Assembly (NCBI GenBank): GCA_029256485.1
Contig: JAQSXU010000001.1
Location: 124,001 to 188,000, forward strand
From: Clostridiaceae bacterium
GTDB taxonomy: Bacteria; Bacillota_A; Clostridia; Clostridiales; Clostridiaceae
Length of the DNA: 64,000 nucleotides
Direction: 5' to 3'
Below are positions 1 to 64,000 of the stretch, in pieces. The notes under the pieces are model-generated. The model saw only the letters and a list, made by a program, of their open reading frames with translations, searched no databases and was not told where the DNA came from. Position 1 is the first letter of the stretch. Every line of letters begins with the position of its first letter. Made by a program: the position numbers and the translations under genes.

Positions 1-116
1 ACACAATGCTATATGCTATAGATTGTATGATTTCTGCACAAAACGAAAAGATTAAAGAAATGACAGAACTTGCTTTACAAGAATGTAATGACAGAGAATT
101 TCTTCCTAAATTTTAG
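1..116 (+). CDS. C-terminal end of a truncated protein
   Basis: The window opens inside a reading frame that runs without interruption to a TAG at 114-116, giving 37 residues that end in REFLPKF. The fragment is charged and looks helical. The next gene follows after about 40 bases with its own ribosome site. Too little is present to name a family. Confidence 0.5.
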   Translation, partial: TMLYAIDCMISAQNEKIKEMTELALQECNDREFLPKF

Positions 117-159
117 GAGTAATTTTGATAAAAAAGGTTAGAAAAAAGGAGAGTAATAT

Positions 160-306
160 ATGGATATGGGCAAATGTAGCACTTGTGCGAATCGTTTAAT
201 AGAAGATAATGAATCCAAAAAAGTTTGTATAGAGTGTATTAATTCCAGAATACCGTTTAAAATAAAACAAGACAATTATGTGCAGGAAAAAAAAGAAGAA
301 AGTTGA
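160..306 (+). CDS. Small zinc-ribbon protein, 48 aa
   Basis: ATG at 160 is preceded by AAGGAGAG. The 48-residue product has two CxxC pairs (CSTC near residue 6 and CIEC near residue 29), the layout of a one-zinc ribbon, then a lysine/glutamate-rich tail. Such mini zinc ribbons are common in phages and plasmids as DNA- or protein-binding adaptors; the specific role is unknown. It is the last gene before a strong terminator. Confidence 0.6.
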   Translation: MDMGKCSTCANRLIEDNESKKVCIECINSRIPFKIKQDNYVQEKKEES

Positions 307-399
307 ATGGGGATAGTTTGTGTTTCCAGCATTCCTGTCATTGGAACTAATTTTTGATGATAATTTAATATCTCAAATTTCACAATTTATCAAAAAATT

Positions 400-463
400 A
401 AAAAATGTACTAATATAACAAAGGAATCTTAAAAGGCTTCCTTTGTTATATTAGTACATTTTT
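400..463. terminator. Very long perfect terminator hairpin
   Basis: About 26 bases (AAAAAATGTACTAATATAAC...) are repeated as an exact reverse complement around an 11-base loop, with A-runs and T-runs at the two ends. It sits between converging genes and should terminate transcription in both directions. Confidence 0.9.
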
Positions 464-480
464 TTGCATTCGATATATTT

Positions 481-738
481 TTAGCATATTACTTCCTTAT
501 AAGGTTCGGGTAATGGTTGCCATGCTGTTATATACTTGTTATAATCTTCTGCTCCATATTTCCAGCCAAATATTTCTGAAAAGAATATCGTTCTTGTCTG
601 GGGTTCATAATCTGTAATTTGAATCGTACATAGAAAGCTTCTGTAATTTGGATGTTTTATATCAAACTTTTTACACTCTTCTTCACTTGGCAATCTTTCT
701 TTAACAGGAATCCAACCGAATTGTTTTTTTATTATCAT
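481..738 (-). CDS. DUF551-like phage/plasmid protein
   Basis: This 85-residue protein has WIPVKERLPSEEE near its start and ends AWQPLPEPYKE. This is the recognisable frame of DUF551 proteins (W-x-P-V-x-x-x-L-P ... W-x-P-L-P-x-P), which are common on phages and mobile elements and have no established function. GGAGGTAGAAG precedes the ATG. It reads toward the 400-463 terminator and follows the 62-aa gene on the same strand. Confidence 0.75.
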   Translation of the reverse strand: MIIKKQFGWIPVKERLPSEEECKKFDIKHPNYRSFLCTIQITDYEPQTRTIFFSEIFGWKYGAEDYNKYITAWQPLPEPYKEVIC

Positions 739-792
739 TTAACTTCTACCTCCAATACCATAATGCTGTTAACCCAATTAATTTTATTATTT

Positions 793-981
793 TTACTGTG
801 TAATATAAACAATTTCTAATTCTTCTTTCAATATCTTTTCTGCTTCTAATTTAGTGGTATTAAATGTTTCTACTGTTTCTAATGAAAAGTCGTTTGCACA
901 TTCCTTTAATTTACATAATATAGGAAAATCTTCTACCAACGACACATAATTTCCTATTTTGTTTATTAAATATATCTTCAT
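793..981 (-). CDS. Hypothetical protein, 62 aa
   Basis: The frame can be extended upstream to 1050, but the ATG at 981 is the one preceded by AAGGAGG at proper spacing, so I start there (MKIYLINKIG). The short acidic product has no domain I recognise. A good sigma-A promoter with a dyad over its -35 box lies just upstream at 1016-1044. Confidence 0.6.
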   Translation of the reverse strand: MKIYLINKIGNYVSLVEDFPILCKLKECANDFSLETVETFNTTKLEAEKILKEELEIVYITQ

Positions 982-1015
982 ATACACCAAAACCTCCTTA
1001 TATATTAATATATTT

Positions 1016-1044
1016 ATTATAGCATTATCATTGACAATAGTCAA
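1016..1044 (-). promoter_or_regulatory. Promoter with dyad over -35 box
   Basis: On the minus strand TTGACT (1044-1039) and TATAAT (1021-1016) are 17 bp apart. The -35 box is part of TTGACAATAGTCAA (1031-1044 on the plus strand), an almost perfect palindrome that recurs at other promoters in the window. It drives the 62-aa gene. Confidence 0.75.
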
Positions 1045-1183
1045 CGCCACATAGAAGCTATAAAGTGTTTAACCATATAAGACTGATTTATCGTTGATAA
1101 TTAGTACGTATTATATATACTGAATCATATAAAGCAATAATTCAAACTATATTAAATATATACGATAAAGAGGGGGCAATTAA

Positions 1184-1696
1184 ATGAACGTAAGAAATGA
1201 AGTATTAAAAACATTAGCAAGATGCAGAGTTCTTAAACTCACAGATGCAATTAAACAATTTGATATAACAGAAGAAGACATTGATAAAATGTTAGAAGAA
1301 AAAATTATAACTAAAGAATTTTTAGAATTTAAAAGAGATTTTGTTCCAGTTATTATTGAATATTTTCAATTGTCTGATAAAGGTGAGAAATTTGTAAAAG
1401 ATATTATTGTTGAAATTAATGAAATTTACAGGGGATTTATATTGGAACATGACCTTAGTTTGTGTGAATATTATCTTGAAAGAACAAAAGAGGAGCGAGA
1501 AACATGGCTTACAAGAGATGATATGATTAAAAGGTATAAATCTACAGGAACTATAGATGGTGCTTTTATGAACAAAAACAATCAGTTAGAGGGAATTGAA
1601 ATAATGAGTAAAAATTCCAAGCCAAGTGTAATAGAAAAAACAGAAGAATTTATAAAAATAGCTGAAATAAAAAAAATGAATTATATTTTATATTAA
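1184..1696 (+). CDS. Winged-helix protein, replication-relaxation/MobI-like
   Basis: The 170-residue protein begins with a winged-helix-like segment (about 1-75: RNEVLKTLARCRVLKLTDAI ... YFQLSDKGEKFV). A second part contains EHDLSLCEYYLE and then IDGAF-x7-EGIEIMSKN. That order, DNA-binding domain followed by a D...E-x-[KS] core, resembles replication-relaxation and mobilisation accessory proteins of Gram-positive plasmids, whose second half is nuclease-fold-like. I infer a DNA-binding role in plasmid maintenance; the family call is tentative. GAGGGGG precedes the ATG, and a terminator follows at 1714. Confidence 0.5.
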   Translation: MNVRNEVLKTLARCRVLKLTDAIKQFDITEEDIDKMLEEKIITKEFLEFKRDFVPVIIEYFQLSDKGEKFVKDIIVEINEIYRGFILEHDLSLCEYYLERTKEERETWLTRDDMIKRYKSTGTIDGAFMNKNNQLEGIEIMSKNSKPSVIEKTEEFIKIAEIKKMNYILY

Positions 1697-1713
1697 TATA
1701 GTAATTGATACTT

Positions 1714-1746
1714 AAAGGATTGAATTAGTAAAAATTCAATCTTTTT
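1714..1746 (+). terminator. Intrinsic terminator
   Basis: AAAGGATTGAATT pairs with AATTCAATCTTT and is followed by TTTATTTT. It ends the 1184-1696 transcript. Confidence 0.75.
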
Positions 1747-1756
1747 ATTTTACCCA

Positions 1757-1803
1757 TTGACAATAGACGATAAAAGGTTTAAAATATATACTATAGTCAA
1801 CGT
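1757..1803 (+). promoter_or_regulatory. Promoter plus CTATAGTCAA half-site
   Basis: TTGACA (1757-1762), 17 bp, TAAAAT (1780-1785). CTATAGTCAACG follows at 1791-1802, a half-site of the dyad recurring elsewhere in the window, placed near the start of transcription. It drives the NfeD/SPFH operon. Confidence 0.65.
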
Positions 1804-1840
1804 AAAGGAAACAAAGAATATAGTTAAGAAAGGAGATTAA

Positions 1841-2263
1841 ATGATTACTTGGTTTATTATTTTACTTCTATCATTAATTGTTGAACTAATGACAACTTCA
1901 TTAACAACAATTTGGTTTTGTATAGGAGCGATTTTTGCAATAATAGCTTATACATTAAATGCTTCTGTGCCTGTTCAGTTTATTGTTTTTGTTATTACCT
2001 CAGCTTTATCCCTAATATATACAAAACCATTAGTTGATAAACACATAAATAAAAAAATTATTAAAACTAACGTAGATGCAATTATTGGTCAAAAAGGTAT
2101 TACATTAGAAGACGTTGATAGCTTAATATGTGCAGGGCGTGTGATGATTAATGGACTTCCTTGGAGAGCAGTAAGTCTTGAAGAAACAATTATTTATAAA
2201 GATACTGTTGTGATAGTTGAAAAAATTGAAGGAGTAACTGTATTTATTAGAAAAGCAAATTAA
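1841..2263 (+). CDS. NfeD-like membrane protein
   Basis: The 140-residue protein has two or three hydrophobic helices in the first 65 residues (WFIILLLSLIVELMTTSL, TTIWFCIGAIFAIIAYTL and another), a basic linker, and a C-terminal beta-rich part with IGQKGITLEDV and GRVMINGLPWRAVS. That is the OB-fold of NfeD proteins, which partner SPFH/stomatin proteins and are thought to stabilise their membrane microdomains. The SPFH gene follows after 22 bp, the conserved NfeD-stomatin pairing. AAAGGAGAT precedes the ATG. Confidence 0.85.
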   Translation: MITWFIILLLSLIVELMTTSLTTIWFCIGAIFAIIAYTLNASVPVQFIVFVITSALSLIYTKPLVDKHINKKIIKTNVDAIIGQKGITLEDVDSLICAGRVMINGLPWRAVSLEETIIYKDTVVIVEKIEGVTVFIRKAN

Positions 2264-2285
2264 AAAAATTAAAGGAGGAATTTAC

Positions 2286-3296
2286 ATGTCAGTTATATTT
2301 TTATTAGTTATTATCGCAATGTTAATTATTATCAGAAACATTCGCATTGTTCCACAAAGCCAGACATATGTTATCGAAAGACTGGGTGCTTACAAAGAAT
2401 CATGGGGTACAGGTATACACCTTAAAATACCGTTTATTGATAGGGTTGCAAATAAAATAAGCTTAAAAGAGTTGGTTTACGATTTCCCGCCTCAACCAGT
2501 CATTACAAGTGATAATGTTACAATGCAGATTGATACGGTGATATTTTTTCAAGTGACTGATGCAAAATTATACACTTATGGAGTTACTAATCCGTTAAAT
2601 GCAATCGAAAATTTATCAGCTACTACATTAAGAAATATAATCGGTGAACTTGAACTTGATGAAACTTTAACTTCAAGAGATATTATTAATACAAAAATGA
2701 GAACTATTCTTGATGAAGCCACAGATGCATGGGGAATAAAAGTAAATAGAGTAGAACTTAAAAACATTCTTCCACCTAAAGATATAATGAATTCTATGGA
2801 AAAACAAATGAAAGCAGAAAGAGAAAGAAGAGAATCAATTCTTCAAGCCGAAGGACAGAAAACTTCTGCAATTCTTGTAGCAGAAGGTGAAAAACAAAGT
2901 GCTATATTAAAGGCAGAGGCAGAAAAACAAACTACTATATTAAGAGCAGAGGCTGAAAAAGAAAAGCAAATTAGAGAAGCAGAGGGTAAAGCAGAAGCTA
3001 TTTTAAGTATTCAAAGAGCAAACGCTGAGGGAATTAGATTAATTAACGAATCAAAACCTTCTAATGAAGTTTTAACTATTAAAACACTTGAAGCATTAGA
3101 AAAAGTTGCAAATGGAAAAGCAACAAAAATAATTATTCCTTCTGAATTACAAAATCTAAGCGGATTTGTAACTGCTATTAAAGAAACTGTTACCGAGCCA
3201 ATCAAGTTAAATGAAGATAAAATTACTGATATATCTAATGAAAAAGTAATCCATAAAGATATAATCAAAAACGATATGTTAGCTGATGAATATTAA
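2286..3296 (+). CDS. SPFH/band 7 (stomatin-like) protein
   Basis: A 336-residue protein with an N-terminal membrane anchor (about 2-18), then the SPFH domain (IVPQSQTYVIERLGAYKESWGTG at about 22, PFIDRVANKISLKE, VYDFPPQPVITSDNV) and a long alanine/glutamate-rich coiled coil (about 170-250, repeated AEGEKQSAILKAEAEKQ). This is the stomatin/QmcA layout: proteins that oligomerise on the inner face of the membrane and organise microdomains or protect against envelope stress. Cotranscribed with NfeD, with an RBS AAAGGAGG at ideal spacing. A second SPFH gene of the flotillin type lies at 40347. Confidence 0.9.
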   Translation: MSVIFLLVIIAMLIIIRNIRIVPQSQTYVIERLGAYKESWGTGIHLKIPFIDRVANKISLKELVYDFPPQPVITSDNVTMQIDTVIFFQVTDAKLYTYGVTNPLNAIENLSATTLRNIIGELELDETLTSRDIINTKMRTILDEATDAWGIKVNRVELKNILPPKDIMNSMEKQMKAERERRESILQAEGQKTSAILVAEGEKQSAILKAEAEKQTTILRAEAEKEKQIREAEGKAEAILSIQRANAEGIRLINESKPSNEVLTIKTLEALEKVANGKATKIIIPSELQNLSGFVTAIKETVTEPIKLNEDKITDISNEKVIHKDIIKNDMLADEY

Positions 3297-3304
3297 TATT
3301 AACT

Positions 3305-3331
3305 AAGGAGGTTAAAGACCTCCTTCTTTTA
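3305..3331 (+). terminator. Intrinsic terminator
   Basis: AAGGAGGT pairs with ACCTCCTT, followed by CTTTTAT, nine bases after the SPFH stop codon. The upstream strand resembles a ribosome site but no gene follows closely. Confidence 0.75.
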
Positions 3332-3442
3332 TAATAAAACTAACTAAGAATGAGTAACATATAAAATAAATAATATCAAAGGTGTTTATATTTAAACAAT
3401 ATAGAATTTTAATTTCAAATTAATTATTAAAAGGAGATACGC

Positions 3443-4501
3443 ATGATAAGTGTAAAGAATTTCGTAGAAAGTTTTTTAATTAAGTTAGGATTAAAAAAAA
3501 GAAAAGAAGTTATATATATTATAACAGGACCAAGTGGAGCTGGAAAAACTACTTTAGGTAAATATTTAAAATCTTTAAATATACCAGAATTAGTTTCATG
3601 TACTACAAGAAAAATGAGAAAAGGTGAAATACAGGGTATTCATTATAACTTTATTTCTAAAAAGAAATATGATAAATTAGATAAAATAGAATATACCGAA
3701 TATGCAGATAATTTTTATTGTTTAACAAGAAAAGAAGTAACCCGAAAATTAAAAAAATATAGTGAAGTTTTTGCTGTTACAGATATAGAAGGTGTTAACC
3801 AAATTAAAAATAAATTTAAAGAAAAAGTTAAAGTTATTTATATTTATACTCCTTTAGATGAAATGAAAGACAGAATGAAATTAAGGGGAGATAAAGAAGA
3901 AAATATTGAAGAAAGGTTAGAATACGCTAAGTTAACAGGTGAATTTAGAAATTATATATATGCTGATTATATAATTGAAAATATGGAGTTAGAAAAGAGT
4001 AAAGAAAGACTTGCTAAAATCATATCAATAAATAAAGGTAAACACTTAGAAATTGAAAGAAAGTTTTTGGTGAACCATTTGCCAGATTTATCAGATGTCC
4101 CTCATTGTGAAATAAGACAAGGATATTTAGATACTGAAATAGAAACAAGAATTAGAAAGCAGGACAATGAATATTATAAAACTATTAAATCTGAAGGTGA
4201 TATGGTTAGAGAAGAAATTGAAACAATAATATCTGAAGAAGAATTCAATTTTCTAAGTAAGCAAGTAGTAAATAATTTTGTTGAAAAAACAAGATATTAT
4301 CTTTTAGAAGGTAGCAATGTCATTGAACTTGATATTTACAAAAATGAATTAAATGGTTTAATAACAGCAGAAGTTGAATTTTTAGATTTAAAAGAAGCAG
4401 AAGACTTTAATGCTCCTGATTGGTTTGATATAGAAGTTACAGAAAATAAAAATTATAAAAATAAAAATCTTTCCAAATATGGATTAAGTAAGTCAGCTTA
4501 A
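3443..4501 (+). CDS. Guanylate kinase-CYTH triphosphatase fusion
   Basis: Two enzymes in one 352-residue chain. Residues 23-195 are a guanylate kinase: Walker A GPSGAGKT (29-36), the GMP-binding SCTTRKMRKGE (52-62) and GIHYNF, then RLEYAKLTGEF. Residues 201-350 are a CYTH domain, starting HLEIERKFLV with the diagnostic E203-x-E205-x-K207, followed by IRQGYLD, TRIRKQ, REEIE and ELDIY. CYTH proteins act on triphosphates (inorganic triphosphatase, thiamine triphosphatase, RNA triphosphatase). Guanylate kinase phosphorylates GMP/dGMP. I infer nucleotide metabolism or removal of a signalling triphosphate; the combination is unusual. RBS AAAGGAGA before ATG 3443. Confidence 0.85.
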   Translation: MISVKNFVESFLIKLGLKKRKEVIYIITGPSGAGKTTLGKYLKSLNIPELVSCTTRKMRKGEIQGIHYNFISKKKYDKLDKIEYTEYADNFYCLTRKEVTRKLKKYSEVFAVTDIEGVNQIKNKFKEKVKVIYIYTPLDEMKDRMKLRGDKEENIEERLEYAKLTGEFRNYIYADYIIENMELEKSKERLAKIISINKGKHLEIERKFLVNHLPDLSDVPHCEIRQGYLDTEIETRIRKQDNEYYKTIKSEGDMVREEIETIISEEEFNFLSKQVVNNFVEKTRYYLLEGSNVIELDIYKNELNGLITAEVEFLDLKEAEDFNAPDWFDIEVTENKNYKNKNLSKYGLSKSA

Positions 4502-4549
4502 AATTATAAATTGTGATATTAAATTAAATATTTAGAGGAGAAATGATAT

Positions 4550-4783
4550 ATGAAAGGGCAATTATTTGTAAGAAAAACAGGGACAATGATTAATGGAGAA
4601 GAAGCAGTAATTATTACAGGCGTTGTAACACTAAACGAACTTGAAAAGTTTACCATTAATTCGGAGTGCCAGTATACTATAAAAAACATAGAACTGCATG
4701 AGAATTCATGTGTAAATAGAAATGAAATGGCAAAAGGAATGAGTATTGATGGTCTTTTATGTTCACCAATCTGGAGAGTATAA
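4550..4783 (+). CDS. Hypothetical protein, 77 aa
   Basis: GAGGAG precedes the ATG and the product is 77 residues with no domain I can name. It looks beta-rich (GTMINGEEAVIITGVVTLNEL). A reading frame of similar length exists on the other strand but lacks a ribosome site there, so the plus strand is preferred. It follows the kinase-CYTH gene by 48 bp and is probably cotranscribed with it. Confidence 0.6.
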   Translation: MKGQLFVRKTGTMINGEEAVIITGVVTLNELEKFTINSECQYTIKNIELHENSCVNRNEMAKGMSIDGLLCSPIWRV

Positions 4784-4819
4784 CTGCACAAATAATACGT
4801 AAATTCAATTAAAGAAGAT

Positions 4820-4851
4820 AAAAAAAGAAGATGAAATTCATCTTCTTTTTT
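4820..4851. terminator. Bidirectional terminator
   Basis: AAAAAGAAGATGAA pairs with TTCATCTTCTTTTT between converging genes ending at 4783 and 4853. A-runs and T-runs flank both sides. Confidence 0.85.
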
Positions 4852-4852
4852 A

Positions 4853-5206
4853 CTATAAATTCTTTACCCAAATAATTGCTCCTCTTGGATGCTTATATGA
4901 TATAGGATTTTCATATTTAACAGGATTTTTAACAATCCATTTGTAAGGAGTCTTATATTTTTTTAGTAAGTCATTAAATGAAAAGTCTTCAATCGAAATT
5001 CGATGTTTGTTAAAATTATTATTATAATCAATCATAGTTAAAGGTTGACTGTCAATTAAATCAAATTGTCCAACTATTAAATTGCTTCCGCTTTCAATTA
5101 AATAAAATGTCCCTCTCTTTTTAGTATTCGAGCCTCTTATTTCCCATATTTTAAATCCGTTTAGTATAAGCTCGGAATATTTCTTCTTTATAATTAATCC
5201 ATCCAT
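4853..5206 (-). CDS. ASCH-domain protein
   Basis: A 117-residue protein whose first 60 residues follow the ASCH pattern: GLIIKKKYSELILNGFKIWEIRGSNTKKRG, then FYLIESGSNLIVGQFDLIDS. ASCH domains are PUA-like beta-barrels that bind RNA, and some are nucleases or act on modified nucleosides. The C-terminal part (YKTPYKWIVKNPVKYENPISYKHPRGA) is typical of the same group. Transcribed with the UPF0316-type membrane protein upstream (28-bp gap). The likely role is RNA binding or processing, by inference only. Confidence 0.75.
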   Translation of the reverse strand: MDGLIIKKKYSELILNGFKIWEIRGSNTKKRGTFYLIESGSNLIVGQFDLIDSQPLTMIDYNNNFNKHRISIEDFSFNDLLKKYKTPYKWIVKNPVKYENPISYKHPRGAIIWVKNL

Positions 5207-5234
5207 TAATTAACCCCCTTGATATTCTTTTGTA

Positions 5235-5780
5235 TTAAGAACCATTACTTAAAGATATTTTACCTTTATAATTATTTACTTCTTTAATTTTAAGGGTAGG
5301 TTTTTCATACCCATGTTTGGTTAAAATTTCTTTAAGAATATATAATTCTTTTCGTAAAATTGTTACTTCAATAACATATCTTTTTATTCCAAATTTTCCG
5401 TAAGATATATATGTATTAACCGTATATCCTTTATCTCTTATTTCATCTGCTATTTGTTTCATTTTATCTTTATTATTTACAAATATATCAACCTCAGATA
5501 TCCCAAGTGCAAGCTTATCCTCTAATTTATTTGCTATATAAGCTCCTAATACTTTACCAATAGCGTATGCAGTTATAAAATAAACTCCATTGCTTGAATT
5601 TGATACTTGTTTTATTACAGTTGCAAATATTATAGCATCAATAAATGTAATTATATAAAGAGGTTTAACAAATTTTTTAGCAGTAAATATGTTTTTCAAA
5701 GTACCAAGAGTATTACTAATAGCATTAATCAATATTATGCCTAATAAACTCCATATAAGCATTTTATCTATATAAATCAC
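5235..5780 (-). CDS. UPF0316/DUF2179-type membrane protein
   Basis: 181 residues: three hydrophobic segments (about 5-25, 40-60, 68-88, with ITAYAIGKVLGAYIANKLEDKLALG closing the last) and a cytoplasmic C-terminal domain (VDIFVNN ... YVIEVTILRKELYILKEILTKHG). This is the layout of UPF0316 (YebE-like) proteins with a DUF2179 ligand-binding-type tail. Function is unestablished. A plus-strand relative is encoded at 6239. The start has CACCTCCTA (RBS in reverse) and a promoter at 5807-5835. Confidence 0.75.
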   Translation of the reverse strand: MIYIDKMLIWSLLGIILINAISNTLGTLKNIFTAKKFVKPLYIITFIDAIIFATVIKQVSNSSNGVYFITAYAIGKVLGAYIANKLEDKLALGISEVDIFVNNKDKMKQIADEIRDKGYTVNTYISYGKFGIKRYVIEVTILRKELYILKEILTKHGYEKPTLKIKEVNNYKGKISLSNGS

Positions 5781-5806
5781 CTCCTAATAGCTATCGTTAC
5801 TTAAGT

Positions 5807-5870
5807 ATTATATCATAATATTTAAAAAATGTAAATTATTATTTACATAAATCAGAAAATGTGGTATAAT
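5807..5870. promoter_or_regulatory. Divergent promoter pair
   Basis: Minus strand: TTTACA (5835-5830), 17 bp, TATAAT (5812-5807), serving the 5780 gene. Plus strand: TTTACA (5842-5847), 17 bp, TATAAT (5865-5870), serving the 5982 gene. The two -35 boxes are only 6 bp apart, so the promoters probably influence one another. Confidence 0.85.
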
Positions 5871-5981
5871 ACAACAGTATTAACATATAATTGCTTATGC
5901 ACTAATTTACATGTTGAGGGAGTAGAAGCATCTCTAATTTAAACAATAAAAATCGTATTTTATGAGGAGGATTTATTAAAA

Positions 5982-6194
5982 ATGGCGAAGTTATATAAAG
6001 TAGAAATGTATGTCTTAGACATAAATGAAAATTATCATAGTTTAGGTGGGATAATAGAGGATGCTGAAAATAGCATTGAAGTTGATTTTATACCATTTAA
6101 TGTTCAAGAAACTGAAATTGAATGGGATGATGACATTGATTTAAATAAAAGAAATGTACTACCATTAGAAGCATATAGAAAATATTTTAAGTAG
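5982..6194 (+). CDS. Hypothetical protein, 70 aa
   Basis: TGAGGAGGATTT lies just upstream of the ATG and a strong promoter lies at 5842-5870, leaving a 5' leader of about 100 bases. The 70-residue product is acidic, with DDAENSI-like and EWDDDIDLNKRN stretches. Not recognised. It is followed by the second UPF0316-type gene after 44 bp and is probably in an operon with it. Confidence 0.7.
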   Translation: MAKLYKVEMYVLDINENYHSLGGIIEDAENSIEVDFIPFNVQETEIEWDDDIDLNKRNVLPLEAYRKYFK

Positions 6195-6238
6195 ATTAAG
6201 ATGTAAAAATTTAAAATTGGACAGAAAGGAGAGATATT

Positions 6239-6754
6239 GTGATTTGGCAATTTTTAATTATATTTATAGCAAAGGTAATTGAAGTATCTCTAAGCACAAT
6301 AAGAACAGTATTTGTAACAAGAGGGGAAAAATTAATACCAGCAATAATAGCTTTTTTTGAAATTATGATATGGCTTAATGTTGTTTCAGCAGTAATAACA
6401 GGAATAAGTGAAAGCCCTGCAAGAATGATGGCGTATGCACTTGGATATTCTTGTGGTGTTTTTATTGGAGTATATATCGAAGAAAAATTGGCTATTGGAC
6501 TGATTACTATAAATGTTGTTTTAGGAAAGCAAGAAGGTATTAAATTAGCACAATACCTAAGAGAAAATAAGGTTGGTGTGACTGAATTAGAAGCAAAAGG
6601 AAAAGATGAAGAAAAGACATTTTTACTATTGCATGTTCAAAGAAAAAATAAAGAGAATATAATAAAGTTAATAAAAAACCAAGATTTAAATGCATTAATT
6701 TCTGTAAATGCTGTAAAAAATATTTATGGTGGGTTTGGGCTTGCAATTAAATAA
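6239..6754 (+). CDS. UPF0316/DUF2179-type membrane protein
   Basis: 171 residues beginning at GTG 6239 (RBS AGAAAGGAGAG). It has three N-terminal membrane helices with the family signature KVIEVSLSTIRTVFVTRGEK and YALGYSCGVFIGVYIEEKLAIG, then a soluble domain. It shares architecture and the GxxxGxYIxxKLxxxLxLG helix with the minus-strand protein at 5235-5780, so the two are divergently transcribed distant paralogues. They may form a heteromer, but this is inference. Confidence 0.8.
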   Translation: MIWQFLIIFIAKVIEVSLSTIRTVFVTRGEKLIPAIIAFFEIMIWLNVVSAVITGISESPARMMAYALGYSCGVFIGVYIEEKLAIGLITINVVLGKQEGIKLAQYLRENKVGVTELEAKGKDEEKTFLLLHVQRKNKENIIKLIKNQDLNALISVNAVKNIYGGFGLAIK

Positions 6755-6763
6755 ATATTTACA

Positions 6764-6792
6764 AATAAGACATTATTTTGTCTTATTTTTTT
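6764..6792 (+). terminator. Intrinsic terminator
   Basis: AATAAGACA pairs with TGTCTTATT, followed by a T-run, ten bases after the stop of the 6239 gene. Confidence 0.8.
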
Positions 6793-6797
6793 GCAAA

Positions 6798-6820
6798 AAA
6801 AAAGGGATTTACCCTTTTAA
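6798..6820 (-). terminator. Intrinsic terminator of the mazF-like gene
   Basis: On the minus strand AAAAGGG pairs with CCCTTTT and is followed by a run of at least eight T. It lies immediately after the mazF-like gene stop. Confidence 0.7.
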
Positions 6821-6823
6821 AAT

Positions 6824-7318
6824 TCATTCTAAATCAAGACTGATTTTTATAGTTTTATTTATTTTCCTTACAGCATAGTCACTAAGAGTTCCAACTTTTC
6901 TTCCAAGTCTCGCTTTAGACACAGTTCTAATTTGTTCAGCAAGAGATGTACCAGAGATTGTATCTTCTATAAACTCAAATAAATCTTTCATCATTGTAAC
7001 ATGAGTTGGCTGACATTCCTCTCTATGGCTAATAGGCAAAACAATTGTTGTTGGCGAACACTTATTTCCTTTGTTATTTTGGACAATTATACAAGGTCTA
7101 ACTTTATTTACTTCTGAACCTATATTTTCTCCAAGATTTACTGTCCATACTTCACCTTTTTTAGGCATTACGCTATTTTTAACTAATCTTTCCTTAACGT
7201 CTAATTCCATCATATCACCTGCCCATGATAAGATAGATTTAAACCTTTCTTTGTCTGAGTCCTGTATATTCATAAAAATATTATATTTTTCAGCTAAATG
7301 ATATAAATTTTGTTCCAA
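6824..7318 (-). CDS. MazF/PemK-family toxin-like endoribonuclease
   Basis: 164 residues. Residues about 50-160 carry the MazF/PemK barrel: KKGEVWTVNLGENIGSEVNKVRPCIIVQNN, then TTIVLPISH, and GTSLAEQIRTVSKARLG, including the conserved R-P and the S/T-R-L catalytic segment. MazF proteins cut mRNA, or other RNA, at short motifs. The first ~48 residues are an extra helical region. No antitoxin-like gene adjoins it on either side, which is unusual; the N-terminal extension might replace it or the antitoxin may be elsewhere. Confidence 0.85.
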   Translation of the reverse strand: MEQNLYHLAEKYNIFMNIQDSDKERFKSILSWAGDMMELDVKERLVKNSVMPKKGEVWTVNLGENIGSEVNKVRPCIIVQNNKGNKCSPTTIVLPISHREECQPTHVTMMKDLFEFIEDTISGTSLAEQIRTVSKARLGRKVGTLSDYAVRKINKTIKISLDLE

Positions 7319-7548
7319 TTTTAAATTTCCTCCTGATGTCAGTTATTTTTAGTAAAAATTCCTTATATATAATGACTTATATATTTTACACAAATTAAGG
7401 ATTAAAAATAACAGGCAACTTTTAAAATATATCAATATCGTTATGAATTAAACATTTTTAAATTTTTATAATTTAAATTGTAACTAATTGTGATTAGCTA
7501 TTATAATTAATGTTTCGTTAAATATAATTAATTTTTATTATTAATTAA

Positions 7549-7594
7549 TAAGAGCCTTGGTATCAAATTATATTTACTGATACCAAGGCTCTTA
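7549..7594 (-). terminator. Strong terminator below the parM operon
   Basis: AAGAGCCTTGGTATCA pairs exactly with TGATACCAAGGCTCTT around a 12-base loop. It lies 39 bases beyond the stop codon at 7633. The 230 bases between it and the mazF-like start (7319-7548) show no gene. Confidence 0.8.
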
Positions 7595-7632
7595 AAATAA
7601 CTTATTATTTAACAAAAAGATTAATTTTACTT

Positions 7633-8100
7633 TTACCAAGAGTTGAATTTATCTCTTACTTCGTCTCTTAAACTATCTAACTCTTCATTATTTAGTTCTT
7701 TATTTTCTTTCGTTATAACAGTTTCATTTAATGATATGTCCTCAGAAGGTTTAACAGGTATAGTATTTATATCATTATCATCTGCTTTATTTTGTGAAGT
7801 TACAGAAGAAACAAAGGATTGTTCTTGAACATAATTATTCATTTGTGGGTAGTTTGCAATTGGTGTTCCAAATAAGGACTGTACTTGTTTATTTGCATTT
7901 AAGATATTTTGAATAACCTGCAAGACTTGCCCTTCAATATTAACAGGATTTTTGTCTCTATTATATTTTTCTATAATTGCCTCACAAATGAATCGTGAGG
8001 CAATGGGGGTTTCTTCTAATATATCATAAACTTCCTTAAATTCTTTTGAGATTGAGAAGATTTTCCTTTTGTTTTTTTCTGAACATAGTTTCTTTTTCAA
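7633..8100 (-). CDS. Possible ParR-type adaptor, 155 aa
   Basis: A 155-residue protein directly downstream of the ParM-type actin gene (28-bp gap, same strand). The first 65 residues are basic and helical (SISKEFKEVYDILEETPIASRFICEAIIEKYN), consistent with a ribbon-helix-helix-like centromere binder. The rest is a low-complexity acidic tail ending in SLRDEVRDKFNSW. ParR adaptors are small, sit just after parM, bind the centromere through the N-terminus and touch the filament with a C-terminal helix. I assign this by position and layout, not by sequence identity. Confidence 0.45.
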   Translation of the reverse strand: MKKKLCSEKNKRKIFSISKEFKEVYDILEETPIASRFICEAIIEKYNRDKNPVNIEGQVLQVIQNILNANKQVQSLFGTPIANYPQMNNYVQEQSFVSSVTSQNKADDNDINTIPVKPSEDISLNETVITKENKELNNEELDSLRDEVRDKFNSW

Positions 8101-8128
8101 TACATTACCTCCTTAACCAGTTATGCTA

Positions 8129-9052
8129 TTATAGTCCTACTACAAAGCCAAAGCCCTCTACATTATCCCATATAGCATTTTTACTGATTTCTGCATGTGG
8201 TACAGCTATTTTAATTTCTTCGTTTAAAAGCAAGCTACTGCCACCAATAAATATGAAGTCCATATTATCTATATCCCAATTTCTCTTCTTTGCTTCTTTC
8301 ATTATTTCATCTACATAATCTTGTAAAAACTTAGAGATGACTTTTTTGCTTTCTTCTGGATTTTTTCTAATGAATCCATCTTTAATTACTGTTTCCATTT
8401 GCCATTCTTGTAAATTTGATTTAAATTCCTGGTTTAAGTGAAGTCTTAAATCATTTAACAATACATTGCCTCCTCTGTTAAGAGTAAAACAAGTGTTTTT
8501 CAAGATATCTCCTCTATCGTAAACACAAGCGTTAACGTTAAGCCCTCCGATGTCAACTACTCCGATTAATCTATCCTTGTAATAATCAAACTTTCGCAAA
8601 ATAATACCAGAGCTTTCTGGAAATATTTTAGCTTCTTCAAGTGTGAAAGAGAAAGGTTTGTTATTTACAATTAAATTTACTTTTTTATCTTCTGTAAGAA
8701 AATTAGAAAAAGATTGTCTTTCATCAAAGTTGTTAAACAAGTCCATTGGGCAACCTACAGCAATTTTAACTGTATCTCCATCATCAACCAATTGGCTTAT
8801 GGCTGTAAAAATAGCAATTTTATGAAGTATTTTTGTTTTGTCTTTATCATAATCAATTGCTTCAGCTTGTTTTCCAATCAATACTCTTTTGCCCTGGAAT
8901 TCAACAACGTAACTCTCTTTTGAAGTTGTTAATTTTTCATTTGTGTCATCCATTTTTGTTCTAAAGTACAATTGTACAATATTACCTGCTGAATCCTTTG
9001 TTATTGCTTTTGTTGCAAATTTACCAGAATCAATAGCTACTGCTCTTTTCAT
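8129..9052 (-). CDS. ParM/Alp-type actin-like segregation ATPase
   Basis: 307 residues from ATG 9052, chosen because TTTTAGGAGG is placed correctly for it; a longer frame upstream has no ribosome site. Actin-fold signatures are visible: phosphate-1 RAVAIDSGKFATKA at the N-terminus, phosphate-2 GVVDIGGLNVNACVY, and the adenosine loop FIFIGGSSLLL near the C-terminus. ParM-type proteins polymerise with ATP into filaments that push plasmid copies apart. Together with the downstream small gene this marks a low-copy, actively partitioned replicon. Confidence 0.9.
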   Translation of the reverse strand: MKRAVAIDSGKFATKAITKDSAGNIVQLYFRTKMDDTNEKLTTSKESYVVEFQGKRVLIGKQAEAIDYDKDKTKILHKIAIFTAISQLVDDGDTVKIAVGCPMDLFNNFDERQSFSNFLTEDKKVNLIVNNKPFSFTLEEAKIFPESSGIILRKFDYYKDRLIGVVDIGGLNVNACVYDRGDILKNTCFTLNRGGNVLLNDLRLHLNQEFKSNLQEWQMETVIKDGFIRKNPEESKKVISKFLQDYVDEIMKEAKKRNWDIDNMDFIFIGGSSLLLNEEIKIAVPHAEISKNAIWDNVEGFGFVVGL

Positions 9053-9082
9053 TTTGTTAATCCTCCTAAAATATAAATTCAT

Positions 9083-9200
9083 AATTTATTAGTATTTTAT
9101 ATTTACTTATTATATATTATACATTATATCATAATAATATTAAAATGGCAATAATAATTTACAACATATAGCAACCTATATATAATATATTTATAAAATA
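9083..9200. other. AT-rich non-coding stretch before parM
   Basis: Nearly pure A/T sequence with repeated TATATA/TTATAT blocks between parM and a plus-strand promoter. In type II partition systems the centromere usually lies directly upstream of parM, so this is where it would be expected, but I see no clear iterated repeat. Confidence 0.3.
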
Positions 9201-9204
9201 TGTA

Positions 9205-9255
9205 TTGACTAAAATTATAGATTATAATATAATTATCTATGGACAATAGTCAATA
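9205..9255 (+). promoter_or_regulatory. Promoter plus operator-like sequence
   Basis: TTGACT (9205-9210), 17 bp, TATAAT (9228-9233). CTATGGACAATAGTCAATA follows at 9238-9256, close to the TTGACAATAGTCAA dyad seen at other promoters and placed at the expected transcription start. Confidence 0.7.
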
Positions 9256-9304
9256 AAATTAAGAAAAATAATATTTAAATATAAAAATAGAAAGGTAAAA
9301 TAAT

Positions 9305-9424
9305 ATGAAAATAATAAAAAGAATTAAAACAAATAGGAAAAAAGCAACATCAATCATTGCACTCATATTAGTTACATTAATGATTGGAACAACAGTAATT
9401 TCTTCTATAAGCTTTTTGATATAG
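9305..9424 (+). CDS. Small membrane peptide, 39 aa
   Basis: ATG 9305 is preceded by AGAAAGGTAA. The peptide is a basic head (KIIKRIKTNRKKATS) followed by one hydrophobic helix (IIALILVTLMIGTTVISSIS). Its promoter at 9205 and the next gene 39 bp downstream suggest an operon. Function unknown; single-helix peptides of this kind can be toxins or membrane regulators. Confidence 0.55.
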   Translation: MKIIKRIKTNRKKATSIIALILVTLMIGTTVISSISFLI

Positions 9425-9463
9425 TGAAATTTTAAATTTAAGAAATAATAGGAGGCGAAAATA

Positions 9464-9865
9464 ATTAATATTAAGCCAACATATATCTTTCCTATATTAG
9501 TGCAGGATGGTTATAGTTTTTACCCAGTTATCCATAATTCTAAAAAGTATATAGTAAGGATACAAGCAGAATTAAATGAACAAAAAAAAATATGCAAATA
9601 TATTATTTATGAATATAGAGAAAAAAAGAATATTTTTCTTGGTCATTTTGGCAAAAGAGTAGGGAGTAATATTGTACCATTAATCAAAATTGATAAAGAT
9701 ATATTTCTTAATCTATTAAATATCAGTGACACTGATATGAGGATATACGCTAAAGAAATACTTAAATCAATCTTTGCTGACTATGAATCTGACATAGTTA
9801 ATGATTTAAAAATTAAAAACGATATTAAAAAAGTCTTACAATGGGATGGTAACATAGATAATTAA
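9464..9865 (+). CDS. Unknown protein with probable ATT start
   Basis: The only in-frame standard start near the N-terminus is GTG 9500, which has no ribosome site. Twelve codons earlier an ATT at 9464 lies eight bases after GGAGG, and the intervening codons (NIKPTYIFPILV) read naturally into the protein, so I place the start there, giving 133 residues. ATT starts are rare (infC is the classic case). The protein is basic, with YKYIVRIQAELNEQKK-like strands and a C-terminal helix. No family recognised. Confidence 0.55.
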   Translation: MNIKPTYIFPILVQDGYSFYPVIHNSKKYIVRIQAELNEQKKICKYIIYEYREKKNIFLGHFGKRVGSNIVPLIKIDKDIFLNLLNISDTDMRIYAKEILKSIFADYESDIVNDLKIKNDIKKVLQWDGNIDN

Positions 9866-9885
9866 GTACATATATATATAATAAT

Positions 9886-9915
9886 AAAATAGCCTCTAAT
9901 GTTAGAGGCTATTTT
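9886..9915. terminator. Bidirectional terminator
   Basis: AAAATAGCCTCTAA pairs with TTAGAGGCTATTTT between converging genes; it overlaps the last codons of the minus-strand gene. Confidence 0.85.
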
Positions 9916-10805
9916 ATTTCATAAGATATTTGGTTTAAATCTTCATTGATTGTGTAATTAATATTTCTTGCTTTTAAAACTTCAATTAATTCTTTATTTT
10001 GTGCTAATACACATTCTAATTCTTGATTTATATAAAATTCCATTTTGTCTTTAATGGATTTTTTGTCTGAGTTTTCATTTAACATGTTACTTATATCTTT
10101 AGACATTTTAATAGAATTTAATAATCTATTTTCAGTTGATTCGTAAAATGCTATGAAATTTTCATTCTCGAAAATTTCTTTTGAAGTCACAAGATAAATA
10201 TATAATTTTTCTTTGGAATTAATAGAACTTTCCAATGTATTTTGTAAAGCAACTCGATTGGTTTTCTTATCAATATATGATTCAATTTTTGATACCTCTA
10301 TATTTAGCTCAAGTACAGATAATTGATTTACAGTATTAACTATGGTTAAAGCTTTCTTAAAGGGGCTTTCTATGACTTCTGGCTCAGTATCTATTATTAT
10401 CTCCTTCTCCACATCCTTAGTATCTACAGGTTCTGTAATTTCATTATTGTTGTTAGGGGTATCTTGTTGTGGATAAGAGTCAGTTGAAAAAGTTTTGTAT
10501 AAATCACAAACGGAATATATGAAAAATAGTATTATTAATAATAGTGCTAATGTTTTTAATAGTTTAGAATTGATTAACTCCTTAAAATTTTTAATTGTTA
10601 ATTGTTCTTTATTCAACTTTAACGATTTTAATTTATTTTGAATAGTTCCAATTTTTATATCATCTTTATTGTCGAAAAAATCAGTTTCTTTATCTATTAC
10701 TTTTTTACTAACTTCTTTTTTCTCAATTTCAACTGTTACTATTTTTCCGTTTTCATATTTCATATATTCTTTAAGGTTTTTATTTTTCTTAATAAATTTA
10801 AGCAT
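9909..10805 (-). CDS. Single-pass membrane protein, 298 aa
   Basis: Starting at ATG 10805 (RBS GAAAGGA eight bases upstream; an earlier ATG at 10814 is too close to it). About 85 cytoplasmic, lysine-rich residues are followed by one membrane helix (LLKTLALLLIILFFIYSVC), a low-complexity linker with PQQDTPNNNNE and acidic residues, and a helical extracellular domain of about 150 residues. No enzyme motif. Topology suggests a sensor or envelope-anchored protein; family not recognised. Confidence 0.65.
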   Translation of the reverse strand: MLKFIKKNKNLKEYMKYENGKIVTVEIEKKEVSKKVIDKETDFFDNKDDIKIGTIQNKLKSLKLNKEQLTIKNFKELINSKLLKTLALLLIILFFIYSVCDLYKTFSTDSYPQQDTPNNNNEITEPVDTKDVEKEIIIDTEPEVIESPFKKALTIVNTVNQLSVLELNIEVSKIESYIDKKTNRVALQNTLESSINSKEKLYIYLVTSKEIFENENFIAFYESTENRLLNSIKMSKDISNMLNENSDKKSIKDKMEFYINQELECVLAQNKELIEVLKARNINYTINEDLNQISYEIK

Positions 10806-10935
10806 TTTAACCATCCTTTCATAAAAATATCATACATTATAATATGTTTTAATAAGTAAAATAATCAGTTTCTTCAACGCTATATGATTTTAAGTCATTT
10901 TTAAGACATTCAAACAAGGTAAGACAGTTTTAATA

Positions 10936-10964
10936 TTGTGTAGATTTTTAATTTATGGTATATA
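10936..10964 (+). promoter_or_regulatory. Probable promoter of the structured RNA
   Basis: TTGTGT (10936-10941), 17 bp, TATATA (10959-10964). It lies just upstream of the structured region; the -35 box is weak. Confidence 0.45.
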
Positions 10965-10970
10965 TTATAT

Positions 10971-11380
10971 GTATTCAAGAGTTTTTATTTGAATATGATA
11001 ACCAATTGATAATAGGGAATCTATTTATGCCTGAAACACACTTTGGTCAAGGTGTGAAGGAAGTATGAGGAAATGGATGAATGATTAAAGTAGGTGGGTG
11101 ACTTTGATAAGTCCTTTTGAGATGAAGGGCGACTAAGTGCTTAGGTTTTAGTTATGGTTGGAAGAAATCCCGAACTTCATAGAGATAACAGGACTCGGAT
11201 AAAGCATAAAAGCTTTCTGTTAGTTGAAAATCAACTATAAAAGTTACTCCTCCTTAAAAGGTGTTATATATTCTAATCCAGAAGATGTATGACTGCAGGA
11301 GGTATTGAGGAGTATCTAAGTGCAACCTTTTAAGTAAAAAAAACAGAAAAATAGCCTGACTTATTGCCAGGCTATTTTTA
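10971..11380 (+). ncRNA. Large structured non-coding RNA, family not identified
   Basis: About 400 bases with no open frame, visibly richer in G and C than neighbouring intergenic DNA. Local hairpins: CACACTTT/AAGGTGTG (11037-11056), GACTT/AAGTC (11100-11113), GAAG/CTTC (11161-11178), AAAGC/GCTTT (11201-11216), TAGTTGA/TCAACTA (11221-11237). At the 3' end TACTCCTC (11245-11252) pairs with GAGGAGTA (11307-11314), and CTTAAAAGGT in its loop (11253-11262) pairs exactly with ACCTTTTAAG (11325-11334), forming a 10-bp pseudoknot. A terminator follows. It might belong to a known large RNA class (raiA, ROOL or GOLLD type), but I cannot match it to one. Confidence 0.8.
11349..11380 (+). terminator. 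Terminator of the structured RNA
   Basis: AAATAGCCTG pairs with CAGGCTATTT, followed by TTTATTT. It ends the RNA and also faces the minus-strand genes beyond it. Confidence 0.85.
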
Positions 11381-11391
11381 TTTGCATTTGA

Positions 11392-11606
11392 TTAAATTAA
11401 TGATTCTTTGCTATATTCTGCATCTATAAGCTTTAAGATATTTACTATTTCTTCTGCAATTGGACTGAGTGATAGTCTATTTATATTACTCATTCTATCA
11501 CTAAATGGAATTCTAATTATAAAGTCTATATTATAGTAATGATTTTTTTTATTATAATACACTTTTGAAATTTCATAATTTAATTCGTATCTAAATCTGC
11601 TTTTTT
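11392..11606 (-). pseudogene. Out-of-frame C-terminal extension of the 182-aa gene
   Basis: Beyond the stop of the 11580-12128 gene, the -1 frame stays open for about 65 more codons (FRYELNYEISKVYYNKK ... IDAEYSKESLI, stop at 11392-11394) with coding-like composition but no start codon with a ribosome site. The two frames meet at a run of six A (CGAAAAAAGC on the minus strand, 11601-11606). Either a one-base indel has split a longer gene or slippage on the A-run produces an extended protein. Confidence 0.45.
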
Positions 11607-12128
11607 CGATAGATTAGTAGCCTTTTTAACCATATCCTTAAATATAGCATTAAGCTTAAGATTAGCATACTTTTCAATAAAACCATTAGGTCTCATTAAT
11701 TCCAAAGCTTCGCTTTTACTTAGTTTAAAGTTTCTCATTACTAAATCGAGGCTTATTCCATATTTTCTAACTATTAAAATATCATTAGTATCCATGTCCA
11801 TTATAGGTGTAAAATATTTGATTCCTCTGCTTTCCAACATATGTGACAAATTTTCCATAAAATCTTCTTTTGATTTTTTAAGAATGGAGTCATTTGTAAA
11901 ACTCCTATTTTTAATTACTTCTAATGAAAATTTATCTTCACTTATATTTTGGTCTATTAAAAGTTTATACAAATTTTCATCAATAGTTGATTTATCTAAA
12001 TTTGCAATAAGATTATTATAGACTAATGGATTATTACAATTGTTTAAAAGTACCAACTTTAATCCAAGTAGGTTTAAACCTTCCTTGTTTAATATGTCTG
12101 CTTGAGTATTTATCTTTTTTATAGTCAT
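11580..12128 (-). CDS. Hypothetical protein, 182 aa
   Basis: ATG 12128 is preceded by AGGAGAG. The product is helical, with charged and asparagine-rich segments (LVLLNNCNNPLVYNNLIANL) and a C-terminal part SKSEALELMRPNGFIEKY. No family recognised. Its last codons run into an A6 tract and the alternative frame continues well past its stop (see the 11392 entry), so the natural product may be longer. Confidence 0.6.
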   Translation of the reverse strand: MTIKKINTQADILNKEGLNLLGLKLVLLNNCNNPLVYNNLIANLDKSTIDENLYKLLIDQNISEDKFSLEVIKNRSFTNDSILKKSKEDFMENLSHMLESRGIKYFTPIMDMDTNDILIVRKYGISLDLVMRNFKLSKSEALELMRPNGFIEKYANLKLNAIFKDMVKKATNLSKKADLDTN

Positions 12129-12233
12129 TTTTTAATATCTCTCCTGTTAAGTTATTATTAAAACCTTTTTTATTAATTTTTTTTATTATATTTACTTAAA
12201 ATCACAATTATAATTATTTAGGTTAAAATGAAA

Positions 12234-12262
12234 AATACCCCCATTTAAAAAAACGGGGGAGT
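12234..12262 (-). terminator. Intrinsic terminator
   Basis: On the minus strand CTCCCCCG and TGGGGGTA pair around a T-rich loop, followed by TTTTT, directly after the 12270 gene. The G/C block is conspicuous in this AT-rich DNA. Confidence 0.8.
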
Positions 12263-12269
12263 GATAATA

Positions 12270-12572
12270 CTATCTTGTTGCAAAACCAAAATGATTAGCT
12301 AATAACAATTTTTCAAGATTATTTGATTTTCTAATTTCTCTTGTAGTACAATCATTTTGTCCTAATTTTATTTCTACAACATCATTATTTAACATGTGAA
12401 CAAAAATTCTATACCCATATTCAAACCACATTGTACTACAAAAATGTGTCTGTACGGTATCAACTCTCTCGGCATAACTAAATAATGCCTTTTGCGTAGA
12501 ATCATAAGTGATTAGTAAATCATCTTTATTAAGATAATTCTCTCCCATCCATATGTGAAGTTCTTTTTCCAT
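12270..12572 (-). CDS. Hypothetical protein, 100 aa
   Basis: A 100-residue product with a mixed alpha/beta look (HIWMGENYL, FEYGYRIFVHMLNNDVVEIKLG). It has two cysteines (QTHFCSTMWF, NDCTTREI) but no metal-binding spacing. GGGGTAAGATATGG lies upstream of the ATG as a possible ribosome site. Not recognised. Confidence 0.55.
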   Translation of the reverse strand: MEKELHIWMGENYLNKDDLLITYDSTQKALFSYAERVDTVQTHFCSTMWFEYGYRIFVHMLNNDVVEIKLGQNDCTTREIRKSNNLEKLLLANHFGFATR

Positions 12573-12688
12573 ATCTTACCCCCACTATTTAAATTTTTAT
12601 TTTAAACCCTGTTTATTTGTATATTAGTTTTATTATATTGAGAAACCAACATATGTATTACTTTAATAGCCAGAAAATAAACAGGAGA

Positions 12689-13189
12689 TTATTCTTTTAT
12701 TTCTTCGATTGTTACACTAAATTTTTTATTTTTAAATTCAGCAGTAGCATTAATAGTTTCAACCAATTTTAAATCATCTTCTTCTTCATTTTGGTATCTA
12801 AATTCATAATCGTTTGAAAACATATCATCTATACTTATAACGGAATATACCCATTTGTTTTTCATACCGTCATATCCTTTATTTCTAATTATTCCAATTA
12901 CACTACAGCTTTCAACCATATCTCCGATATTGAATTTAGCAATGGGAGGAGCTATATGCATCTGTAAATAATCAATTATTTTTCCAGCTTTAAGCTTTTG
13001 ATATTCTTCCGTAGATATTTTAGTATAGACTTCTTTATTGTCAATTTTCCATATGATAGTTAAAAATTGGTCTTCATTATCAATGTTATGAATTTCGCCA
13101 ATTGTGTTCTTTTGAATTAATTTGTTATCTAAGTACAATCCAACTACAGGGTTTATGATTTGTTTTCCTAATTCATCTATTAATCGCAT
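12689..13189 (-). CDS. Hypothetical protein, 166 aa
   Basis: RBS AGGAGG lies before ATG 13189. The central part, KFNIGDMVESCSVIGIIRNKGYDGMKNKWVYSV, looks like a small SH3/KOW-like beta-barrel of the type found in phage proteins that deal with DNA or protein surfaces; the rest is acidic. It follows the 63-aa cysteine protein after 12 bp, so the genes are probably cotranscribed. No assigned function. Confidence 0.6.
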   Translation of the reverse strand: MRLIDELGKQIINPVVGLYLDNKLIQKNTIGEIHNIDNEDQFLTIIWKIDNKEVYTKISTEEYQKLKAGKIIDYLQMHIAPPIAKFNIGDMVESCSVIGIIRNKGYDGMKNKWVYSVISIDDMFSNDYEFRYQNEEEDDLKLVETINATAEFKNKKFSVTIEEIKE

Positions 13190-13201
13190 TAATACCTCCT
13201 A

Positions 13202-13393
13202 TTATGTAAATAGCCATAATGCTTTTTCACACTTTTCACATACAACACCAACAACATCGTGCATTTGCCAAAATCTAAAGTTCTCAACTGTTACGTATTG
13301 ACCTTCCCCTTCTGTAATACTGGTTTCTTCACCAGTATCTATATCTATTGTATTAAAGATTGTTTCATTTCCACAATCGCATATAAGTTTCAT
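13202..13393 (-). CDS. Small cysteine-rich (zinc-binding?) protein, 63 aa
   Basis: ATG 13393 follows AAAAGGAGATT; the frame extends upstream but without a ribosome site. The product begins MKLICDCGNETIF and later has CEKCEKALW: CxC plus CxxC, enough for one zinc ion. The stretch QYVTVENFRFWQMHDVVGVVC is beta-like. Probably a zinc ribbon adaptor; function unknown. Confidence 0.6.
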   Translation of the reverse strand: MKLICDCGNETIFNTIDIDTGEETSITEGEGQYVTVENFRFWQMHDVVGVVCEKCEKALWLFT

Positions 13394-13397
13394 ATTC

Positions 13398-13541
13398 TTA
13401 ATCTCCTTTTGTTTTATTTTTTTCCTTTTCGTTTTTATAATTATCGAATTCAACAAGTGCTTTATATACTCCTTCGTAAATAGTATCTTTTAGCAGGGAT
13501 AATGCAATAAAGAAAATTATAACTCCCAATAGAATTTCCAT
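13398..13541 (-). CDS. Small membrane protein, 47 aa
   Basis: ATG 13541 follows AAGGAGGAATTAAT. The peptide has one hydrophobic helix (EILLGVIIFFIALSLL) and a basic, charged tail (YKNEKEKNKTKGD). It ends four bases before the next gene's start, so the two genes are tightly coupled. Function unknown. Confidence 0.6.
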   Translation of the reverse strand: MEILLGVIIFFIALSLLKDTIYEGVYKALVEFDNYKNEKEKNKTKGD

Positions 13542-13582
13542 ATTAATTCCTCCTTAATTTAAATATTTAGTTTTAATATTAA

Positions 13583-14758
13583 TTATATTATTTTAAATAG
13601 CTGTATTGTCATTATAATTGAAATTATAAGGAAAAATACTGCTCCTAATATTTTTATAATATGAAGCTTGTCTACTAATTTTTGAGAAATATCCATTACT
13701 TCTTTGCCTTTATATAGTGCGATACATATTGCTATCAATGGTGTTATAAAGGCAACATTATATAAAAATAAATAAGTAATACCTGTTGCAACTGAATTTT
13801 TTGCACTTAAAACATAAGAGATTGTAGGTAGATATATTTGTCCAGTACAGAAAAACTCTAAAAACGATATAATGAAGCCATTTACAAAGGCAGTAACATA
13901 AATAAATTTTCGCAAACTATTATTTCTTATATAGTTATGTATTGTATGTTTTACTCTTTTAGGTAATTGCGTTTTCACCTTTTCAAAATGCCCCGATTTA
14001 ATATTCGTATAATCTTTATAATTTAATATCATTAATATAATTGACATTATAATAGTTGAAGAATAAATTCCAATCATTATTGATTTAGCACTTTGAAATA
14101 AATTAGCGAACCTGAATATTCCTAAACCAATACCAAAATAAGCAATAAATACACCAAGAATATAAGAAGTTCCAGTTAGTAAAATTTCTTTTCCATTTCT
14201 ATCCGACATCATTAAAAATGAAATAAAAAATAATAACATAGCAATTGCACAAGGATTAAATCCGTCTAAGAAGCCTGCAAGAATAATTGTTAAAGGAGTG
14301 AAATTGTCCAAAATTTCAGTAGCTTTTTTTAATAATACTTCTTTATCTGCAGATTGTATTTCAATAGGGAAGTATTCTTTTTTCCCATTAACAATATCAA
14401 AAATTTCATTTTCAAGATTATTCATAACTTCTTTTTTTCCAGCGAAGAATGTGTCTCCAATAAAAACTGTTGGAATAATTCCTTGCTTATCTTCTGGAAC
14501 ACTGTATGAATTACTGTAATCTTGAAATAATTCATTATCTTTTTCATTTAAGGTTTCATATTTAAACAAATTAATTTTAATATTTTGATTATTTAAATTT
14601 TCTATTAATTTGTTAATATAATTACTTGATTCTATACAATCAAAGCAAGATTCTGTCCCAAAATATATAATATCTATATTGCTTAATGCTTTTGCTTCAA
14701 CGATATTTGTAGTAAATATTAAAATTAGAATAATTGTTACAAGTAATATTTTTTTCAT
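13583..14758 (-). CDS. Thioredoxin-CcdA fusion, membrane thiol-disulfide transporter
   Basis: 391 residues: signal peptide (1-22), an extracytoplasmic thioredoxin-like domain with the redox pair C38-F-D-C41 (YFGTESCFDC) and PTVFIGDTFFAGK, then six or more membrane helices of the CcdA/DsbD type, with the signatures GFLDGFNPCAIAMLLFF and EFFCTGQIYLPTISYV carrying the two membrane cysteines. Such proteins carry electrons from cytoplasmic thioredoxin across the membrane to reduce extracytoplasmic disulfides. The gene lies 8 bp downstream of the 100-aa gene in one operon. A redox transporter on a mobile replicon suggests support for secreted cysteine proteins. Confidence 0.85.
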   Translation of the reverse strand: MKKILLVTIILILIFTTNIVEAKALSNIDIIYFGTESCFDCIESSNYINKLIENLNNQNIKINLFKYETLNEKDNELFQDYSNSYSVPEDKQGIIPTVFIGDTFFAGKKEVMNNLENEIFDIVNGKKEYFPIEIQSADKEVLLKKATEILDNFTPLTIILAGFLDGFNPCAIAMLLFFISFLMMSDRNGKEILLTGTSYILGVFIAYFGIGLGIFRFANLFQSAKSIMIGIYSSTIIMSIILMILNYKDYTNIKSGHFEKVKTQLPKRVKHTIHNYIRNNSLRKFIYVTAFVNGFIISFLEFFCTGQIYLPTISYVLSAKNSVATGITYLFLYNVAFITPLIAICIALYKGKEVMDISQKLVDKLHIIKILGAVFFLIISIIMTIQLFKII

Positions 14759-14766
14759 AAGTTCTC

Positions 14767-15069
14767 CTAAATTATATTTATATATTTAACAGAATCGTTA
14801 AAATCAGCAATATCTTTAATAAAATCAGGACAATCCTTAATTGCGAAAGACAATTCTTTAATATTATTAAATCTATTATTAATATCTTCAAGCATATTAA
14901 ATCCTAATATATTTGTGCAGTATGTGTAATGAATAATACAAGGGTCATCATCCATGAATTTCTTAATGCTTGTTTCTAATACCTTCTCTTTTTTAAAAGG
15001 AAGCTTATTAACAGCAAGTGTTGTAATTTCATTTTTGTCTTTATCTAATAATGTAAATAAACCTTTCAT
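14767..15069 (-). CDS. Hypothetical protein, 100 aa
   Basis: I start at ATG 15069 because TTTTGGAGG precedes it; the upstream extension is hydrophobic and lacks a ribosome site. The product has TLLDKDKNEITTLAVNKLP and DDDPCIIHYTYC (two cysteines), not recognised. It is the first gene of the operon with the thioredoxin-CcdA fusion, so it may be a redox partner, but only by position. Confidence 0.6.
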   Translation of the reverse strand: MKGLFTLLDKDKNEITTLAVNKLPFKKEKVLETSIKKFMDDDPCIIHYTYCTNILGFNMLEDINNRFNNIKELSFAIKDCPDFIKDIADFNDSVKYINII

Positions 15070-15094
15070 TATTTCCTCCAAAATTTTATAATTC

Positions 15095-15182
15095 ATTATA
15101 TCAAATCTATTGCTTATAGTCAATATAAAACGAAACAATAATGTAAAAATTAATTTACAAATATATATTAATATGATACAAT
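15095..15182. promoter_or_regulatory. Divergent promoters for the redox operon and recG
   Basis: Minus strand: TTGACT (15123-15118), 17 bp, TATAAT (15100-15095); the -35 is part of TTGACTATAAGCAA, a variant of the recurring dyad. Plus strand: TTTACA (15154-15159), 17 bp ending TGA, TACAAT (15177-15182), serving recG. Confidence 0.8.
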
Positions 15183-15253
15183 ATATATAATACACTTGAT
15201 AATTTTAAGCAATAATTATGAATGATATAGATGTGTTTAAGAAGGGAGAAATA

Positions 15254-17263
15254 ATGGAACTCGAATTGTTAGGAATAAATAAAGCAAAAATTAATCAATT
15301 TAATAAAAAAGGAATTTTTTCTATAGAAGATTTAGCAAGATTTTTTCCAAGAAAATATTATGATTTTAGAAATATAACGCCTATAAGCCAGGTAAAAGAC
15401 GGTGAGATTTTGGCAGTTGTAGGTAAGATAATAGAAATAAATACGACTTTTAAAATGATTAGAGTAAAGATACGAGATTCATATGGAAAATATATGTATG
15501 TAATATGGTTTAATAGTCCATATCTTGCAGATATACTTGAAAAAGATAAGGAAGCAAATAAGGAATATATTTTTTGTGGAAAAATACAAGTTGATGAAAA
15601 ATATCATTCCAAACGAATGATAAGTCCATTGTATTATGGAACAAAAATAAGTGAATATCAGACTATTATACCAGTATATTCAAAAATTAAAGGCATGTCT
15701 GATAGCTTTTTAAAACAATCAATAGATTCTGCTATTGCGTTAGTAAATAAAAATGATTATTTAGAACCCATAATGCTTAATAAATTCAAGATAGCTAAGA
15801 CTTCAATTGCACTTAGGGCTATACATCAGCCTAAAACAGATGTTGACTTAAAAATAGCAAAAAAGAGGTTTATTTTTGATGATTTATTTGAATTTGGAAT
15901 GAAATTGGAACACATGCAACAATCTGTAAATAAAACTACTAAATACAAAATGCCTAAGCATGACATAACTGATAAATTCATATCACAACTATCTTTTAAA
16001 TTAACAAATGGACAAAGAGATGCTTTAAATGCGATTTATAAAAAAATGAGAGCTGAAGAAAGAGTAAATGCTTTAGTACAGGGAGATGTGGGTTGTGGTA
16101 AAACTATTGTAGCTATTATTTTAATGCTAATAGCTTGTGAAAATGGGTATCAAAGTGCTTTAATGACACCAACAAATGTTCTTGCTAAACAGCATTATCA
16201 TGAATTATTGGAAAGGCTAAAAGATATGCCATATAGCATAGCATTTTTATCTGGTGAAACTAAAGCAAAAGAAAAGAAAGAAATACTAAAAAAGCTTGAG
16301 TTGGGAGAAATTAATATAATAGTTGGAACACATGCTGTAATTCAAAAAGAAGTTAAATTCAAAAACCTTGCTTTAACAGTAGTTGATGAAGAACATAGAT
16401 TTGGAGTAGTTCAAAGAAATCAGTTACTTGAAAAGTCTAAAGAAGGTGTTCATAATATTACAATGAGTGCAACGCCTATTCCAAGAACTTTGGCAATGAC
16501 TATTTATGGTAATGCCCTTGATGTTTTGAATATAACAACATTGCCAAATGGAAGAAAGCCAATAGTAACAATTCAAGTAAAGAATGAAGACAAAGCATAT
16601 GAGGCTATGTATAGACAAATAAATGAAGGAAGACAATGTTATGTAGTATGTCCATTAATAGAAGATTCAGAATGGGAAGGACTTGAAGATGTTGATTCGG
16701 TAGAAACTACATATAAAAAAATGACAGAATATTTTAAAAAATATCCAGAGGTTAATATTTCAATGATTTCTGGAAAAATGAAACAAAAAGAAGTTGGTGA
16801 AGAAATTGATAAATTTTCAAAAAATGAATATCAAATAATTATTTCAACAACAATAATTGAGGTCGGTGTCAATGTTCCAAATGCCAGTGTAATATTAATA
16901 AAAAATGCAGAAAGGTTTGGTCTTTCTCAGCTTCATCAGTTAAGAGGTAGAGTAGGTAGAGGAATACACCAATCATATTGTGTTTTATTATCAGATAAAA
17001 AAGACAATCCAAAATTACATGCTATGTGTGAAATAATAGATGGTTTTAAGATTGCAGAGAAAGATTTAGAACTTAGAGGTACAGGTGATTTCATAGGGAC
17101 TAAACAGTCTGGTCAAAATAAATTTGTTATGTTAATGCTATCTTATCCTAAATTTTTTGAAAAAATAAAATACGAAATATCGGAAATTTGTAAAGATAAA
17201 ATACGATTTAATAGGTATAGTTTCATTAATAACATAGAAACTGTAGACATTTTTGAGGACTAA
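15254..17263 (+). CDS. recG: ATP-dependent DNA helicase RecG
   Basis: 669 residues from ATG 15254 (RBS AAGGGAG). N-terminal wedge/OB domain with LARFFPRKYYDFRNITPI, then helicase motifs: Q-motif region LTNGQRDALNAI, Walker A QGDVGCGKT (about 277), DEEHRFGV as motif II (most RecG proteins have DEQH), MSATPIPRTLAMTIYG, VCPLIE, and RGRVGRG near the end. RecG unwinds forks, Holliday junctions and R-loops and helps restart replication. It is full length and clearly intact. A replicon-borne copy suggests control of its own fork repair or R-loop-primed replication. Confidence 0.95.
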   Translation: MELELLGINKAKINQFNKKGIFSIEDLARFFPRKYYDFRNITPISQVKDGEILAVVGKIIEINTTFKMIRVKIRDSYGKYMYVIWFNSPYLADILEKDKEANKEYIFCGKIQVDEKYHSKRMISPLYYGTKISEYQTIIPVYSKIKGMSDSFLKQSIDSAIALVNKNDYLEPIMLNKFKIAKTSIALRAIHQPKTDVDLKIAKKRFIFDDLFEFGMKLEHMQQSVNKTTKYKMPKHDITDKFISQLSFKLTNGQRDALNAIYKKMRAEERVNALVQGDVGCGKTIVAIILMLIACENGYQSALMTPTNVLAKQHYHELLERLKDMPYSIAFLSGETKAKEKKEILKKLELGEINIIVGTHAVIQKEVKFKNLALTVVDEEHRFGVVQRNQLLEKSKEGVHNITMSATPIPRTLAMTIYGNALDVLNITTLPNGRKPIVTIQVKNEDKAYEAMYRQINEGRQCYVVCPLIEDSEWEGLEDVDSVETTYKKMTEYFKKYPEVNISMISGKMKQKEVGEEIDKFSKNEYQIIISTTIIEVGVNVPNASVILIKNAERFGLSQLHQLRGRVGRGIHQSYCVLLSDKKDNPKLHAMCEIIDGFKIAEKDLELRGTGDFIGTKQSGQNKFVMLMLSYPKFFEKIKYEISEICKDKIRFNRYSFINNIETVDIFED

Positions 17264-17276
17264 TAGTAAATAATAA

Positions 17277-17305
17277 TTTACAAATTATAATGAACATGAT
17301 ATAAT
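17277..17305 (+). promoter_or_regulatory. Promoter
   Basis: TTTACA (17277-17282), 17 bp ending in ATGA, TATAAT (17300-17305). It is immediately after recG and serves the 64-aa gene. Confidence 0.8.
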
Positions 17306-17363
17306 AAAATTTATAATATATGTCAAGTATACTCATGATATAGATAAAAGGAGAACGTGGAAT

Positions 17364-17558
17364 ATGGCAAAAAGAAAAATTCATAAAACTCAAAAGAGAA
17401 TTGATTCTAAATATGATGATGCTATTAAAGATTTTGTGGGGAGAACTATAGATAATCCAGAATTTTTTAATATGACACCTGAAACTCAATATAAGTTTTC
17501 AATGAATGTATTACAAGAGCATTTAAAAGCAGATGATGAAAAGGAAAAACAAATTTAG
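17364..17558 (+). CDS. Hypothetical protein, 64 aa
   Basis: RBS AAAAGGAGAAC before ATG 17364. The small charged protein begins MAKRKIHKTQKRIDSKYDDAIKD and looks fully helical, with a basic N-terminus and acidic C-terminus. It has its own promoter and terminator. Unknown; a nucleic acid binding role is possible. Confidence 0.65.
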   Translation: MAKRKIHKTQKRIDSKYDDAIKDFVGRTIDNPEFFNMTPETQYKFSMNVLQEHLKADDEKEKQI

Positions 17559-17600
17559 TATGATTTTTAAACTTCCTAAAATTATAAATATTCTCCTATT

Positions 17601-17633
17601 AAAAAAATCACTTTATATTAAAGTGATTTTTTT
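17601..17633. terminator. Bidirectional terminator
   Basis: AAAAAAATCACTTTA pairs with TAAAGTGATTTTTTT between converging genes. Confidence 0.85.
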
Positions 17634-17669
17634 AATTTAAATTCACGTTGTTCAATTTTTAAACTTTTT

Positions 17670-18185
17670 TCATAATTGATTTATATTTAAAATTTCTGAT
17701 TTAGTTTTGACTAAATCTAAATTTTCTTTATAATTAGTTGAAAAATATCTATATAAATTTATTAATCTATCTTTATATTCGGGATTTTCTTCTCTGTTAT
17801 ACAATACCTTATTAAATACAATTTTTTGAAGAGTTTCTTCCATAACTCCTAAAATACAATTAATTTCAATTAGTGAAAAAGTATGAATTTCATCAATGTT
17901 CTTAATGTTCCCTAATTTATTTATAAGGCACGTAAATGTGTTTTTTATATTCACCCAGTAACAAATTTGTGTCTTTTCTTTTTTATTACACGCAATGGTA
18001 TAATCATCGTTAATTTTTTTTAGTTCACTGTATAAAAGAGTTAATATGATTTTTATATCTTCATCTAAAATACTTACTTCTATAGAAATATTGTTATGTA
18101 ATAAAGATTTCACAGTAACCCTATCAGATAATGATTTATTTGTATAATTTAATAATTCTTCATTAAACTTTATTATTTTTTTCAT
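17670..18185 (-). CDS. Hypothetical protein, 171 aa
   Basis: The first codon is preceded by ATAGGAGCGTG. The product is helical with several cysteines scattered (ACNKKEKTQICYW, NTFTCLINKL, INCILGVMEE). It has no recognised domain. The gene is monocistronic, convergent with the 64-aa gene. Confidence 0.6.
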   Translation of the reverse strand: MKKIIKFNEELLNYTNKSLSDRVTVKSLLHNNISIEVSILDEDIKIILTLLYSELKKINDDYTIACNKKEKTQICYWVNIKNTFTCLINKLGNIKNIDEIHTFSLIEINCILGVMEETLQKIVFNKVLYNREENPEYKDRLINLYRYFSTNYKENLDLVKTKSEILNINQL

Positions 18186-18347
18186 AAATCACGCTCCTAT
18201 AATTTGAATTATACTATAAATTAATAAAAAATGCTACATTTTTTATTAATGTTCTATAAAGCATAGCTATTTTATATCGAATTGAAAAAATACATATAAT
18301 TTAAAATCAACTCTATAAAAAATAATAATGTGATTGGAGGAATAATA

Positions 18348-20477
18348 TTGAATAATGAAATAAAAGAACAAATACTTGCTTATTTAACTGATATACCAGT
18401 AAATAAAGCGATAACGAAATTAAAGTTGGAAAGCGATTTAAAAATTTCTAAGGTTGAGAGGAAGATATTTGAAAATTCGATTAAAGAATTAAAAAAAGAG
18501 AATATTGTCCACACAACAAAGAAAAAGGGTTTAATGATTAATAAAAATATAAAGTTTATAATTGGAACATTTTTTTCTAATTGTAAAGGTTATGGTTTTG
18601 TAGTTTCACAAGATGAAAGTATTCAAGACCTATTTATTCCACAAAGCAAGGTAAATAACGCACTTCATAAAGATAGAGTTGTAGTAAAGATTATTAAAAG
18701 ACCTGAAAATAACAAAAGGGCAGAAGGTGAAATTATTAGCGTATTGTCAAGACAGTTAGAATCTATAATTGGCACTTATATGGCAAATGAAACCTTTGGA
18801 TTTGTAATTCCTGATAACAATAAGATAAATAGAGATATTTATATACCTCAAGGTTGCTCTAATGGTGCAAATTCTTACGATAAAGTAGTTTGTCAAATAA
18901 CCAAATATCCTGAAAGAGATAGAAAACCAGAAGGAGAAATAACTGAAATTATTGGAGTTAAATGGGACAAAGGGGTTGATGTGTTATCAATAATTAAAGA
19001 TAATAATATTAAATCTGATTTTCCTCCTAAAGTAATTAAATTTGTAGATAAAATTCCTGAAGTGATTAAAGAAGAAGAATTAAAGAGAAGAGAAAATCTA
19101 ACAGATTTAAAAATATTTACAATAGATGGCGAAGATGCTAAGGATTTAGACGATGCTGTTTCAATTAAAAAGCTTGATAACGGAAATTACCAGTTAGGTG
19201 TTCATATAGCGGATGTATCACATTATGTTAAGGAAAACTCAGTAATAGATAAGGAAGCTTTAGAAAGAGCAACCTCGGTATATTTAATTGATACTGTTAT
19301 CCCAATGTTACCTAAAAAGTTATCAAATAATCTATGCAGTTTGAATCCTAACACTATTAAATTAACATTGTCAGTATTTATGGATATTGATAAGCATGGA
19401 GTAGTAGTAAACCATAGAATTTGCGAATCTTTTATCAATACAGTAGCAAGATTAAATTACACAGAAGTTTCAGATTTCTTAGAAAATAATGATACTTCAT
19501 TTAAAGAGAAATATCCATTTTTATTAGAAGATATAAAAATTATGGAAGAGCTTGCTAAAGTATTAATGAAAAAAAGAAATGATAGAGGAGCAATTGATTT
19601 TGATTTTCCTGAAGCTAAGATTATTTTAAATGAAGACGGTAAAGTTAAAGACATAACTAAATATGATAGAAGAATATCTAATAAAATAATTGAAGAATTT
19701 ATGCTTGTTTGTAATGAAACTGTAGCTGAGATTTTCTTTTTAAAAGAATTGCCATTTGTTTATAGGGTTCACGAAAATCCAAGGATAGATAAACTTGAAG
19801 AATTTAGAGAATTTATAAAAGAGTATGGTTATTATCTACCAGAAGATTGTGAATGCATCAATTCTATTATGTTACAAGACATTTTAAATGAAGTTAAAGG
19901 TAAAAAGATGGGGCAAGCCTTTAATCTTGTGCTTTTGAAAACTATGCAACAAGCAAGATATTCACCAATATGTAATGGTCATTTTGGTTTATCAACATCA
20001 TTTTATTGTCATTTTACTTCACCAATACGAAGATACCCAGACCTTCAAATTCATAGAATTATTAAAGAATCATTACATGGAGAATTAAGTGTTATAAGAA
20101 AAGAACACTTAGAAGAAATTGTTAAGAATAGTTCTAAAATATCTTCAAGAAGAGAGAGAGTGGCTGAACAAGCTGAAAATGAACTTCATACAATCAAAAA
20201 ATTAGAGTTTATGGAAGATAAGATTGGTCAAGTATATGAGGGAATAGTGACTGGATTTAATTCAATTGGAATTTTTATTACTCTTGAAAATACTGCAGAG
20301 GGTATATTAAAAATAGATAAAATTAAAGATGATAATTATGAATTAGATAGAAAGCAATTCTCATTTATTGGCAAAAGTACTAATCAAAAAATAATGATAG
20401 GTGATAAAATTTTAATTTCGGTAAACAAAGTAGACGTTGATTGTAAAGAAATGTTGTTTGATTTCATATCTAAATAA
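18348..20477 (+). CDS. rnr: Ribonuclease R (RNase II/R family)
   Basis: 709 residues starting at TTG 18348, seven bases after GGAGG. An N-terminal winged-helix region, two cold-shock-like domains (GTFFSNCKGYGFVVSQDES, GTYMANETFGFVIPDNN), the RNB catalytic domain with FTIDGEDAKDLDDAVSI (the aspartate cluster at about 257-268) and GVHIADVSHYV, then a C-terminal S1 domain (GQVYEGIVTGFNSIGIFITL). RNase R degrades structured RNA 3' to 5', including tmRNA-tagged mRNA and rRNA. The copy is intact. It lies 3 kb from the Ro60-type locus; bacterial Ro proteins are known to team with 3' exonucleases, so a partnership is plausible. Confidence 0.95.
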   Translation: MNNEIKEQILAYLTDIPVNKAITKLKLESDLKISKVERKIFENSIKELKKENIVHTTKKKGLMINKNIKFIIGTFFSNCKGYGFVVSQDESIQDLFIPQSKVNNALHKDRVVVKIIKRPENNKRAEGEIISVLSRQLESIIGTYMANETFGFVIPDNNKINRDIYIPQGCSNGANSYDKVVCQITKYPERDRKPEGEITEIIGVKWDKGVDVLSIIKDNNIKSDFPPKVIKFVDKIPEVIKEEELKRRENLTDLKIFTIDGEDAKDLDDAVSIKKLDNGNYQLGVHIADVSHYVKENSVIDKEALERATSVYLIDTVIPMLPKKLSNNLCSLNPNTIKLTLSVFMDIDKHGVVVNHRICESFINTVARLNYTEVSDFLENNDTSFKEKYPFLLEDIKIMEELAKVLMKKRNDRGAIDFDFPEAKIILNEDGKVKDITKYDRRISNKIIEEFMLVCNETVAEIFFLKELPFVYRVHENPRIDKLEEFREFIKEYGYYLPEDCECINSIMLQDILNEVKGKKMGQAFNLVLLKTMQQARYSPICNGHFGLSTSFYCHFTSPIRRYPDLQIHRIIKESLHGELSVIRKEHLEEIVKNSSKISSRRERVAEQAENELHTIKKLEFMEDKIGQVYEGIVTGFNSIGIFITLENTAEGILKIDKIKDDNYELDRKQFSFIGKSTNQKIMIGDKILISVNKVDVDCKEMLFDFISK

Positions 20478-20526
20478 ACTAATAGTTACTTAAAAGCCAA
20501 TCATGGTAAATTGAACAACAGAAATA

Positions 20527-20560
20527 AAAAAAGATTATGTAAAAACATAGTCTTTTTTTA
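20527..20560. terminator. Bidirectional terminator
   Basis: AAAAAAGATTATGT pairs with ACATAGTCTTTTTT (one mismatch) between rnr and the converging 20584 gene. Confidence 0.8.
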
Positions 20561-20583
20561 TTTGATTTATTATTTACTTTCAA

Positions 20584-21027
20584 TTATTCATTAAGTATTT
20601 TTAACTCTTTCTTTGTTCCTTCAAAATAATCTTTTATATGTTTGCTCATATACTTTCCTATTGAATAGAATTTGCTATTCGATATAAATATCATGTTATC
20701 AAACTTAACATTAGCATTTTTGTCTAAAACTAATTTTTTTGAAAAAGTATCTAATATGTTTTTAGAAGTATCAAAGAAAATAGTCTCTAAATTAGCATTG
20801 ATTTTGTTATATTTTTTCATCTCACAATTCAAATAATTCTCTCCTATGTTAATAGCAATTGTCATAGTAGGGTTAACTTGGAAATTTTTCATTACTATAA
20901 AATAAGTAACTTCTTTGTCAATTTTAATAATAAGAGTCATGCTTTCTTTAACTTTATTTAATATATCTTTTCTGTTTTTTATTATAGAAAGAATTTCTTC
21001 TGTTACTATTTTTTTTATTTCTTCCAT
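20584..21027 (-). CDS. Hypothetical protein, 147 aa
   Basis: The product has a helical N-terminus (EEIKKIVTEEILSIIKNRKDI), beta strands in the middle (TLIIKIDKEVTYFIVMKNF) and a helical C-terminus (YSIGKYMSKHIKDYFEG). AAAAGGAGTTAA lies upstream of the ATG. It is the last gene of a minus-strand cluster that runs from the HTH gene at 22156. No recognised family. Confidence 0.6.
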   Translation of the reverse strand: MEEIKKIVTEEILSIIKNRKDILNKVKESMTLIIKIDKEVTYFIVMKNFQVNPTMTIAINIGENYLNCEMKKYNKINANLETIFFDTSKNILDTFSKKLVLDKNANVKFDNMIFISNSKFYSIGKYMSKHIKDYFEGTKKELKILNE

Positions 21028-21109
21028 TATGATTATTAACTCCTTTTGTATTTATCAATAACCTTCTTCATTATGTCAATTACATTAATCATGTATACTT
21101 GCATTTATA

Positions 21110-21610
21110 CTAATCATCTTTTTCCACCTTTCTTTCTAACCATACTTCAAAAGATGTTTTTTCACCTTTCAATATCTTAATTCTATCATCTAACAACAAT
21201 TTGCAATTATCATTTAAATAATAATCTTTCTTTATCTTTTCAAGAACTGATAAATCTTTAATACCAAAAATAAAATCTAAAAATTTTTTATTAAGGATAT
21301 CTTCTTGGTGTTTAATATTAATAGTATCATTTACTATTTGAGAAAATAAATTCAACGTTTCATTATCACAATCATAAAGATTTCCCAATTCTGCAAAGTG
21401 CGTTTCAACTACTATATTATTTATTAATGCTTTCATAACATTAAAGTCATTAGTATCTCCATATATTGAAAAATACCAAAGTTTTTGTTTTCCATTTTGT
21501 TTTTCAGATATTGACTTTAATTTTAAATTTAATTTTTCACATGCCTTTAAAACGGAGCATCGTTTTTCATCATTAATATCTCTTATCATAAGAGTTATAT
21601 CTCTTTTCAA
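21110..21610 (-). CDS. Hypothetical protein, 166 aa
   Basis: AAAAGGAAGGAAG precedes ATG 21610. The N-terminal half has an alternating pattern (RDITLMIRDINDEKRCSVL ... KLWYFSIYGD), perhaps an alpha/beta ferredoxin-like fold. The C-terminal half is helical and ends in VWLERKVEKDD. Not recognised. Encoded 27 bp after the 66-aa gene in the same direction. Confidence 0.6.
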   Translation of the reverse strand: MKRDITLMIRDINDEKRCSVLKACEKLNLKLKSISEKQNGKQKLWYFSIYGDTNDFNVMKALINNIVVETHFAELGNLYDCDNETLNLFSQIVNDTINIKHQEDILNKKFLDFIFGIKDLSVLEKIKKDYYLNDNCKLLLDDRIKILKGEKTSFEVWLERKVEKDD

Positions 21611-21636
21611 AAAATCAACTTCCTTCCTTTTAATCT

Positions 21637-21837
21637 TTATCCTTTAATATATATTTGATTTATTTCGTCAAATCCCCTTGTGATTGAGACTCTGCTATTA
21701 CTTAATTCTACTTTTTTGTATCTGTAATTTAAATCTGTTACAACCCATTCGCCATCGTAAATCCCATCATTATTTCCATATTCTTCTTTACATTTTTCAG
21801 AAATTGTTGTATAAAGAATTATTTGTTTTATATCCAT
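21637..21837 (-). CDS. Hypothetical protein, 66 aa
   Basis: AAGAGGAG precedes ATG 21837. The protein ends with YKKVELSNSRVSITRGFDEINQIYIKG, beta-rich, preceded by an acidic GNNDGIYDGEW segment. Unknown. Middle gene of the minus-strand set upstream of 20584. Confidence 0.6.
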   Translation of the reverse strand: MDIKQIILYTTISEKCKEEYGNNDGIYDGEWVVTDLNYRYKKVELSNSRVSITRGFDEINQIYIKG

Positions 21838-21925
21838 TTACATACTCCTCTTAATTTATTTTATGTAAAACACCTTTTTAATATATATATTTATTATATT
21901 ATAACTTTTTACAAAGAATTATAAA

Positions 21926-22156
21926 TTAAGAATCAGTGTTTTGTAAGTTATTATAGTCGATTTTTATTAGTTCATCTAAAGAACACTCCAAAGCAGAACA
22001 AATTTTTAATAAATTTCTTAATTGTATAGTATCTATATCTACGTTATTATCAAGGTTACTAATGACTTTCCATGATATATTTGCAATTCTACTTAGTTCT
22101 CTTAATGTCTTAATCCCTTTTTTTGCCATTAAAATACGCAAGTTTGATGTAATCAT
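21926..22156 (-). CDS. HTH (Xre/Cro-type) regulator, 76 aa
   Basis: ATG 22156 is preceded by AAAGGAGGATT. The product SNLRILMAKKGIKTLRELSRIANISWKVISNLDNN is a Cro/CI-like helix-turn-helix, followed by the usual LLKICSALECSLDELIKID tail. It is essentially a bare DNA-binding domain. It is transcribed divergently from the RNA array at 22493, so it is the leading candidate regulator of that array through the palindromic repeats at 22391-22484. Confidence 0.85.
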   Translation of the reverse strand: MITSNLRILMAKKGIKTLRELSRIANISWKVISNLDNNVDIDTIQLRNLLKICSALECSLDELIKIDYNNLQNTDS

Positions 22157-22299
22157 TTTATAAATCCTCCTTTCAATTTTCATTAAAGAATATATCGAGT
22201 TATATATTTAAAAACATAACACATAATAGTCAATATGTCAATTGAAATTGGCAATTACAACTTCAAATTGATGTTCGACAATTGTAAGATAATTTTCGC
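22157..22299. other. Regulatory intergenic DNA
   Basis: Contains ATAGTCAATATGTCAATTG (from 22227), a partial copy of the recurring TTGACTAT dyad pointing toward the HTH gene, and short mirrored CAATT/AATTG blocks at 22239-22284. No reading frame. Confidence 0.45.
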
Positions 22300-22327
22300 T
22301 TGACATAAATAAACTATATGTTATAAT
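22300..22327 (+). promoter_or_regulatory. Promoter of the RNA array
   Basis: TTGACA (22300-22305), 16 bp, TATAAT (22322-22327), followed by ATGAATTATAA. It is the best plus-strand promoter before the array and would give a leader of about 160 bases before unit 1. Confidence 0.75.
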
Positions 22328-22390
22328 GAATTATAACTTGATTATATGCAATAAACAATTATGTTAGTAATAAATTTAATTACAATGTAA

Positions 22391-22484
22391 TATAATTAAA
22401 TTATAATTGAGAGTTATCAAACATATTTTGAAATTATCATGGAATAGTTTCAACTATAATACAATATAATTAAATTATAATTGA
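22391..22484 (+). repeat. Two 20-bp direct repeats with palindromic core
   Basis: TATAATTAAATTATAATTGA occurs at 22391-22410 and again at 22465-22484. The first 15 bases are a near-perfect palindrome around a central A. Two such sites between promoter and RNA unit 1 look like operator sites. Confidence 0.7.
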
Positions 22485-22490
22485 CAATTT

Positions 22491-22617
22491 AATATGAGGT
22501 GCACTTAAGACTACATTTTGAAAAAAATACAGGATTATCTAATAATACAAATATTTCAGGGGTATATAATAATAAATACGCCTGGATAAAAAAGTCTTAA
22601 CATTAATTCCTTATATT
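22491..22617 (+). ncRNA. Array RNA unit 1 (Y-like RNA)
   Basis: A 127-base unit closed by AATATGAGG (22491-22499) with CCTTATATT (22609-22617), nine pairs with one G-U. The conserved motif GGTGC-N-AAGACTACATT follows, and TTAAGAC (22505-22511) pairs with GTCTTAA (22594-22600). A hairpin CAGGGGTAT/ATACGCCTG (22557-22584) tops the structure. The spacer downstream (22618-22715) holds further G-rich hairpins, e.g. GAGTTGATGTACAACTC (22657-22673). Confidence 0.8.
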
Positions 22618-22715
22618 AAAATTTACTTGACGATGGGTGGTAAAATCGTTCCATGTGAGTTGATGTACAACTCCGTTTAGGTGGTTAGGGCGATTAAATC
22701 ACTATTATGAAACTC

Positions 22716-22845
22716 GTTTCGGGGTGCTTTCAAGACTACATTAATTTGAGATTTTTTAAGAGATAGAAATATCAAGTTATATTAACGGAAGTTGATATAA
22801 CAGTAATAAGTAAAACAAATGTCTTGAACCAATTTTCTCTGAAAT
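22716..22845 (+). ncRNA. Array RNA unit 2 (Y-like RNA)
   Basis: Outer stem TTTCGGGG (22717-22724) with CTCTGAAA (22837-22844), two G-U pairs. Conserved GGTGC then CAAGACTACATT. Inner stem TTCAAGAC (22729-22736) with GTCTTGAA (22821-22828): the extra C and G relative to unit 1 are compensatory. Apical hairpin GTTATATTAAC-GGAA-GTTGATATAAC (22776-22801). Confidence 0.85.
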
Positions 22846-22848
22846 TTA

Positions 22849-23048
22849 TTTTTGAGGTGCATACAAGATTACATTAAAACAAGAATGGTATCTATTTAAA
22901 ATAGAAATTATCAGATATTGAATATCAGATAATTATTTAAAACGAATTACGTATCAAGTATGTAATATTTGATATGTAATAAGAAAGAATTAAATCCAGA
23001 TTAAAAATCTGAGATTTATTTGTATCTTGTGATAATTTTCCTTAAAAC
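22849..23048 (+). ncRNA. Array RNA unit 3 (Y-like RNA, C-G to U-A switch)
   Basis: Outer stem TTTTTGAGG (22849-22857) with CCTTAAAAC (23040-23048), eight or nine pairs. The motif reads GGTGC...AAGATTACATT: its C has become T. The partner strand ATCTTGT (23024-23030) has changed G to A, so ACAAGAT (22863-22869) still pairs. Inside are three stem-loops (AATTATC/GATAATT, ATTACGTATCAA/TTGATATGTAAT, CAGATT/AATCTG), a branched top. Confidence 0.85.
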
Positions 23049-23128
23049 TAAAACTTAGAAAAAACGGTTAGACCGTTTGGCATTAGGGGATACGTTCTAT
23101 TAATGTTTAAATAAAATTAAATACCATT

Positions 23129-23227
23129 GTGGGGTGCTGTTAAGACTACATTCATTTGAAAATAAAATTAAAGATATTTAGTTACCCAATAGGGGTAACA
23201 TTGCTGTCTTAATACACTTTTCCCTAC
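23129..23227 (+). ncRNA. Array RNA unit 4 (Y-like RNA)
   Basis: The shortest unit, 99 bases. Outer stem GTGGGG (23129-23134) with CCCTAC (23222-23227). Inner stem TTAAGAC (23140-23146) with GTCTTAA (23206-23212). Apical hairpin GTTACCC/GGGTAAC (23181-23199). The preceding gap (23049-23128) holds a hairpin AACGGTTAGACCGTT and CATTAG...CTATTAATG. Confidence 0.85.
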
Positions 23228-23237
23228 TAAATCAATC

Positions 23238-23427
23238 AATAAGAGGTGCTGGAAAGACTACATTTAAAAATTTAAAATCATACAAATTATAAAAATAATT
23301 TTTTGAATTAAACAATTTAGTGTAGAAATACCCAGATAGAACAAAGAAAACTTTTTGATAATAGAAATAAATTTTGCAAAAATTTATTAATCGTAATCAA
23401 CAGTCTTTCCGAAATTTTCCTTTTATT
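23238..23427 (+). ncRNA. Array RNA unit 5 (Y-like RNA)
   Basis: Outer stem AATAAGAGG (23238-23246) with CCTTTTATT (23419-23427), nine pairs with one G-U. Inner stem GGAAAGAC (23251-23258) with GTCTTTCC (23403-23410), perfect, again covarying with the other copies. A hairpin AATAAATTTT/AAAATTTATT sits inside. The 3' strand ends ...AAATTTTCC, shared with units 2 and 3. Confidence 0.85.
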
Positions 23428-23447
23428 ATGTATTGAGTAAAAATTAG

Positions 23448-23480
23448 GGATAAGCCAAAAATGACTTATCCTTTTATATT
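23448..23480 (+). terminator. Terminator between RNA array and the fusion gene
   Basis: GGATAAG (23448-23454) pairs with CTTATCC (23465-23471), followed by TTTTATATT. No promoter is evident between it and the 23532 gene, so the fusion gene is probably expressed by read-through and the RNAs exceed the mRNA in amount. Confidence 0.7.
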
Positions 23481-23531
23481 GATAAATTTAAAAATAAAAA
23501 AGAAAATATAAAAACAAAAGGAGATATAAAT

Positions 23532-26507
23532 ATGAAAAATATAGAAAAAGCAACAATGTTATTAAAATGCAAAACACTAAATGAAGGTAGTCTTATATAT
23601 AAAGCTCCATTGAAAGAAACCATAAAAACACCAGCAACTGAATTAGAAAATGGAGATATTCAGTTATGTATCAATAAATATACAACTAATCCTGTTATAA
23701 TTCCTCATAAAGATAGATATTTAAATACGCTGATATTAGGTTCTACAGGTGCTGATAAAACCTCACAAATATTACTTCCAATGATTAATCAGGATATGCA
23801 AAATCATGAATGTGGAATTACAGTAATAGAATCAAAAGCTGACCTTGCAGAAAAGGTATATGCAATGGCAAAGCACTATGGAAGAAAAGTTGTATATTTC
23901 AATCCATTATTACCTGATTGTCCATCATTTAATCCGTTTTTTGGTGATGAAAATGACGTGATTGAGAATATATCTATGACATTCAGAATGCTAAATTCCG
24001 ATTATTCACAATTCTTCCAAGATATGAATGAACAATTAATTAGATATTCAGTAATAGTTTTAAAAAGATTAATGGGGAATAAAGCTACTTTTGCTGAATT
24101 ATCAATGCTTATACGAAACTCTGATGGAATAGGAAGAAGAATGGTAATTAATTTTTCAAGATTAAGTGCAGAAACAGAAGCCATAGCAAAAGAAAATAGA
24201 GATATAGCTTTATGGTTTTTAACTCAATATTTTGATGAAAAATCAAAAACATATGAGTACTGTGATGGGCTTCGTTCAAAAATTGCAAAAATTATGTCTA
24301 ATACCCATTTAAGACAAATATTAAATCCTGATAATGAAGAAAGTGATATAGATTTTAATAAACATCTTACAGAAGGTGGAGTTGTTGTTATTACAACTGC
24401 ACAAGGAGTTTTGGGGAATTTAGGCGAATTTCTTGGTTATTCATTAATCCTTAACTTCCAATCAGCAGTATTAAAGAGACCTGGCAATAAAGATTCAAGA
24501 ATACCTCAGTTCTTGTATGTAGATGAATTTCAAACATATTCTAACCCAGGATTTAAATATATGCTCTCACAAGGTTATTCATGTCGTGTTGGTTGTCATC
24601 TTGCTACGCAAAATAGAACACTTATGGCAATGGGTGGGGGACAAAACAATAAAAACTTTATTGAATCGATATCTGAAAATGCAAGAAATATAATAATATT
24701 CCCAGGTATAAATACTGTTGATACTAAATATTATTCTGACCAGTTTAGTGAATTACTCAAATATGTTATTCAAAGAGGTATTCCAGTTGAATGCTGTTTT
24801 TCTCCACTGGATTTAATTTATAGGGAACTTGGAGAAATAACATACTGTGTAATTCAAAATAATACAATACAGCCTCCAGGAGTTGGGATAATTGAATATA
24901 TTCCAACAGAATTAAATGAAAAACTTGATGCAATAATAGAAGAATATAATACTACTATAAAAACCAATAAAGTCATTAAAAAAAGGAATCTTCAAACACT
25001 GGATTTTAAAGAAACTCTTGCAGAATTCTTCAGTCTTGGTCTTTTAAATGGCAACTTCTATCAGAATCAAGAGGAAGTGTTAAAAGATGCTAATGATATA
25101 TTTCAAAGAGCACTTGCAGAATGTCCAGAATTTGCAACTAAGTGTGCTATATTTGGTCACAAACAAAATTCACTTAGACTTGTTCCTACAGTTTGGTTAG
25201 TTTATCTTTCTACTTTAGAGGATAAAACTCTATTTAAAAAAGCATTTTCACAAATAATCTCTACATTCGATATGTTGTATGATTTTATGGAAATTGCAAG
25301 AAAGGGTAAAGTAAGAGAAGGTCTTGGTAGAGGAGTTAAAAAAGTAATGAATGATAGATTTATTTCGTTACTTAATGAATATCAGGCATGTCGTTATAAA
25401 GGAACAATTTCAGAAATAGCTAAAGTTACAAGACCTATAAATAACGATGATAACTTCCAAAAGATTATGAAATATGTATCTAAGGATGAATTGACTTTTG
25501 AGCGTATTATAGCATTAAAGGGAGTTATTGATAAAATGCTCAATGGAGAATCAAGTAATGAAATCCTTCAAACGATAAAAGAAAATAGGTTGCAATTAGA
25601 GGAACTTAAACATTCTACTTTCAAATTAACACAAGAAGGTAAGCAAAAGATTTACAGTGCTCTTTATGAAGGAATTAATTATTCTGCACTTGTTCGTAAT
25701 CTTGTTGCTTTGGAAAGAGTGTTTGCAACTAAAACAGAAAGTGTTGAAAAATATTCACAAGCAAGAGGTTTCTTTACTCAAACTATAGTGCTTGAAACAG
25801 ATATTCCATCAGCAATTGTTGACATGGTTTCTAATAGATTAAATGATGTTAGTATGTATAGAAAATCTAACATGTTGCCATTTGGATTATTAACAGCAGA
25901 AAAAATGAGCATTACTCCAGAGTTTCAACAAGCACTTGGGAAAATGCTAAGAAACACTGCAGAAGATTCCTTTAAAATTAATAAGGATATTTCAATTTTG
26001 CTTGGTGTAGATACTTCTGGTTCTATGTCTGGAAATATGGTAAATGATTCATTAGATTGTGCAGAGGTTTCTTCTGTATTTGGTTCTTTAATTAAAAAAG
26101 CCCATGCAAATACAGATGTCTATGCAGTTGCGTCTACCATGAAAAAGGTTAATTTAAACAAGCAAGACGATGTATTTGAAATGTCAAGGAAAATTCAGGC
26201 AACGAATGTTGGATGTGGAACTTTATTTAATCAAATAATGAAGCATTATAATGGACAAAAGTACATTATCTTAATTACTGATAATGAACCAGCCGATAAC
26301 TTAGAAAAAGCATGGTTATCAGCTAAGAATAAACCAGAGGGTGCAAAGCTTATTATTTGGAAAATGGTAGCCAATAAAAACAAAACTTCAAATGATAAAT
26401 CTGTTGCTCATGTATTTGGATATTCAGACCGAGTATTAGGGTTAATTAAGAATATCATTGAAGACAAATGTGGACAAGTTGAGGAAATTGAGAAGATAAT
26501 AATTTAA
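23532..26507 (+). CDS. VirD4/TraG-like ATPase fused to Ro60 (TROVE + VWA) protein
   Basis: 991 residues, RBS AAAAGGAG. Residues about 50-470 are a VirD4/TraG-type motor: Walker A GSTGADKTSQ (70-79), Walker B FLYVDEFQTY (D331, E332), ATQNRTLM and PGINTVDTKYYSDQF. No N-terminal membrane helices, unlike conjugation coupling proteins. Residues about 490-815 are a TROVE ring: LGRGVKKVMNDRF (near 600), ALVRNLVALERV, MLPFGLLTAEKM. Residues 820-985 are a VWA domain with an intact MIDAS (D827-T-S829-G-S831, CGTLF, LITDNEPAD). The order and motifs match Ro60, which binds Y RNAs and misfolded RNA. The third Walker A glycine is Asp (D75), so ATP hydrolysis may be impaired. Five structured RNAs lie upstream. 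Confidence 0.92.
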   Translation: MKNIEKATMLLKCKTLNEGSLIYKAPLKETIKTPATELENGDIQLCINKYTTNPVIIPHKDRYLNTLILGSTGADKTSQILLPMINQDMQNHECGITVIESKADLAEKVYAMAKHYGRKVVYFNPLLPDCPSFNPFFGDENDVIENISMTFRMLNSDYSQFFQDMNEQLIRYSVIVLKRLMGNKATFAELSMLIRNSDGIGRRMVINFSRLSAETEAIAKENRDIALWFLTQYFDEKSKTYEYCDGLRSKIAKIMSNTHLRQILNPDNEESDIDFNKHLTEGGVVVITTAQGVLGNLGEFLGYSLILNFQSAVLKRPGNKDSRIPQFLYVDEFQTYSNPGFKYMLSQGYSCRVGCHLATQNRTLMAMGGGQNNKNFIESISENARNIIIFPGINTVDTKYYSDQFSELLKYVIQRGIPVECCFSPLDLIYRELGEITYCVIQNNTIQPPGVGIIEYIPTELNEKLDAIIEEYNTTIKTNKVIKKRNLQTLDFKETLAEFFSLGLLNGNFYQNQEEVLKDANDIFQRALAECPEFATKCAIFGHKQNSLRLVPTVWLVYLSTLEDKTLFKKAFSQIISTFDMLYDFMEIARKGKVREGLGRGVKKVMNDRFISLLNEYQACRYKGTISEIAKVTRPINNDDNFQKIMKYVSKDELTFERIIALKGVIDKMLNGESSNEILQTIKENRLQLEELKHSTFKLTQEGKQKIYSALYEGINYSALVRNLVALERVFATKTESVEKYSQARGFFTQTIVLETDIPSAIVDMVSNRLNDVSMYRKSNMLPFGLLTAEKMSITPEFQQALGKMLRNTAEDSFKINKDISILLGVDTSGSMSGNMVNDSLDCAEVSSVFGSLIKKAHANTDVYAVASTMKKVNLNKQDDVFEMSRKIQATNVGCGTLFNQIMKHYNGQKYIILITDNEPADNLEKAWLSAKNKPEGAKLIIWKMVANKNKTSNDKSVAHVFGYSDRVLGLIKNIIEDKCGQVEEIEKIII

Positions 26508-26596
26508 ATTTCCTAAAATAAAAGAACTTTAATAATCAATGCAACGGGTTCAGTGTTGATGTGCAAAATATTAAATTCTCATTAGTTTTCACAAGT

Positions 26597-26628
26597 AAAA
26601 TCACATGCATTTTCGCATGTGATTTTTT
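26597..26628 (+). terminator. Terminator after the fusion gene
   Basis: AAAATCACATGC pairs with GCATGTGATTTT, followed by TT. It ends the array/fusion transcription unit 90 bases after the stop. Confidence 0.85.
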
Positions 26629-26750
26629 GCTTCATATTGTAATGTTTATAGACTATTTTTATAGAGAAAACATTAAAATTCACAAAGGTTTTCAATTAAT
26701 AATAAATTTATTATCGTTGTAAATTTGCTTGTGAATATCGTTGTGATTTT

Positions 26751-26969
26751 CTATACAATTACCTCTGAAAGAACATTCTCTTCAATTATTAAATCTTTAT
26801 AATTCACATCTAAGACCTTAAGCATTTCTAAAAATTTTTCAATTTGATTCAAGTTATTTCCGTTCATCCAGCGTGACACTGTGTTAACATTCACGCCTAT
26901 CTTTTCAGCAAGCTCAATTACTGTCATATCTTTTTTTACTAATTGAATTTTCAATAACTTAGTATTCAT
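26751..26969 (-). CDS. HTH regulator, 72 aa
   Basis: ATG 26969 is preceded by TAGGAGAG (a longer frame exists without a ribosome site). KLLKIQLVKKDMTVIELAEKIGVNVNTVSRWMNGNN is a Cro/CI-like HTH, followed by a short leucine-rich tail. Its promoter at 27005-27033 carries the recurring dyad in its -35 region, so it may be autoregulated or belong to that regulon. It converges on the array/fusion unit. Confidence 0.85.
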   Translation of the reverse strand: MNTKLLKIQLVKKDMTVIELAEKIGVNVNTVSRWMNGNNLNQIEKFLEMLKVLDVNYKDLIIEENVLSEVIV

Positions 26970-27004
26970 AATTATCTCTCCTAACACTTTAAAGTATTAA
27001 CTAC

Positions 27005-27033
27005 ATAATATACTATAACAATACAATAGTCAA
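27005..27033 (-). promoter_or_regulatory. Promoter of the 72-aa regulator
   Basis: Minus strand TTGACT (27033-27028), 17 bp, TATTAT (27010-27005); the surrounding AATAGTCAATA is the dyad half-site found at other promoters. Confidence 0.75.
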
Positions 27034-27493
27034 TATATTTATACAAATTAGTATTTCATCAATTATATTTCATAACATTATTGTATAGATTTATACAGTA
27101 CAATCTCTTTTGTAATTATTTTCCCATAAATAAGGACATTACTATAAAGTCTAACTATTTAACATAACAACATGTAAAAAATCACCTAAAAAATTTATGA
27201 TTAGGTGGTTTTTTTTGTGTGAATAGCTATGAGAATTTTTAAAATTTACCCTCAATTTTTATTGTGAAAATGCATGTAATTTTTGGTGTGATTTTTAAAT
27301 TTGCACCTCAAAACTGAGCCTGTTGTAATCAATGTTAGATGTCTTTTTTCTATATAAATTAAAAAAACTATTTAGAATTAGGACTAATTGGCTAATACTT
27401 TTTTATTAGACTTTTTTACATGGATAAATTCTTATATTCAAATTTTTCTATAGTATAATAAATTAAAAAACTTTTTAGAAGGGAGATTTATTA
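27034..27493. other. Non-coding stretch with one terminator-like hairpin
   Basis: AAAATCACCTAA pairs with TTAGGTGGTTTT at 27177-27214, with T-run after it. The rest is AT-rich with no frame. CTATAGTATAATAAA at 27450-27464 offers a -10 box for the 27494 gene. GCACCTCAAAA at 27304-27314 is a lone inverse copy of the array GAGGTGC word, without the rest of the motif. Confidence 0.5.
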
Positions 27494-28627
27494 ATGTTAA
27501 CGATTATTAATTTAAAGAATAAAAAAGTAGAACATTATGATTATGAGGAAATATATGAAGGAATGAAAGATGTAAATAGGAATAACTTTTTCAAACAATT
27601 ATATGAAAGAAATAAGTTAAAAGAAATTCATGCTTATTGTACATGTGTACCTGATAAAGAGATACCATTAGTTATTTCTAAATGGAAACATACTTATTAC
27701 GTAAAAAGACAAGATGCCTCAGTAGAACATAGTCCTACTTGTAAGTTTGATGGTGAATATGTTCATAGTTTAAAGGGGTGGGATGTACAGACGGATGGTC
27801 ATATAAATGTTTCATTAAAAGATAGATTATTTAATCTAAACTCATACAACAATATAAAAACTGGTAATAAATTAAGCCTTGAAGAATTCGTGAGAAGATA
27901 TATGGGATTTGTATGGGAATTACAATCAAAATATTTTCTTAAGAGCAATAAAGAGTGCGTGACTTATTCTGACTTTTATACTGGATTGCAATATTGGGCA
28001 AGTAAAATTAAGTTTACCGAAAGAATAAGTTTAAAAGAAATATTAGGTAATAGCAAAAGCAAGTCATATTCATTGTTAAAACAAAATCTAAGAATGTTCG
28101 TAATAAGTCAATTTGAAAGAAAAGAAAAGATTGATAAAACCACATATTTGATTTATTTAAAAAATCCAGACAATAATTATTTAATTGAAGTAACATGCCC
28201 GATAGAATTATGGAATGAAAAATATAAAGCACTTACAGTATCAAAAAGTCCTATATTAGTTTCTGGATTTGTTGAACTTATTAAAGATAAACCATTAAAT
28301 TTTGTAGATTTTGTGATAGTTCCTATATCAAATGAAGGCGTAGTTATTGATAATGAATATGAGAAAAAGTTATTTAATGCATTACATAAAAAGAAAAGGG
28401 TTTTTGTTAAATCATATGAAACATATAGAAATTTTCAAAATATTAAACCAAATGTAATGTTAATAGATAGTACGCCAGTCACACTTGTCGAAATATTTGA
28501 AGAAGATAAAACTAATAATGCTTATTACGAAGACAAGTTAAATAGATTAAATTATTTCAACACATTAGATAATTATAAAATTATTCTTTGGGATGCTTTT
28601 AATAATGAGAAATTATTTAAATTTTAA
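27494..28627 (+). CDS. Zinc-binding, nuclease-like protein (DUF1173-type)
   Basis: 377 residues. An N-terminal metal site is suggested by HAYCTC (about 47-52) and EHSPTCKF (about 78-85). Residues about 290-375 look like a PD-(D/E)XK nuclease-like fold: EYEKKLFNALHKKKRVFVKSYE, then KPNVMLIDSTPVTLVEIFEED and YYEDKLNRLNYF. The first acidic residue of the usual PD pair is Asn, so activity is uncertain. This two-part layout resembles DUF1173 proteins of integrative and conjugative elements. Monocistronic with its own terminator. RBS AGAAGGGAG. Confidence 0.55.
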   Translation: MLTIINLKNKKVEHYDYEEIYEGMKDVNRNNFFKQLYERNKLKEIHAYCTCVPDKEIPLVISKWKHTYYVKRQDASVEHSPTCKFDGEYVHSLKGWDVQTDGHINVSLKDRLFNLNSYNNIKTGNKLSLEEFVRRYMGFVWELQSKYFLKSNKECVTYSDFYTGLQYWASKIKFTERISLKEILGNSKSKSYSLLKQNLRMFVISQFERKEKIDKTTYLIYLKNPDNNYLIEVTCPIELWNEKYKALTVSKSPILVSGFVELIKDKPLNFVDFVIVPISNEGVVIDNEYEKKLFNALHKKKRVFVKSYETYRNFQNIKPNVMLIDSTPVTLVEIFEEDKTNNAYYEDKLNRLNYFNTLDNYKIILWDAFNNEKLFKF

Positions 28628-28656
28628 TAAAAGACCTATTTATTTAGGTCTTTTAT
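28627..28656 (+). terminator. Intrinsic terminator
   Basis: AATAAAAGACCTA pairs with TAGGTCTTTTATT around a short loop, directly after the 27494 gene. Confidence 0.8.
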
Positions 28657-28771
28657 TGTGTTTGAAAATAAACTATATTGTTTTAAATCAATAACGTTTT
28701 AACTATAATATAAAAATTGTAGAAATAAGGTATGAATTTAATTCATATGTATTTAGTGTGGAGGTATACTT

Positions 28772-29542
28772 ATGAAATTATATCATGTATCAAGGGATAT
28801 AAATAAAAGGGAAGTTGAATTTGTTCCAAGGATTCCAAAATATCGTTGTGAAAATGAAGAAAGTAAAACCAAAAGAATATGTGTTTGTCCAAGTATTGAG
28901 GATTCAATTAGCTCTTTCCCATATAGAAATTATTTTGTTAATGTAGCTATGAGATGGAAAAAAAATAATTACTTAGCTGTTTTTAAGATTAATACTGAAA
29001 AGTTTTTAAGTAGTGAAGAACTTATCGACAAAGTTCCAGATGCTTTTTTAACAAATGAGTATTGGATATTAGAACCATTCTGTGCAACAGCAGAATTAAT
29101 TAAAATCAAGAAATTAACATTATCAAAATTTGTTAAATATGTATCAGAATTTACTGGTAATGTCAAAGAACTTGAATATGAAAGTGAAGTTACTAATTAT
29201 GATAGAGTAGAGGAATTTATTTTAATAAATAAAAGGAATTATAAAAAGTTTTGTAAAATAGCAAAAGAAAATAATATGACAATTGAAATATTAGAAGACA
29301 AATATGTAAATTTACAACATTATTATTATTCAGCAACTACAAAAAACTATAGGTGGATAAAGGTTCGTGTATTTATTCCTGCAGGAACAAATATTTCACC
29401 CCTTTGGTTAATAGACGATAGACAGAATGAGTTTGCTCTTAGAAAGAAGTTTTCTATTAGAGAATGGACAAAGGATGATTACGAGAATTTTGATTGTAAC
29501 GAGGATGATAGTTTAATGGCATATTACTACAATAATTTGTAA
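28772..29542 (+). CDS. Possible ADP-ribosyltransferase-like protein
   Basis: 256 residues, RBS GTGGAGG. The N-terminal part reads KLYHVSRDINKREVEFVPRIPK ... KRICVCPSIEDSI, the opening of a family in phages and plasmids where substrate binding precedes the catalytic strand. The C-terminal part has S187-A-T-T, then WIKVRVFIPAGTNISPLW and RQNEFALRKKFSI (Q218-x-E220). Spacing and the VPxGT-like strand echo C3/VIP2-type ADP-ribosyltransferases, which use S-T-S and Q/E-x-E motifs. The catalytic Arg is not evident. If active it would use NAD, for which this replicon encodes full salvage. Could also be an inactive relative. Confidence 0.45.
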   Translation: MKLYHVSRDINKREVEFVPRIPKYRCENEESKTKRICVCPSIEDSISSFPYRNYFVNVAMRWKKNNYLAVFKINTEKFLSSEELIDKVPDAFLTNEYWILEPFCATAELIKIKKLTLSKFVKYVSEFTGNVKELEYESEVTNYDRVEEFILINKRNYKKFCKIAKENNMTIEILEDKYVNLQHYYYSATTKNYRWIKVRVFIPAGTNISPLWLIDDRQNEFALRKKFSIREWTKDDYENFDCNEDDSLMAYYYNNL

Positions 29543-29558
29543 ATTGTAAAGAAAATGA

Positions 29559-29594
29559 GAATGCCCTCCACTTTAGAAGGTGGATGGTATTCTT
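29559..29594 (+). terminator. Intrinsic terminator
   Basis: GAATGCCCTCCACTT pairs with AAGGTGGATGGTATTC, followed by TTTTCTGTTT. Confidence 0.85.
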
Positions 29595-29681
29595 TTCTGT
29601 TTAAGATAAACAAATTTTATATATTCAAGTTATAGCTTATATCAAAATAGAATATTATATTATATGAGATTAATTTCTCTT

Positions 29682-29769
29682 ATTTCATTAATCAGGTTTA
29701 TATAATAGTTTTTGCTGACTATATTTAAAGTTAGATATATGCCTAAAAAGAAGCCTCTATTAATGAAAT
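29682..29769 (+). ncRNA. Possible small RNA before the replication-like gene
   Basis: ATTTCATTAAT (29682-29692) pairs exactly with ATTAATGAAAT (29759-29769), enclosing 66 bases that include AGG/CCT. TTTCTTTTT of a terminator hairpin follows at 29775-29814 (AAGAAAC ... GTTTCTT). A closed RNA of about 90 bases directly upstream of a replication-like gene could be a copy-number regulator. Inference only. Confidence 0.4.
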
Positions 29770-29855
29770 AAAAAAAGAAACCAGTTAAGGATACTTAATT
29801 GAGTTTCTTTTTATTTTAAATGAATTCTTATTATTCATACATAAGCAATTTATAT

Positions 29856-29918
29856 TAGTCAATCATATTGACTATAGTATGCAATTATGTTATTATTGAC
29901 TATGAACTATAGTCAATA
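29856..29918 (+). promoter_or_regulatory. Promoter with double TTGACTAT dyad
   Basis: TTGACT (29868-29873), 17 bp, TATTAT (29891-29896). TAGTCAAT-CAT-ATTGACTA (29856-29874) is a perfect 8-bp inverted repeat over the -35 box, and TATTGACTAT-GAACT-ATAGTCAATA (29894-29918) a perfect 10-bp inverted repeat over the start. This is the densest cluster of the recurring motif, at the replication-like gene. Confidence 0.85.
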
Positions 29919-29954
29919 AATTATTTACATTAGTATAAAGGAAAGGTTAGAAAT

Positions 29955-31313
29955 ATGAATTTATTTGAAGATATGATTGATGAAATAGTTGAGCCGACTG
30001 ATTTAATACATAATATGGCGATTAATAACTTCAACAGAGAAGAATTGAAAAAATACAGAAAAAAATACAGAAAATTAGATTCATGGGAAAAGCAAAATTT
30101 ATATTTATATATTAAAGATAAGCTAAATTGTGTATTAGCTTTTAAAAAGATTCAAAAGTCAATTTCAGTGCAAAGAAGATTTATTGATAACTATGAAGAC
30201 TTGTTTGATTTTTTCTCAAAGATTGATTTAGTTAGTTTAATAAAAAATGCTGAAAAAACTGATAGCTACTTCCCTTGTGTATTCATTAATGGGAATGAGG
30301 CATGGATTAGTAAAAGCTCCAATGGTCATTACAGGTATTTTTCAAAAAATAAATGCTTAGATACAATAGGGTTTGACTTTATAGATTTATTAGAACTTTA
30401 TTATGGAGAAACAGCATCACAGGCAATAAAAAAAGCAATAAAAGACTTTAGAATATGTTTTATGGAGGATTCTTATATGAATGAACAGAACAAAAAATAC
30501 TTATCAAATTTAACGATTATACACAATTCGAAGAAGCACATTTTAAAAGATTATCCTGAATTATTTGAATATATCAAAGGTCATTTGAAATTACTTGAAA
30601 CTATGAATGTACTTGGAAATATTAATATTAAAAAAAGAGAGTTTAGTTATAAAAACAACAATATTTTCTTCGCTTCAAATTCCTATATTGCTGATTTTTT
30701 AGGCAATTATACTATTTCTACCACAAATAAAGTGCTTAATATATTTGCGATACTTGGGCTAATAAAGAAAATTTCAAAGGAAGATGTACCTTCTCAATTA
30801 TTACACGAATCCCAAGCTATTGCAGAAAGAAGAAATTTAGGTAATATAATTAGTTACTATATTGTACCTTCAATGATTGATATTTTGGATACTGCAAACA
30901 AAAATGCAATAATAATGAATGAACATAATATAAGATACTCTAATATTTGTAAAGATAGAGTTGTCTTAGCTTTTGGAAAAGAGTTTGCGGATGAAATATA
31001 TGTCCAGGAAATACAGAAGAATAAAATAAAAAATATAACACCTACAGAGTATATCCATAGATTTTTAGAAGAAAATCTGATTAATTTATTAAATACACAA
31101 GGTTATGCAACAAAATCAATGATATATAAAATAAAAATTGCAAATTCAACTGAAAAACAAAAGCAGAAGGAATTAGAAAAAATTTGGAAGAGTTTAATCA
31201 TAAAGCATAAACTTGAATATTTAAAGCCAACACAAGAAAATAAAGAAAAATATAAATTAATAAACAGTGAATACATTGCTATATATAAAAATATGAAAGA
31301 AGAGGAAATATAA
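29955..31313 (+). CDS. Replication- or primase-like protein, 452 aa
   Basis: Residues about 95-165 (YFPCVFINGNEAWISKSSNGHYRYFSKNKC, then TIGFDFIDLLELYYGETASQAIKKAIKDF) echo the CHC2-type domain of primases, where a beta-sheet presents a metal or nucleic acid and the D-x-I-D-L-L-x-x-x-x-G helix follows; the zinc cysteines are missing. Residues about 240-275 (FFASNSYIADFLGNYTISTTNKVLNIFAILGLIKKI) look like a helix-turn-helix. The C-terminus is helical and basic. Position behind a cluster of operators and a possible regulatory RNA suggests replication initiation or its control, though not proven. RBS GAAAGGTT. Confidence 0.45.
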   Translation: MNLFEDMIDEIVEPTDLIHNMAINNFNREELKKYRKKYRKLDSWEKQNLYLYIKDKLNCVLAFKKIQKSISVQRRFIDNYEDLFDFFSKIDLVSLIKNAEKTDSYFPCVFINGNEAWISKSSNGHYRYFSKNKCLDTIGFDFIDLLELYYGETASQAIKKAIKDFRICFMEDSYMNEQNKKYLSNLTIIHNSKKHILKDYPELFEYIKGHLKLLETMNVLGNINIKKREFSYKNNNIFFASNSYIADFLGNYTISTTNKVLNIFAILGLIKKISKEDVPSQLLHESQAIAERRNLGNIISYYIVPSMIDILDTANKNAIIMNEHNIRYSNICKDRVVLAFGKEFADEIYVQEIQKNKIKNITPTEYIHRFLEENLINLLNTQGYATKSMIYKIKIANSTEKQKQKELEKIWKSLIIKHKLEYLKPTQENKEKYKLINSEYIAIYKNMKEEEI

Positions 31314-31314
31314 T

Positions 31315-31788
31315 TTGAAAAAAATAACATATGCCTTATTAATCATGGTATTACTTGCAGGATGCAGTAATACTGTTAATGAAAATAACAAAGTAATAGA
31401 GACTGTAACAAGCAACCTTAACGATTCAATAAATGAAGAAACTCCTTATGAAATTGTAGCTACTGATATAGAATTTGAGGGTTTTGAAGAATTAATTAAT
31501 AGTGTCAAAGGAACAGAAAAACACTTCATAATAAATGAGACAGAAGAAAATTATTATATAGCAATTAGTTCAGGCGAAAAGCCTACAGATGGTTATGAAA
31601 TAGAAATAGAATCTGTGAAAGTTGAAAATGGAAGATTAATTATTGTTGTTGAAGAGATAAATCCAGAAAGAGGTTCGTTTCTCTTAGATGCATTAACATA
31701 TCCAACAAAGGTTATTGAAGTGAACAAAAATGAGATAATTGACATTTCTGTTAGGAATACTAAAAATGACAAATATTCGTTTAAATAG
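31315..31788 (+). CDS. PrcB-like lipoprotein
   Basis: TTG start at 31315, one base after the upstream stop, with AAGAGGA upstream. A lipoprotein signal peptide (KKITYALLIMVLLAGCS, lipobox LAGC) is followed by a variable linker and, from about residue 80, YYIAISSGEKPTDGYEIEIESV ... LIIVVEEINPERGS ... ALTYPTKVIEV, the PrcB C-terminal fold. Proteins of this kind are anchored to the outside of the membrane and bind protease partners in some bacteria. Cotranscribed with the replication-like gene. Likely a surface lipoprotein. Confidence 0.75.
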   Translation: MKKITYALLIMVLLAGCSNTVNENNKVIETVTSNLNDSINEETPYEIVATDIEFEGFEELINSVKGTEKHFIINETEENYYIAISSGEKPTDGYEIEIESVKVENGRLIIVVEEINPERGSFLLDALTYPTKVIEVNKNEIIDISVRNTKNDKYSFK

Positions 31789-31796
31789 GAGGTATT

Positions 31797-32303
31797 ATGC
31801 CATTGATAAGAAAAGGAAAAAACGATGTTAGTATAGAATATAAATTGCCCAAAAGAAAAAAGAACCTTCTTACAAAAGAATTTTTGCAAACATTTAAACA
31901 AGAATTGGATGCTGTGTTTAACAAAAAAAATGATTATGAAGAACTGGACAAAAGAAACTATTGGAACACATATCAGTATATGGAAGGTACTTGTGGCTTT
32001 TACAAAGCTTTAAAGATAGCTTGTGCAAAACATAATTTAACTAAAGCTATATATGATTATGCTTGTAAAATGCCTTACTATGATAGTGATTTATTTGATG
32101 ATGACATAGTTTTATTAATGGTTGAGTTTGGAGTTATAGAAGAAGGAACTATTGAAGAAATATGGGATATAGATTATGAAAACGACAAAGATTTTGAATT
32201 AATAATCACTGAGCAAAAACTTAAAGATTGCACAATAATTCATAAAGATTGGCTTTTAACAAAAGAATGTAAAGACAAACTGTGTATTAAAGATATTGTT
32301 TAA
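31797..32303 (+). CDS. Hypothetical protein, 168 aa
   Basis: TAGGAGG precedes ATG 31797, 8 bp after the PrcB-like gene, so they are cotranscribed. The product has a basic start (PLIRKGKNDVSIEYKLPKRKKN) and an acidic middle (YYDSDLFDDDIVLLMVEFG); cysteines GTCGFY, IACAKH, DYACK. No recognised domain. Confidence 0.6.
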   Translation: MPLIRKGKNDVSIEYKLPKRKKNLLTKEFLQTFKQELDAVFNKKNDYEELDKRNYWNTYQYMEGTCGFYKALKIACAKHNLTKAIYDYACKMPYYDSDLFDDDIVLLMVEFGVIEEGTIEEIWDIDYENDKDFELIITEQKLKDCTIIHKDWLLTKECKDKLCIKDIV

Positions 32304-32305
32304 AT

Positions 32306-32340
32306 AAAAAAATGACTGTTTTTTAACAGTCATTTTTTTT
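32306..32340. terminator. Bidirectional terminator
   Basis: AAAAAATGACTGTT pairs with AACAGTCATTTTTT between converging genes. Confidence 0.85.
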
Positions 32341-32355
32341 GAATCATAATCATTA

Positions 32356-32961
32356 TTACTTACTATCTAAATAATTATCTACTTTTTTATCTAAAGATGA
32401 TATTTTTGAATGAAACTTTTTAAGATTATCTTCATTCCAATCTTTTATTGTAAATTTAATATCCCACCAACCATAGTGTTTTTCACCCATACTGTGAGAA
32501 AATACAAAGTCAAATTTATATTTTTTACTCAATTCCATAATTTCATTAAAATCATTTCTAAGTTCAACCATTATTTTATCGGCTGTCTCTTTATCAATAG
32601 ATTCTGTTTCTCTAATATAAACACTTTCTATTTCATCAAGACTATTAAAGAAGTCAACCCTTGCAGTTATTTTCTTACGATTGTTTTTAGGAAAATAGAA
32701 TGTTACAATGTCATCATTTAAATCTACATCTACAGTAGTTTCTCCATCATCGTTTTCTTCGATAAAACTATTGTTATCTGCGATATACTCTTTCATAACA
32801 GAAGGAATATTTTTATATTCTTCTTTATCATATTTTGACCAAATACAAACTCCATTTATAAAAATATCTGCGTTTGTAGTTTCAATATTTATAATTGGAC
32901 ATTTTGCATTATCTTCTATAACCACTTTCGTTCCTTTTAATTCAAATATTTTTGGTTTCAT
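32356..32961 (-). CDS. Hypothetical protein, 201 aa
   Basis: AAAAAGGAG precedes ATG 32961. The product is an acidic alpha/beta protein. Its middle alternates strands (VDVDLNDDIVTFYFPKNNRKKITARVDFF), then a helix (DKETADKIMVELRNDFNEIMELSKKY) and GWWDIKFTIKDW, ending in a helical coil. No recognised family; monocistronic. Confidence 0.6.
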   Translation of the reverse strand: MKPKIFELKGTKVVIEDNAKCPIINIETTNADIFINGVCIWSKYDKEEYKNIPSVMKEYIADNNSFIEENDDGETTVDVDLNDDIVTFYFPKNNRKKITARVDFFNSLDEIESVYIRETESIDKETADKIMVELRNDFNEIMELSKKYKFDFVFSHSMGEKHYGWWDIKFTIKDWNEDNLKKFHSKISSLDKKVDNYLDSK

Positions 32962-33084
32962 TTATTTCTCCTTTTTAAATTTAATATGTAATTACCTGTA
33001 TTATTTAAATCTTTATATTCTATACGTTTATCACAAATTTTATAAAAGAACAACTATTTAAATAAAAATAATCTAACATTATCA

Positions 33085-33113
33085 TTGCATATAGTCAATA
33101 TTAATGATATAAT
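33085..33113 (+). promoter_or_regulatory. Promoter with TTGCATATAGTCAA
   Basis: TTGCAT (33085-33090), 17 bp, TATAAT (33108-33113). The -35 region TTGCATATAGTCAA is the recurring dyad with a one-base shift; the same form is at 40246. Confidence 0.85.
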
Positions 33114-33146
33114 TAACTAAAGTAAGCACAGAAAAGGGGATAGAAT

Positions 33147-33767
33147 TTGATAATAAAACCTGAGAATACAGCAATTACAACTGGAGTTGCAAAGAGTGCC
33201 TTAGAATTAGAAAAAAGATGTAGAGTTGTTGATAAAATACTGGATTATGGAGCAGGAAAGTTGAGAAACTCAAAATACTTATTGTCTAAGGGATATAACG
33301 TTTCAATTCTTGATACAAAACTGCAAATTGAAAAACAAAAGCAATCAGATTTAGAGTTATTTGGGAAGATATATACTACAGAAGAATTTCCTGCTATTGA
33401 AATGTATGATGCAATTTTATGTAGTTTTGTGATAAATGTTATTGCAGAGCCATTTGAAAGAGTTAAAGTTTTAAATAAAGCTTATGAGTTATTAAAAGAT
33501 AATGGTTTACTATTTTTAGAAATTAGAAAAGGAAATGGAATATCTCAAAATAAATACAATGTTCCTTATAGTGACGGGTTTTTAGTTGGTAAAAATGAAA
33601 TAAAAACATTTCAAAAACCATTTAATAAAAATGATATATTTTTATTATTTAAAAATACAAAATTTGCAATTATTGAGTTAAAAACTTGTTCAGATAGTTT
33701 AATATTAATCGCACAAAAATTAATGGAGGTAAATGAAAATGAATATGGAAAAATTAGAGTTAATTAA
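33147..33767 (+). CDS. SAM-dependent methyltransferase
   Basis: 206 residues from TTG 33147 (RBS AGGGGAT). Class I methyltransferase fold: motif I KILDYGAGKLRNSKYLLSKGYNV, the acidic loop residue ILDTKL, motif IV-like YDAILCSFVINVIAEPFERV, and LLKDNGLLFLEIRKGNG. The substrate is unknown; the layout (a wide central sheet with no DNA-recognition insert) suits a small molecule, peptide or RNA. It overlaps the next gene by 29 bases and heads an operon with a TIM-barrel enzyme. Confidence 0.8.
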   Translation: MIIKPENTAITTGVAKSALELEKRCRVVDKILDYGAGKLRNSKYLLSKGYNVSILDTKLQIEKQKQSDLELFGKIYTTEEFPAIEMYDAILCSFVINVIAEPFERVKVLNKAYELLKDNGLLFLEIRKGNGISQNKYNVPYSDGFLVGKNEIKTFQKPFNKNDIFLLFKNTKFAIIELKTCSDSLILIAQKLMEVNENEYGKIRVN

Positions 33768-34506
33768 TGTTGTTGAAAGGAGTTTAATATTTGCAGTTGA
33801 ATATGAATTAGATAGAGAAGAAAGAATAAGTGATAATATATTATCCTTTTTAAAAGAGAAAGTTAGAAACATGATTGATGTAACGGGTTTATGTATTAAC
33901 GGAATGACTCAATCTGGAACTTTAGAATTAGTTAATATGCATATTTTTGATTGTGGGGTTATATCTGAATTAATAGAAAAAATGCTTAATAATAAGGATA
34001 TTTCTTATATACAATTAACTGGAATAAATTATGTTGTTGAAATGAATAATCAAGATAAGTATATATATGATACAGGCTTAGATATGAAACATATTTTAAC
34101 TTCTATTGAAAAACTTAAAGACAAAAATAAAATCTTATTAAATAGTGATAAATATGAAATAACTAAAGAAAATGAAGTTTTTTCTATTTCAATAAATTCA
34201 GAAATGATTAACCCTTTAGTTTTTATTGAAAGGAAAATAACTAAAAGCGAATCCAATGATTTAGAAACAGAATTATTAGATAAGTTACTTGCATTTAAAC
34301 CAAATAATGATTCTGAAGTTTCATTGAAAGATATGTTAGACTCAGATAAAAAGAAAGAATTTGAAAGCGAAATACGTAATATGATTTATTTTGTAAAAAA
34401 AGATATTGCAAAAGAAGTAAATGATTTAATTAACAATAATTTAAAAACATTTAAAAAAGCGTTAATTAACGAAGTAAATGGAAAGTTGTTTGATATTGCT
34501 GATTGA
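33739..34506 (+). CDS. Unknown protein of methyltransferase operon
   Basis: 255 residues from ATG 33739, nine bases after GGAGG inside the upstream gene (ATG 33733 would be too close). Two helical stretches flank a beta-rich middle (VFSISINSEMINPLVFIERKITK); the C-terminus is a coiled coil (EKKEFESEIRNMIYFVKKDIAKEVNDLINNN). Not recognised. It sits between a methyltransferase and a metal TIM barrel, so it may be the substrate carrier or scaffold of a small pathway. Confidence 0.65.
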   Translation: MNMEKLELINVVERSLIFAVEYELDREERISDNILSFLKEKVRNMIDVTGLCINGMTQSGTLELVNMHIFDCGVISELIEKMLNNKDISYIQLTGINYVVEMNNQDKYIYDTGLDMKHILTSIEKLKDKNKILLNSDKYEITKENEVFSISINSEMINPLVFIERKITKSESNDLETELLDKLLAFKPNNDSEVSLKDMLDSDKKKEFESEIRNMIYFVKKDIAKEVNDLINNNLKTFKKALINEVNGKLFDIAD

Positions 34507-34518
34507 TAAGGAGAAATA

Positions 34519-35217
34519 ATGAAATTAGGACAAATGAGTTTTAAAAAGGTATCAACAATTGCAGATTTTTTACAATTAGATATATGTGGATTATCTAAAG
34601 ATGAATCCTATGATAAATATATTAATTATGATGTAAACATTCCAGTGATATTACATGGTGATTGGACAAAAAATGGTCATAGCGAAAACAATATAAAAGA
34701 AAGAACAAGTGAATATATCCAAATAATACATAACCTTTTGAGTATCGCTGAAATACATGGGTTAACTATACATCCTCCATTTAGAAAGAAAGTATCATTT
34801 GAAGACTTTATAAACTACTGCAATTTAATTGAAACAGCCACTGGTATTCCTGTATTTATTGAAAATAGAAGTAATAACAAAATTTGGCTTTCTTATCCTG
34901 GAGAAATAATTGAGTTTAGTAATAAACATTATATGACCATAGATTTGCCTCAACTCTTCATATCCTGTGGATATGAAGAAACAGCTTTTCTTGATACTGT
35001 ATTGAAGATTAATTGGAGTAATGTAAAGGAACTTCATTTGGGAAATATAAAACGAAATGGAAAAAATACTTTTGTAGCAAGAAAAATAGAAGAAGGCGAA
35101 ATTGACTTAAATAAGGTTATTTCTTTTATAAAAGGTGTTGATTATTGCACTTTTGAAATACTTGGTGGCGTAAATGTATTCGAAAACCAAAAAAGTTGTT
35201 TTATGGCGTTACTATAA
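34519..35217 (+). CDS. Xylose isomerase-like TIM-barrel enzyme
   Basis: 232 residues, RBS AAGGAG. The xylose isomerase/AP endonuclease-2 type barrel is seen in the metal-ligand residues at the strand ends: HGDW (residue near 52), LTIHPPF, VFIENRSNN, MTIDLPQ, ELHLGNI and CTFEILGG. These E/D/H positions bind two or three divalent ions. Members include sugar isomerases, endonuclease IV and peptide-modifying enzymes of the DUF692 type. Too short for endonuclease IV (about 280 aa). With the methyltransferase it could modify a sugar or peptide; substrate unknown. Confidence 0.7.
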   Translation: MKLGQMSFKKVSTIADFLQLDICGLSKDESYDKYINYDVNIPVILHGDWTKNGHSENNIKERTSEYIQIIHNLLSIAEIHGLTIHPPFRKKVSFEDFINYCNLIETATGIPVFIENRSNNKIWLSYPGEIIEFSNKHYMTIDLPQLFISCGYEETAFLDTVLKINWSNVKELHLGNIKRNGKNTFVARKIEEGEIDLNKVISFIKGVDYCTFEILGGVNVFENQKSCFMALL

Positions 35218-35336
35218 TAACTATATTCTTATATCTTTATTTAAAATTGAATATATTAAATAAATAAAAATAAATAGGTGTTTGTATAAACTTTTTTAAA
35301 AAAGGCTCTATTCAAAAATTACACCTTGATTTACAT

Positions 35337-35370
35337 GAAATGACGTTCAGCTAAACGTCATTTCATAAAA
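35337..35370 (+). other. Long perfect hairpin without T-run
   Basis: ATGAAATGACGTT pairs exactly with AACGTCATTTCAT around CAGCT, followed by AAAAATG rather than T. It lies 25 bases upstream of the 75-aa gene's ribosome site. Upstream AGGTGT (35277) and ACACCT (35322) could pair around it. It may be an mRNA-stabilising or regulatory hairpin. Confidence 0.5.
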
Positions 35371-35396
35371 ATGTGAAATAAATAGGAGAAGTTAAT

Positions 35397-35624
35397 ATGA
35401 AAAAGAAAAATATTGATAACTGGTTAAAAAATGAAGTGGAAAAGTTAGATAAGGAAATAAAAAAGTTTGAAGCAAAAATTCAAAGAATAATGAGAAGTGA
35501 GGATATAAATGCGTTAGACAAAGCTAATCAATGGTACATACAATTAAGGGAATTAAAAGCTACACAAAATAAGTTGTATGAGATGCTTGGAAGATTAGGT
35601 GAAATAGAATGTATTGAAGATTAG
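35397..35624 (+). CDS. Small coiled-coil protein, 75 aa
   Basis: RBS ATAGGAG before ATG 35397. The whole product is predicted as one long coiled coil (DNWLKNEVEKLDKEIKKFEAKIQ ... QLRELKATQNKLYEMLGRLGEIE). Unknown function; likely an oligomerisation or scaffold protein. Confidence 0.65.
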   Translation: MKKKNIDNWLKNEVEKLDKEIKKFEAKIQRIMRSEDINALDKANQWYIQLRELKATQNKLYEMLGRLGEIECIED

Positions 35625-35752
35625 CTATAATTCAATTATTTTTAAACTCATAACTGCATTTTTATAAAAAACTTAAGACATATTTTTTTGAATTACACGA
35701 AGTAGTAAACAATATTATATTAGGACAAAACATTATATAGGAGGATTAATAA

Positions 35753-36280
35753 ATGATTTTAAGTGGAAGAGAAATAGAAAAAAGAATAGGAAAGGATATT
35801 ATTATTGAACCATATGATGCAAATTACATTAACCCAAATAGCTATAATCTAACTTTAAGCAATGAGTTGCTTATATATGATACAGATATGCTTGATATGA
35901 AAAAGGACAATCCTACAAAGAAAATTATAATACCTGAAGAAGGATATGTTTTAGAACCTGGGCAACTGTATCTTGGGAGAACTTCTGAAAGAACGGTTAC
36001 TCATAATTTAGTACCCATGCTTGAAGGTAGGTCATCTGTAGGTAGACTTGGTATTGCTATTCATGTTACAGCAGGATTTGGCGATAATGGGTTTGATGGT
36101 TACTGGACTCTTGAAATATTTTGTTTAAAGCCAGTTAGAATTTATCCAAATGTAGAAATTGGACAAATCTATTATCATACTATGGAAGGTGATAAAGAGA
36201 TTAAGTACGGTAAAAGTGGAAAATATCAATGGAATAATGGCATTCAAGGAAGTCAGATGTATAAAGATTTTTTAAATTAA
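35753..36280 (+). CDS. dcd: dCTP deaminase
   Basis: 175 residues, RBS TAGGAGG. Family motifs are present: SGREIEKRIG, PNSYNLTL, LEGRSSVGRLGIAIHVTAGFGDNGFDGYWTLEI with the catalytic glutamate in TLE, and the C-terminal GIQGSQMYKDF. dCTP deaminase converts dCTP to dUTP, feeding dTTP synthesis; some members also hydrolyse dUTP to dUMP. The length is normal. Phages and large plasmids carry it to tune nucleotide pools for AT-rich DNA. Confidence 0.9.
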   Translation: MILSGREIEKRIGKDIIIEPYDANYINPNSYNLTLSNELLIYDTDMLDMKKDNPTKKIIIPEEGYVLEPGQLYLGRTSERTVTHNLVPMLEGRSSVGRLGIAIHVTAGFGDNGFDGYWTLEIFCLKPVRIYPNVEIGQIYYHTMEGDKEIKYGKSGKYQWNNGIQGSQMYKDFLN

Positions 36281-36313
36281 TTGTTAAATTGAATATCAAA
36301 AGTGATTAAAAAT

Positions 36314-36342
36314 AAAAAAGAGACGATTAAGTCTCTTTTTTT
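36314..36342 (+). terminator. Intrinsic terminator
   Basis: AAAAAAGAGAC pairs with GTCTCTTTTTTT, 34 bases after the dcd stop. Confidence 0.85.
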
Positions 36343-36475
36343 AATTATCTTTATATAGTACATTTTTCCCAAAAATTATTTCATCAATGTCTTTAAAAAT
36401 ATTAATAAAACACCTTGTTTTTTTTTAACTAATAAATTATATAAAAAAATGCCTTTTAATTAATGTAAATTAAAA

Positions 36476-36504
36476 TAGACAAAATATTTAAAATGTGGTA
36501 TAAT
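36476..36504 (+). promoter_or_regulatory. Promoter
   Basis: TAGACA (36476-36481), 17 bp, TATAAT (36499-36504), upstream of the ParB-like gene. Confidence 0.65.
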
Positions 36505-36534
36505 GTATATATAAATTAAAAGAGGGATAAAATT

Positions 36535-37632
36535 ATGAAATATCTTACAACTATAAAAGATACAATGCTTAATAAAGATTATGATTTGTATGAAATAAAT
36601 GCTAAAATTTTAGAAAAACTTATTAAAAATACATATAAATTATCAGAAGTAAGACTTCAAACTTTTAATGATTCTTTAAAATTATTTGAATATGTTTCAA
36701 AGTTAAAGGGAATGAAAGACGGTATAGAATATGTTTATCGTGATAATTATGTTCCAGAACTTAAAAAAAATATTAAAAGAGAAATAAGTAGTATTAAAAA
36801 GAATATTCATATCAGTGACAAAAACAACATTTCTGGTGAATTAGGTTATGAATTAATGCCAGTTGTTGTATCTGTTAAGGATAGGAATATATCAAATCCA
36901 GATTGTAAAATAGAATTAATTGATGGATTTAGAAGATTTTTTTTCGTAAACGAAGTTCCTGATAAAAATATTCTTGTTAAGGTTTATGATACTTTAAGCG
37001 ATGCTGAATGGATAAACTCTATGATTGTATTTAATTCGTGGAAATTTGCTAATTATAAATACGATTCATGGAGCAGACCTTTGCTGTCGAAAAATATGAT
37101 TGACAGAGGCTTTAGACTTGGATTATATATGAGATATAAAATTGATTTCATTAATCTAAACAGCTATACTCGCCATGATATATGGAAATTACTTGATTTA
37201 TATTTTGAAAGCAAACCATATATGACACTATGGAATAATGACCAGTTTTATAATGATTTATTAGTTATGAATCAAATAGAAAATTATAAACCAATATTCA
37301 AATATATTAAAGGTAAGAAAAATCCAAAAGAAGATATATATGACACATCTATTGTAAAACATGACCAACCTGAGTTTATTGAAAATATGTACTGTCGATA
37401 TATTAAAATATTGGGTTCTATTAGAAGAGAAGAATTCGAAAAAGAAAAAAGTGGTCAAATTGTTACAAGGAAACCATTTTCATTAAAAGAGTATGCAGAA
37501 TTTCTTAAAACAGAAGACTTGCAACAACATTTTGTAAAAATGTCAGGAATGAGTGTGCCTGGACATGTTGATAATTATGTAGAAAAACATATAATTAACG
37601 ATATGAAAAATTATTTAAAAAATGTATACTAA
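36535..37632 (+). CDS. ParB-like (ParB/Srx-fold) protein, 365 aa
   Basis: RBS AGAGGGAT. The middle of the protein (about 118-165) reads LMPVVVSVKDRN ... CKIELIDGFRRFFFVNEVPDKNILVKVYDTLSDAEW. This is the ParB/sulfiredoxin-type core: a P-V-x-V strand, then the I-D-G-x-R-R phosphate-binding loop, then the V-x-V strand. In ParB this pocket binds CTP or the nuclease substrate. The C-terminal half is helical (perhaps DNA-binding). No ParA gene is nearby, so a role in partition is not supported; nucleoid or regulatory functions are alternatives. Confidence 0.6.
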   Translation: MKYLTTIKDTMLNKDYDLYEINAKILEKLIKNTYKLSEVRLQTFNDSLKLFEYVSKLKGMKDGIEYVYRDNYVPELKKNIKREISSIKKNIHISDKNNISGELGYELMPVVVSVKDRNISNPDCKIELIDGFRRFFFVNEVPDKNILVKVYDTLSDAEWINSMIVFNSWKFANYKYDSWSRPLLSKNMIDRGFRLGLYMRYKIDFINLNSYTRHDIWKLLDLYFESKPYMTLWNNDQFYNDLLVMNQIENYKPIFKYIKGKKNPKEDIYDTSIVKHDQPEFIENMYCRYIKILGSIRREEFEKEKSGQIVTRKPFSLKEYAEFLKTEDLQQHFVKMSGMSVPGHVDNYVEKHIINDMKNYLKNVY

Positions 37633-37645
37633 GAAAGGAGTTTAA

Positions 37646-37702
37646 ATGACAATTATAACAACTTTTATCCTACTACTTATTTTAGGAACTTTCATGGCTT
37701 AG
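37646..37702 (+). CDS. Tiny membrane peptide, 18 aa
   Basis: ATG 37646 is preceded by AAGAAAGGAG. The peptide MTIITTFILLLILGTFMA is entirely hydrophobic after residue 6, one short membrane helix. It follows the ParB-like gene by 13 bases. Expression is plausible but cannot be proven from sequence. Confidence 0.4.
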   Translation: MTIITTFILLLILGTFMA

Positions 37703-37858
37703 GATAAATTAGGTTTCATATTATATATGTGTTCAATTATGATATTAATTTACACCTTATCAATAACTCGGAATATACCATTAATGTAAAAAAATCATAT
37801 TAATAATAGAATAAAAACTTATTAAAGAAATATAGATTAACTTAAAAGGAGAATCATT

Positions 37859-38209
37859 ATGAATTTGCCACAAGTACATGAGAGGTTCTTTATAGCCCAA
37901 GAAGCAGAAAGCATTTTTGCTATAAGAGTAAATAAAGAAGTTTTTGACGGTTATGAACCAGAAATAAGCGAAATTATAAACATGCTTAGTCAATCTATTC
38001 TAAATTTAGAAAAAGAAGAAAATGAAAAAAATATCATAAATGAATACCATAAAAAAATAGAAGATATTTTAAAAGATGTATCTACTAAATATAATTTGAC
38101 CTACGGAGAAATGGTTGGTATTTTAACTGCTAAGATACAAAGTTTTATTAAATATCAAATTCGGTTGGAAAGGCATAATGATATTAATAAAGAGGGTTCA
38201 TTAAAATAA
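37859..38209 (+). CDS. Hypothetical protein, 116 aa
   Basis: AAAAGGAGAATC precedes ATG 37859. The protein is acidic and helical (EISEIINMLSQSILNLEKEENEKN ... YGEMVGILTAKIQSFIKYQIRLERHND). First of five small genes (37859-39270) that run in the same direction with 10-35-bp gaps and a shared terminator, so probably one operon. Unknown. Confidence 0.65.
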   Translation: MNLPQVHERFFIAQEAESIFAIRVNKEVFDGYEPEISEIINMLSQSILNLEKEENEKNIINEYHKKIEDILKDVSTKYNLTYGEMVGILTAKIQSFIKYQIRLERHNDINKEGSLK

Positions 38210-38230
38210 ATAAAATATTATGGAGGGAAT

Positions 38231-38569
38231 ATGAGCAATAATGCAAGTAAAGAATATAAAATGCTAAAGAATTATATTCATAATGAGTGTAAAATAACTA
38301 AAGAAGATATTCAGAATCTTATAAAAACAGAAATACAAAATCAAATAAATAGTTTAGAAGTACAAAAGAAAATAAAAAGTATGAATATTGAAGAAATGAT
38401 AAAAAAAGAAGTATTAAATTCATTATGCAATATTTATGGTGGGTTTAATTCTGATACTAAAAAATTAATAAATAATACCGAAAAAAGTATTGAGGAAATG
38501 AGAAATGAAGCTATAGAAAAGGCTATTGCTGATAATATTATTGTTAGTTTAAAAAACATAATTAGTTAA
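38231..38569 (+). CDS. Hypothetical coiled-coil protein, 112 aa
   Basis: ATGGAGGG precedes ATG 38231. Almost entirely charged helix (KNYIHNECKITKEDIQNLI ... EKSIEEMRNEAIEKAIADN). Unknown; second gene of the small-gene operon. Confidence 0.65.
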   Translation: MSNNASKEYKMLKNYIHNECKITKEDIQNLIKTEIQNQINSLEVQKKIKSMNIEEMIKKEVLNSLCNIYGGFNSDTKKLINNTEKSIEEMRNEAIEKAIADNIIVSLKNIIS

Positions 38570-38583
38570 AGTGAGGTTGTAAA

Positions 38584-38802
38584 ATGACAGTTAAAGAAGC
38601 AAATAAAAAAATAGAAACATTAGATGATACAATTAAAAACATATCACAGTTTCTTACCTTGTCGGATGAAGAACAAGAAAAATTAGCCGATAAATTAGGT
38701 TTGAATCAAAGTATAATTCAAATAGTAAATATTGTTATTAACACAGCAGTAGCTTATAAAAATAATTTAAAAGAGAAGATTGAAAACGCAGTGATTGATT
38801 AA
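38584..38802 (+). CDS. Hypothetical protein, 72 aa
   Basis: GTGAGG precedes ATG 38584, 14 bp after the previous gene. Helical, with a degenerate coiled coil (NKKIETLDDTIKNISQFL) and a hydrophobic C-terminal helix (IIQIVNIVINTAVAYKNN). Unknown; operon member. Confidence 0.6.
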   Translation: MTVKEANKKIETLDDTIKNISQFLTLSDEEQEKLADKLGLNQSIIQIVNIVINTAVAYKNNLKEKIENAVID

Positions 38803-38835
38803 TTAATAAAAAATTAATAGTGGAGGTAATGAAAT

Positions 38836-39051
38836 ATGGGAAATTATATGAATCCTATACCAAGTGTAGATGATAAACCTGTAAGTAGAAAATATTACAT
38901 GTCATTTACATTTGAAGAGCCAGTAACTCATGAAGAAGCAGTAGAAGGAATAAATAATTTATTATCAGAAAATAAGGGTAAAGTATCTAATGGATGGATT
39001 AAAATGGGTGAAAAACCAACTATGAGATATGCATTGTCACAAAATGAATAA
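38836..39051 (+). CDS. Hypothetical protein, 71 aa
   Basis: GTGGAGG precedes ATG 38836. The fold looks like a small alpha/beta domain: YYMSFTFEEPVTHEEAVEGINNLL, then KPTMRYALSQNE. Unknown; operon member. Confidence 0.6.
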   Translation: MGNYMNPIPSVDDKPVSRKYYMSFTFEEPVTHEEAVEGINNLLSENKGKVSNGWIKMGEKPTMRYALSQNE

Positions 39052-39066
39052 TAAAGGAGATAATTC

Positions 39067-39270
39067 ATGGGGTTATGGGGCATATCAGATAAGGCAAGTC
39101 CTAAAGAAAAATTAAAAAATGAATTAGCTGATTATTTACATGGAATGAATAGTTGTGGAAAGATTGCATATTCAGTTTATAGTGAAATTTTTGATGTGGG
39201 TATGGACTTGCTTGATAAGATGTATGAATTAGGAAAAGAAGAAAATAATGATAAACAAATACAAAAATAG
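39067..39270 (+). CDS. Hypothetical protein, 67 aa
   Basis: AAAGGAG precedes ATG 39067. The protein has GLWGISDKASPKEKLKNELADYLHGMN and a second helix (FDVGMDLLDKMYELGKEE). Last gene of the small-gene operon; its stop lies inside the terminator hairpin. Unknown. Confidence 0.6.
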   Translation: MGLWGISDKASPKEKLKNELADYLHGMNSCGKIAYSVYSEIFDVGMDLLDKMYELGKEENNDKQIQK

Positions 39271-39287
39271 CCTTTGGGCTATTTTTT
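39263..39287 (+). terminator. Terminator of the small-gene operon
   Basis: AAAAATAGCC pairs with GGCTATTTTTT; the TAG stop of the 67-aa gene is part of its upstream strand. Confidence 0.85.
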
Positions 39288-39401
39288 ATATTTGCAAATT
39301 TATATAGTAAATTTATTATTTATTATTTAAAAGCATAGAATATAGAAGTTTTATAAAATAGGATAAATTAAAAATTTTATATATTAAAAAGGAGCAATAT
39401 T

Positions 39402-40187
39402 ATGGATAGAGTTTATGGAGAGATTAAGATACCACAGGAGTATGCAACAAGATTATTATTAGAAAGATTTGAAATTGAAGGTTTAAATGATAGAGAAGAA
39501 CAAGAACAAGAAGAAGAAGGTATATATACTGCTGTAGATAATTCTTGTCGTGGAAATTTTGATGAAATGGAAGAATACTTACAAGAAATGAAAATTCCTT
39601 ATGATTTATTTATTAATGGTAGCGATGAAACCTCAGCAATAAAACATTTTTTTAGACCTAATGAAAATATTTATAAAAAGCTATGTGTAAATTGGAATGG
39701 GAGTCCAATAATAGATTTAGTTGAAATAGAAAATCTTGTAAATACAGAAAATATCACAGTTGAAAAAATTAAAGAACATTTAGAACAAGTTAATCCTAAA
39801 GTTGAAGATTTACATTCATTTAAAGTTAAGTATTTGTCTAATTCTTTAGAATGTTTAGATTTAAAAGACTTTATATCGAAACTCGAAGATGAAATTCCAA
39901 ATGGTATCAACCCGATTTTTGATAAAGGTATATATATCGAAGTGTATGTGAATCCTGATGGTATATATAATGAAGAAGAAACTTCAAACGGATTTTCATG
40001 TTTTAGATATATTGATGAACCATTAACTTATGAAGAATTGTTAAGTTTGTTTGATGAAGGAAGTTTAAAAAAAGATACGCTTACAATTAATTACATTCCT
40101 TCTGATGACGAAGATTATCAACAAGAAAGGGAATTAGCAGTTCCAATATCAAATGATATTGAGGGTAAATTAAACTCACCTTTTTAA
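39402..40187 (+). CDS. Hypothetical acidic protein, 261 aa
   Basis: AAAAAGGAG precedes ATG 39402. A glutamate-rich linker near residue 40 (REEQEQEEEGIYTAVDN) separates a helical N-terminus from an alpha/beta body with GNFDEMEEYLQEMKIPYDLFI and IYIEVYVNPDGIYNEEE. The C-terminal part (RYIDEPLTYEELLSLFDEG) is also acidic. No family recognised. Followed by a terminator. Confidence 0.6.
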   Translation: MDRVYGEIKIPQEYATRLLLERFEIEGLNDREEQEQEEEGIYTAVDNSCRGNFDEMEEYLQEMKIPYDLFINGSDETSAIKHFFRPNENIYKKLCVNWNGSPIIDLVEIENLVNTENITVEKIKEHLEQVNPKVEDLHSFKVKYLSNSLECLDLKDFISKLEDEIPNGINPIFDKGIYIEVYVNPDGIYNEEETSNGFSCFRYIDEPLTYEELLSLFDEGSLKKDTLTINYIPSDDEDYQQERELAVPISNDIEGKLNSPF

Positions 40188-40192
40188 TAATG

Positions 40193-40219
40193 AGGAAGAT
40201 TTTATATCTTCCTTTTTTA
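40193..40219 (+). terminator. Intrinsic terminator
   Basis: AGGAAGAT pairs with ATCTTCCT, followed by TTTTT, five bases after the stop. Confidence 0.8.
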
Positions 40220-40245
40220 ATGGAAAAATAAAATAAAAATAAGTA

Positions 40246-40285
40246 TTGCATATAGTCAATAAATGTAGTATAATGACTATAGAAC
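40246..40285 (+). promoter_or_regulatory. Promoter with TTGCATATAGTCAA and GACTATAG
   Basis: TTGCAT (40246-40251), 17 bp, TATAAT (40269-40274). The -35 region is TTGCATATAGTCAA, as at 33085, and TGACTATAGAAC follows the -10 box (40274-40285). Drives the flotillin gene. Confidence 0.85.
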
Positions 40286-40346
40286 GAAAATGTAATGCAA
40301 ATTTATGTATATGTATTTCAAATAAAAAATAAAAAGGAGTGATTTA

Positions 40347-41825
40347 TTGTTATTTAAAATTTTAATACCAATCGTTATATGTATATTATTATTCGTGCTA
40401 TGTTGGAGAAGAATGCCAGCAGATAAAGCAATGGTAATAACAGGTTTGAAGAAAAGAGTTCTCAGTGGGCGAGGTGGCTTTATGTTGCCTTTTGTAGAAA
40501 CTTCGTGTCTGATTTCTTTGGAAAATATTTCAATGACTACAGACGTACTTAATTCTCCATCGAAACAAGGAATATTTATGGACATTGTAGGTACTGCAGT
40601 AATTAAAGTAAGGAATGAAGAAAAAAGCATTCTATCTGCAGTAGAACAGTTCTGTAGTGAAGGTTCTAAACATACAGTAGATGTAATTCAACAAATTATT
40701 GAACAAATATTGGAAGGTAAATTAAGAGGAATTATTTCAACATTAACTGTAGAGCAAATTAATGAAGACAGGGCTTCATTTGAAGCCAGAATAGAAGATG
40801 ATATTAGGTCAGAATTAGATTCTATGGGTTTAATGTTGGTATCATATACAATTCTAAAAATAGAAACTCAAGGAGGCTATCTTGAAAATCGTGCTGTGCC
40901 ACAAATTGCAAGAGCACAATCAGATGCTAATATTGCAACTGCCGAAAGAAAAAGAGATACTGAAATTAAAACAGCAGATGCCGAAAGAATCGGACAAAAG
41001 GCTAAATTAGAAGCTGAAACAGCAATTGCTGAATCCGAAAGGGACAAGTCATTAAAAGTAGAAAGCTACAGAGCCGAACAAGATAAAGCTAAGGCAAATG
41101 CTGATATTTCATATAAGTTAAAAGCAATTGAAAATGAAAGACAAATAGCAGAGCAAGAAGCTGAGTTGGCAAAGAAAAATGCCATAGTTGTAGAAGAAAA
41201 ACTGGTTGCTGAGGTTAGAAAACCAGCAGATGCTAAAAAGTACGAAGCAGAAGTTAAAGCAGAGGCAGATAAAATAATTGCTATAAAACAAGCAGAAGCA
41301 GAGGCAGAAGCTGTTAGAATAAATGCTATTGCAAAAGCAGACGCTATGAAAATTGAAGCACAGGCAGAAGCTGAGGCAATAAGAGCAAAAGGTCTTGCAG
41401 AAGCAGATTCAATTAAGGCAAAGGGTCTTGCAGAGGCAGAAGCTAAGGATAAATTAGCAGAAGCAATGGCTAAATATGGTGAGGCCGCAATTGTAGAAAT
41501 GATGGTAGGTAAGTTACCTGAAATTATGAAAGAAATAGCAAGACCTATGGAACAAGTAGATAAAATTACTATTATTGATAATGGTGGTAGCCAAGGAGCG
41601 TCAAAATTATCAAAAGTTGTAACAGATATAACAGCTAATGGATTTCAGTCACTAAAAGACATTACAGGAATAGATTTATCTGAATTGATTAATGGTTTTG
41701 TAAATTCTCCTAAAAACAATATTGTAAAAGATAAAATAAATACCATTCTCGATGTGGAAAAGGTAGAAGAAGTAATTGAAACAGTAAGTGAAACAGTGAA
41801 TATTAATGATAGTATAAATATTTAA
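40347..41825 (+). CDS. Flotillin-like SPFH protein
   Basis: 492 residues from TTG 40347 (RBS AAAAGGAG). N-terminal membrane segment (KILIPIVICILLFVLCW), SPFH domain (MPADKAMVITGLKKRVLSGRGGFMLPFVE ... ISMTTDVLNSPSKQG), then a very long alanine/glutamate-rich coiled coil (about 190-380, with repeated AEADSIKAKGLAEAEA). This is the flotillin/YuaG type rather than stomatin. Flotillins form membrane scaffolds in firmicutes. Without an adjacent NfeD gene here; the NfeD/stomatin pair is at 1841. A second, distinct SPFH system on one replicon is unusual. Confidence 0.9.
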   Translation: MLFKILIPIVICILLFVLCWRRMPADKAMVITGLKKRVLSGRGGFMLPFVETSCLISLENISMTTDVLNSPSKQGIFMDIVGTAVIKVRNEEKSILSAVEQFCSEGSKHTVDVIQQIIEQILEGKLRGIISTLTVEQINEDRASFEARIEDDIRSELDSMGLMLVSYTILKIETQGGYLENRAVPQIARAQSDANIATAERKRDTEIKTADAERIGQKAKLEAETAIAESERDKSLKVESYRAEQDKAKANADISYKLKAIENERQIAEQEAELAKKNAIVVEEKLVAEVRKPADAKKYEAEVKAEADKIIAIKQAEAEAEAVRINAIAKADAMKIEAQAEAEAIRAKGLAEADSIKAKGLAEAEAKDKLAEAMAKYGEAAIVEMMVGKLPEIMKEIARPMEQVDKITIIDNGGSQGASKLSKVVTDITANGFQSLKDITGIDLSELINGFVNSPKNNIVKDKINTILDVEKVEEVIETVSETVNINDSINI

Positions 41826-41833
41826 TACAAAAC

Positions 41834-41864
41834 AAAACACCATGTAGTTTTTACATGGTGTTTT
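41834..41864 (+). terminator. Intrinsic terminator
   Basis: AAAACACCATGTA pairs with TACATGGTGTTTT, followed by GTTT. Confidence 0.85.
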
Positions 41865-41874
41865 GTTTAACTAT

Positions 41875-41987
41875 TCATCTTTTCTTTTTATAAATAGTCC
41901 CAAACCCTTGATTCGTGTCGGTATAGCTACGAATATCCAAATCTTCGTATGTCCCTTTATTAGAAGATGAAATAAGTTTTAAAAAAC
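41875..41987 (-). pseudogene. Decayed minus-strand coding remnant
   Basis: Reading leftwards, about 37 codons to TGA (41875-41877) give ...SSSNKGTYEDLDIRSYT followed by DTNQGFGTIYKKKR, which has protein-like composition, but no start codon or ribosome site and a stop just upstream. I take it as the end of a lost gene. The remaining bases to 42170 show no feature. Confidence 0.3.
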
Positions 41988-42170
41988 TATATTATTCTGA
42001 TTATTATTATATATATGAAATAAATTAACAGTAATTGCTAAGTCTTATTTTCACTATATAAAAAGATATAGCACTAAAAATATTATTAGAACTCTACTAA
42101 TTTTAATATTATAAATAACAACAAATTTTAAAATATGTTTATATAATAGAAAATAGAGGAGGATATAACA

Positions 42171-42410
42171 ATGAAATTAACTGTAAAAACGCAGACTGCA
42201 CTTGAAAAAGCTATAAAAAAAGTAATTGAAGAAAATATTAAGCATAATATGTATTCTGAAAAATTTGGTGAAAGTTTTTCAAAAGAAATAAAAGAAAAGA
42301 GCGATATTCTTGCTAAACTTACACTTGAAGATGAAGATTTGATTAATGAGCTTGAAAATGCAATTGAGGAATCAATTAGAGTTATGTTAATTCAGAAAGA
42401 AGAAATATAA
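42171..42410 (+). CDS. Hypothetical protein, 79 aa
   Basis: AGGAGG precedes ATG 42171. Charged helical product (TVKTQTALEKAIKKVIEENIK ... EDLINELENAIEESIRVML). Unknown; monocistronic, with its own terminator. Confidence 0.65.
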   Translation: MKLTVKTQTALEKAIKKVIEENIKHNMYSEKFGESFSKEIKEKSDILAKLTLEDEDLINELENAIEESIRVMLIQKEEI

Positions 42411-42421
42411 TTTCTATATTT

Positions 42422-42459
42422 AAAAGAGGTATATACTAATAAAAGTACATACCTCTTTT
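42422..42459. terminator. Bidirectional terminator
   Basis: AAAAGAGGTATATACT pairs with AGTACATACCTCTTTT (one mismatch) between converging genes. Confidence 0.8.
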
Positions 42460-42480
42460 CTTATATTTTTATTTTAAATT

Positions 42481-42669
42481 TCAATCTTCTTTTTCAATAA
42501 TAACCAATGCATAACAAAAGTTCGAATTTGGTGCACTCATAGGACATGTTTGAAATACTCTCCAACCGTCATTTAACAAAGCATTAAGTTCTTCTATATT
42601 GCTTTGTTGTTTTGAGAGTGCACTACTACCTGGATGTTTAATTATAAATGACTTTTGCTGTTTTGCCAT
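42481..42669 (-). CDS. DUF4177-like small protein, 62 aa
   Basis: RBS GGAGATATT before ATG 42669. The product has IEELNALLNDGWRVFQTCPMSA and FCYALVIIEK, matching the DUF4177 type pattern (L-N-x-L-G-x-x-G-W-x-V ... x-x-x-L-x-x-x). Function unknown. It is the last of three small minus-strand genes read from 42993. Confidence 0.6.
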   Translation of the reverse strand: MAKQQKSFIIKHPGSSALSKQQSNIEELNALLNDGWRVFQTCPMSAPNSNFCYALVIIEKED

Positions 42670-42721
42670 AATATCTCCATATTCTTCTGAATTTTAACAA
42701 TCACTTTTTATATTTACTGAA

Positions 42722-42814
42722 TTAAATTAGTTTGCAAAGTAAAGCACCAGCAAGTGTTCCTATAGCAACGCTTATTAAATCCCAAGGTAATCTATCAAAT
42801 ATATTTTTAGCCAA
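42722..42814 (-). CDS. Small membrane peptide, 30 aa (TTG start)
   Basis: TTG at 42814 is eleven bases after AAAGGAG. The peptide is MAKNIFDRLPWDLISVAIG plus TLAGALLCKLI, with one hydrophobic helix. The spacing is long and the start non-ATG, so confidence is limited. Between two other small minus-strand genes. Confidence 0.4.
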   Translation of the reverse strand: MAKNIFDRLPWDLISVAIGTLAGALLCKLI

Positions 42815-42876
42815 TTCTATGCAGTCTCCTTTATCTAATTATTATTTATATTGTTTTAGTCTAAACTCTATTAGTC

Positions 42877-42993
42877 TTAAAAAATGAAATTTTCAAATAC
42901 ATATTTTAATGATAAACCAAATATTATCCCAGTTCCAACATATAAAACATCCGCAATCCAATTTTCTTTCAAATCTTTAATAAAATTTTTCAT
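42877..42993 (-). CDS. Small membrane peptide, 38 aa
   Basis: ATG 42993 follows AAAGGGGGAT. The peptide begins MKNFIKDLKENWIADVL and continues YVGTGIIFGLSLKYVFENFIF: a basic amphipathic head and one membrane helix. First of a row of three minus-strand genes. The layout resembles single-helix toxins or holin-like peptides, but no antitoxin or partner is evident. Confidence 0.55.
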   Translation of the reverse strand: MKNFIKDLKENWIADVLYVGTGIIFGLSLKYVFENFIF

Positions 42994-43124
42994 GTTTAAA
43001 TATCCCCCTTTATACAAATTCCAGTAATCTATATTAATTTAATCAATATCGTCTATATAATGTATCTTTCATTAATCTTAATACTATATGTAGTACCTAA
43101 AGATAGAGTATCACAATATTTATA

Positions 43125-43153
43125 ATTTGTCAAGTATAATTTACAAAAAAATA
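43125..43153 (-). promoter_or_regulatory. Promoter of the small-peptide genes
   Basis: Minus strand TTGACA (43153-43148), 17 bp, TACTCT (43130-43125). It gives a leader of about 125 bases before ATG 42993. The remaining sequence of 42994-43315 is featureless AT-rich DNA. Confidence 0.7.
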
Positions 43154-43315
43154 ATTCCAAATTTATATTTATTATAAATTAAGTTGTCAAAGTGTATGAT
43201 ATAAAAGCAGTAAAACACTGTTATTCTATTAGAATAAATGTTTTAGGTATATAAATTGAAATTTATCTGGCAATAGAAAGGCTATTTTATTAGTAGAAAG
43301 AGGAGTGTAAAAAAT

Positions 43316-43504
43316 ATGCAATCATACATTATTTATGGTGAAAATAAAAGACTAACCAAACATGAAGCATTTCAAAGATTAACTAATCATGAAATGAAAA
43401 ATTTTAGACGTATGACAAATGGAGAAGCAAGCACTTACTTAAACAAGATTACAGAGGAACAGAAATATAGAAGTCCAATTGTTATTGATTTAAGAAAATT
43501 ATAA
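43316..43504 (+). CDS. Hypothetical protein, 62 aa
   Basis: AGAGGAG precedes ATG 43316. The product is basic: QSYIIYGENKRLTKHEAFQRL ... FRRMTNGEASTYLNKITEEQK, with an alternating C-terminal strand (SPIVIDLRKL). Unknown; monocistronic. Confidence 0.6.
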   Translation: MQSYIIYGENKRLTKHEAFQRLTNHEMKNFRRMTNGEASTYLNKITEEQKYRSPIVIDLRKL

Positions 43505-43548
43505 ATATATAAAAGGTATATACGATGTGATAAACTGGAGATTTGTAG

Positions 43549-43573
43549 GGGCAATTTTGCCCTTTATTTTTTT
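43549..43573 (+). terminator. Intrinsic terminator
   Basis: GGGCAA pairs with TTGCCC, then TTTATTTTTTT. Confidence 0.8.
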
Positions 43574-43699
43574 GCTGTTTTTCCTATTTGTAGTAAATAA
43601 AAACGAAGCTCATATTATTGTATTCAACACGAGGTATTCATGAATTTATTAGATGTACTTTTCTGAATACACATAAAAATGAGGATTTAGAAATTAACG

Positions 43700-43728
43700 T
43701 TGACTATAATCAAAATTTAGTGTATAAT
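43700..43728 (+). promoter_or_regulatory. Promoter with TTGACTATAATCAA
   Basis: TTGACT (43700-43705), 17 bp, TATAAT (43723-43728). TTGACTATAATCAA is the recurring dyad with one mismatch. Drives the lipoprotein gene. Confidence 0.85.
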
Positions 43729-43762
43729 CACATATAGTATAAAATAAAAATTGGAGGAAGAA

Positions 43763-44761
43763 ATGAAAACAATTAAAAAATTATTGATAATATTATCTAT
43801 ATTTATAATGTGTGTTGGTTTACTTGGCTGTAGTTCTAATACACAGGCGATAACACAAGAAGATGAAGAAATATTTATAACTGAATATAGAGACCTTGTA
43901 TTAATACCATCAGAACCAGCAATATTGGTTGAAAAATTAGACACTATGGTTAGTAAAATATCCAGTAATAATGCAACAGACGCTGTAGACGGATTACTTT
44001 ATGCAATTCATCAATTTTTACCAGAAATGAATGTAAAACTTAAAGCATTAAGTCCTGGGCTTAAGGAATATATAGAAAAGGATTTTGATATTAACAATAA
44101 AGAAAATCTTGAAAAAATTACAGATACAACATTAAGAGGATTTGTTACACAAGTTTTAGAAAGACACATGCTAATAGAAGAATATAATGGAGAGTATTTC
44201 TTAAATGTAAATTATCAATTTGTTCTTGATAAGTATAAAGATTTTATTAATGAGGATTTGAAAGCACTTATTGAATTTAGCATTAAAGAAGACTTAAGTC
44301 AGTTTTTTGATAGCGAAAAGAATATGTTTGAGTTAGATATAGTAGTGGAAAGATTGATAAAGATTGAAGAAAATATAAATTCTTATCCAGATTCAGTTTA
44401 TATCCCAGCAATGTTAGATAGTAAATCATACTATTATGAAGTTTATTTTGGAACAAATAATGACTTTTTAGTAGATAATAACAATAAGGTTTTGGATACG
44501 GTATTAAATCATTATAAAGCTACTATAGAAAAATATCCTGATTCTGAGCTTGCTAAAGATATAAAAGAATACATTGCTATTCTTCAAGATACCAACAATT
44601 CTGTGACAGACGACATATTGAACTATCTTATAGATTTAACTGCTAACCCAAATGACGAAGTAAAAAATGAATCAGCTCCGACTAACAAAGAAATAACAGA
44701 TAGTGTAGATGAAAACAAGATAAACGATGCTTTGAAAGAAGCGATTGAAAAAAATAAATAA
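43763..44761 (+). CDS. Lipoprotein, 332 aa
   Basis: ATG 43763 (eight bases after GGAGG; a TTG four codons earlier is on top of the ribosome site). Signal peptide KTIKKLLIILSIFIMCVGLLGCSS with lipobox LLGC. The mature part is helical and acidic, with repeated helices (residues 60-220) and a low-complexity tail near the end (SAPTNKEITDSVDENKIND). No enzyme motif. It is anchored to the outside of the membrane. Unknown family; its promoter belongs to the dyad set. Confidence 0.75.
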   Translation: MKTIKKLLIILSIFIMCVGLLGCSSNTQAITQEDEEIFITEYRDLVLIPSEPAILVEKLDTMVSKISSNNATDAVDGLLYAIHQFLPEMNVKLKALSPGLKEYIEKDFDINNKENLEKITDTTLRGFVTQVLERHMLIEEYNGEYFLNVNYQFVLDKYKDFINEDLKALIEFSIKEDLSQFFDSEKNMFELDIVVERLIKIEENINSYPDSVYIPAMLDSKSYYYEVYFGTNNDFLVDNNNKVLDTVLNHYKATIEKYPDSELAKDIKEYIAILQDTNNSVTDDILNYLIDLTANPNDEVKNESAPTNKEITDSVDENKINDALKEAIEKNK

Positions 44762-44772
44762 AAAAAGAGACA

Positions 44773-44812
44773 AAATAGAGAACTTGGTAGAAATATCGAG
44801 TTCTCTATTTGT
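44773..44812 (+). terminator. Intrinsic terminator
   Basis: AAATAGAGAACT pairs with AGTTCTCTATTT around a 14-base loop. Confidence 0.8.
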
Positions 44813-44829
44813 ATAAAGCGTTTTGATAC

Positions 44830-44868
44830 TTGACAGTTTTGCTACTTAGTGGTATAATGATAATATCA
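44830..44868 (+). promoter_or_regulatory. Promoter plus candidate NrtR operator
   Basis: TTGACA (44830-44835), 17 bp, TATAAT (44853-44858), directly joined to TGATAATATCA (44858-44868), an 11-bp near-palindrome. The same TATAATGATAATATCAAA word is at the pncA promoter (46278-46295). Confidence 0.8.
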
Positions 44869-44927
44869 AATAAATACTAACAAGATTACATATAATAAAG
44901 TAAATAATGTAAAATACAGGAGGATAC

Positions 44928-45851
44928 ATGGAAAATAAATTAATTAATCAAAAAGGTCAAACAGAGAAAGAATTCTTGGATAGATACCATAAAGAAGAAA
45001 TGAACAAATATGAAAAACCATCTGTAACAGTAGATATGCTTATATTTTCTATTAATGATAAATATGAAGAAAATAACCGAAAAAACCCAGAGAAAGAATT
45101 AAAGGTTCTTCTTATAAAAAGAAAAGACCATCCTTTTATTGGACAGTGGGCAATACCAGGGGGTTTCGTTAATATGGATGAAAGCTTAGACGAAGCGGCC
45201 ATGAGAGAATTAAGAGAAGAAACAAATGTCGAAAACATATATATGGAACAACTATATACATGGGGAAACGTTAATAGAGACCCTCGAATGAGAGTAATAA
45301 GCACTTCTTATATGGCATTAATTGACGGTAATACTGTAAATGTTGAAGCAGGTGATGATGCTGAGGATTGTAAATGGTTTACTGTAAGAAGAAGAGTTAT
45401 GGAAAATTCACAGATATTTGAAACAGAAGAAACTTATAAGCAAATTGAAAAAATTGAATTAAGTTTATTTAATAAAGATGTGAAAGAAAAAGTTAATGCA
45501 GTTTTAGAAATTATAACTACAGTTGAAAATGCTGTAAAAAGAACCGAAGTAAATATAGTAAGTAGTAATAATATCGCCTTCGACCATGCTAAAATTTTAA
45601 ATTATGGGCTTGATAGATTAATGAATAAGTTAGAATACACTTCAATTGCTTTTAATTTAATGCCAATATTATTTACTTTATCAGAGTTGCAAAAGGTTTA
45701 TGAGGTAATTCTTGACAGAGAATTAAGTAAGGCAAACTTTAGAAGAAAAGTTTCACCTATGGTAATTGAAACAGAACAGTTTAAAACTGATTCTCAGCAT
45801 AGACCTGCTAAACTTTATAAATTTAATCCAGCATGGAAAAGTGGCTTTTAA
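44928..45851 (+). CDS. nrtR: NrtR-like Nudix regulator of NAD metabolism
   Basis: 307 residues, RBS AGGAGG. Nudix domain: residues 31-155 with an intact Nudix box G79-x5-E85-x7-R93-E-L-x-E97-E98 ([15 protein letters not shown], then RELREETN). The C-terminal half (about 205-305) is a winged-helix DNA-binding domain ([27 protein letters not shown]). This is the NrtR architecture: a Nudix-type sensor of ADP-ribose-like compounds that represses NAD genes. The intact box leaves open whether it is also an active hydrolase. It precedes pncA-pncB-nadD, and a shared operator motif lies at its own promoter. Also related to ADP-ribose pyrophosphatases. Confidence 0.85.
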
Positions 45852-45878
45852 ATAAAAAGTTAAGAGGAAGTGATAATT

Positions 45879-46211
45879 TTGCCTTATAAGAGCGAAAAAA
45901 TAAAATTACAAGAATCACAGGATAGAAGAAGAAAACTTACAGAAGAACAAAAACTTTTAATTAAAGAAGAATATAGTAAAGGTAACATTGGGCAAGGGGC
46001 TTTAGCTAAAAACTATGGGGTTAGCAAATCAACTATTCAGATTATTGTTAATCCTCAAAGAGCTGATAGGGTTAAACAGCGTTTAAAGGAACATTGGAAA
46101 GATTATTCTAATAGAGAAGAACTAACAGAGGCTGTACGCAATTTAAGAAAATACAAACAAGATTTATATTTAAAGGGTGAATTAAAAGAAGATAATGAGA
46201 AGGTAAGTTAG
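45879..46211 (+). CDS. HTH protein (resolvase/Hin-like), 110 aa
   Basis: I start at TTG 45879, eight bases after AGAGGAA; a GTG nine bases earlier is too close to it. The first 60 residues contain DRRRKLTEEQKLLIKEEYSKGN, then GQGALAKNYGVSKSTIQIIVNP, a Hin/transposase-type helix-turn-helix. The C-terminal part is a basic helix (EAVRNLRKYKQDLYLKGEL). There is no catalytic domain, so it acts as a DNA-binding protein. It is cotranscribed with nrtR (27-bp gap). Possible second regulator of the NAD genes. Confidence 0.75.
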   Translation: MPYKSEKIKLQESQDRRRKLTEEQKLLIKEEYSKGNIGQGALAKNYGVSKSTIQIIVNPQRADRVKQRLKEHWKDYSNREELTEAVRNLRKYKQDLYLKGELKEDNEKVS

Positions 46212-46254
46212 ACACTTTTCTTTTCATATCAAACATGGTTAAAGCATAAATAAC

Positions 46255-46295
46255 TTGACTTTGCCATAAGATAGTATTATAATGATAATATCAAA
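46255..46295 (+). promoter_or_regulatory. Promoter plus candidate NrtR operator of pncA
   Basis: TTGACT (46255-46260), 17 bp, TATAAT (46278-46283), joined to TGATAATATCA (46283-46293). Matches the arrangement upstream of the nrtR-like gene. Confidence 0.8.
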
Positions 46296-46323
46296 AAGAC
46301 AATAACAAAATGTGGAGGTAAAT

Positions 46324-47004
46324 ATGAATAAAATATCTGATATAAAAACATTTAATGATAACGCAACAAGAACTTTAACTAATATAATAAATTCTTTTGA
46401 AAAGTTACCCACTGTTAACGCTAAAGATTTTCCAGTAGAAAATACAATGATTGTAGTAGTAGATATGGTTAATGGTTTTGCTAAAAAAGGAGCGTTGTAC
46501 TCAAAAAGAGTAGAAGGAATAATTCCTAATATAGAACAAGTCCTTAAAAAATTTAAAGGGTATCAAAAAATATTTATTTGTGAAGCTCATACAGAAGAAT
46601 CAAGAGAATTTAATTATTATCCTGAACACTGTTTAGTTGGAACAGAAGAATCAGAAATTGTTGAAGAATTTAAACCATATATTGACGAGAAATCAATAAT
46701 CATAAAGAAAAATTCTACAAATGGCTTTTTAAGTAAGGAATATGCAGAGTTTTTTATGAACAATTCTCAATATACAAATGTAATAATAATGGGAGATTGC
46801 ACTGATATATGTATTTTACAATATGCTCTTACACAAATGGCATTTTATCATGAATGGAATATTCCAGGTGGAGTATATCTTCCTATTAAATGTACAGAAA
46901 CATATGAAACAGAAGAAATAAATCATAATGCTGATTTAATGAATGTATTTGCTCTTTACAATATGCAGTTAAACGGAGTTCAATTAATTAAAGATATTAG
47001 CTAA
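46324..47004 (+). CDS. pncA: Nicotinamidase (isochorismatase family)
   Basis: 226 residues from ATG 46324 (RBS GTGGAGG). Cysteine hydrolase fold with the catalytic triad D47 (VVVDMVNGF), K129 (IIIKKNSTNGF) and C163 (MGDCTDICILQ). The metal-binding segment reads CEAHTEESREFNYYPEHC, somewhat altered from the usual D-x-H-x-x-x-x-x-F. The context (nrtR-like regulator before, pncB after) makes nicotinamide deamidation to nicotinate the likely reaction, the first step of the pathway. Other isochorismatase-family activities cannot be excluded by sequence alone. Confidence 0.85.
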   Translation: MNKISDIKTFNDNATRTLTNIINSFEKLPTVNAKDFPVENTMIVVVDMVNGFAKKGALYSKRVEGIIPNIEQVLKKFKGYQKIFICEAHTEESREFNYYPEHCLVGTEESEIVEEFKPYIDEKSIIIKKNSTNGFLSKEYAEFFMNNSQYTNVIIMGDCTDICILQYALTQMAFYHEWNIPGGVYLPIKCTETYETEEINHNADLMNVFALYNMQLNGVQLIKDIS

Positions 47005-47007
47005 TTA

Positions 47008-47040
47008 AGAATAATAGGGTAGAAATGCCCATTATTTTTA
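47008..47040 (+). terminator. Probable terminator after pncA
   Basis: AATAATAGGG pairs with CCCATTATT (one bulged A), followed by TTTTAAAAT. Partial read-through into pncB is likely because the next promoter is weak. Confidence 0.6.
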
Positions 47041-47054
47041 AAATAAGATAGTAC

Positions 47055-47070
47055 CAAAATGATAATAACA
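47055..47070 (+). promoter_or_regulatory. Third, degraded NAD operator-like copy
   Basis: CAAAAT then TGATAATAACA (47060-47070), preceded by AAGATAGTA. It differs from the TGATAATATCA copies at one position and has no clear -35 box. Confidence 0.5.
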
Positions 47071-47093
47071 AAATAAGAATTCAGGAGGGTTTT

Positions 47094-48587
47094 ATGAAAA
47101 ATAAATCAATAAATAAAAGTTTAAATAATAAAAGAAATCTTACTATGCTAATGGACTATTATGAAATGACCATGGGCAACGAATACTTTGTTAATGGGTT
47201 GAAAGATACAATAGTATATTTTGATAACTTTTTTAGAAAAGTACCTGATAAGGGAGGGTTCGTAATATCTGCAGGTCTTCAACAATTAATTGAGTATATA
47301 GAAGGCATGAGATTTACAGACGAAGATATTGCCTATTTAAGATGCAAAAACACTTTCAATGAAGGTTTCCTTGAATATTTAAGAAGCTTTAAATTTACAG
47401 GGGATATATGGGCTGTGCCAGAGGGTATGCCTGTGTTCCCAAATGAACCAATAATTACAGTAAGAGCACCTATTATTGAAGCACAATTAGTAGAAACTAT
47501 GATATTAACAACAATTAATCACCAAAGCTTAATTGCTACTAAAGCAAATAGAATAGTAAGAACAGCAAAAGGTAAACCAGTATATGAATTTGGTTCAAGA
47601 AGAGCACAAGGGTATGATGGAGCTGTGTATGGTGCAAGAGCGTCAATAATTGGAGGATGTTCGGGAACAGCTTGCACAATGGCAGGTGCAATGTTTGATA
47701 TACCTGTGGTTGGAACAATGGCTCATAGTAACGTTCAGTTAATGTCTTCTGAATATGAAGCTTTTAAAATGTATGCAAGGACATATCCAGACAATTGCTC
47801 ATTACTTGTAGATACTTACAATGTCCTTAAATCTGGTATTCCTAATTCAATAAAGGTATGGAATGAAGAAGTAGTAACAAAAGGATATAGACCAAAAGGA
47901 ATAAGGCTTGATTCAGGCGACCTTGCATATTTATCTAAAAAATCAAGGGAAATGCTTGATGAAGCAGGTTATTCTGATGCTAAAATAGGTGTTTCAAATT
48001 CGCTTAATGAGTATGTAATTAGAGATTTATTGATACAAGATGCAAAAATAGACTGGTTTGGAGTAGGAGAAAACTTAATAACAGCAAAATCTGACCCTGT
48101 ATTTGGAGGAGTTTATAAGTTAGTTGCAGTTGAAGAAGATGGGAAAATTAAACCAAGAATTAAAATATCAGAAAATATCGAAAAAATAACAAATCCATCA
48201 TACAAAAAAGTATGGAGATTATATGATAAAGATACAAACAAATCTATTGCAGACGTACTAACTTTGCATAATGAAAACATATCTAATGATAGTGAATATG
48301 AATTATTTGATGAAAAAGATTCATGGAAAAGAAAAGTAGTTAATAACTTTTATGCAATGGAAATACAGGAAAAAATATTCGAAAATGGCGAGTTAATATA
48401 CAATTCTCCTTCAGTTATGGAAATCCAAGAATTTTGCAAAGAGCAGATAGATACATTATGGGATGAATTACTACGATTAGAAAATCCACATAAATATTAT
48501 GTAGATTTATCACTAAAGCTATGGAATGTCAAAAATCAATTGATAAAAGAACATACCTTTAAAGGAGATGACTATGATGAAGAATAA
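47094..48587 (+). CDS. pncB: Nicotinate phosphoribosyltransferase
   Basis: 497 residues, RBS TCAGGAGGG. Family signatures: MDYYEMTMGNEYF near the N-terminus, FDNFFRKVPDKGGF, the active-site region EFGSRRAQGYDGAVYGARA, GGCSGTACTMAG, GTMAHS, RLDSGDLAYLSKK and GVGENLITAKSDPVFGGVYK. It converts nicotinate and PRPP to nicotinate mononucleotide, using ATP. Full length. It follows pncA and overlaps nadD by 14 bases. Second step of the salvage pathway. Confidence 0.95.
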   Translation: MKNKSINKSLNNKRNLTMLMDYYEMTMGNEYFVNGLKDTIVYFDNFFRKVPDKGGFVISAGLQQLIEYIEGMRFTDEDIAYLRCKNTFNEGFLEYLRSFKFTGDIWAVPEGMPVFPNEPIITVRAPIIEAQLVETMILTTINHQSLIATKANRIVRTAKGKPVYEFGSRRAQGYDGAVYGARASIIGGCSGTACTMAGAMFDIPVVGTMAHSNVQLMSSEYEAFKMYARTYPDNCSLLVDTYNVLKSGIPNSIKVWNEEVVTKGYRPKGIRLDSGDLAYLSKKSREMLDEAGYSDAKIGVSNSLNEYVIRDLLIQDAKIDWFGVGENLITAKSDPVFGGVYKLVAVEEDGKIKPRIKISENIEKITNPSYKKVWRLYDKDTNKSIADVLTLHNENISNDSEYELFDEKDSWKRKVVNNFYAMEIQEKIFENGELIYNSPSVMEIQEFCKEQIDTLWDELLRLENPHKYYVDLSLKLWNVKNQLIKEHTFKGDDYDEE

Positions 48588-49203
48588 AGTTATTGTAGTA
48601 TTTGGTGGGAGCTTTAACCCTCCTACCAATTCTCATTTTAATTTAGCAGAGCAGATATATGATGAATATGATTATGTTGAGAAGATACTCTTTGTCCCAG
48701 TTGGCAATCATTATGAAAAACCTGGCTTAATAAAATCAGAGCATAGATTTAATATGATTAAAAGAGTATGCGATAAAAACCCAAAATTCGAAGTGTCAAG
48801 AGTGGAAATTGATGCAGATAGACAACTGTACACAATAGAAACATTAGATTTAATTCAAAGAGAAAATCCTGGATGTGTATTGTGGTTTGTAATTGGTTCG
48901 GATAACTTAAAAGAAATATATACATGGATGAAGTATAATGAATTAGTAAAAAACTATAAAGTATTAGTTGTGGAAAGAGATAATGATGACATGATTAATA
49001 TTATGAACAATAACCCTCTTTTAAAATGTTATGAAAACAACTTTATTAAAGTTAAAGGAGCTGTAAGAACTAATAGTAGTTCGACTATTGTAAGAGAACA
49101 AATTTTTAATAAAAGGGGTATCAGATATTTAGTACCTGATGAAGTTTATAATTATATTATAGAAAACAAAATATATGAAAAGATTATATCATATGCGAGT
49201 TAA
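48574..49203 (+). CDS. nadD: Nicotinate-nucleotide adenylyltransferase
   Basis: 209 residues from ATG 48574 (six bases after GGAG; ATG 48577 also possible). The nucleotidyltransferase motif appears as VVFGGSFNPPTNSHFNLAEQ (GxFxPxH type), then VLWFVIGSDNL, and the C-terminal NSSSTIVREQIF, the ISSTxIR signature. It joins nicotinate mononucleotide to AMP giving NaAD. The 14-base overlap with pncB means translational coupling. Third step. Confidence 0.93.
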   Translation: MMKNKVIVVFGGSFNPPTNSHFNLAEQIYDEYDYVEKILFVPVGNHYEKPGLIKSEHRFNMIKRVCDKNPKFEVSRVEIDADRQLYTIETLDLIQRENPGCVLWFVIGSDNLKEIYTWMKYNELVKNYKVLVVERDNDDMINIMNNNPLLKCYENNFIKVKGAVRTNSSSTIVREQIFNKRGIRYLVPDEVYNYIIENKIYEKIISYAS

Positions 49204-49224
49204 AAATTTTAAAGTAAAAAATAA

Positions 49225-49253
49225 TTTACAAAATAAAAGAAATATGATATAAT
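49225..49253 (+). promoter_or_regulatory. Promoter
   Basis: TTTACA (49225-49230), 17 bp ending TGA, TATAAT (49248-49253), upstream of the 135-aa gene. Confidence 0.85.
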
Positions 49254-49292
49254 GCAAGTAGATGGAACAATTGCAATAATGAGGGGTAACAA

Positions 49293-49700
49293 ATGTTAAA
49301 TATAGAAAACTTTAAAATAATCAAAGCTGAGAACAGAGTCAATGGTGTACAACCTGCTATACTGTTGCATAATGAACAGAATAATCATTTGTATATGGTG
49401 ACAATATCCGCAGATTATCAGTTTAATATTACTGATGAAGGGGTAGTAGGCGAAAGATATGACTTAAACTTTAATTATGTAAAAAAAAGTAAAAGTATAA
49501 AATCTTGGGAACATTATGCAAAATCTTGGTTTGGTGTTGATTATGAATTTGCAATAAAAAAGATGAATGAAAATTTAATTGTGAAGTGTATATTGGAAGA
49601 TATGGATTATCTTTTTAATATACCAAATAAAAATAATCCAGATATAGAAACGGATATGATGAATAATGGTAGATGGTATATATATACTTTTGCAAATTAA
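49293..49700 (+). CDS. Hypothetical protein, 135 aa
   Basis: GAGGGGT precedes ATG 49293. Beta-rich protein (FKIIKAENRVNGVQPAILLHN ... YMVTISADYQFNITDEG) with a helical middle and C-terminal WYIYTFAN. Sits between nadD and nadE in the same direction but from its own promoter. Unknown. A role connected to NAD is possible by position only. Confidence 0.65.
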   Translation: MLNIENFKIIKAENRVNGVQPAILLHNEQNNHLYMVTISADYQFNITDEGVVGERYDLNFNYVKKSKSIKSWEHYAKSWFGVDYEFAIKKMNENLIVKCILEDMDYLFNIPNKNNPDIETDMMNNGRWYIYTFAN

Positions 49701-49718
49701 TATTAGGAGGGAAGGTTT

Positions 49719-50081
49719 ATGCATGATTCAGGTGGTTCGGGATTAGGTGCATTAGCGATAATTTTAGGACTCGGCTCAATATTGTTTTCTGAGTTTGTGT
49801 TGAAAAATATAATATGGTTTATAATTGGAGCTATAATATGTGTTGTACTTTATTTTGTGTGGATATTTTACATTAAAGATTATGTATACAAATTTCGTCA
49901 AAAGTTTCAAGATAGCCTTAGAAATTTCATATTAAAAAAGTATAAAGTTGACATGTATAACAATAGAAAATTATGGGGCATATACGTCTTTGTAATGTAC
50001 GTTGTAGAAATGATTTTTGGATTCTTCATAATCCTAATCGTAATTCGGTGTTTATCATTTCTTTTAGGATTCGTTGATTGA
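49719..50081 (+). CDS. Membrane protein, 120 aa
   Basis: TAGGAGGGAAGG precedes ATG 49719. Three hydrophobic segments (GSGLGALAIILGLGSILFSE, IIWFIIGAIICVVLYFVWIF and, near the C-terminus, IYVFVMYVVEMIFGFFIILI) around a basic loop (YKFRQKFQDSLRNFILKKYK). Unknown family. Cotranscribed with the 135-aa gene (18-bp gap). Confidence 0.65.
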   Translation: MHDSGGSGLGALAIILGLGSILFSEFVLKNIIWFIIGAIICVVLYFVWIFYIKDYVYKFRQKFQDSLRNFILKKYKVDMYNNRKLWGIYVFVMYVVEMIFGFFIILIVIRCLSFLLGFVD

Positions 50082-50174
50082 TAAAAAAATATAAACTTAA
50101 GTTGTTGATAAAGGTCAACAAAAGGAGTAATTAAGAAAAAAGAATATAATATTGAATATGTGAAGGAGGAAATT

Positions 50175-50924
50175 ATGATAACAAAAGAAAATGTGAGCTA
50201 TGAAGTAGGAAAAATGACTATGTGGATTAGAGAACAACTAAAGAAAACAAAGACAAGTGGTATTGTTGTTGGTAATAGTGGAGGGAAAGATAGTGCAGTA
50301 GTTATTGCACTTTGTAAAAGAGCAACTGATAGAGTTTTAGGTGTAATATTACCATGTGGCAATATCACGCAGGATGAATTACATGCAGAAGCTTTAGCTA
50401 CAGAATTTAATGTGAGTACAGTTAAAATAGATTTAAAAGATACATTTGATGTATTATTAAAAACAATAAATAATATATCAGAAAAAACATCTGCTATTAA
50501 TAAAATAGAAGGATTAGCAATGAGTAATATAAAACCACGACTTAGAATGACTACATTATATTCTATTGCACAATCTAAGGGATATTTAGTAGCTGGTACA
50601 GGTAATAAATCAGAAAGAACTATGGGATATTTTACAAAGTGGGGAGATGGTGGTTGTGATTTTAACCCAATAGGTAATTTAACTGTTCAAGAAATATTAA
50701 TACTTGGCGAATATCTTGGTGTGCCGACACAAATTCTTTATAAAGCACCATCTGCAGGATTATGGGAAGGACAGACAGATGAACAAGAAATGGGAGTTAC
50801 ATATAAAGAAATTGACGAATATCTAATTACAGGAAAAACTAATGAAAGAGCAACTGAAATAATTGAAAATAACTATAATAGAACAAATCATAAACGAGAA
50901 CTACCACCGATTTATGGTCAGTAA
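50175..50924 (+). CDS. nadE: NAD synthetase (ammonia-dependent)
   Basis: 249 residues from ATG 50175 (RBS AAGGAGGA). PP-loop SGGKDS (35-40) for ATP, then GTGNKSERTMGYFTKWGDGGCDFNPIG, the NaAD/ATP binding hallmark, and PTQILYKAPSAGLWEGQTDEQEMG. The size fits the NH3-dependent type without glutaminase domain. It adenylates NaAD and amidates it to NAD. Together with pncA, pncB and nadD this completes the route from nicotinamide to NAD. Terminator follows at 50934. Confidence 0.95.
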   Translation: MITKENVSYEVGKMTMWIREQLKKTKTSGIVVGNSGGKDSAVVIALCKRATDRVLGVILPCGNITQDELHAEALATEFNVSTVKIDLKDTFDVLLKTINNISEKTSAINKIEGLAMSNIKPRLRMTTLYSIAQSKGYLVAGTGNKSERTMGYFTKWGDGGCDFNPIGNLTVQEILILGEYLGVPTQILYKAPSAGLWEGQTDEQEMGVTYKEIDEYLITGKTNERATEIIENNYNRTNHKRELPPIYGQ

Positions 50925-50933
50925 ATTTTTATT

Positions 50934-50965
50934 AAAAAAGCAGAGAATATTCTCTGCTTTTTTAA
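50934..50965. terminator. Bidirectional terminator
   Basis: AAAAAAGCAGAGAAT pairs with ATTCTCTGCTTTTTT between converging genes. Confidence 0.88.
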
Positions 50966-50999
50966 TTTAGTAAACTCATTTTTTAATTTGCTATTAAAC

Positions 51000-51224
51000 C
51001 TATCTGGCTATGATTGTTATATCACATCTTTCCAAACCTTGTAGTCCATATGTGAACAATTTTCCAGTTTCTATGTTTTTTATTGTTACCAATTCGCTTT
51101 CTACTTTAACATAACCACTTTCTGTACCAGTACAGTTTTTTTCAATTTTAATAACTTCCATCATTAATTTGTTTGTATTCCCAACAAATTTAGTTCCTAC
51201 TTTAAATTTACCAATATTATTCAT
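51000..51224 (-). CDS. Hypothetical protein, 74 aa
   Basis: Weak RBS (CGTGAGAGTG) before ATG 51224. The product has KFKVGTKFVGNTNKLMMEVIKIE, EYVKVESELVTIKN and LFTYGLQGLERCD, a small beta-barrel-like protein. Not recognised. It is the downstream partner of the 55-aa zinc protein (27-bp gap). Confidence 0.6.
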   Translation of the reverse strand: MNNIGKFKVGTKFVGNTNKLMMEVIKIEKNCTGTESGYVKVESELVTIKNIETGKLFTYGLQGLERCDITIIAR

Positions 51225-51251
51225 TCTTACACTCTCACGATTTACTTTATT

Positions 51252-51419
51252 TTAACTAACCAAAATAAGCTGAGTACATTCTTCTTTTAAGGATTTATCC
51301 CAATCTTCAACTTCATATATGCTTATTGGCTTGCCACACTTTTCACATTCCATTGAATAACCTTGTGAATCCGTAGGTTCAAATTCATGTAACTTATTTA
51401 TTAATGATTCCTTTGCCAT
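51252..51419 (-). CDS. Small CxxC protein, 55 aa
   Basis: ATG 51419 follows AGAAGGGA. The product is MAKESLINKLHEFEPTDSQ followed by a strand and CEKCGKPI, one CxxC knuckle with a third Cys late (EECTQLI). Possibly a zinc-binding mini-protein. Unknown function. Confidence 0.55.
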   Translation of the reverse strand: MAKESLINKLHEFEPTDSQGYSMECEKCGKPISIYEVEDWDKSLKEECTQLILVS

Positions 51420-51614
51420 TTAAATCCCTTCTTTATATGAATTATATTTTTCTATATTTATTTTGTTAATCAATAGATATCCCCCTAATTTTTAATTTAT
51501 GATATATTATACAAATAATAAAAGAAATAATAACAACAATTGTAATCTCTAATTGAGATATAATTATAAAACGCAGTAGATTTTCTAATGCGTTTTATAT
51601 GTGAATTTTATTTG

Positions 51615-51980
51615 TTAGAAAGTTTCAACCCTTGCAATTTTTCCTGATGGAAACCAAAAAAATGAAGGTTCATACCCTTTACCATTTCTATAATTTTCTG
51701 TATTATCTGAAATAGCAAATGAAGTATATCCTAAATAATCAACATGTCCATTAGTATGCATATACTTAATATCTTCATTTTCTTCATATATACTTTGTTC
51801 AGCATCCTTCTTTGCGTACTCATATGCATTTAAGCCATATGTATCCTTTATAAATTCAAGAGCATCTTCTAAAGTATCAAATGTTTCTAATATTTCATAA
51901 ATATCTTCCGAAGAACTCAATAATTTTGCTTCCTGTTCTGTTAAACCATACGGGAAACTATCTATTTTTTCATGTTTCAT
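51615..51980 (-). CDS. Hypothetical protein, 121 aa
   Basis: I start at ATG 51980 (RBS AAAGGAG), not at an upstream extension to 52025. It has KLLSSSEDIYEILETFDTLEDALEFIKDTYGLN (helical) and a C-terminal HVDYLGYTSFAISDNTENY ... FFWFPSGKIARVETF, reminiscent of small phage proteins with a WG-like repeat. Unknown. Followed by hairpin ATAAAACGCA/TGCGTTTTAT (51569-51601), its probable terminator. Confidence 0.6.
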   Translation of the reverse strand: MKHEKIDSFPYGLTEQEAKLLSSSEDIYEILETFDTLEDALEFIKDTYGLNAYEYAKKDAEQSIYEENEDIKYMHTNGHVDYLGYTSFAISDNTENYRNGKGYEPSFFWFPSGKIARVETF

Positions 51981-52118
51981 TTTACATATCTCCTTTATAT
52001 TCATTATTAAAAGAATTGGATACATTCACCATTTGTTTAAATCCTTAATATTATATTTAGACTTCAATTTACAGCTAAATTAATTTTAACACATTTAAAA
52101 GGTTTGTTAAATGGTAAA

Positions 52119-52544
52119 TTACATGTTTTTTGACATGTTTCTTTGTATGTTAATATATTTTTTATCAGTATACTTTGTACCAATAACAAATAAACCATGT
52201 TCTTCGATACTATAATTTCTAATAAATCTTACATCGCCTTGTCTTTCATTCCATATTTCATCACACATAGTAACTCCCATAAAACGATTTTCAAATTCGT
52301 CAAGAATAACTACAAATTTCATATCGTATTCATCTTTTATTATGTCACCTTCATAAATTTTAGTACCTTTAATATCCTTACAATTTGTATATTGTCCGAT
52401 AGTTTTAGGGTTTACCTGTACCTTAAGTTTAAAGTTTCCTCTAACATACAGAATATAATATTTACCAAATCTATCTTTAATAAGACTTCCATATACCCAT
52501 TTATTTGAATTAATCATTTGTCCTCTAAATTTTATAACTCTCAT
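52119..52544 (-). CDS. YopX-like phage protein
   Basis: 141 residues. The YopX frame is plain: IKFRGQMINSNKWVYGSLI, then VNPKTIGQYTNCKDIKGTKIYEGDIIKDEYD. The YopX family is widespread in firmicute phages and has no agreed function; its C-terminal part forms a beta-barrel. RBS GAAAGGATAAAG. Presence supports a phage link for this replicon. Confidence 0.85.
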   Translation of the reverse strand: MRVIKFRGQMINSNKWVYGSLIKDRFGKYYILYVRGNFKLKVQVNPKTIGQYTNCKDIKGTKIYEGDIIKDEYDMKFVVILDEFENRFMGVTMCDEIWNERQGDVRFIRNYSIEEHGLFVIGTKYTDKKYINIQRNMSKNM

Positions 52545-52776
52545 ATTCTTTATCCTTTCGATTTTAAAAAACTTTTAAATATGTTTGTAATTAGTAAACT
52601 TCTTTGTTATATTTTAATTCATATTCTATAATATGCAGGTTAATTTGACAAAATAATTGCTATATAACAAATATGACAAACTCAAAACATACCATGAATA
52701 TATGTGAAAATATAAAAATTCCCACTTCTTAGCTTTAATGTAAGTGTGGTAATTGACTTATTTAATCACATTGTTA

Positions 52777-53334
52777 TTAACAAGCCATTTGTTTTTCAAT
52801 AAATTTAGCTATTGCTTTAGCAAACTTAATTTCAATTTCTCCAAGTTCAGCTTCTTTATCTTTAGTTAAGATAATTACAGCCCCAATCTTATCGCCAAGT
52901 ACAATAATTGGTACAATGATACAAGAACAATATCCATAGGGATTTCCTTTTTCATCAGTTATATCTATCATTTGTTCATTGCTTTTAGCATTTTTAATCA
53001 ATACAGTGTTATTATTAATAGCATTTTCAACATCTTGACTAATTCTTTTGTGCATTAACTCACTTTTGACTATTCCTGAAACTGAAACGATATTGTCATT
53101 ATCTGTTATACATGCAATATGTCCTATAGATTCAACAATTGACTCAGCGTATCCATCAATAGAACCACTAAGAACTTTGAGTGGAGAATATTTTTTAAAC
53201 AAAACTCCATCTGCTCCATTTAAGAATAGTTCCAGAGCATCTCCTTCTTTTATTCTAAGAGTTCTTCTAATCTCCTTTGGAATAACAACTCTTCCAAGGT
53301 CATCTATTCTTCTAATAATACCTGTTTCTTTCAT
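52777..53334 (-). CDS. spoVT: SpoVT-like sporulation regulator (AbrB + GAF)
   Basis: 185 residues from ATG 53334 (RBS TAGGAGGAAG). N-terminal AbrB/SpoVT swapped-hairpin domain: TGIIRRIDDLGRVVIPKEIRRTLRIKEGDALELFL. C-terminal GAF-like domain (about 55-180; IVESIGHIACITDNDNIVSVSG ... YCSCIIVPIIVLGDKIGAVIIL). SpoVT normally controls late sporulation genes in the forespore. Size and domains match the chromosomal type. A replicon-borne copy could keep the element active in spores or shift host sporulation. Confidence 0.9.
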   Translation of the reverse strand: MKETGIIRRIDDLGRVVIPKEIRRTLRIKEGDALELFLNGADGVLFKKYSPLKVLSGSIDGYAESIVESIGHIACITDNDNIVSVSGIVKSELMHKRISQDVENAINNNTVLIKNAKSNEQMIDITDEKGNPYGYCSCIIVPIIVLGDKIGAVIILTKDKEAELGEIEIKFAKAIAKFIEKQMAC

Positions 53335-53477
53335 AATAATTCTTCCTCCTAATATAAGTTTATACTTTTTCATAATGTTCGTTATTGAACCACTGAGTTA
53401 TATTAATCCTTGTATTATAGTGGATGTTTTTATTAAAAATAACAATTTCATCTGCCATGCAAAATGTAAATAGTTTA

Positions 53478-53729
53478 TTATATTTTATATAACTTTTTAA
53501 TGTCAGCCCACCAAGATTGAGTATCATCATAATATTTATTTATTTCTTGCTTTATAAAATCACTTGTTAAAAATTTAAAATCTTCTGTTTTTATTATTTC
53601 ATTGTATATTAAATCAAATATTCTCTCTTTTGTTTGCACTTCATTTGCATTTTTAACATTTTTCACGTTCTCACAATATAAATTGTCTAATGTTTCATAA
53701 AATTTTTTTAATCTAATATCCTTTTCCAC
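53478..53729 (-). CDS. Hypothetical protein, 83 aa
   Basis: TAGGAGTG precedes ATG 53729. Charged helical product: DIRLKKFYETLDNLYCENVKNVKN, then ERIFDLIYNEIIKTEDFKFL, ending QSWWADIKKLYKI. Unknown; cotranscribed with the upstream 55-aa gene (20-bp gap). Confidence 0.6.
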   Translation of the reverse strand: MEKDIRLKKFYETLDNLYCENVKNVKNANEVQTKERIFDLIYNEIIKTEDFKFLTSDFIKQEINKYYDDTQSWWADIKKLYKI

Positions 53730-53749
53730 TTTCTACACTCCTATTTTTA

Positions 53750-53917
53750 TTACTTTATATTATTTTCAAATTTCTGATAATATTGACAATCTAAATAAGA
53801 ACAACCTTGTCTTTCTTCGAAATTACATTTTTTTGGCTTATCTAATACAGTATAATCACACTTATCATTTCCTGTAATATTATTGCACTTATTAATTTCT
53901 TTCTTATCATTATTCAT
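53750..53917 (-). CDS. Cysteine-rich small protein, 55 aa
   Basis: ATG 53917 follows TAAGGAGC. The product begins MNNDKKEINKCNNITGNDKC and has five cysteines in all (KCNNI, KCDY, KCNFEE, GCSYLDCQYY). The spacing does not match a common zinc finger; possibly an iron-sulfur or zinc knuckle. Unknown. Driven by the minus-strand promoter at 53968-53996. Confidence 0.6.
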   Translation of the reverse strand: MNNDKKEINKCNNITGNDKCDYTVLDKPKKCNFEERQGCSYLDCQYYQKFENNIK

Positions 53918-53967
53918 ATTTAAAAGCTCCTTAATTCTTAGTATTTGAATATAATTAACTCTATTAC

Positions 53968-54042
53968 ATTTTACTATTTTTTAACTTCAAAGTCAATAAA
54001 AAGTAAATTAAAATTGACTAAAAAATATAAATATGATATAAT
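53968..54042. promoter_or_regulatory. Divergent promoters for the 55-aa gene and recD2-1
   Basis: Minus strand: TTGACT (53996-53991), 17 bp, TAAAAT (53973-53968). Plus strand: TTGACT (54014-54019), 17 bp ending ATATGA, TATAAT (54037-54042). The two -35 boxes point away from each other across AATAAAAAGTAAATTAA. Confidence 0.85.
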
Positions 54043-54186
54043 AATTTAAGCAAGAAGCATTTAATTTCTCAATATTCTATAAATGCCTGTTTTTTTTGAT
54101 AATTAGCTTCTTTACGGAATAGAATAAATAAAATAACACACATCAGGTATTCATAAAGAATATTTACATAGGAGAGGAGTTTTAAA

Positions 54187-56724
54187 ATGTTTAACAATGG
54201 ATTTTCTAAATTTCCATGTGACGATTTTGATAAAAGAGATAAATCAAATATATTGGATACACATACACTAAATACAAAGGTAACAAAAACGATTATACCT
54301 ACTTTTGAAATCACATATATGGAAAGCTCAGGATTTGGAGCATATATAGTTGAAGATGAAAATGAAAATACTTTTTCTGTAAAAGGAACATTTATTTCCG
54401 AACTCATAATTGGTCAAACATATTCAGTAGAAGGCACTATTTGCGTTTATAAAGGCGAAAGACAAATTAATGTATCAACTATCAGAAATGTTAAACCAGT
54501 AAACAAAAAGGGTATTATAGCTTATTTGCAGACACTTAGAGGGCTAAAGAGTAAAGCTTCCCTAATATACGACAAATTTGGTGATAAAAGCATACAAATA
54601 TTAATTGATAATCCAATGCTTGTCTCTGAAACTGTTACTGGTATAGGTAAAAAATCTGTAACTAAATGGAAAGAGCAGTTAGATAAAATGAAAGAATCTC
54701 AATATACTATTTCAAGTCTTCTTGGTTATGGGTTAAGTCCTAAACAAGCAAAGAAACTTTATGATAAGTATGGAGATGAAATTGTATCAAGAATTGAACA
54801 AAATCCTTACTTTTTATCTTCAGAGGTTAAAGGCTATGGTTTTGAAAAGTGTGACAGAATAGCAAGAAATGTTGGATTTAATCCTAAAAGTGAATTTAGA
54901 ATACAAGAAGGCATTATACATGTACTTAATGAAGCATCTTCAAGTGGGCATTGTTTTTTACCGCAGGAGGAACTTATTTCAAGAGCTATAAATCTATTAA
55001 AAATTAGTCTTACAGTTCAAGAAATGAATGGTTTTGCTTCGGAAAAGATTGGACAAACTGAATTTGATTATGAAATAGGTACATATAAGTACCCTGTTAA
55101 TTATAATGAAATGAGAAGTTCTCTTGACATGTATAGAAGAGAGAAAAATAATAGAGAAAAAGAAAAACACAGACATACTGTAATTTCTTTTTTAGGTGAA
55201 GAAATACTTGACCAATTGATAGAAGTACAATGTCAACGAAGAATTGTCATAGATAAAGACAAAGTTTATTTAAAACAACTATTCATAGAAGAAAGAGAAG
55301 TTGCTGAAAGAGTTTGTTGTTTAGCAGTTGAAAAGCCATTTAAAATCTCAATAGAGTTAGAAAGTGAACTTGATAAATTTATCAAGGAAAATAATATAAC
55401 ACTTGAAGATATGCAAAGAAAAGCTGTGATTGAGTTTTCTAAAAATAATGGAGGCTTTTTTATATTAAATGGTAGTGCAGGTTGTGGAAAAACATTTACT
55501 TTGAAAATAATCTTAGAAATGTTAAAAAGACAATATAGTAATATGAATAAACCATTTCGTGTTAAAGTATTAGCTCCAACTGGAAAAGCTTCTAAGGTTG
55601 CGACCAAGGCGACAGGAAGAATATGTACGACTGTTCATAGAGGACTTGGATATAATCCTCAGATTGGATTTGAGTATAATGAAGATAATCCATTGGAAGC
55701 TGATTGTGTGGTTGTAGATGAAAGCTCAATGCTTGACATTTCACTTGCTAAAAGCTTACTTGTTGCAATAAGTAATGGAACTAAAGTAATATTTATGGGA
55801 GATACAAAACAACTCCCATCAGTTGGCCCTGGCAATGTCTTAAATGATTTAATTAATAGCAATGTTGTAAAAGTCATTACTTTAAATGTAGTAAAAAGAC
55901 AAGGAGAGCTTTCAGGTATAATAAAAAATGCAAATCGCATTATCAATAATGAAGTTATAGAAAATTGCGAAAATACAAAAGACGCTTATGTGATTTTTAG
56001 AAGAACTGTAGAAGGTACTCAAAAAGCTATAATTGATTCAATTAAAAGAATATTAAGCATGGATGGGTTTACTTTAGATGATATTCAACTATTATGTCCT
56101 CAGAAAAATGGACAAATTGGAACTTGGTATATGAATTATCTTTTACAAAAGGAATTTAATAAATCGGAAGAAGGATTAGCTGTTGTAAATAAGAATTTCC
56201 AGGTAACAAGCTATGATAAAGCACCAGAAATGATTACTCTTTACTTTAAAACAGGAGATAAAGTCATTCATATTAAGAATAATTATGATATGGAATGGTA
56301 CACAAAAGGATTGTATGGTGGATACATCTTAGAAAAAGAAATGGTTGGAATTACGAATGGAGAGTGTGGTACAATTGAAGAGATTGTAAAAGTTAGAATA
56401 GATGGTGAAACCACAACAAGAATTATTGTAAAATACGAAGATAAATATGTGTTTTATGATGACGGATATGATGAATTAGACCATTCTTATGCTCTTACAA
56501 TTCATAAATCTCAGGGAAGTCAATGGAAAGCAATAATAATGCCTATAATGAAGCAAAATTACATTATGCTTGACAATAATTTATTCTATACTGGTTATAC
56601 AAGAGCAGAACTTTTTGAAGTAACCATTGGACAAATTGAAGCCATGACTTATGCTGTTAAAACACATAAAACAAGGGATAGATTTACTGCGTTAACTGAT
56701 AGAATTTGCGAGTTAGTCGCTTAA
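54187..56724 (+). CDS. RecD2/TraA-type DNA helicase, copy 1
   Basis: 845 residues, RBS AGGAGAGGAG. An N-terminal OB-like domain (about 35-105: SSGFGAYIVEDENENTFSVKG, YKGERQINVSTIRNVKPV), helix-hairpin-helix region (GIGKKSVTKWKEQL, GYGFEKCDRIARNVG), then RecD2 superfamily-1B motifs: Walker A NGSAGCGKT (about 430), VVDESSMLD, MGDTKQLPSVGPGNV, and near the end SYALTIHKSQGSQW. These 5'-3' helicases help process DNA ends and plasmid transfer or fork repair. A closely related paralogue is at 61574. Confidence 0.93.
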   Translation: MFNNGFSKFPCDDFDKRDKSNILDTHTLNTKVTKTIIPTFEITYMESSGFGAYIVEDENENTFSVKGTFISELIIGQTYSVEGTICVYKGERQINVSTIRNVKPVNKKGIIAYLQTLRGLKSKASLIYDKFGDKSIQILIDNPMLVSETVTGIGKKSVTKWKEQLDKMKESQYTISSLLGYGLSPKQAKKLYDKYGDEIVSRIEQNPYFLSSEVKGYGFEKCDRIARNVGFNPKSEFRIQEGIIHVLNEASSSGHCFLPQEELISRAINLLKISLTVQEMNGFASEKIGQTEFDYEIGTYKYPVNYNEMRSSLDMYRREKNNREKEKHRHTVISFLGEEILDQLIEVQCQRRIVIDKDKVYLKQLFIEEREVAERVCCLAVEKPFKISIELESELDKFIKENNITLEDMQRKAVIEFSKNNGGFFILNGSAGCGKTFTLKIILEMLKRQYSNMNKPFRVKVLAPTGKASKVATKATGRICTTVHRGLGYNPQIGFEYNEDNPLEADCVVVDESSMLDISLAKSLLVAISNGTKVIFMGDTKQLPSVGPGNVLNDLINSNVVKVITLNVVKRQGELSGIIKNANRIINNEVIENCENTKDAYVIFRRTVEGTQKAIIDSIKRILSMDGFTLDDIQLLCPQKNGQIGTWYMNYLLQKEFNKSEEGLAVVNKNFQVTSYDKAPEMITLYFKTGDKVIHIKNNYDMEWYTKGLYGGYILEKEMVGITNGECGTIEEIVKVRIDGETTTRIIVKYEDKYVFYDDGYDELDHSYALTIHKSQGSQWKAIIMPIMKQNYIMLDNNLFYTGYTRAELFEVTIGQIEAMTYAVKTHKTRDRFTALTDRICELVA

Positions 56725-56739
56725 TGAAAGGGTTAAAGA

Positions 56740-57021
56740 ATGGATATAAAGATTAATGAAATATTAAAATACAAAGATGAATATGGGATAATTAGTAGAG
56801 GAAAAGGTCTGAAAATAGCTAAAAATGAATTAGATAATCCTATTTCATATGAGCAATATAAAAGAACACCTATATTTATACCTCTTGGATTAATAGGAAG
56901 AACATATTTTCATAATCCCATATATGATTTGACAGAAGAAATTATAAAAAATGAAATAAAAACTATTTCTGATAATGAAAAAGAAAAATTAAGAAAAATG
57001 TATTCTTTCATTGTGGAGTAA
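56740..57021 (+). CDS. Hypothetical protein, 93 aa
   Basis: AAAGGGTTAAAGA precedes ATG 56740, 16 bp after the helicase gene. Product: DIKINEILKYKDEYGIISRG, PISYEQYKRTPIFIPLGLIG, then a C-terminal helix. Unknown. Cotranscribed with the helicase and the methyltransferase downstream (20-bp gap). Confidence 0.6.
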   Translation: MDIKINEILKYKDEYGIISRGKGLKIAKNELDNPISYEQYKRTPIFIPLGLIGRTYFHNPIYDLTEEIIKNEIKTISDNEKEKLRKMYSFIVE

Positions 57022-57040
57022 TAACAAGGAGAAATGACAA

Positions 57041-57778
57041 ATGAAAATTGAAAATGATATTTTAGGTATTTTGGATAATTGTGAAATAGAAGGAAATGTG
57101 TTATATTTACCTAATATAACACTTGACCGAAATATCTACCAAAAGGTGAATAAAGTAATTGAAAATATTGGTGGTAAGTGGAATAGAAAAGTTAAAGGAC
57201 ATGTGTTTAAAGAATGTCCTATGAATATAATTAATAGTATTATGTTAACAGGTGAAGTTACTGATTTAGTAAAAGAATTTCAATATTTTCCTACTCCAAA
57301 AAGTATTGCTTTAAAAATTATTGATATGGCAGAAATAAAATCCTCAGACAAATTGTTAGAGCCTTCTGCTGGAGAAGGTGCTATTTTAGATTTGTTGCCT
57401 AAAGAAAATGAATGTATTGTTATTGAATTGAACTGTAGAAATGCTAAAGTCCTTAAAGATAAAGGATATAATGTTCAAAATAAAGACTTTTTAGAAATTG
57501 ATAATATAAAAGTTGATAAGATAATAATGAATCCACCATTTCATAATCAACAAGATATAGAGCATATTACACATGCTTTTAATATGTTAAATAAAGGAGG
57601 AATACTTATAAGTATTGTTTCAGAAAGTCCGTTTTTTGGGAAAAATAAAAAATCTTTAGAATTTAGAGATTTTTTGTCATTAAATAACGCAGAGATATTT
57701 GATTTACCAGTTGGAGCTTTTAAAGAATCAGGTACTTTAGTAAAAACAAGAATAATAAAGATTAAAAAAATGAGTTAA
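57041..57778 (+). CDS. N6-adenine-type DNA methyltransferase
   Basis: 245 residues, RBS CAAGGAGA. Residues 82-250 are a class I methyltransferase: FPTPKSIALKIID, motif I LLEPSAGEGA (106-114), VIELN, and the amino-methyltransferase motif IV NPPF (164-167), then NKGGILISIVSESPFF. NPPF/Y marks modification of an exocyclic amino group in DNA. The first 80 residues resemble the small recognition domain of plasmid-type orphan methyltransferases. No restriction enzyme is adjacent; likely an orphan enzyme masking the replicon's DNA, or modifying RNA. Confidence 0.8.
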   Translation: MKIENDILGILDNCEIEGNVLYLPNITLDRNIYQKVNKVIENIGGKWNRKVKGHVFKECPMNIINSIMLTGEVTDLVKEFQYFPTPKSIALKIIDMAEIKSSDKLLEPSAGEGAILDLLPKENECIVIELNCRNAKVLKDKGYNVQNKDFLEIDNIKVDKIIMNPPFHNQQDIEHITHAFNMLNKGGILISIVSESPFFGKNKKSLEFRDFLSLNNAEIFDLPVGAFKESGTLVKTRIIKIKKMS

Positions 57779-57794
57779 TTAGGAAGTGCGATAA

Positions 57795-58073
57795 ATGTAT
57801 AAATCAAAAGAACTAATGAGTGTTACTTTTACAGAAGAAGAAAATCAATTACTTAGACTAAGCTCTAAGTATAATACTAAAAAGGGTGGAATAATCAATG
57901 AACTGCGATTTAAGGAGGCAGGATTTGATGAAAAGACTATAGCATATACTGTAGACAAATTTAAACGATTTGGATTGATAGAGAATATTTTGTATTCTCC
58001 GAACAATGGTATAGCTTGCTATATTTCTGATTTTGGTTTACTTGTAAATAGTACACTTGAAAAGACAAAATAA
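57795..58073 (+). CDS. Hypothetical protein, winged-helix-like, 92 aa
   Basis: TAGGAAG precedes ATG 57795. The protein has a helical core with LRFKEAGFDEKTIAYTVDKFKRFGLIENI, then ACYISDFGLLVNSTL, which looks like a winged helix with a wing strand. Likely DNA-binding; function unknown. Last gene of the helicase-methyltransferase operon. Confidence 0.6.
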   Translation: MYKSKELMSVTFTEEENQLLRLSSKYNTKKGGIINELRFKEAGFDEKTIAYTVDKFKRFGLIENILYSPNNGIACYISDFGLLVNSTLEKTK

Positions 58074-58081
58074 TTAAAAGT

Positions 58082-58125
58082 AAAGCAGATATTAGTTGAT
58101 TAATTCGACTTGGTATCTGCTTTTA
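58082..58125 (+). terminator. Intrinsic terminator
   Basis: AAAGCAGATA pairs with TATCTGCTTTT, with an inner AGT/ACT pair, then ATTTTA. Confidence 0.8.
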
Positions 58126-58248
58126 TTTTAACATAATAATTGACTATAAAATTTTAAAAGAAATATACTATTAATGGATTAGATAGTCTTGTAGAAAGTG
58201 GATATTAGTGAATATGTAGATACTCTATATTAACTAATTCTCAAATAC

Positions 58249-58530
58249 TCAATTCTTATTTTTTTCTTTTCTAAATAGAGCTTTTATACCATTAAAAATT
58301 GGCAGAACTATCTCTAACGGAGTAGCAAGATTTTCTAAATCTACAATTTCTTCTAAATCATCATATTTAATGTTAACAAATTTTCCATTTTCTCTTTTAA
58401 AGTTAATCATTCTATCTGCTTTCCATATATCATTTACTATTAATTTTTCATCAGATTTTACTTCTTGGTCTTTGTAAATAAAATCTTTTTTTACTGTATA
58501 AGTTCCATATCCTATATACTTATATGCCAT
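58249..58530 (-). CDS. Hypothetical protein, 93 aa
   Basis: AAAAGGAGATTAA precedes ATG 58530. The product opens MAYKYIGYGTYTVKKDFIYK, beta-like, and ends in a basic helix LFRKEKNKN. Unknown; monocistronic. Confidence 0.6.
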   Translation of the reverse strand: MAYKYIGYGTYTVKKDFIYKDQEVKSDEKLIVNDIWKADRMINFKRENGKFVNIKYDDLEEIVDLENLATPLEIVLPIFNGIKALFRKEKNKN

Positions 58531-58906
58531 TTAAATTAATCTCCTTTTATATTTTTTTGCTCTACTGTTGAATTTTTCTACTTCTTTTTACTGAAAAACA
58601 TATCATAATGTCTTATGTATGCTGTATATATAACATATCATAATATTAGAAAAATGTAAACTAAAATTTACAATAAATAATGTTTTACAAAATATAATAT
58701 AGTAAAAAAAGAATAATTAAAAATTATTTATTACAGATAATTAACTAATAAAGAATAGGAAATAGCAAAAAAAGGAATGGTTGTTCTGTTTTAAATATTA
58801 AAAAGAAAAACAGATAATTGAAATATTATAATTCGAGATTATATAAAAAAATTAGGAATATAAATGAAAATAAAAAAGTTATTAATATTTGCGATTTAAT
58901 TAAAAA

Positions 58907-58950
58907 AACAAGACAGGTGTTTTTAATACAAGTATCTGCCTCGTTTTTAT
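58907..58950 (-). terminator. Imperfect terminator of the ART-like operon
   Basis: On the minus strand AAAACGAGGCAG and CTGTCTTGTTTT pair with two mismatches, then T-rich DNA. It lies directly after the 58956 gene. The DNA between 58531 and 58906 holds no supported gene. Confidence 0.55.
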
Positions 58951-58955
58951 TCTAT

Positions 58956-59762
58956 TTATTTTTTAACCTCATTAAACCTAAGTCTATATTTTACATTACT
59001 GTTTTGTGTTGGTTCTACACCTGTAATGATATAGTTTTCAGGTATGTCTTTAGTCCCAAATGTCACATTATATTCGTCATCTTCTAAATTAGCTAAATCT
59101 ATTAACTTTAAATCACCTTTGCCTTTACCATTAGCCCAGTTACGAAGCTGTTTTTGATATTTTGAATTATTATCAATAAAGTTTTTATGTAACAGTTCTA
59201 TATTTGCTAATATAGTAAAAGATTTTATATATTCTCTGGGTACAGCTCCTAAATAAGCAATAGTTCCATACATAGCATGACATTCAGAATAATTAATCTC
59301 TAAAGTTGTATTTCCCTTTTTTATCGCACTTTTTAATCTTTGTTTAATATAATTCGAATGAAAGAAATCTTCATCAATTACGCAATACTTTGCTGGGACT
59401 TTACATTCAACATAACATGGTATATTAAGACTTCCTGTATCTATTTCGCTTTTGTTTAAGCTATTAAATGCGTTATAAGCGTAAAAATAATGCCACTTGT
59501 TAGTTAGATACACTAAGTTCTTATTTGAAGCAATTTCATTAGAATAATTGCCTATCCCAGTAGTATCTCTTGGCAGTATTCCTTTTAATAAAATATCATT
59601 TAAATAATAAAGACTTGTTCCATGATAAACTGTAATAGTTGAATCATCATTATTATCGAATGTTTCATTTGTAATCATTTTATCAATTTTTCTAAAATGT
59701 TGTTCTTTTAACTGATTTGTAATTTCTTTAGTATAATCTATTATGGTTAGGTCAAATATCAT
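58956..59762 (-). CDS. Possible ADP-ribosyltransferase (PARP/DarT-like fold)
   Basis: 268 residues, RBS CAGGAG. From residue 42: STITVYHGTSLYYLNDILLKGILPRDTTG, then NLVYLTNKWHYFYAYNAF and CYVECKVPAKYCVIDEDFF. H-G-T followed by G-I-L-P and a later Y-L-T strand is the pattern of the H-Y type ADP-ribosyltransferases (KptA, DarT, PARP) in which His and Tyr hold NAD. The catalytic Glu may be in YVECKVP. Target unknown. It follows the 59834 nuclease-like gene in one operon (71-bp gap). With the NAD salvage cassette, a link to NAD use is likely. Confidence 0.55.
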   Translation of the reverse strand: MIFDLTIIDYTKEITNQLKEQHFRKIDKMITNETFDNNDDSTITVYHGTSLYYLNDILLKGILPRDTTGIGNYSNEIASNKNLVYLTNKWHYFYAYNAFNSLNKSEIDTGSLNIPCYVECKVPAKYCVIDEDFFHSNYIKQRLKSAIKKGNTTLEINYSECHAMYGTIAYLGAVPREYIKSFTILANIELLHKNFIDNNSKYQKQLRNWANGKGKGDLKLIDLANLEDDEYNVTFGTKDIPENYIITGVEPTQNSNVKYRLRFNEVKK

Positions 59763-59833
59763 TTGATAACTCCTGTTTAATTTATAATTAAATTATACCA
59801 TATAAATAGCTATTTATCAAGAATCTGATGATT

Positions 59834-60637
59834 TTAAAATAATTCATATAATGGTGAAACTAACGTAACAATATAATCATTTATTTTGTTATTTACTATA
59901 AGTTCTCTTAAATCTACAAATTGTGGGTTATATTTGAAACTTAATTCAATGGTATAGTTATTTTCTACTAAATATTTCGTAAAAAGTCTTAATTCTAATC
60001 TTTTTTTGGATTTATATATGGTTGTTTCTCCTATATTTTCATCAATAAACCCATTAAGATGTAAATTAGTAGAGCTTGCATAGTTATATGACAGGTTTTT
60101 AATATTGTCTACATTTACATTAAATATACATATGTGAAAAACATTAAACCCTTTTATTAAAAATATATAGTAAATCTTTGGGATATTATTTTCAGTAGTA
60201 ATTTTAGCTAATTTATTGAATAAACTAAGTTTCCATTCTTCTACAATCTTTTGATATTCCTTTTCTTTAAACAAATAGTCTAATTGATTGCCACATTCTT
60301 TAAAGTTTTGCATTAAGGAAACCTCGTTTGAGAGATTTTTAGATAATACGCCTTGACTGTTATACTTACATGTGACTGTTTTTACATCAGCTCCAAATTC
60401 TCCTGGTTTCACAATGTCAATTGGATAATTGCCAGAGCCAACTGGTTCTGCACCTATTGCCTGAACTAACCACTGTTCCATATGTTCTTTTGGTACTTGT
60501 ATAGGGAATGGTGCTTGATTTTTCAATAGTTCTGGTTGAAAAAATAAAGATTTATTTATATAGAATTTTAAAACGTCAATAGATGTTTTATCAAATATTA
60601 GATTTAATTCTTCTTTTGTAAGTGGTGTTAATACCAA
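59834..60637 (-). CDS. PD-(D/E)XK nuclease-like protein, 267 aa
   Basis: TTG start at 60637, seven bases after GGAGG. The core reads EQWLVQAIGAEPVGSGNYPIDIVKPGEFGADVKTVTCKYN: an E-containing helix, then P-I-D-x(8)-G-A-D-V-K, the restriction-endonuclease-type active site (D...D/E-x-K). The C-terminal half is beta-rich and may recognise DNA. This resembles stand-alone type II or defence nucleases. Directly followed by the ADP-ribosyltransferase-like gene: a two-gene module that could act on invading DNA or the host. No cognate methyltransferase adjoins. Confidence 0.65.
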   Translation of the reverse strand: MVLTPLTKEELNLIFDKTSIDVLKFYINKSLFFQPELLKNQAPFPIQVPKEHMEQWLVQAIGAEPVGSGNYPIDIVKPGEFGADVKTVTCKYNSQGVLSKNLSNEVSLMQNFKECGNQLDYLFKEKEYQKIVEEWKLSLFNKLAKITTENNIPKIYYIFLIKGFNVFHICIFNVNVDNIKNLSYNYASSTNLHLNGFIDENIGETTIYKSKKRLELRLFTKYLVENNYTIELSFKYNPQFVDLRELIVNNKINDYIVTLVSPLYELF

Positions 60638-60727
60638 GGCTATGCCTCCTCTCTATAAAGTTTCTATATTATAGAAAGGAGACATAGTAATTTAATAATA
60701 ATTTAGGTTCTAATGCTCTTTATGTTG

Positions 60728-60774
60728 CAAATTAAACCAGCTTATTCACTTATATAAATAACATAATATAAAAG
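60728..60774 (+). repeat. Leader repeat copy 1
   Basis: CAAATTAAAC-AGCTTATTC and, after 12 bases, AAATAACATAATATAAAAG. The same two blocks, with a longer gap, recur at 61476-61538 before the second helicase gene. Confidence 0.6.
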
Positions 60775-60919
60775 TATACCATATAAATCGCTAATATTAA
60801 TAATTTACGCAATTTACTGATATTATTAAAATAATATTTGATTTTATAGTATATAATTATATGAAATATAAAAATAAGGTATTAAAATTTTAATATATTA
60901 ATTAGGGAGGATTATATCT

Positions 60920-61285
60920 ATGAATAAATATTTACTATATGGAGATAAGTTGATAAAGAATGACAATACAATAAAGGATTTTGCAAAATCCCTATGTAAT
61001 GGAGTTCCTACCGAAAATTTAAGCAAAGATAATTTTAAAGATGAATTTATGGATTTAATAACAGAAATTCTAAAAGATGATATAAGTAGGACAGACATTA
61101 ATTATGAAGATTTAATGTATAAATATCGTTCAGAATTAGGGGCTTTACTCTATGAAATTGAGAACCATGGTCACTATATGCCTTTAATTAAATTCTTTGG
61201 TGAAGAGGCAAGAGAAAGTTTTAATTATATAATTAATGAGTATATTGATATTCATTTTGAAGAATTAGCAGGTCAACAAAAATAA
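60920..61285 (+). CDS. Hypothetical protein, 121 aa
   Basis: TAGGGAGG precedes ATG 60920. The helical protein has NKYLLYGDKLIKNDNTIKDFAKSL and GALLYEIENHGHYMPLIKFFGEEARESFNYI. Unknown. It has a leader that is partly duplicated in front of the second RecD2-like gene. Confidence 0.6.
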   Translation: MNKYLLYGDKLIKNDNTIKDFAKSLCNGVPTENLSKDNFKDEFMDLITEILKDDISRTDINYEDLMYKYRSELGALLYEIENHGHYMPLIKFFGEEARESFNYIINEYIDIHFEELAGQQK

Positions 61286-61321
61286 TATTTGTATATTTAC
61301 TAAAACAAGAATAGTACTGAT

Positions 61322-61358
61322 AAACAGCATTGATGAAATTCAATGCTGTTTATTTTAT
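61322..61358 (+). terminator. Intrinsic terminator
   Basis: AAACAGCATTGA pairs with TCAATGCTGTTT, then ATTTTATTTT. Confidence 0.85.
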
Positions 61359-61473
61359 TTTAATTATTTTACAAATTTTTTACAACAAGATAAGCTAAAC
61401 AATAAGTTCTATTTAAGTTATAACAAATCCTTTTAGTTAAAATATATAATAAATATAGGAATCTTTATATAAT

Positions 61474-61538
61474 CCAAATTAAACGAGCTTATTCTCTTAT
61501 TTTCTTATTCATTTACAAAAATAACATAATATAAAAGA
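61474..61538 (+). repeat. Leader repeat copy 2
   Basis: CCAAATTAAACGAGCTTATTC and AAATAACATAATATAAAAG, matching the blocks at 60728-60774. It lies immediately before the second RecD2-like gene, so it is probably a shared promoter/operator unit. Confidence 0.6.
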
Positions 61539-61573
61539 ACAGATAAAATGAATGAAATGAAAGGAGAATTGAT

Positions 61574-64000
61574 ATGAGCGATGAATATAATATAGATGAA
61601 CTTCCAGATGGTGGGTTTAATTTTGGTGTAGTAAATAAAAAAGCAAATAGCTTAGACGATTATAAAATAAACAGTCAAATTACAAAGAAAGTAATCCCAA
61701 ATGCCCAATTAGTATATAAAGAAGACTCAGGGTATGGTGTTTATGATTGCCAAGACGAAGAAAAGAATGATATTAAAGTTTCTGGTGTATTTTTAAATCC
61801 ATTAACAGTGGGACAAACCTATGAAGTTATGGGTAAGGTAATTTCTTATAGGGGAGAAAGACAGCTTCAATCAGAAGTTGTTAAAAATGTAAGACCTGTT
61901 AATATGACGGGGATTGTTTCTTATTTAAAAACACTAAGAGGAATAGACGAAATAAAAGCTAATCTTATATATGAGATATTTGGAGACCAAAGCCTTGATG
62001 TTTTATCCACTAATCCAATGAAAGTTGCTAATGAGATTAAAGGAATTGGTAAAAAATCAGTTGAATCGTGGCAGGAACAACTTGAAAAATTAAAAGATAA
62101 TCAACAGACAATGACTGTTTTACTAAGTTATGGACTTACTGTTAAACAAGCAAAGTTTCTTTTTGACATATATAAAGAAGGAATAGTATATAAAATAGAG
62201 CAAAATCCATATATGTTGTCAGGGGAATTAGATGGTTTTAGCTTTAGTAAGTGCGATGCAATAGCACATGAAATGGGTTATGACCCAAAGGGTATGTTTA
62301 GAATACAAGAGGGAATTATGAATATTTTAAAAGATTCCTCATTTGAAGGCAATTGCTATTTACCGTTAAGTGAAATTGTAAGACTTACAAAAGAATTATT
62401 GGATATAAAATTAGGTGTTCTTGAAATGAAAAAAATATTGTCTGACCACAAGGAAGATAAAGATTTTAAATATTCTTACGGTCAATACAGTTATGAAGTA
62501 AATTACAATGAGTTATATAATATATATAAAGCTTACTACAACGAAAGTAATACTGCAAATCGTGAAAATTTTAGATATACTTTAGTAGCAATTGACAAAA
62601 CTGATATATTAAAAGAATTAGATAATCTTGCTCAGGTAAATAAGATAATTTATGAAGATAATAAAATATACCTACCTCAAATATATGAAGCTGAAAAGAA
62701 AGTTGCAGAGCTTATAAGTGAATTAAATAAAACTGCTACTAATAATTTTAGTAATGTAGAAGAAGACCTTGAAGAATTGTGTAAAGAAAAAAACATAATA
62801 CTTGAGGAGAAACAAAAAGAAGCAGTTATTGAGTTTAATAGAGGAAAGGGTGGATTCTATATTCTTAATGGTAGTGCAGGATGTGGTAAAACATTTACGC
62901 TTAATATTATCCTTGAAATACTTGAAAAACAATATAAAAAAGAGGGTTATAACTGTAAAATAAAAGTATTTGCACCTACGGGAAAAGCTTCTAAGGTTGC
63001 TTCTAAAGCTACGGGAAGGGATTGTATAACAGTTCATAGAGGTTTGAAATTTAATCCACAAAAAGGATTCGAACATAATGAAAATTTACCTATTGAAGCT
63101 GATTGCATAGTAGTAGACGAAAGTTCAATGCTTGACGTTCAACTTACAAGAAGTTTACTTGTTGCTGTTGATGATAATACTAAGGTAATTTTTCTTGGTG
63201 ATACTAAGCAGTTACCATCTGTTGGTGCAGGTAATATTCTCCATGATATTATTAATAGTGAAGCAGTTAAAATAGTTACTCTTAATGTCGTAAAAAGACA
63301 AGGAAAAGAATCAGGTATTGTGCGAAATGCAAATAACATTATTAACACAAGAATGATTTCAAGCTGTAAAGATACAAAAGACGCTTATGTTATAAAAACT
63401 GATACACCAACAAATGCTCAGAACAGAATTTTAAAATCTATTCATGAAATAATTAGAGGATTTAATTACCCAATGGAAGATATTCAAGTTTTATGTCCAC
63501 AAAAGACAAGTTTAGTTGGAACTGATGTCATGAATTATATGATACAGCAAGAGTTTAATAAAGAAGATGACGGTATTACTGTGCTCAATAAAAGAATTAA
63601 AATTTTAAACCCTGAAACTAATGAAGAAGAGAGAGTGAATCTTTACTTCAAAAAGGGGGATAAAGTTATTCATATGAAAAACAATTATTCTATGCCTTGG
63701 TATTTTAAAGGTCAATATTGGGGCTATCAAGAAGACCTTGAATTTGTAGGTATAACTAATGGGGAAATGGGGGTTATTGAAGAAATAGTAAAAGAAGAGA
63801 GTTTTGATAAAGTCAAAACAAGAATAATTGTAAGATATGACGATAAATATGTGTTTTACGATGATAATTTCAGCGAATTGGAACACGCCTATGCTTTAAC
63901 TATTCACAAATCTCAGGGTAGTCAGTGGAAAGCTGTAATAATCCCATTAATGAAACAGAATTTTAATATGCTTGACAATAATCTTTTTTATACTGGATAC
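61574..64000 (+). CDS. RecD2/TraA-type DNA helicase, copy 2 (runs off the window)
   Basis: ATG 61574 follows AAAGGAGAA. The frame stays open to the end of the window, 809 codons. The layout is the same as in the 54187 gene: an OB-like N-terminus (DSGYGVYDCQDEEKNDIKVSG, YRGERQLQSEVVKNVRPV), GIGKKSVESWQEQL, Walker A NGSAGCGKT (about 432), VVDESSMLD, GDTKQLPSVGAGN, and HKSQGSQW near the end. It is a clear paralogue of copy 1, lacking only about 35-40 C-terminal residues here because of the window edge. Confidence 0.93.
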   Translation, partial: MSDEYNIDELPDGGFNFGVVNKKANSLDDYKINSQITKKVIPNAQLVYKEDSGYGVYDCQDEEKNDIKVSGVFLNPLTVGQTYEVMGKVISYRGERQLQSEVVKNVRPVNMTGIVSYLKTLRGIDEIKANLIYEIFGDQSLDVLSTNPMKVANEIKGIGKKSVESWQEQLEKLKDNQQTMTVLLSYGLTVKQAKFLFDIYKEGIVYKIEQNPYMLSGELDGFSFSKCDAIAHEMGYDPKGMFRIQEGIMNILKDSSFEGNCYLPLSEIVRLTKELLDIKLGVLEMKKILSDHKEDKDFKYSYGQYSYEVNYNELYNIYKAYYNESNTANRENFRYTLVAIDKTDILKELDNLAQVNKIIYEDNKIYLPQIYEAEKKVAELISELNKTATNNFSNVEEDLEELCKEKNIILEEKQKEAVIEFNRGKGGFYILNGSAGCGKTFTLNIILEILEKQYKKEGYNCKIKVFAPTGKASKVASKATGRDCITVHRGLKFNPQKGFEHNENLPIEADCIVVDESSMLDVQLTRSLLVAVDDNTKVIFLGDTKQLPSVGAGNILHDIINSEAVKIVTLNVVKRQGKESGIVRNANNIINTRMISSCKDTKDAYVIKTDTPTNAQNRILKSIHEIIRGFNYPMEDIQVLCPQKTSLVGTDVMNYMIQQEFNKEDDGITVLNKRIKILNPETNEEERVNLYFKKGDKVIHMKNNYSMPWYFKGQYWGYQEDLEFVGITNGEMGVIEEIVKEESFDKVKTRIIVRYDDKYVFYDDNFSELEHAYALTIHKSQGSQWKAVIIPLMKQNFNMLDNNLFYTGY

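What the first reader, a model, noticed from the sequence alone, without database searches (positions are those of the whole stretch)
22491..23428. Five tandem covarying structured RNAs upstream of the Ro60-type gene
Seen: five units (22491, 22716, 22849, 23129, 23238) each with an outer closing stem, the word RGGTGC-N3/4-AAGAYTACA, and an inner stem. Inner pairs: TTAAGAC/GTCTTAA, TTCAAGAC/GTCTTGAA, ACAAGAT/ATCTTGT, TTAAGAC/GTCTTAA, GGAAAGAC/GTCTTTCC. Outer pairs: TATGAGG/CCTTATA, TTTCGGGG/CTCTGAAA, TTTGAGG/CCTTAAA, GTGGGG/CCCTAC, ATAAGAGG/CCTTTTAT. Both stems change while pairing is kept, including a C-G to T-A switch in unit 3. The tops vary from 99 to 200 bases overall. Known: Y RNAs have a conserved stem that binds Ro and a variable top. 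Inference: a family of Y-like RNAs.
Basis: partly seen in the sequence, partly recalled or inferred. Interest (0 to 1): 0.95.

Follow-up and report, generated by a model that had tools for sequence, protein, structure and literature searches.

The report
Five-copy Y RNA array beside Ro60
This stretch of bacterial DNA carries five different copies of the core of a Y RNA, an RNA predicted to be held by the ring-shaped protein Ro60, directly in front of a gene that joins Ro60 to part of a protein resembling those of DNA transfer (conjugation); a related plasmid carries nine copies, so these bacteria likely keep a set of interchangeable RNA adaptors for steering other RNAs towards destruction.

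Summary
Observation confirmed, interpretation largely right. Window 22488-23427 has five units with a shared two-stem core (S1 GRGG; UGC; S2 NNNAAGAY/RUCUUNNN; UACAUU) and unrelated heads. With 3' arms picked by sequence alone, the true pairing is the best of 120 in the window; over 34 units 425 of 442 pairs form, against 338.5 +/- 7.2 shuffled. The core precedes Ro60 in eight further loci; a 36-base piece matched 4 of 72,556 plasmid records, exactly the four with close Ro60. It is the bacterial Y RNA core: three spirochaete units carry it under a tRNA-like head scoring against Rfam YrlA, and chromosomal Bacilli Y RNAs share the layout. These are Y RNAs without that head, in arrays of up to ten. 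Not reported in what I could search: large arrays with diverse heads, an RNase R gene beside three of five, copies inside two tRNA arrays, and here a Ro60 fused to a TraG/VirD4-like fragment lacking membrane part and intact Walker A. Transcription, Ro60 binding and the nuclease link are inferred.

The parts
22488..22620 (+). Y RNA unit 1 (S1 TTTAATATGAGG/CCTTATATTAAA, S2 TTAAGAC/GTCTTAA)
22716..22845 (+). Y RNA unit 2 (S1 GTTTCGGGG/CTCTGAAAT, S2 TTCAAGAC/GTCTTGAA)
22850..23047 (+). Y RNA unit 3 (S1 TTTTGAGG/CCTTAAAA, S2 TACAAGAT/ATCTTGTG; the C-G to U-A switch; S2 competes with another fold in silico)
23129..23227 (+). Y RNA unit 4, the penultimate unit; its S1 letters GTGGGG/CCCTAC are identical in the penultimate unit of 5 of 5 Bacillota loci; CM R2 54.0 bits (R2 was built partly from it)
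23238..23427 (+). Y RNA unit 5 (S1 AATAAGAGG/CCTTTTATT, S2 TGGAAAGAC/GTCTTTCCG)
22300..22327 (+). promoter-like TTGACA-16-TATAAT (12 of 12, TG before the second hexamer), 160 nt upstream of unit 1; predicted promoter of the array
   Evidence: consensus match; 19 promoter-like sites found against 13.8 in shuffles, this is the only one with 12 of 12
22184..22299 (.). conserved intergenic region between the HTH gene and the array, with TCAATTATAGTTGA-like repeats; operator-like, inferred
   Evidence: window 21997-22296 (which includes part of the HTH gene) 73.7% identical to L001 3108-3405; window 21953-22302 69% to L004
21926..22183 (-). divergent HTH_26 regulator; an HTH gene lies in the same place and orientation in L001, and a similar ORF in L004; likely regulator of the array
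23448..23475 (+). hairpin GGATAAG..CTTATCC followed by TTTT, terminator-like on the + strand by eye; the scan calls it only on the - strand
23532..26507 (+). TraG/VirD4-like fragment (about residues 1-475) fused to Ro60 (about 490-991, vWA_Ro60); N-terminal membrane part absent, Walker A GSTGADKT instead of GPTGSGKT
18330..20477 (+). RNase R (RNB, CSD2, OB_RNB, S1), same strand, 2 kb upstream of the array; likely nuclease partner (inferred)

Best explanation
The window carries five tandem copies of the two-stem core of bacterial Y RNAs, each with its own unrelated head and none with the known tRNA-like head, directly upstream of a gene that fuses a TraG/VirD4-like fragment to Ro60; they are predicted to be transcribed together and to bind that Ro60 through the shared core, so that each head would act as a different adaptor or gate on the same ring. 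Shown: core, covariation, linkage to Ro60, likeness of the core to Y RNAs that bear the YrlA head, head diversity, the fusion ORF. Inferred: transcription from the promoter-like site at 22300 under the divergent HTH regulator; binding of S1-UGC-S2-UAC by the Ro60 ring, as in known Y RNAs; handing of ring-bound RNA to a 3'-5' exoribonuclease, most likely the RNase R encoded 2 kb upstream, in the way that Deinococcus Y RNA ties Ro60 to PNPase.
Against: No expression or binding data. No window unit scores against Rfam YrlA even at E<=10, and none has a tRNA-like head. Only in L007 does the YrlA model lie on the unit in the expected register; in L005 (E 0.022) and L008 its outer stem falls on the unit's inner stem, so there the match is carried by the head. 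My covariance model R2 finds one of the five window units at E<=1, because it was built with trimmed heads. RNase R is absent from pSC2 and the Brevibacillus plasmid, so it cannot be the general partner. The Ro60 half of the fusion lacks the first ~30 residues (with EGG..Y) kept by unfused relatives, and PF05731 TROVE does not score it at E<=0.001: the protein could be impaired.
Confidence: 0.82

Rival explanations
1. The units are cis-acting leader elements (riboswitch, T-box or attenuator type) that control the Ro60 gene, not free RNAs.
For: They lie just upstream of and on the same strand as the Ro60 gene in the window and in all eight further Ro60 loci that have the motif, and a hairpin with T-run follows the last window unit.
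Against: Copies occur among tRNA genes with no Ro60 gene seen nearby, in L094 and L034; up to ten copies with unrelated heads are unlike leader families; no Rfam leader matches in window or L001-L004.
Confidence: 0.07
2. The repeats are decayed or selfish repeat elements that spread next to Ro60 without function.
For: Copy number varies from 1 to 10, and 2 of 36 sites have no 3' arm by the sequence rule (L004 4739, L008 1115).
Against: Both stems covary; units 1-5 are colinear between the Aneurinibacillus and Bacillus arrays (14 of 15 S2 letters, 1 of 120 permutations); the penultimate unit keeps the same S1 letters in 5 of 5 loci; no scattered copies in the 721, 510 and 414 kb plasmids.
Confidence: 0.03
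3. The RNAs are Y RNAs that bind Ro60, but act as decoys or gates that keep the ring closed, or partner a host nuclease such as PNPase, with the nearby RNase R being unrelated.
For: RNase R is missing from 2 of 5 elements; Salmonella Rsr and YrlA bind PNPase (PMC9879122, PMC8394870, passages read).
Against: The three elements with the larger arrays (5, 9, 10 sites) carry RNase R 2-5 kb away on the same strand; the two relatives are 56-57% identical to the window's, whereas another RNase R of G001 on a different contig is 42%; n is only five.
Confidence: 0.35
4. The fused protein is a broken by-product of recombination between traG and ro60, and the array here is on its way to decay.
For: Walker A altered, membrane part missing, Ro60 N-terminus truncated; no other protein of the 120 listed (of 176) covers more than 53% of it.
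Against: The 991-codon ORF is open, has a ribosome-binding-like AAAGGAG before it, keeps DTSGS of the vWA domain, and the five RNAs still form 64 of 65 tested pairs.
Confidence: 0.25

Closest known systems
YrlA, bacterial Y RNA (Rfam RF02553)
   Same: Outer and inner stem separated by an asymmetric internal loop with UGC on the 5' side, UA(C) right after the inner stem, encoded beside Ro60; best seen in the L007 alignment.
   Different: Window units lack the tRNA-like head and do not score; the inner stem is fixed as AAGAY/RUCUU; five copies instead of the one or two known in Salmonella (YrlA, YrlB).
Chromosomal Y RNAs upstream of Ro60 in Bacilli (L130-L147 here)
   Same: S1 8 bp, 5' loop, S2 8 bp, UAC, U-rich 3' linker, Ro60 downstream.
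   Different: 5-nt loop CGCNN and AAGGGU instead of UGCN and AAGAY, UACUUC instead of UACAUU, tRNA-like head present, one or two copies found per locus.
Salmonella rsr-yrlB-yrlA-rtcBA and Deinococcus RYPER (Ro60, Y RNA, PNPase)
   Same: Y RNAs next to a Ro60 gene; expected tether-and-gate role (PMC7790460, PMC8394870, PMC9879122, passages read).
   Different: No RtcB among the 20 window proteins scanned with Pfam (the window has more ORFs); RNase R rather than PNPase near the array; HTH_26 regulator rather than RtcR.
GOLLD RNA in tRNA arrays
   Same: A structured noncoding RNA lodged in large tRNA clusters, suggested to move with phages (PMC9569102, passages read).
   Different: The copies in L034 and L094 are ~70-nt Y RNA cores.
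Vertebrate Y RNAs (Rfam RF00019, number recalled)
   Same: General plan: conserved Ro-binding stem, variable top.
   Different: No Rfam match in the window; [quoted passage not shown]

Membership tests
Bacterial Y RNA (Ro60-binding noncoding RNA) | Encoded beside a Ro60 ortholog | tested here: met
   Window and 8 further Ro60 loci; Ro60 identity by PF25045, PDB profile and fold
Bacterial Y RNA (Ro60-binding noncoding RNA) | 5' and 3' ends pair in a two-part stem with a conserved internal loop | tested here: met
   corresponding positions of the YrlA model in the L007 alignment and of chromosomal Bacilli Y RNAs
Bacterial Y RNA (Ro60-binding noncoding RNA) | Bound by Ro60 | not testable with these tools
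   no binding data
Bacterial Y RNA (Ro60-binding noncoding RNA) | Transcribed as a stable RNA | not testable with these tools
   only a 12/12 promoter-like site upstream
YrlA (Rfam RF02553) | tRNA-like head (T arm, capped acceptor, D arm) | tested here: not met
   0 of 5 window units and 0 of 23 other Bacillota array units by T- and D-arm patterns; 3 of 6 spirochaete units have both; no YrlA match in L001-L004 at E<=2
YrlA (Rfam RF02553) | Score at or above the Rfam gathering score of 69 bits | tested here: not met
   No hit in the window; the tRNA-headed spirochaete relatives reach 28.8-42.7
Ro60 / TROVE protein (C-terminal half of 23532-26507) | vWA_Ro60 domain over its cut-off | tested here: met
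   36.5 bits, cut-off 27.7
Ro60 / TROVE protein (C-terminal half of 23532-26507) | TROVE Pfam PF05731 over its cut-off | tested here: inconclusive
   No PF05731 match at E<=0.001 (the relative in G002 is missed too), but profile and fold match solved Ro60/TROVE chains over both parts
TraG/VirD4 coupling protein (N-terminal part of 23532-26507) | N-terminal membrane segment | tested here: not met
   About 120 N-terminal residues of paralogue P0003 have no counterpart; that they are membrane-spanning is read from the sequence, not predicted by a tool
TraG/VirD4 coupling protein (N-terminal part of 23532-26507) | Walker A GxxGxGK[ST] | tested here: not met
   GSTGADKT where the four relatives aligned have GPTGSGKT (3) or GPTGCGKT (1)

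The most novel reading that the evidence does not exclude
Large mobile elements carry a modular Y RNA toolkit: a single Ro60 ring is served by up to ten co-expressed Y RNAs whose cores are interchangeable and whose heads each recruit a different partner or substrate, with an element-borne RNase R as the nuclease, spare short copies kept inside tRNA arrays, and in this window the ring grafted onto a conjugation coupling-protein relic, so that an RNA-sorting particle would be docked at the DNA-transfer machinery.
Probability: 0.25. Interest if true: 0.9.

Novelty: new variant of a known kind. Interest (0 to 1): 0.74.

Why it matters
Bacterial Y RNAs are known mainly as one or two RNAs per genome, typically with a tRNA-like head (partly recalled). 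An array of up to ten Y RNAs with diverse heads, colinear between two genera and carried by very large plasmids or contigs, turns the open question of what the Y RNA head does into a natural swap experiment: same ring, same core, many heads. The RNase R gene next to the larger arrays gives a concrete second nuclease to test against PNPase, and the copies among tRNA genes suggest a link between Ro60 particles and tRNA. The core pattern is specific enough to serve as a marker for this Ro60 subfamily, which the Pfam TROVE model missed in both cases tested.

Tried and rejected
Rejected: R1 had a structure string that did not fit alignment A2; its counts (55.6% paired, better when slid by -2) are an artefact of my miscounting and of MAFFT placing no internal gaps, and it was not used. 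R2 is biased to short heads: 18 matches at E<=1 in ten sources, one of them in the window, so the counts rest on the pattern and the pairing scripts instead. Riboswitch/leader and selfish repeat: see rivals. Viral contigs: 77 stretches matched the 5' motif once each; R2 gave E<=1 matches in L034 (two), L016, L056 and L083, and the pairing scripts, which also ask for a purine before GGTG, found a good 3' arm only in L034, and a weak one in L086. L016 is coding: GGTGCTGGTAAGACTACA reads GAGKTT, a Walker A; the others were not inspected one by one. A looser viral scan (18 stretches, L034 among them) gave L152, L153, L162 with a short hairpin of another make (R2 E 0.003-0.04); not followed up. L009, the one viral Ro60 hit (21% identity), has no motif. 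Motif in 344 Spirochaetota genomes: only G002, already known. In 43 genomes of the family of G001 only G001 has the RNA and only G001 has Ro60, so co-occurrence there rests on one genome. Phage collection by blastn with a 37-base unit piece: four records at E about 6, all in annotated genes, taken as chance. R2 on 18 distant Ro60 loci: one match, L135, E 0.088. I could not search the window's own genome, so I do not know whether the 534,699-base contig recorded for this protein has a tRNA array or more units outside the window. Literature: the listings (titles and starts of abstracts) show no paper on Y RNA arrays, on Y RNAs in tRNA arrays or on a TraG-Ro60 fusion; the main source, Chen et al. 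2014 (RNA 20:1715), is not held, and its claim of Y RNAs near Ro60 in more than 250 bacterial and phage species is recalled, so some of these loci may already be in its tables.

Full report
Observation. The five units were found at the stated places: 22488-22620, 22716-22845, 22850-23047, 23129-23227 and 23238-23427. The shared word RGGTGCNNNNAAGAYTACA occurs five times exactly; shuffles give 0.24 at up to two mismatches. No ORF of 50 aa or more lies in the array. Rfam has no match in the window at its gathering scores, and no Y RNA match in 21900-27600 at E<=10.

The structure. Each unit reads S1 (ending GRGG) - UGCN - S2 (NNNAAGAY) - UACAUU - head - S2' (RUCUUNNN) - a linker rich in U - S1' (mostly CCYY). 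To avoid choosing 3' arms by their pairing, I picked them by a sequence motif alone: of 36 sites in nine loci 34 have one, and they form 425 of 442 tested pairs against 338.5 +/- 7.2 when arms are shuffled among units (0 of 5000, highest 364). For L007_942 the rule took the next unit's arm, and for L004_4470 the nearer of two. In the window alone the true assignment is the best of 120. On an alignment of 33 units, with arms chosen partly by pairing, 88.6% of cells pair in register, 69.8% in shuffles and at most 53.1% when slid; several pairs switch wholesale (GC17/AU16; CG24/UA9; AU15/UA13/CG4/GC1) without exception. In free folding of 36 units the whole of S2 forms in 30 and of S1 in 28; in the window 4 and 5 of 5.

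Where else it occurs. tblastn with a relative of this Ro60 (P0043) found 49 plasmid records, four of them above 50% identity; I fetched three (Aneurinibacillus 721,710 bp, P. polymyxa pSC2 510,118 bp, Brevibacillus 414,359 bp; the fourth is a second P. polymyxa record). A profile search of genome contigs gave five more loci: Bacillus sp. M6-12 (739,256-bp contig) and four spirochaete contigs. All eight have the motif upstream of Ro60 on the same strand; a viral locus at 21% identity (L009) has none. Starting from the RNA instead, 36 bases of unit 4 matched 4 of 72,556 plasmid records, the same four; the 45 plasmids with more distant TROVE genes were not among them. In nine whole records or genomes all 34 pattern hits lie in the Ro60-side arrays (30) or in tRNA arrays (4), with none for the reversed pattern. 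The family is rare: 1 of 344 Spirochaetota genomes, 1 of 43 genomes of the family of G001.

Why these are Y RNAs. In three of six spirochaete units tested the same core sits below T-arm and D-arm letters, and these three score 28.8-42.7 bits against Rfam YrlA (gathering 69). In L007 the YrlA consensus S1, UGC loop, S2, CUA, S2', ACUU linker and S1' fall on the corresponding letters of the unit; in L005 and L008 the model's outer stem falls on the unit's inner stem, so there the head carries the match. Among 398 genomes of the class of G001, 19 have a Ro60 relative, 2 of them the close type. Twelve of the 18 loci of the distant type were given to Rfam and all 12 score against YrlA at E<=0.005, below the gathering score; a thirteenth, spirochaete, locus (L126) did not. 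These chromosomal Y RNAs have the same layout with CGC for UGC, AAGGGU for AAGAY and one more nucleotide in the 5' loop: 18 sites, 16 with a 3' arm found by sequence alone, S2 8 of 8 in all 16, S1 8 of 8 in 15, tRNA-like letters in 15; many are near-identical, L147 overlaps L133, and L142 has no site by that pattern.

What is unusual. (a) Copy number: 5 (window), 9, 2, 3 and 10 sites in the five Bacillota arrays, one of the ten without a 3' arm. (b) No tRNA-like head in 28 of 28 Bacillota units tested. In L001 and L004 a free-standing tRNA-like gene with no readable anticodon lies between array and Ro60; whether it stands in for the missing head is a guess. (c) The arrays look old: units 1-5 of the Aneurinibacillus and Bacillus arrays are colinear (14 of 15 S2 letters, 1 of 120 permutations), and the penultimate unit has S1 letters GTGGGG/CCCTAC in 5 of 5 loci. 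(d) Short copies (~70 nt) lie inside tRNA arrays: two among 45 tRNA genes in Bacillus sp. M6-12, on a contig with metabolic and transport genes rather than phage genes among the seven of its proteins scanned, and two among 28 tRNA genes in viral contig L034. (e) RNase R is encoded 2-5 kb upstream on the same strand in three of five elements, and no PNPase is on the three complete plasmids. (f) The region from the HTH gene to the array is conserved in window, L001 and L004, and the window has a 12-of-12 sigma-70-like site there.

How it most likely works. Established for known systems (PMC8394870, PMC7790460, PMC4726728, passages read): Ro60 holds the basal stem of Y RNA, and in Deinococcus the RNA ties the ring to PNPase for decay of structured RNA. 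Inferred here: the shared core is the Ro60 handle and the heads are the variable business ends; several Y RNAs compete for one ring and give it different substrates or partners; on elements with RNase R that enzyme is the likely partner. The TraG relic has probably lost ATPase and anchor, so a docking or purely structural role is more likely than pumping. I put the Y RNA identity at about 0.93, Ro60 binding at about 0.9 and the RNase R link at about 0.35.

Novelty. Bacterial Y RNAs next to Ro60 are known, and phage cases too (Chen et al. 2014, recalled, not held). The variant described here, large arrays of Y RNAs without the tRNA-like head, is not caught by Rfam at its thresholds, and the listings of eight literature searches show no report of it; subscription papers were out of reach. 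I therefore file it as a new variant of a known kind.

Noticed in passing
L001 5893-5960 and L004 5802-5872: A tRNA-like gene (Rfam tRNA 49-52 bits) without a readable anticodon lies between the Y RNA array and Ro60 in two loci; possibly the tRNA mimic made as a separate RNA.
   Followed up: partly
L001 4879-5037 ~ L004 4852-5012 (76%) and L001 5158-5329 ~ L004 4228-4389 (70%): Two further conserved non-coding blocks inside the arrays, in swapped order, with no Rfam match up to E 2; perhaps other structured RNAs.
   Followed up: partly
L094 9457-9611 and L034 6340-6406, 8688-8754: Short Y RNA cores inside arrays of 45 and 28 tRNA genes, with no Ro60 gene seen nearby.
   Followed up: yes
L004 4462-4760: The unit at 4470 has two possible 3' arms; the nearer one fits the inner stem of the 3'-armless unit at 4739 better, as if two units had exchanged or inserted into each other.
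   Followed up: no
window 18330-20477: RNase R gene upstream of the array, with 56-57% identical copies near the arrays of Aneurinibacillus and Bacillus sp. M6-12 and none on pSC2 or the Brevibacillus plasmid.
   Followed up: yes
window 23532-26507: TraG/VirD4-like fragment fused to Ro60, with altered Walker A and no N-terminal part; a TraG relative with intact Walker A (P0003) is recorded with the same longest contig length.
   Followed up: partly
window 47094-48587; L002 937-2508: Nicotinate phosphoribosyltransferase on the window and near the Ro60 locus on pSC2, perhaps a shared accessory gene of these elements.
   Followed up: no
window 2286-3296 and 40347-41825: Two Band_7 (SPFH) proteins, one flotillin-like, on the same window.
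   Followed up: no
L016 514-564: The 5' motif can arise in coding DNA as a Walker A codon run (GAGKTT), a false-positive class for simple pattern scans.
   Followed up: yes
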